The notes: generated by a model from the letters alone, not told the origin. DNA of 12,502 nt from Deltaproteobacteria bacterium (GCA_030698575.1 JAUYMQ010000496.1:1-12502); one strand, 5' to 3'. Shown: positions 1 to 12,502, counted from the first letter of the stretch. Numbers and translations: made by a program.

Positions 1-61
1 TGGCGTTCGGCAGGGGAAAGACGGGGGCTTCCAGCAGGCCAGTCTGATTGGGGGGGCTCAT
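1..61 (-). CDS. LON substrate-binding-domain-like protein, N-terminal fragment
   Basis: Read leftward from an ATG at 61, the first 20 codons give MSPPNQTGLLEAPVFPLPNA before the window ends. The stretch EAPVFPLPNA resembles the first strand of LON N-terminal (substrate-binding) domains, which typically read like 'lPLFPLPNvVLFPg'. An AAGGA motif lies just upstream of the ATG (about 66-70), a plausible Shine-Dalgarno site. Such domains occur in Lon protease and in short stand-alone proteins of about 200-220 residues; a start this close to the motif suggests the short form, but the rest is outside the window. The gene diverges from the ABC transporter unit. A run of seven C residues (coding strand) falls right after the first Ser codon begins. 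The family call is inference from a very short match. Confidence 0.6.
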   Translation of the reverse strand, partial: MSPPNQTGLLEAPVFPLPNA

Positions 62-117
62 GGATCCTTTCTCGCACGCCCGGGCTCCGGGGAGGCAAGG
101 GGGAGGCGCCCGCCCCG

Positions 118-145
118 TTGAAAATTAGCGCAGGCCGCCTATGAT
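118..145 (+). promoter_or_regulatory. Putative sigma70 promoter of the ABC transporter unit
   Basis: TTGAAA (118-123) and TATGAT (140-145) are separated by 16 bases; the first matches the -35 consensus at 5 of 6 positions and the second the -10 consensus at 5 of 6. Transcription would begin near 152 and leave a leader of about 124 bases before the ATG at 276. An upstream ATG at 141 lies inside this -10 box, so it is unlikely to be the translation start. Confidence 0.55.
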
Positions 146-223
146 AGGGCCAGCCCTCACCCGACGGAAGGCCGCGAGGACAGAAAATCGAATAGATGCG
201 TCCTTTCGGCATCTCCCGGGCTG

Positions 224-247
224 GATGGGGGCCCTCCGGCCCCCATC
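224..247 (+). promoter_or_regulatory. Leader hairpin upstream of the ABC ATPase gene
   Basis: A perfect 10-bp inverted repeat, GATGGGGGCC (224-233) and GGCCCCCATC (238-247), encloses a four-base loop, CTCC. It sits within the predicted leader transcript and ends 28 bases before the ATG at 276. No run of T follows, so it does not look like an intrinsic terminator. It could act as an mRNA stability or translational element. Confidence 0.5.
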
Positions 248-275
248 GCGTCCCTCCTGCCATCCTAGGAATCCC

Positions 276-1202
276 ATGTCCGCAGAGTCCCTTCTCGTCA
301 CGGAGAGTCTCACGAAACGCTTCGGCGGTCGATGCGTGGTCGACGGCGTCTCCCTCGAGGTGAACCGGGGGGACGTATTCGGGTTCCTGGGACCCAACGG
401 CGCGGGCAAGAGCACGACCATGCGGATGATCCTCGGGCTCGTCCGTGCGTCCTCGGGGACCATCCGAGTCGCGGGCATCGATGTGGGGAGAGATCGGCGC
501 GCGGCGCTTGCAAAGGTCGGTGCCGTCGTCGAGGGCCCCGCATTCTATGATCATCTTTCCGGGTGGGAGAACCTGGAGATCTTCACGGCGCTGGGCGGAG
601 GGGCGACGCGAGCCAGGATGGAGGAGGCGCTGGAGATCGTCGGCCTCCGCGGGCGCGAAGGCGATCCAGTGGACGTCTATTCGACCGGAATGCGCCAGCG
701 CCTGGGAATCGCGCAAGCCCTCCTGCCGCACCCGGAGATCATCCTGCTCGACGAACCGGGCAACGGGCTCGATCCCCGGGGAAGCCTGGAGATTCGCGCC
801 CTCATCCGGCAGCTCTCCACGGATCATGGCCTGACCATCTTCCTTTCGAGCCATCTCCTTCACGAGGTCGAGCAGCTTTGCGACCGGGTCGCAATTCTCG
901 ACCGGGGGCATCTCCTCTACCAGGGAAGCGTGGCGGGTTTGCTCACGCGTGCCTCTTACCTTCGCGTCGTCGTTGAATCGCCGGCGGCGGCGGGGCGTTT
1001 TCTGGAAGGTTTCGAAGGGGTGCAGGTGCTCTACGAAGAGACCGGCTCGCTCACGCTTCGCCTCTCGGGCGTCGATCCCGCATGGGTGAATGCGCGCTTG
1101 GTGGAGAAGGGTTTCCGGGTCCAGGAGTTGCGGCAGGTGCGTGAGTCACTCGAGAACATTTTCCTGCGGCTTACCGGCGGCGAGCGGGAGGCGGCTGCCT
1201 AG
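276..1202 (+). CDS. ABC transporter ATP-binding protein, BcrA-type
   Basis: This 308-residue protein is the nucleotide-binding subunit of an ABC-2 type exporter; it would hydrolyse ATP at the inner face of the membrane to drive the permease encoded next. Walker A is GPNGAGKST (39-47), the signature is STGMRQR (136-142), Walker B is IILLDEP (155-161), the D-loop contains GLDP (164-167) and the H-loop His is H193. The Q-loop position carries Glu (VVEGPAFYDHLSGWENL, 84-100), typical of bacitracin-exporter (BcrA)-like ATPases. The C-terminal 90 residues are the accessory domain common in this group. The ATG at 276 has AGGA five bases upstream, and the family alignment begins here; longer starts would pass through the promoter. 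The substrate cannot be told: antibiotic or lipid-like export and plain housekeeping are all possible. Confidence 0.92.
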   Translation: MSAESLLVTESLTKRFGGRCVVDGVSLEVNRGDVFGFLGPNGAGKSTTMRMILGLVRASSGTIRVAGIDVGRDRRAALAKVGAVVEGPAFYDHLSGWENLEIFTALGGGATRARMEEALEIVGLRGREGDPVDVYSTGMRQRLGIAQALLPHPEIILLDEPGNGLDPRGSLEIRALIRQLSTDHGLTIFLSSHLLHEVEQLCDRVAILDRGHLLYQGSVAGLLTRASYLRVVVESPAAAGRFLEGFEGVQVLYEETGSLTLRLSGVDPAWVNARLVEKGFRVQELRQVRESLENIFLRLTGGEREAAA

Positions 1203-1242
1203 GCGCGAGCTGGAACAGCCGGTGGCGTCCCGGAGCGTGACG

Positions 1243-2094
1243 ATGGGTTTTTCAGTCCTCATTCGAACGGAATTCCTGAAGCTTCGCCGGAGCCGCACTG
1301 TCACAGTGGGCGTGGTGAGCCTGCTTGCTTTCGTGCTCCTGGTCCTCTGGGGGTTTCACAGCTATGCTGCCCAGCGTCTGGGAGGGGTCTCCATTTTCGG
1401 AACCTCATCGGGCGAACCGGGATATTTCAACGGGCTGCTCTTTGCGCTCTACTCCCTTTATTTCGCTTTCAATTTCATCATGCCCGTTGTCATCGCCGTG
1501 GTCGCCGGCGCGCAGATCTCCGGGGAAGCGAGCGCGGGCACCCTTCGGGCAATTCTCAGCCGGCCGGTCGACCGCACGTCGCTGCTGCTCTCGAAATTCG
1601 CGGTGACGGCGATGTACGCCTGGATGGTCATCACCGGTTTCGTGATTTTCAACTTGGTCCTCGGCTTCGCGCTGGTGGGATGGGGCGACCTTGCTCTCTA
1701 TCCCGGCCCCCTCGGCCTGGTCGAAGAGCCGGGGAGCATTCCGCTCCGGGATGCCCTGGGGCGGTTCGCGCTCGCCACGCTATCCGGCACCTGGTCGCTG
1801 ATGACGCTCGCGGCCATCGCATTCTTTCTGAGCGTCGTAACCCGATCGCCGGTGGTTTCGGTGACGGGGGCGATCCTCGCCTACATGGTGCTTACCGTGG
1901 TGGGGCGGGTCGAGTTCTTTACCGAGATCAAGTCCCACTTCTTCACGACCGACATGGATTTCTGGCGGATCGTGTTCAAGCCCGAGATCCCCTGGCGCGA
2001 AATTGCCTACGGCGCATCCCGCTGCGGGGTCTACATCTTCACGCTGCTGCTGGTCTCGGCGGTTCTCTTCGAGAGAAAGGACATCACGACCTGA
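1243..2094 (+). CDS. ABC-2 type transporter permease
   Basis: The 283-residue protein is the membrane subunit that pairs with the upstream ATPase. Six hydrophobic segments are visible at about 18-38, 63-89, 119-146, 171-199, 204-223 and 257-276. Between segments 2 and 3 lies ISGEASAGTLRAILSRPVDR (92-111), the coupling-helix region characteristic of ABC-2 permeases, with the usual E...GTL...L..P..R pattern. An N-terminal basic stretch (FLKLRRSR, 11-18) fits the cytoplasmic amphipathic entry helix. The ATG at 1243 has GGAG seven bases upstream; an in-frame GTG at 1237 is too close to that site. The gene follows the ATPase by 40 bases, so the two are probably co-transcribed. Its TGA overlaps the ATG of the next gene. 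Confidence 0.92.
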   Translation: MGFSVLIRTEFLKLRRSRTVTVGVVSLLAFVLLVLWGFHSYAAQRLGGVSIFGTSSGEPGYFNGLLFALYSLYFAFNFIMPVVIAVVAGAQISGEASAGTLRAILSRPVDRTSLLLSKFAVTAMYAWMVITGFVIFNLVLGFALVGWGDLALYPGPLGLVEEPGSIPLRDALGRFALATLSGTWSLMTLAAIAFFLSVVTRSPVVSVTGAILAYMVLTVVGRVEFFTEIKSHFFTTDMDFWRIVFKPEIPWREIAYGASRCGVYIFTLLLVSAVLFERKDITT

Positions 2095-2975
2095 TGGGCC
2101 GCGAGGGACGAACGATCAAGATAGTGCTGCTGCTGGGGATCATCGCGGCCCTCGGCGGGGTGAGGACCTTCCGGCCGCTGGGCGCGGTGCTGGCGCTCGC
2201 GCCAGCCATCGATCTCGAAGGGGAAGGGCGCACAATCCGCGTTCTCACCTGGAACGTCGGAGAGGCCTACGGAGGGGGGGACAGCCGCGCCAAGGACTCG
2301 TCCCTCGAACGCGTGGCGCAGGTGATTGAAATGGAGCGGCCGGACGTGGTGACCCTGCAGGAGCTTGCGGGACGGCAGCAGCTCGGGAGTCTCCTCCGGC
2401 GGCTCGGCGGAGGGTACGAGGGGTTCCTGGAAGAGAGCGGTGATACCGATCGCCATACCGCGGTGCTCGCCCGCGGATCAAAGGTCGAGTTCCGGGCGCT
2501 CGAGACGAGCACCGGGCGCGGCGCCAGCGCCGCCATCTTCCTGCTGGCCCGAAGCCAGCTCCGGATTTGCGCCGTGAGCGCCCACGCCGACGCCTGGGAC
2601 CCCGAATCCCGGAGGCAGTACGCGCGCGAACTGGTCGACTGGGGGCGCCGCCAGGATTTCGACGTGGTTTTCCTGGCCGGGGATTTCAACTTCGCAAGCG
2701 GATCCGAGGGGCAGGCGGATTCGCTCTTCTCGCAGAACCAAGCCACCGACACCGCGGCCTATGCCTACGTGACCGAGCATTTCAGGGATCTCGGGCGCGA
2801 CGGCGGCGAGACAGCGCTCCTCGGCCGGCGCATCGACTACGTGTTCTCACGGGGAGGGAGCGTCAAGGTGAAGCGCGTTGCGGTGCTGAAGGGCCAGCGC
2901 GCAGGGCGCATGGATCACAACCCGCTCGTGGTGGATGTGCTCATACCCAAACCGATGATTCTTACCCGCCGCTGA
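2094..2975 (+). CDS. Membrane-anchored endonuclease/exonuclease/phosphatase family protein
   Basis: This 293-residue protein has one hydrophobic segment at 9-22 after a basic start (MGREGRTIK), which looks like an uncleaved signal anchor, followed by an exonuclease III/DNase I-type (EEP) fold. The metal and catalytic residues are all present: N54 (TWNV), E90 (LQE), H164 (SAHAD), D197 and N199 (GDFN), D248 (RIDYVF) and D274-H275 (MDHNPLVVD). Family members cleave phosphodiesters or phosphomonoesters of nucleic acids, inositol phosphates or lipids, and sequence alone does not say which. The ATG shares its A with the permease TGA (TGATG), and only a distant AAAGGA is present, so translation is probably coupled to the permease. 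The anchor implies an extracytoplasmic catalytic domain. Convergent with the LOG gene, 22 bases away. Confidence 0.85.
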   Translation: MGREGRTIKIVLLLGIIAALGGVRTFRPLGAVLALAPAIDLEGEGRTIRVLTWNVGEAYGGGDSRAKDSSLERVAQVIEMERPDVVTLQELAGRQQLGSLLRRLGGGYEGFLEESGDTDRHTAVLARGSKVEFRALETSTGRGASAAIFLLARSQLRICAVSAHADAWDPESRRQYARELVDWGRRQDFDVVFLAGDFNFASGSEGQADSLFSQNQATDTAAYAYVTEHFRDLGRDGGETALLGRRIDYVFSRGGSVKVKRVAVLKGQRAGRMDHNPLVVDVLIPKPMILTRR

Positions 2976-2997
2976 AATCGCTTCACCCGCAGACAGT

Positions 2998-3717
2998 TTA
3001 TCTGGAGGATTTTCGCCGGGGCTTTCTGGCACGGGGATTCCTGCGCGTCTTCACGGTTTCCGGCTCGGCGAGCGGTCCCGTCTTGTGTTCTCGCAGACTA
3101 TCAATGATGAAACTCACCGCTTCCTCGGGCTCGTCCGTCAGGTGAAACAGCCCGAGGTCCTTCCGGGTGATGGTCCCCGTCTTGAGTGAGGTGTTGCGAA
3201 GCCACTGGACGAGGCCGCCCCAGTAGTCCTTTCCAATCAGCACGATGGGGAAGTGCACCATCTTGTGCGTCTGTATCAGCGTGATCGCCTCGAAGAACTC
3301 GTCCATCGTGCCGAAACCGCCTGGAAGAACGACGTACCCCGATGCATAACGCGCGAACATCACCTTGCGGGCGAAGAAGTAGTCGAAGTTGATCACGATA
3401 TCGAGGTAGGGGTTGGGCTTCTGCTCCTTCGGCAGCTGGATGTTGAGCCCGATGCTCTGGGACGGGCCCTTGCGCGCGCCACGATTGGCTCCCTCCATGA
3501 GGCCCGGCCCCGCTCCGGAGATAACCGAAAGGCCGGCCTTGGAGAGGCGCTCGCCCACCTCCACGGCCGTCTTGTAGTAGGGATGCTTGCGTGAGAGTTT
3601 GTTGCTGCCGAATACCGAGATGGCTGGCCCGACCCCCCGAAGCGTTTCGAACCCCTCGACGAACTCACCCATGATCTTGAAAACCATCCAGGTATCGTGA
3701 CTCCGGAAGTCTTCCAT
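2998..3717 (-). CDS. LOG family protein (TIGR00730-type, cytokinin riboside monophosphate phosphoribohydrolase-like)
   Basis: The 239-residue protein belongs to the Rossmann-fold LOG/lysine-decarboxylase-like family. Members hydrolyse the N-glycosidic bond of nucleoside 5'-monophosphates, releasing the base and ribose 5-phosphate. Diagnostic motifs are GAGPGLMEGANRGA (68-81), the ARK pair region FFARKVM (114-120, R117) and PGGFGTMDE (132-140) with the catalytic Glu at 140. I chose the ATG at 3717 because a strong GAGGAGGAG lies 9-12 bases upstream; a GTG at 3744 lies upstream of that site. The C-terminal 16 residues are strongly basic (RRNPRARKPRRKSSR) and extend past the usual fold. In bacteria the role is usually nucleotide salvage or stress-related; nothing nearby points to cytokinin synthesis. 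Confidence 0.88.
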   Translation of the reverse strand: MEDFRSHDTWMVFKIMGEFVEGFETLRGVGPAISVFGSNKLSRKHPYYKTAVEVGERLSKAGLSVISGAGPGLMEGANRGARKGPSQSIGLNIQLPKEQKPNPYLDIVINFDYFFARKVMFARYASGYVVLPGGFGTMDEFFEAITLIQTHKMVHFPIVLIGKDYWGGLVQWLRNTSLKTGTITRKDLGLFHLTDEPEEAVSFIIDSLREHKTGPLAEPETVKTRRNPRARKPRRKSSR

Positions 3718-4056
3718 TGCGGGATCTCTCCTCCTCTGTTCCACTCGGCGATGCGGCGCCGGCCGCGGGGGGACCCCAAGCTATCACAACGGGCGGGCCG
3801 CGCCCCCGCAGGATTCCCACAGGCGCCACCGGAACCTGGCGGATGGCCTCCGGGCGCTCGAGGCCGAGAAATTCAGGCCGACCTCGTCTGCTTCTACCTT
3901 CCGTCTGCAGTCTCAGTCGGGGAGCGGATGGACATCCTGGACCACCCGGTCGAGGTGAATATGATCGGCGCCTCCCCCGGCTGACGGCCAGGAGGCTTCA
4001 GGTCCGGGCGGGGCTCACCGATAGGGAGGGCTCGGGCGGGGGTCGTGACAATCCGG

Positions 4057-4085
4057 TTGACAACCCCACTTTCCGGGCCTATTGT
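4057..4085 (+). promoter_or_regulatory. Strong sigma70-like promoter in the gene-free stretch
   Basis: TTGACA (4057-4062) is a perfect -35 consensus; 17 bases later comes TATTGT (4080-4085), matching TATAAT at 4 of 6. Transcription would start near 4091-4093. No convincing start codon with a ribosome site follows, and the DHH-like gene is about 950 bases away, so the product may be a non-coding RNA or a very long leader. Confidence 0.55.
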
Positions 4086-4090
4086 GGGCG

Positions 4091-4610
4091 AAGCATCAGC
4101 GCGGGTACCAGAAAGCGCAGCAGATTCAAGGGATTATTCCCTCCGGCAAATGTTCGGAGGCAGATTCAGTTCCTGAGCCGCCGAAGGCCCCGCCATGGAG
4201 GATGGTGGCCGAAATCGGCGGGCAGTCCGGGAATAAGGGGATCGGCGGGGCCGAGAAGGAGCCCGCCGGTCGCAGACAGGAGGAGGTTCATCCCGCACGG
4301 CTGGCGCACGGACTCGACGGTTCCCCGGGGATCATCCCGAGGAGAGAGTCCCGAGGCCGGCATGAATGCGCGACGGCTCGATCATTCGGTTGCATGCAGG
4401 CGGGTGCATCGGGAAGGGCTGGCGCGGAGTCGGGATCAAGCGGGACGGCTTCCTCTCGCATGGCTGGGAATTCTACGCCGGACGGCGCCTTGACTGTAGG
4501 GACCGCGCGATAGCGCGACCCGGAGGGAGACCCCGAAAGGGCTCCCGCGGGCAGCCCGGGGCACCGGAAGGCGAAAGCGGCGGTTATGCCGCGGCGAGAC
4601 AGTTCAATTC
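4091..4610 (+). ncRNA. Candidate structured non-coding RNA, family unknown
   Basis: Downstream of the promoter at 4057-4085 several paired elements follow on the plus strand: CCTCCG/CGGAGG (4140-4145 with 4155-4160); a long-range 8-bp pair CGGCGGGC/GCCCGCCG (4216-4223 with 4261-4268) enclosing TCGGC/GCCGA (4242-4246 with 4250-4254); GGACTC/GAGTCC (4310-4315 with 4346-4351); CGCGC-GATA-GCGCG (4504-4517); GGGAG plus CCC-GAAA-GGG plus CTCCC with a two-base bulge (4525-4546); and GCGGC/GCCGC (4577-4581 with 4588-4592). Two hairpins have four-base GNNA loops, one of them a true GNRA (GAAA). I find no signature of RNase P RNA, tmRNA, 6S or SRP RNA. The 3' end is arbitrary, since no intrinsic terminator is evident. 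GC-rich DNA forms chance hairpins, so this is tentative. Confidence 0.3.
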
Positions 4611-4664
4611 GTAGACTCGGACGAACCCTGAAGGCTTCAAGCTCCATCCTCGAAGCGGTCCGGA

Positions 4665-4682
4665 AGGCCGGCCAGGCCGGCC
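4665..4682. repeat. Tandem 9-bp repeat
   Basis: AGGCCGGCC occurs twice in direct succession (4665-4673 and 4674-4682). Each copy contains the 8-bp palindrome GGCCGGCC. It lies between the candidate RNA and the DHH-like gene. Confidence 0.8.
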
Positions 4683-4821
4683 GGCTGTTCGGCGGGGCAG
4701 GTGTGGTTTGCCTGCCGTACGCCGTTGCGCTCCGAGAGGGTTTGTTCGTCGGTGTGCCGGTTTAGAGATTGCGCCGGCGGTACCGGGTCTGACGACTTCT
4801 CGCCTGTCCAGTTCCCTTCCA

Positions 4822-4837
4822 GCGATAAATTTATTGC
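4822..4837. promoter_or_regulatory. AT-rich near-palindrome upstream of the DHH-like gene
   Basis: GCGATAAATTTATTGC is a 16-bp inverted repeat with one mismatched pair (G with T), centred on ATAAATTTAT. It is the most AT-rich block in this stretch and resembles a dimeric repressor or activator site, about 207 bases before the ATG at 5044. It could also form part of a promoter, but I see no matching -35 at the right distance. Confidence 0.35.
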
Positions 4838-5043
4838 GGCTTTGCCGGATCGGCGCCTTGCCAATTCACGGGCGCCGCCCCCCCCGATCCTTCTCACCAA
4901 ACACAAACCGCGTTCGCGCCGAGGCGGCTCAAGCCGCCATCGCCAGGCCGGCGGAGCACGCTTCATAGCGGCTTCGCGGCCGATAGGCACCGGCGCACGG
5001 GCCCCCTTCGGGGCGCTCGACGAGACGCTCCAGAAAGGAAGTC

Positions 5044-7854
5044 ATGGCTGCAACAACAAGGAACAGTGGAGGGGGAACGAGCGGCGGATCGAAGGGACGA
5101 GGTGGCGCTTCGCGCTCGCGTGGCCGCCGGGGTGGCACACGACGCCGCCGGCCGGCCGGGCAGGAAAGCGGACCGCCGCAGAAGTTCGAGCCGGATCGCG
5201 ACGCGCGGACCGAGCTTCTCCAGGAGCAGCTCGAAGCCGAATTTGAGGGTTCCCCGGACTACGGGGATCCGCTCGACCCCGAGGAGGCTTCGGCCGACGA
5301 CATCGCGGCGGAGCTTTCGCGATCACGACGCGAGGAGAATGAAACAGCGCCCGACGACCAGAGCGCCTTCGAGGATACGTCCGAGGCGGTCGAGTTCGGC
5401 ATCGACGGCGCGCGGGGTGGATTCCCCGACGAGGAGGGGGAAGACGCCGCTCCTTCGGCGGGCGACTTCGTCCATGAATCCGGAGAATCGACGCGGCCGG
5501 GGTCGACCTTCAGAGCGCGGGAGACCGGGCAAGACGCGCGCGGTAGAGATTCTTCAGCAGACCGCGTCGAGGCCCCGGTCAGCGATCGCAGCGGGGAAGG
5601 GCGGGATCGCCTCTCCCGGCTTTGGAATGTTCTCATTCGCCCGCGCGCGTTTCCGCTGGGGGATCTTGTGCGGGAAGAGGGAGGGGCGCCAGGTTCCGAC
5701 AGGTGGCTGTTCGCCACGGGCAAGACGGCCGACGGACAGGTCGCTGCGGTGGTGGCCACACCCAACGTCGATTCCAATTTGCTCACCGAGGGACTGCTCT
5801 TCCTGACCCAGCTCTCCAGGTCGAAGGGCGCGATCAAGCATCTGTTTCTCTGCGCCCCCTATTTCGAGGAAGAGCAGCGCAAGACCGCCTACCTGGTCGA
5901 TCCAAAGAAGGTGCGCCTGCGGCTCGTGAGGGTCCCCTCCGTGGACGAGGGAACAGGGTCGTCGCGCATCGTCGAGACGCTGCGCCCGGAGACGCGCGAC
6001 ACCAGCCGCACGTTCGAGGAGATACTCTCCGAAGTACCGGGTCCGAAAACGCGGAACCTTCTCTTCCGATTCAAGGAGGTCGCCGAGGGGTCGCTCGTGG
6101 ACAGCGGCGGCGAGGGTGTGGTCTGCCGCGGCCGGAAGATCTATTTCCGGATGCGAGGCGAGGATCTGATCGTCGCGCGCCCCCGTGACAACACGGTGCT
6201 ACTCGAGATTCTCTATCCGCGTGGCCGGACGTTGCGGCTCTCCGAGAAAAACTTCGACCAGACCCTTTCGCGAGTCAGGGAGTGCTTCGAGGCGGCGCGA
6301 AAGAGCCCCAACCTGCCGAGCCGTGAAGGTGGATTCCGGCTTGCGGTGCGGGAAGCGCTGGAGACTAGGGAGAACGGCCTCATCCCGCTCGACGCCGAGG
6401 TGAGCGTGGGGCCGGGCAGGCTTCGCATCGACGTGCTGGCGGCCCGGAACGACGGCTCGCCTGCCGCGGTGCAGATTCGCGCCCGCCTGTCGCCGGAGGA
6501 TTTTGAGCGCAGCTTGCTCGCCTTCACGGCGCTTCGGGAGCAGGGGACCCTGCTGAAGAAGCTCCTTGGTGATCGTGGCGGGCTGCTCAACGCCGCGGGG
6601 GATGCCGAGCTCTGCTTCGTCTCGCTGAACGTGCACGAAGGGCTGCCAGCCATCGCGGAACTTCTCGTTCCGCGGGTCACCTTCTTCCGCGTTACGCCCG
6701 AGCGGCGCTGGTGGGAGGGGACGCTGAAGCTGACCGGACCCGGCCAGGCCATCCAGGCGGCGCCGAGCGCCCCTGCAGCGCAACAGTCCGCGGTCCAGCA
6801 GGCACCGGCGCCCCCGGTCCGGACACGCCCTGAACGGCCGAGCTTCAAGATCGAGGGGAAGAATCCGGCCGTTATCGCGAGCCATTACGACAGGGACGGA
6901 GTGGTAGGGAACATCGTCCTCTCGCGGGCTGTTCCGAACGTGGTGGCCCACCGCTTCATGAGCAGCGAGGACCTCATCATTTTCTTCTTCACGCCCGAGG
7001 TCCAGGCAACGCTGCCGGAGATCTACGATCTCTTCCTGACCGATCTCCGTTTCAGGCCCAGCACCCGCCTGTCACCTGAAGTGAAAGAGGCCTTCGTCGA
7101 GAATCTCCGGAACTTCAAGGGGAACATCTACTGGATCGATCACGTCTACTGGCAGGATTTCGATCGCCGGGAGATTGAGGGCGCCATCGGAAAGAACAAC
7201 CTCGTGATATCGCCCCGGGAACGAACCGCCGGCCAGGCTGTCATGAAGGCATTGCGGGTTCGGGACGATTTTTCGTCACAGCTGGTCGAGATGGTGCTCG
7301 GCAAGCTTGCTGACGATCCCCAGAAGGCCTGGGGGAAAGACTGGATCAACATCATCGACTACCTGCGGAACGATCTCGATCGAATCGAATCGGCGATGAA
7401 GCCGCTGTACGAGGGGCGGCCCGAGGAGATCGACGAATCACTGCGGGACGAGGGGCTGCGGAAAGAGGGCGAGGCGGAGGCCTACGTCGCGAGCCGCGAC
7501 TTCCGCGTCGTGATCTTCGGTACCTACAAGCTGGTCGTGGTGGATCTTCCGGAGAAGCAGAGCTTCAACTACACCAGCGTGACTCAGAAGGTGCGCGAGC
7601 GTTACCGCGCGCAGCTCTCGATCACGAGCTTTGGCAACTCCGAGACCATCATCATTGCCAATTCGTTCTCGAACCGGCAGGTGGTCAACATGATCCAGGT
7701 CAAGGATCACCTGACGCGGAAATTTGATTGGCTGAAGCCCGTCCAGGGGCACGAGAACGTGATCACACTGAAGGTGGAGGGGCTCCTCGAGAACAAGGAG
7801 CGTTTAGATCAGGCTCTGAACGAGCTGGTCAGGAACCGCTCGCTCTTCACCTGA
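5044..7854 (+). CDS. Large multidomain protein with C-terminal DHH-phosphoesterase-like domain
   Basis: 936 residues. Residues 1-40 are Gly/Arg/Ser-rich and basic, with RGG-like pieces; 41-190 are acidic and low in complexity. Residues 193-300 and 330-565 look folded and alternate strands and helices; 431-500 (GRLRIDVLA at 458-466, AVQIRA at 475-480) faintly recalls a PD-(D/E)XK nuclease with Q477/R479 in place of E-x-K. A Pro/Ala/Gln linker (566-600) precedes a DHH-type region: HYDRDG (614-619), an LTD motif with D667, IDHVYW (698-703) where the third triad residue is Val, and D772. GNSETIIIAN (864-873) sits where a C-terminal substrate-binding subdomain would have its GGGH motif. DHH enzymes hydrolyse phosphodiesters in short RNA, single-stranded DNA or cyclic dinucleotides with metal help. 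Start: AAAGGAAG ends two bases before the ATG at 5044. The substrate is unknown; a nucleic-acid or nucleotide role is inference. Confidence 0.8.
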   Translation: MAATTRNSGGGTSGGSKGRGGASRSRGRRGGTRRRRPAGQESGPPQKFEPDRDARTELLQEQLEAEFEGSPDYGDPLDPEEASADDIAAELSRSRREENETAPDDQSAFEDTSEAVEFGIDGARGGFPDEEGEDAAPSAGDFVHESGESTRPGSTFRARETGQDARGRDSSADRVEAPVSDRSGEGRDRLSRLWNVLIRPRAFPLGDLVREEGGAPGSDRWLFATGKTADGQVAAVVATPNVDSNLLTEGLLFLTQLSRSKGAIKHLFLCAPYFEEEQRKTAYLVDPKKVRLRLVRVPSVDEGTGSSRIVETLRPETRDTSRTFEEILSEVPGPKTRNLLFRFKEVAEGSLVDSGGEGVVCRGRKIYFRMRGEDLIVARPRDNTVLLEILYPRGRTLRLSEKNFDQTLSRVRECFEAARKSPNLPSREGGFRLAVREALETRENGLIPLDAEVSVGPGRLRIDVLAARNDGSPAAVQIRARLSPEDFERSLLAFTALREQGTLLKKLLGDRGGLLNAAGDAELCFVSLNVHEGLPAIAELLVPRVTFFRVTPERRWWEGTLKLTGPGQAIQAAPSAPAAQQSAVQQAPAPPVRTRPERPSFKIEGKNPAVIASHYDRDGVVGNIVLSRAVPNVVAHRFMSSEDLIIFFFTPEVQATLPEIYDLFLTDLRFRPSTRLSPEVKEAFVENLRNFKGNIYWIDHVYWQDFDRREIEGAIGKNNLVISPRERTAGQAVMKALRVRDDFSSQLVEMVLGKLADDPQKAWGKDWINIIDYLRNDLDRIESAMKPLYEGRPEEIDESLRDEGLRKEGEAEAYVASRDFRVVIFGTYKLVVVDLPEKQSFNYTSVTQKVRERYRAQLSITSFGNSETIIIANSFSNRQVVNMIQVKDHLTRKFDWLKPVQGHENVITLKVEGLLENKERLDQALNELVRNRSLFT

Positions 7855-7867
7855 GAAAGCCCGGCGG

Positions 7868-7914
7868 CCGCGGGGACGGGCTCAGTCCTTTGTCCCCGCG
7901 GTCTCCTTTTTTTT
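7868..7914 (+). terminator. Intrinsic terminator of the DHH-like gene, inside the 3' end of the FmdB-like gene
   Basis: A perfect 10-bp stem, CCGCGGGGAC (7868-7877) with GTCCCCGCGG (7892-7901), is followed after five bases by eight T (7907-7914). The T run lies on the plus strand, so it would stop transcripts of the rightward gene ending at 7854. The right arm and T run are also codons of the convergent FmdB-like gene, where the complementary A run encodes Lys-Lys-Lys. Confidence 0.75.
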
Positions 7915-8181
7915 CTCCGGCTTGTTGTCCGCCTTGGAAGAAGACGTAGACTCGGAGGTCTTCTCCGGCTTGGGCTCGCCGTCCTTCTTATCCTTCTGCC
8001 CCTTGCGAACGTAGTCGGTGACGTACCACCCGGAACCCTTTAGGTGGAAGCTCGACTGGCTGATCAGTTTTTGCAGCTTTCCCCCGCAGGCGGTGCACTT
8101 TTTGAGCGGCTTGTCCTTGAACTTCTGGACGACCTCGAAGTGCTCCTGGCACTTCTGGCACTGGTACTCGTAGATCGGCAT
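7882..8181 (-). CDS. FmdB-type zinc-ribbon protein
   Basis: This 99-residue protein opens with MPIYEYQCQKC, the hallmark of the FmdB family (named from a regulator of the formamidase gene region). Four Cys, C8-x2-C11 and C29-x2-C32, form a zinc ribbon; the following IS.SSFHLKGSGWYVTDY is also typical of the family. Residues 61-99 are a charged Lys/Glu/Ser tail that looks disordered. Function is poorly defined: regulatory or nucleic-acid-binding roles are suggested for the family. The ATG at 8181 has AGGG eight bases upstream. The gene diverges from greA with its own promoter and converges on the DHH-like gene, whose terminator overlaps its last codons. Confidence 0.9.
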   Translation of the reverse strand: MPIYEYQCQKCQEHFEVVQKFKDKPLKKCTACGGKLQKLISQSSFHLKGSGWYVTDYVRKGQKDKKDGEPKPEKTSESTSSSKADNKPEKKKETAGTKD

Positions 8182-8237
8182 GCGTGAAACCCTGAAGCGT
8201 GAGGGTTGGAATCGAGGGGGCCGGCCGGGCGCGCGAA

Positions 8238-8266
8238 AATATGATCTGGGAGAGGGCTAAAGTCAA
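8238..8266 (-). promoter_or_regulatory. Putative promoter of the FmdB-like gene
   Basis: On the minus strand TTGACT (8266-8261) and CATATT (8243-8238) are separated by 17 bases, matching the sigma70 consensus at 5 of 6 and 4 of 6 positions. Transcription would start about 50 bases before the ATG at 8181. Confidence 0.5.
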
Positions 8267-8299
8267 TATACCAGCGCCCGGGCTCGCCACCATAAGTAC

Positions 8300-8329
8300 T
8301 TGACTGAGAGACGGATTTCTCCATAGAAT
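8300..8329 (+). promoter_or_regulatory. Putative greA promoter
   Basis: TTGACT (8300-8305) and TAGAAT (8324-8329), 18 bases apart, each match the sigma70 consensus at 5 of 6 positions. Start of transcription is expected near 8336, leaving a leader of about 165 bases. It runs back to back with the FmdB-like promoter at 8238-8266. Confidence 0.6.
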
Positions 8330-8336
8330 GATCTCG

Positions 8337-8462
8337 CCTCGCCGTGGAATCATCTCCCCGGCGAGGTATCCGTTCAAGCGGCGGTTATTCGAGATCGCCC
8401 GCGCCCCGCGCCGATTGTGCGCGGGTTTCGCGTCCTCCTGCGGCCCGGGTCCGCGCCGGGCC
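8337..8462 (+). promoter_or_regulatory. Structured greA leader with three hairpins
   Basis: Three perfect stems lie in the predicted leader: CCTCGCCG/CGGCGAGG (8337-8344 with 8359-8366), CCCGCGC/GCGCGGG followed by TTT (8398-8404 with 8419-8425), and GGCCCGG/CCGGGCC (8442-8448 with 8456-8462). In E. coli the greA leader carries an early terminator that yields the GraL RNA, so an attenuating leader would have precedent. No long T run follows any of these stems, so strong termination is not evident. Confidence 0.4.
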
Positions 8463-8475
8463 AGTGCCGCATCGA

Positions 8476-8499
8476 GCGTGGAGCACCAGCGTGGAGCAC
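8476..8499 (+). repeat. 11-bp direct repeat duplicating the greA ribosome site
   Basis: GCGTGGAGCAC occurs at 8476-8486 and 8489-8499, two bases apart. Each copy holds a GGAG. The second GGAG (8493-8496) lies five bases before the greA ATG; the first is 18 bases before it. Confidence 0.7.
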
Positions 8500-8501
8500 G
8501 A

Positions 8502-8981
8502 ATGAGCGACAAGATTCCGATGACCCGCGAGGGTTACCTCAAGCTGACAGATGACCTCGCGCGAATGAAGCGGGTGGATCGCCAGAAGGCCACCCACGAC
8601 GTCGCAGAGGCCCGGGGCCACGGCGATATATCCGAGAACGCCGAGTACGACGCGGCGAAGGAGCGCCAGGCGTTCGTCGAAGGGAGGATCCGGGAGGTGG
8701 AGCGAAGGCTGGCCCACGCCCAGATCATCGATACCGACAAGTTGCCCGACGATCGGGTGGTATTCGGGTCCCGGGTTCGCCTTTCCGAGATCAATACGGG
8801 CGATGAAGTGGCCTACCGCCTGGTGGGCGAGGACGAGGCCGACGTGAAGGCCGGGTTGATCTCCGTCACCTCGCCCCTGGGGCAGGCGCTTATCGGCCGC
8901 GAACTGAACGATACCGTTGAGGTGAGGACGCCGGGCGGCCTGCGTGAATATGAGATCCTCGAGATAGGGCTCAACCGCTAG
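8502..8981 (+). CDS. greA: Transcription elongation factor GreA
   Basis: GreA enters the secondary channel of backtracked RNA polymerase and stimulates cleavage of the extruded RNA 3' end. The 159-residue product matches the usual length of about 158. The N-terminal coiled coil includes the tip motif GDISENAEYDAAKERQ (41-56); D42 and E45 are the acidic tip residues that position catalytic magnesium. The C-terminal FKBP-like domain carries SPLGQALIGR (124-133). I start at the ATG at 8502, five bases after GGAG, because MSDKIPMTREGYLKL aligns with known GreA N-termini; a longer frame from 8328 would overlap the promoter -10. The gene appears to have its own promoter and a structured leader. Confidence 0.97.
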   Translation: MSDKIPMTREGYLKLTDDLARMKRVDRQKATHDVAEARGHGDISENAEYDAAKERQAFVEGRIREVERRLAHAQIIDTDKLPDDRVVFGSRVRLSEINTGDEVAYRLVGEDEADVKAGLISVTSPLGQALIGRELNDTVEVRTPGGLREYEILEIGLNR

Positions 8982-9046
8982 CTGCTCATGGCCGCCCGGT
9001 TTCAGCATGGCGGCTCTCCTTCGCAGTCACCCGTCCAAGGCATCCC

Positions 9047-9781
9047 ATGCCCGATCAGCCCACGCGCATCCCCGTCCGCGACGCCAGCACCGTCATCCTT
9101 CTCAGGCCCGCGCCGGATTCGGACGAGGGCTTCGAGGTCTACCTGACGCGGCGCCGGCCCGAGCTGGTCTTCGTCGGCGGGATGCACGTGTTTCCCGGCG
9201 GGAAGGTCGATCCGGAGGACTCTGATCCCGGGGCGGTCGCCAGGTCGGAGGGGCTTTCCCCCGAGCGAGCGGCGGAACTCCTGCAGGAAGAAGCGATGGC
9301 GCCCGCGCGCGCCTTTGCCTTCTGGGTGGGCGCCGTACGGGAGCTGTTCGAAGAGGCGGGCGTTCTTCTTGCCTATCGCGGCGACGACATTGTCGATCTC
9401 TGCGCGCCCGGCGCGCTGGAACCCCTCGAGGAGTGGCGGCGGCGCCTGAATGCGAACGAGGCGGGTATCGCGGACATGCTTGCACAGGAGGATCTCCGCC
9501 TGGCCCTCGACCGTCTGCACTACGTCTCACACTGGATCACCCCGGTCGGTCCCCCGCGCCGCTTCAACACGCATTTTTTTCTGGCGGAAATGCCGGAGAA
9601 TCAGCAACCCTGCCATCACGAGGGGGAGGTGGACGAGAGCCTCTGGATCGGCCCGCGCAAGGCTCTGGCGGCGTGGGCGGAGAACCGGATCGCGATGATC
9701 CCGCCGACGGTCATGAGCCTGCAGACAATCGCTGCTTTCAGGAGCCTGGAAGACGTGATGAAGAATTTCCCCCGACCCTGA
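9047..9781 (+). CDS. Nudix hydrolase, NUDT19-like
   Basis: This 244-residue protein would cleave a nucleoside diphosphate linked to another moiety, with magnesium. The Nudix box is split: FPGGKVDPED (49-58) supplies the G-x5-E part and RELFEEAGV (98-106) the R-E-x2-E-E-x-G part, with 40 residues between E57 and R98 instead of the usual seven. An insertion of this kind and the later WITPVGPPRRFNTHFF (about 163-178) are typical of NUDT19/RP2-like proteins, some of which are CoA or acyl-CoA diphosphatases. Hence a CoA-ester substrate is possible but unproven. The ATG at 9047 has AAGG six bases upstream. It follows greA by 65 bases and may share its transcript. Confidence 0.88.
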   Translation: MPDQPTRIPVRDASTVILLRPAPDSDEGFEVYLTRRRPELVFVGGMHVFPGGKVDPEDSDPGAVARSEGLSPERAAELLQEEAMAPARAFAFWVGAVRELFEEAGVLLAYRGDDIVDLCAPGALEPLEEWRRRLNANEAGIADMLAQEDLRLALDRLHYVSHWITPVGPPRRFNTHFFLAEMPENQQPCHHEGEVDESLWIGPRKALAAWAENRIAMIPPTVMSLQTIAAFRSLEDVMKNFPRP

Positions 9782-9817
9782 GGCGCGGGGGAGGTGGGAC
9801 CGGGCGGGAGGGGCGGA

Positions 9818-10228
9818 TCATTTCGGGTCGGTGGTGATGGACAGCCGGAGGCCTTGTCCGCCGCGCTGTCGGCCACCGCGCGATCCGCGACCGCCTGCGG
9901 TGCGGGGTGTGAAGGCGATGCGCGCCTCGATGTCTATCTCGAAGTCCTTCAGGAAGCGCGCGCCTACCTTGTTGACGTCGAGGTCGCGCACGGCCTTGCC
10001 TATCTCGGCGGCGATGGCTTCGAAGAATTCCTTCTTCCCGCGCTCGGCCTGGCTGAGCACGGCGTCGACGGCCTCCCGCGTGAGCTTCATGTCGCGGGTT
10101 GCGCGGCGGAGAGTCTCCTCCGCCATGAATACGCCTCCGAGCGAGAGCACCAGCATCGACTTGGCGACGTCAGGCAACCGGCCGAGGAGCGATTTTTCAG
10201 CCTCGCGCTTTCGTTCTGCCATGGCCAT
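9818..10228 (-). CDS. Small helical protein with Gly/Arg-rich tail, unknown function
   Basis: I do not recognise a family with certainty. The 136 residues comprise a charged start, a short hydrophobic helix (about 24-36, KSMLVLSLGGVFM), long amphipathic helical stretches (37-95) and a Gly/Arg/Gln-rich segment GGRGSRGGRQRGGQG (112-126). The helical part is reminiscent of phasin-like or other lipid- or granule-associated proteins, but this is impression only. The ATG at 10228 follows GGGGG three bases away and GGAGG twelve bases away; an ATG at 10222 is an equally good start. Its gene converges with the Nudix gene (36 bases between ends) and diverges from queE. Amino-acid composition and coding-like frame support a real gene. 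Confidence 0.7.
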   Translation of the reverse strand: MAMAERKREAEKSLLGRLPDVAKSMLVLSLGGVFMAEETLRRATRDMKLTREAVDAVLSQAERGKKEFFEAIAAEIGKAVRDLDVNKVGARFLKDFEIDIEARIAFTPRTAGGRGSRGGRQRGGQGLRLSITTDPK

Positions 10229-10319
10229 TGACCCCCAAGGCCTCCAGGCAACGCCCTAGGACCTTTCTCTTTACTACATGATGGCGCCATCCCCGGCAAA
10301 CCGGCCCGGACGCCGGTGG

Positions 10320-10349
10320 TTGGCGCGGTCCCGGAGCGAGGGTTAGAAT
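10320..10349 (+). promoter_or_regulatory. Putative queE promoter, giving a leaderless start
   Basis: TTGGCG (10320-10325) and TAGAAT (10344-10349) are 18 bases apart, matching the sigma70 consensus at 4 of 6 and 5 of 6. The -10 ends only six bases before the GTG at 10356, so transcription is expected to begin at or next to the start codon. Confidence 0.5.
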
Positions 10350-10355
10350 CGAGCC

Positions 10356-10976
10356 GTGCGAATCACCGAAATCTTCCATAGCATCCAGGGCGAGAGTACC
10401 CACGCGGGGCTTCCCTGCGTCTTTGTGCGCCTGACGGGGTGCAATCTCCGGTGCGTCTGGTGTGACACTGCCTACGCCTTCCAAGGCGGGCGCGAGATGT
10501 CGGACGACGAGATACTGGAGGAGGTTCGCCGCTATCACTGCCGTCGCGTGGAAATCACGGGGGGGGAGCCGCTGCTCCAGGACGGCGTGCACGATCTCAT
10601 GGGGCGGCTCGCCGATGAGGGCTACCGGGTGCTTCTCGAGACCGGCGGGTCGCTTGATGTATCACGCGTCGATCCCCGGATCGTGAAGATCATGGATCTC
10701 AAGTGCCCGGAGAGCGGCGAGTCCGGCAAGAACCGCTGGGAGAATCTTGCGCATCTCACGGCGCAGGATCAGGTCAAGTTCGTTCTCCGGAACAGGGCGG
10801 ATTTCGACTGGGCTTGCGCGGTCGTGCGCGAGCGGGATCTCACCGCGAAACACGCCGTTCTCATGAGCCCCGTGCACGGCGAAATGGACCCGCACGTCAT
10901 GGCAGGGTGGATTATCGAGAGCGGTCTCGATCTGCGGCTCCAGATTCAACTTCACAAGGTGCTGCGCGTCCCCTGA
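10356..10976 (+). CDS. queE: 7-carboxy-7-deazaguanine synthase QueE
   Basis: QueE is a radical-SAM enzyme that converts 6-carboxytetrahydropterin to 7-carboxy-7-deazaguanine, the ring-contraction step on the way to preQ0 and queuosine. The 206-residue product shows FHSIQGEST (7-15), the iron-sulfur cluster motif C29-x3-C33-x2-C36 (CNLRCVWC), ITGGEPLLQ (67-75), ETGGS (95-99), MDLKCP (113-118) and QLHK (198-201), all conserved in the family. The start is GTG at 10356, since MRITEIFHSIQGES aligns with family N-termini and no better start exists. No good Shine-Dalgarno precedes it and a -10 box lies six bases upstream. Other queuosine genes are not in the window. It converges with the crotonase gene, 18 bases between ends. 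Confidence 0.95.
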   Translation: MRITEIFHSIQGESTHAGLPCVFVRLTGCNLRCVWCDTAYAFQGGREMSDDEILEEVRRYHCRRVEITGGEPLLQDGVHDLMGRLADEGYRVLLETGGSLDVSRVDPRIVKIMDLKCPESGESGKNRWENLAHLTAQDQVKFVLRNRADFDWACAVVRERDLTAKHAVLMSPVHGEMDPHVMAGWIIESGLDLRLQIQLHKVLRVP

Positions 10977-10994
10977 GCGCGGCGCCGGATCGAC

Positions 10995-11711
10995 TCAACG
11001 CCCCTTTCCCCGAAGACCGTCTCCCGAGGCCTCCTTCTCGATCAGCGCCCCCACCCTCTGGAGGTCGGCGTCGCGCTGTCGCGCCTTGGTGGCGCCGTAG
11101 GCCGCGGTGTCGAGCGAGGCCGCCAGGGCGGCCCGGGCCCTCGCCGCCTCGACAAGCTGGTCGGCGGGGCGCGCGATTTCGTCGATGATTCCCCGTTCGA
11201 GAGCCTCTTCCGGCGTGTAGGGCCGCGCGTGCAGGATCGCTTCCGTGTGCCAGCGGTCCGGGATTCCACGCTCCGCAATAGCAATGGCCCAACTCGGCAA
11301 CGTCAGCCCGATTGCCGTTTCGTTCAGCTGAATACGGTATGGCCCTTCCGCCATCACGCGCAGGTCGCAAGCGTGCATGAGCATCGCCCCGCCCGCGATC
11401 GCATGCCCGCTCACGGCGGCCACGGTGGGAATGGGGAAGCCGTACACGCGGAGCATCGTCCGCCCGAAGGAGGTCATGGTGGCGGCCAGGGCCTGCTGAT
11501 CGAGGGTCGGCAGCACCTTCAAGTTCAGCCCCGCCGAGAAGAGTCCCGGCCTCCCCTTGATGATCACGGCGCGGGCGGCATCCTTCTCCGCCTGATCGAG
11601 CACGCTGTTGAGGCCGTCGAAGAAGGGATCGCTCATTGCATTGACCTTGCCGTCGTCCATGGTTATCTCGGCAAGGCCGTCCTGAAGGGCGTAGCTAAAG
11701 GTTTCCGGCAT
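10995..11711 (-). CDS. Enoyl-CoA hydratase/isomerase (crotonase) family protein
   Basis: The 238-residue protein has the crotonase fold: LFSAGLNLK (57-65) and SGHAIAGGAM (101-110) supply the two peptide NH groups of the oxyanion hole that binds the acyl-CoA thioester carbonyl. Of the two catalytic Glu in enoyl-CoA hydratase, the first position (GGxxE) is Met here (M110), while the second is kept as E131 in LNETAIGL. A single Glu at the second position is what delta3-delta2-enoyl-CoA isomerases use, so isomerisation of unsaturated acyl-CoA is a better guess than hydration. Start at ATG 11711, with AGGGAG about seven to eight bases upstream. Same strand as the dienelactone hydrolase gene, 45 bases downstream of it, so likely the same transcript. 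Confidence 0.88.
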   Translation of the reverse strand: MPETFSYALQDGLAEITMDDGKVNAMSDPFFDGLNSVLDQAEKDAARAVIIKGRPGLFSAGLNLKVLPTLDQQALAATMTSFGRTMLRVYGFPIPTVAAVSGHAIAGGAMLMHACDLRVMAEGPYRIQLNETAIGLTLPSWAIAIAERGIPDRWHTEAILHARPYTPEEALERGIIDEIARPADQLVEAARARAALAASLDTAAYGATKARQRDADLQRVGALIEKEASGDGLRGKGR

Positions 11712-11756
11712 GGGAGGTCTCCCTGGCGCGCAGTTCGCCGGATTGCCCGGCGGCTG

Positions 11757-12431
11757 CTAGAGGTTCGAACGGAAGAACGCCAGCGTCTTTGCCCAGGCGT
11801 CCTTGGCGGCGCCGGCGTCGTAGACGTCGGGGCGGGTGTCGTTGAAGAATGCGTGACCCACTCCCTTGTAGAGGTGGGTCGTCATGGTCTTCCCGGCCTT
11901 TTTCAACTGGGCCTCGAGGCCGGCCACCGCTTCGGCGTTCACGAACTCATCCGTCTCGGCGAAGATGCCGAGAACCGGGCCGCCGAGCCGGGTGAAGTCG
12001 ACGTTCACTGCCGGGTGAATGCCGTAGTAATTGGCCACGGCGCCAACCTTCGGATTGAGCGCCCCGGCGAGCATGGCCAGCTGCCCGCCCATGCAGAAAC
12101 CGATGACGCCAATCTTCTCCGATGCGCAAGCCTCGTGAGAGGCCAGGGTGTCCGCGGCGCCGCGAAGCACTTTCTCGGTTTCGGCGATGTTGAGCGCCGC
12201 CATCATGCGCCCCGCTTCGTCTGGCCCGTCGGCCGTCTTGCCCTCATAGAGATCCGGCGCCAGCGCCGTGAAGCCTTCGGCGGCGAAGCGATCAGCCACG
12301 TCCTTGATGTGCGGCACGAGGCCCCACCACTCCTGAAGCACGATCACCCCCGGGCCCTTTCCGGATGCGGCCGGCGCGAGGTAGCCCTGGCAGGTCTTTC
12401 CATTCCCCTCGAAACTGATCATGGAACCCAT
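11757..12431 (-). CDS. Dienelactone hydrolase family protein
   Basis: This 224-residue alpha/beta hydrolase has the Cys-Asp-His triad of dienelactone hydrolases: nucleophile C113 in GFCMGG (111-116), D161 in AETDEF (159-163) and H193 in GVGHAFFND (190-198). E34 in LQEWWGL (32-38) matches the Glu that activates the Cys in the well-studied enzyme. The family opens the lactone ring in chloroaromatic breakdown, but many members are general carboxylester hydrolases, and no aromatic-degradation genes are near. The ATG at 12431 is preceded by AAAGGAGGT, a near-perfect ribosome site that overlaps the TGA of the gene upstream, which suggests coupled translation. Confidence 0.93.
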   Translation of the reverse strand: MGSMISFEGNGKTCQGYLAPAASGKGPGVIVLQEWWGLVPHIKDVADRFAAEGFTALAPDLYEGKTADGPDEAGRMMAALNIAETEKVLRGAADTLASHEACASEKIGVIGFCMGGQLAMLAGALNPKVGAVANYYGIHPAVNVDFTRLGGPVLGIFAETDEFVNAEAVAGLEAQLKKAGKTMTTHLYKGVGHAFFNDTRPDVYDAGAAKDAWAKTLAFFRSNL

Positions 12432-12442
12432 GCAACCTCCTT

Positions 12443-12502
12443 TCAGCCGATCGGATGGGCGTCAATGAAGCCGCCGATCTTTCCGGCCAGCTCTTCTCCT
12501 TT
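12443..12502 (-). CDS. C-terminal fragment of an unidentified protein
   Basis: The leftward frame entering at 12502 encodes KGEELAGKIGGFIDAHPIG and stops with TGA at 12445-12443. It ends 11 bases before the dienelactone hydrolase ATG, and the stop codon overlaps that gene's ribosome site, so it is very likely the upstream gene of the same operon. The tail would suit an alpha/beta hydrolase or a similar small enzyme, but 19 residues are too few to assign it. Confidence 0.6.
   Translation of the reverse strand, partial: KGEELAGKIGGFIDAHPIG

Follow-up and report, generated by a model that had tools for sequence, protein, structure and literature searches.

A divergent, partly disarmed DHH/DHHA1 module in a bacterial fusion protein seen once, and its ComEC-linked relatives

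The locus and the fusion gene

The window, by which we mean the whole 12,502-base stretch of DNA analysed here, is contig C632 of a draft genome of 4.13 Mb in 653 contigs. Its central feature is a complete ORF encoding a 936-residue protein (Table 1), which we take as one gene because a plausible ribosome-binding site precedes it and its GC3 is of coding type over its entire length (0.72–0.83 throughout, with similar values in the neighbouring genes). The gene lies between a LOG-type lysine-decarboxylase-like gene and an FmdB-like gene; GreA, NUDIX, and QueE-like radical-SAM genes are also close by. No ComEC, ComEA, or metallo-beta-lactamase (MBL) gene was found beside it within 12.5 kb, and the only DNA-uptake or DNA-repair neighbour on the 12.5-kb contig is an EEP-family gene. 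The interval of about 1.3 kb between the LOG-type and fusion genes (3745–5043) contains unsupported ORFs only, with no recognised gene, tRNA, or Rfam match. On the minus strand, between the NUDIX and QueE-like genes, lies a 136-residue ORF (9818–10228) with a Gly/Arg-rich tail and no Pfam match.

Table 1. Features of the fusion gene, and gene clusters that contain related DHH genes. Positions are those of the window unless a locus is named.
Feature	Position	Strand	Basis
Plausible ribosome-binding site, AAAGGA	5034..5039	+	sequence upstream of ATG
Complete ORF, 936-residue fusion protein	5044..7854	+	ORF calling
Low-complexity arm, residues 1–190, predicted disordered, 11% order-promoting residues	5044..5613	+	composition only
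Residues 191–575, probably folded, no known family	5614..6768	+	composition, family searches
Ala/Pro/Gln linker, residues 576–605	6769..6858	+	composition
DHH domain, residues ~606–790	6859..7413	+	profile, AF2 model, fold matches, alignment
Motif I, HYDRDG (614–619)	6883..6900	+	alignment, sequence
Motif II, D667	7042..7044	+	alignment, sequence
Motif III, WIDHVYW (697–703), Val701 replaces general-base His	7132..7152	+	alignment; roles from PMC4846377
Motif IV region, GKLADD (753–758), Gly753 aligned with catalytic Asp, D757/D758 close	7300..7317	+	alignment
WGKDW (763–767), signature common to bacterial ComEC-linked clade	7330..7344	+	alignment
DHHA1-type domain, residues ~817–936	7492..7851	+	AF2 model, fold matches, alignment
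GNSE (864–867), not the GGGH motif, not conserved	7633..7644	+	alignment
VQGHE (900–904), GGGH equivalent, general-acid His903	7741..7755	+	alignment
ComEC, ComEA-like HhH, metallo-beta-lactamase, (PD-(D/E)XK), DHH cluster	L015:4113-10017, L017:3084-10011, L024:2-7182, L026:910-5492		

A sequence-only reading of this locus had placed the ORF and its motifs (HYDRDG, D667, IDHVYW at 698–703, D772, and GNSE) correctly, and had described the approximately 600 residues ahead of them as disordered and unplaced. This description fits about 190 of these residues as regards disorder, and about 385 as regards the lack of a family, but it does not extend to disorder in residues 191–575: order-promoting residues account for 32% of this region, against 36% of the DHH part and 11–13% of approximately residues 1–190 and the linker, and by this composition the region of about 385 residues is probably globular. 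Residues 191–575 have no match in Pfam, NCBIfam, PHROGs, PADLOC, PDB sequences, or viral contigs, and an internal duplication that we looked for in this middle region was not supported. By eye, the segment GRLRIDVL...AAVQIRARL (458–482) reads as a strand pair carrying an Asp and then Q-I-R, followed by a helix-like segment, and may recall a worn PD-(D/E)XK core; we note this as a lead by eye only. The protein has no transmembrane-like segment, its highest 19-residue hydropathy being 1.3, and -0.23 within residues 1–190.

The DHH/DHHA1 module and its active site

Residues 606–936 are a genuine, divergent bacterial DHH/DHHA1 module. Direct comparison of the window protein with Pfam, NCBIfam, PHROGs, PADLOC, and PDB sequences gave nothing significant, including no Pfam DHH match, and the homology emerges through its relatives. 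A profile HMM built from 15 of these, with the window protein excluded, matches residues 608–839 at E = 6.9e-18 (with Z set to 100,000), and a profile of archaeal and viral members only still matches at E = 2.9e-10; neither profile reported any of 50 shuffled versions of the protein or the reversed sequence. An AlphaFold2 (AF2) model based on a 12-sequence alignment has a pLDDT of 84 and a pTM of 0.80 and supersedes a single-sequence model with a pLDDT of 37. Compared with known structures, it is closest to the PAP phosphatase 8a8k and to PF0399 (both Z = 21.1), followed by archaeal RecJ-Cdc45 (20.9), RecJ bound to DNA (18.5), Cdc45 in several CMG structures (mostly 17–18), and NrnA-type proteins (about 15). 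The conserved alignment, the predicted fold, and the shuffle-controlled profile matches rule out a chance occurrence of the motifs. In the model, strand 1 is followed by H614, D616, and D618, the next strand by D667, and the strand formed by residues 695–699 ends at D699-H700. The DHH fold suggested by the sequence-only reading is thus present. Its metal ligands lie where strands 1, 3, and 4 of the model terminate, and judged from these positions they would be arranged as described for RecJ (PMC4846377).

Twelve positions are invariant in the 12-sequence alignment: H614, D616, D618, G619, D667, W697, D699, H700, W703, A729, G902, and H903. Their likely roles can be read from Deinococcus RecJ, in which metal B is held by D79 and D81 of motif I together with D135 of motif II, and metal A by D83, D135, H159, and D223 of motif IV; H160, hydrogen-bonded to D158, is the probable general base, and the general acid is probably H397 of motif VII (PMC4846377). 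The window protein keeps the counterparts of site B (H614, D616, and D667), three of those of site A (D618, D667, and H700), and the general acid (H903). Two other positions are replaced. The second His of the DHH tripeptide, the general base, is Val701, and the motif IV Asp is by alignment Gly753, with D757 and D758 four to five residues further on in a region where the model is at its weakest (pLDDT 59) and its confidence is low. In RecJ, replacement of H160, D158, or the metal ligands by Ala abolishes activity or nearly so, and the H160A mutant is inactive (PMC4846377). Val701 is encoded by GTC, from which a His codon differs at two bases, and we rejected a single-base sequencing error as its source.

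The suggestion of a DHH offshoot with an altered third motif (DHV) that is possibly inactive is therefore backed by profile, fold, and motif evidence, to which the apparent loss of the motif IV Asp and the association of the relatives with genes for DNA uptake are new. GNSE, by contrast, had been mistaken for a changed GGGH motif; the equivalent is VQGHE, in which the glycines before GH are not retained and GH itself, with the catalytic His, is kept at 902–903. D772 is not conserved among the relatives in the 12-sequence alignment. The homology, fold, and residue inventory of the module are demonstrated by these data. By the test of an intact DHH tripeptide, the sequence would place the window protein outside every catalytic DHH family.

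Several characterised DHH proteins offer points of comparison. With the single-strand exonucleases RecJ and archaeal RecJ (GAN/HAN), the window protein shares the DHH and DHHA1 fold over the whole module (Z of about 15–21) as well as motifs I and II, the initial His of the DHH tripeptide, and the general-acid His of GH. It differs from RecJ in having no general-base His and, by alignment, no Asp at motif IV, in its low identity (about 8–15% in structural alignments), and in having disordered and family-less N-terminal regions in place of the RecJ domains. The archaeal PAP phosphatase MtPAPP (8a8k) and NrnA resemble it in their two-domain fold, module size, and motifs I and II, but both keep the two DHH His and the motif IV Asp (PMC10322725, PMC9757072) and, unlike the window fusion, are stand-alone enzymes. 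Placement of the module at the C-terminus has its own parallel. In GdpP-type c-di-AMP phosphodiesterases, DHH/DHHA1 likewise forms the C-terminus of a larger protein, whereas the window protein has no transmembrane, PAS, or GGDEF part recognised by Pfam or NCBIfam.

Relatives and ComEC-linked gene clusters

The fusion architecture is seen once. Direct searches of GTDB contigs, IMG/VR, phages, and plasmids gave no relative of the whole fusion, these contig scans being of a kind that detects close relatives only, and none occurs in 59 scattered genomes or in 97 genomes from the phylum that holds the closest RpoB (72%), a comparison set that included no second genome from the window's own phylum. 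Relatives of the module were reached stepwise. Two stand-alone proteins (L004 and L005) from a small phylum with a similar RpoB are 21–25% identical to the C-terminal third; a profile from these led to L007 in another phylum, CSSED10-310, and then to L009–L012 in that same phylum. An alignment of the L007 group led to ten members in archaea (Thermoproteota, Methanomethylicota, Desulfurococcales, and Culexarchaeum), in Auribacterota (Tritonobacter and Euphemobacter), in CSSED10-310, and in bins whose label is PVC group or uncultured bacterium. One and the same protein is found in L009 and L019, which identifies the L007 phylum as CSSED10-310. The alignment used for the last genome scan held one hand-altered row to widen the pattern; matches were confirmed by tblastn with the window sequence, and the altered row was left out of structure prediction, profiles, and tree. 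The relatives match the Pfam DHH family (PF01368) at 3.4e-9 to 5e-3, and two archaeal members match DHHA1 (PF02272) at 2.6e-4 and 7.3e-4, below the family cut-off. A viral contig, haloviral as judged from its sequence, encodes a canonical DHH protein (L013:4842-5969) with W-Y-D-H-H-x-W and GGGGH.

The bacterial relatives keep DHH and mostly have Asn where archaeal members have the motif IV Asp. Catalytic decay appears to be recurrent in the group, since different residues have been lost in different members: L004 and L005 are without the motif I residues, and L012 is without those of motifs I and II. In the tree, the window protein joins L004 and L005 with support of 97/96; the branches are long and this join may be false, and we are unsure of the exact place of the window protein, itself a long branch. 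The genes for the two degenerate stand-alone proteins (L004:1384-2364 and L005:1408-2280), in which motif I is lost and DHH kept, lie directly 3' of a gene for an Mpl-like murein peptide ligase.

Some relatives occur in a recurring gene neighbourhood (Table 1). In two Auribacterota loci (L015 and L017), the order is ComEC, ComEA-like helix-hairpin-helix (HhH) ORFs, a separate metallo-beta-lactamase, and a membrane-anchored DHH protein, and the ComEC proteins match the Competence family at 7.7e-39 and 8.6e-31, with DUF4131; the large ORF ahead of the DHH gene recurs in L018 and L020, judged by ORF layout alone. In CSSED10-310 (L024 and L026), the order is ComEC (seen in L024 only), a double-HhH ComEA-like protein, a metallo-beta-lactamase, a PD-(D/E)XK nuclease, and again a membrane-anchored DHH protein. 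Its occurrence in two phyla suggests that this gene order serves DNA uptake or the processing of strands, and the cluster is possibly a DNA-uptake nuclease module. Among the papers searched, we found none that draws a pertinent link between DHH proteins and ComEC. Elsewhere, a 1175-residue UvrD/Rep-type helicase (L028:4737-8261) has a degenerate DHH/DHHA1 domain fused at its C-terminus. The window protein carries the signatures of the ComEC-linked clade, namely W-x-D-H-x-x-W (as WIDHVYW), W-G/D-x-x-W (as WGKDW), and the absence of an Asp at motif IV, and shares its GH. It differs from the ComEC-linked proteins in having no N-terminal membrane anchor and no competence neighbours, Val where they keep the final His of DHH, and an additional, large N-terminal half. 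The lack of competence neighbours and of a membrane segment sets it outside the setting of its relatives.

Possible functions of the module

An otherwise RecJ-type site without its general base and, by alignment, without the Asp of motif IV, together with the long disordered arm, leads us to favour a role for the module as a non-cutting or very weakly cutting subunit that binds nucleic acid or serves as a scaffold, in the manner of RecJ4 or Cdc45, a proposal that we consider evenly poised between right and wrong. A nucleic-acid end or a nucleotide would be held between the DHH and DHHA1 domains, with cutting absent or very slow, much as the RecJ H160A mutant holds DNA uncut. The disordered N-terminus and the middle region would recruit partners, as happens for RecJ3 and aRNase J through RecJ4 in Haloferax, and the likeliest setting for such partners, going by the relatives, would be nuclease or DNA-processing machinery (ComEC, MBL, PD-(D/E)XK, or UvrD). 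Haloferax RecJ4 has lost its active-site residues, has a large intrinsically disordered region bearing an acidic patch, and is what RecJ3 and aRNase J depend on for their association (PMC10470531). It and eukaryotic Cdc45 are alike with the window protein in combining a DHH fold with lost active-site residues, RecJ4 being likened by its description and by its long disordered region, and Cdc45 by its match to the model at Z of 17–18; Cdc45, however, lacks three metal ligands (PMC4846377), whereas the window protein keeps most of its own. The decay of relatives through other residues, the ComEC, ComEA, MBL, and PD-(D/E)XK neighbours, and the UvrD fusion would also fit a scaffold. Several points would count against one: the metal and acid positions are mostly kept, more than free decay predicts; D757 or D758 might substitute for the motif IV Asp; the middle region could be a separate enzyme; the position of the window protein in the tree is insecure; and its gene has, the EEP-family gene aside, no neighbours for DNA uptake or repair on the contig.

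Because most of the metal ligands are kept, the chief competitor of this scaffold role is an activity that is residual or altered. The module could be a still-active DHH phosphoesterase, either an exonuclease acting on short RNA or single-stranded DNA or a pAp-type phosphatase, in which another group, such as D757/D758 or a bound water network, takes the place of both the general base and the Asp at motif IV. No variation is seen in motifs I and II, in the initial His of motif III, or in the GH general acid; an active PAP phosphatase and active RecJs are among the closest structural matches; and the ComEC-linked relatives also do without the motif IV Asp (mostly Asn) while keeping the rest, so that this loss alone may be tolerated. 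The window protein, however, has by alignment lost two positions together, each essential or nearly so in RecJ (PMC4846377), and we regard an active enzyme as rather unlikely.

A second alternative, that the window protein itself works in DNA-uptake machinery like its membrane-anchored relatives and acts on the incoming or the non-translocated strand, draws on the W-x-D-H-x-x-W and W-G-x-x-W signatures that it has in common with the clade found in ComEC, ComEA, MBL, (PD-(D/E)XK), and DHH clusters. It has neither a transmembrane-like segment nor a competence gene in the window, and the catalytic base is lost in the window protein only, which makes such a role very doubtful. It is equally improbable that the module is a nucleotide sensor, as the sequence-only reading proposed; its cleft would then bind pAp, a dinucleotide, or a cyclic dinucleotide and pass a signal on to the middle region. 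Matched DHH/DHHA1 structures do hold mononucleotides in the cleft (8a8k and 9r7o, both with AMP), and loss of the base with retention of binding residues would fit a sensor, but no signalling domain is recognised in the fusion by Pfam or NCBIfam, and the genes around the nearest relatives are for DNA uptake, not for signalling.

A scaffold derived from this fold would be of interest because DHH proteins are workhorses in DNA repair, RNA turnover, and replication (as Cdc45). If the scaffold reading is true, the window protein would carry, as a natural substitution, a change of the kind that inactivates RecJ while leaving it able to hold DNA, and would be a test case for how a nuclease fold becomes a scaffold. 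The novelty at the locus lies in a partly disarmed DHH/DHHA1 module within a single-instance architecture; more surprising in a wider sense is the ComEC-linked DHH clade. Degradation of the non-translocated strand is unsettled in some transformable bacteria, Helicobacter pylori lacking both the MBL domain and EndA (PMC12455585), and a DHH gene beside ComEC and MBL is a concrete candidate for this step. We also entertain, as an unlikely but wider proposal, that an undescribed DHH/DHHA1 clade takes part in bacterial DNA uptake along with ComEC, ComEA, a separate ComEC-type metallo-beta-lactamase, and sometimes a RecB-like nuclease, and that the window protein is a soluble, catalytically disarmed, single-strand scaffold offshoot of it, fused to two more modules.

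Elsewhere in the same draft genome, contig C550 (L003) carries a second, divergent RNA polymerase beta-like ORF of at least 1041 residues, which continues into a beta-prime-like part (NADFDGDQ); the normal RpoB is encoded separately on contig C48.
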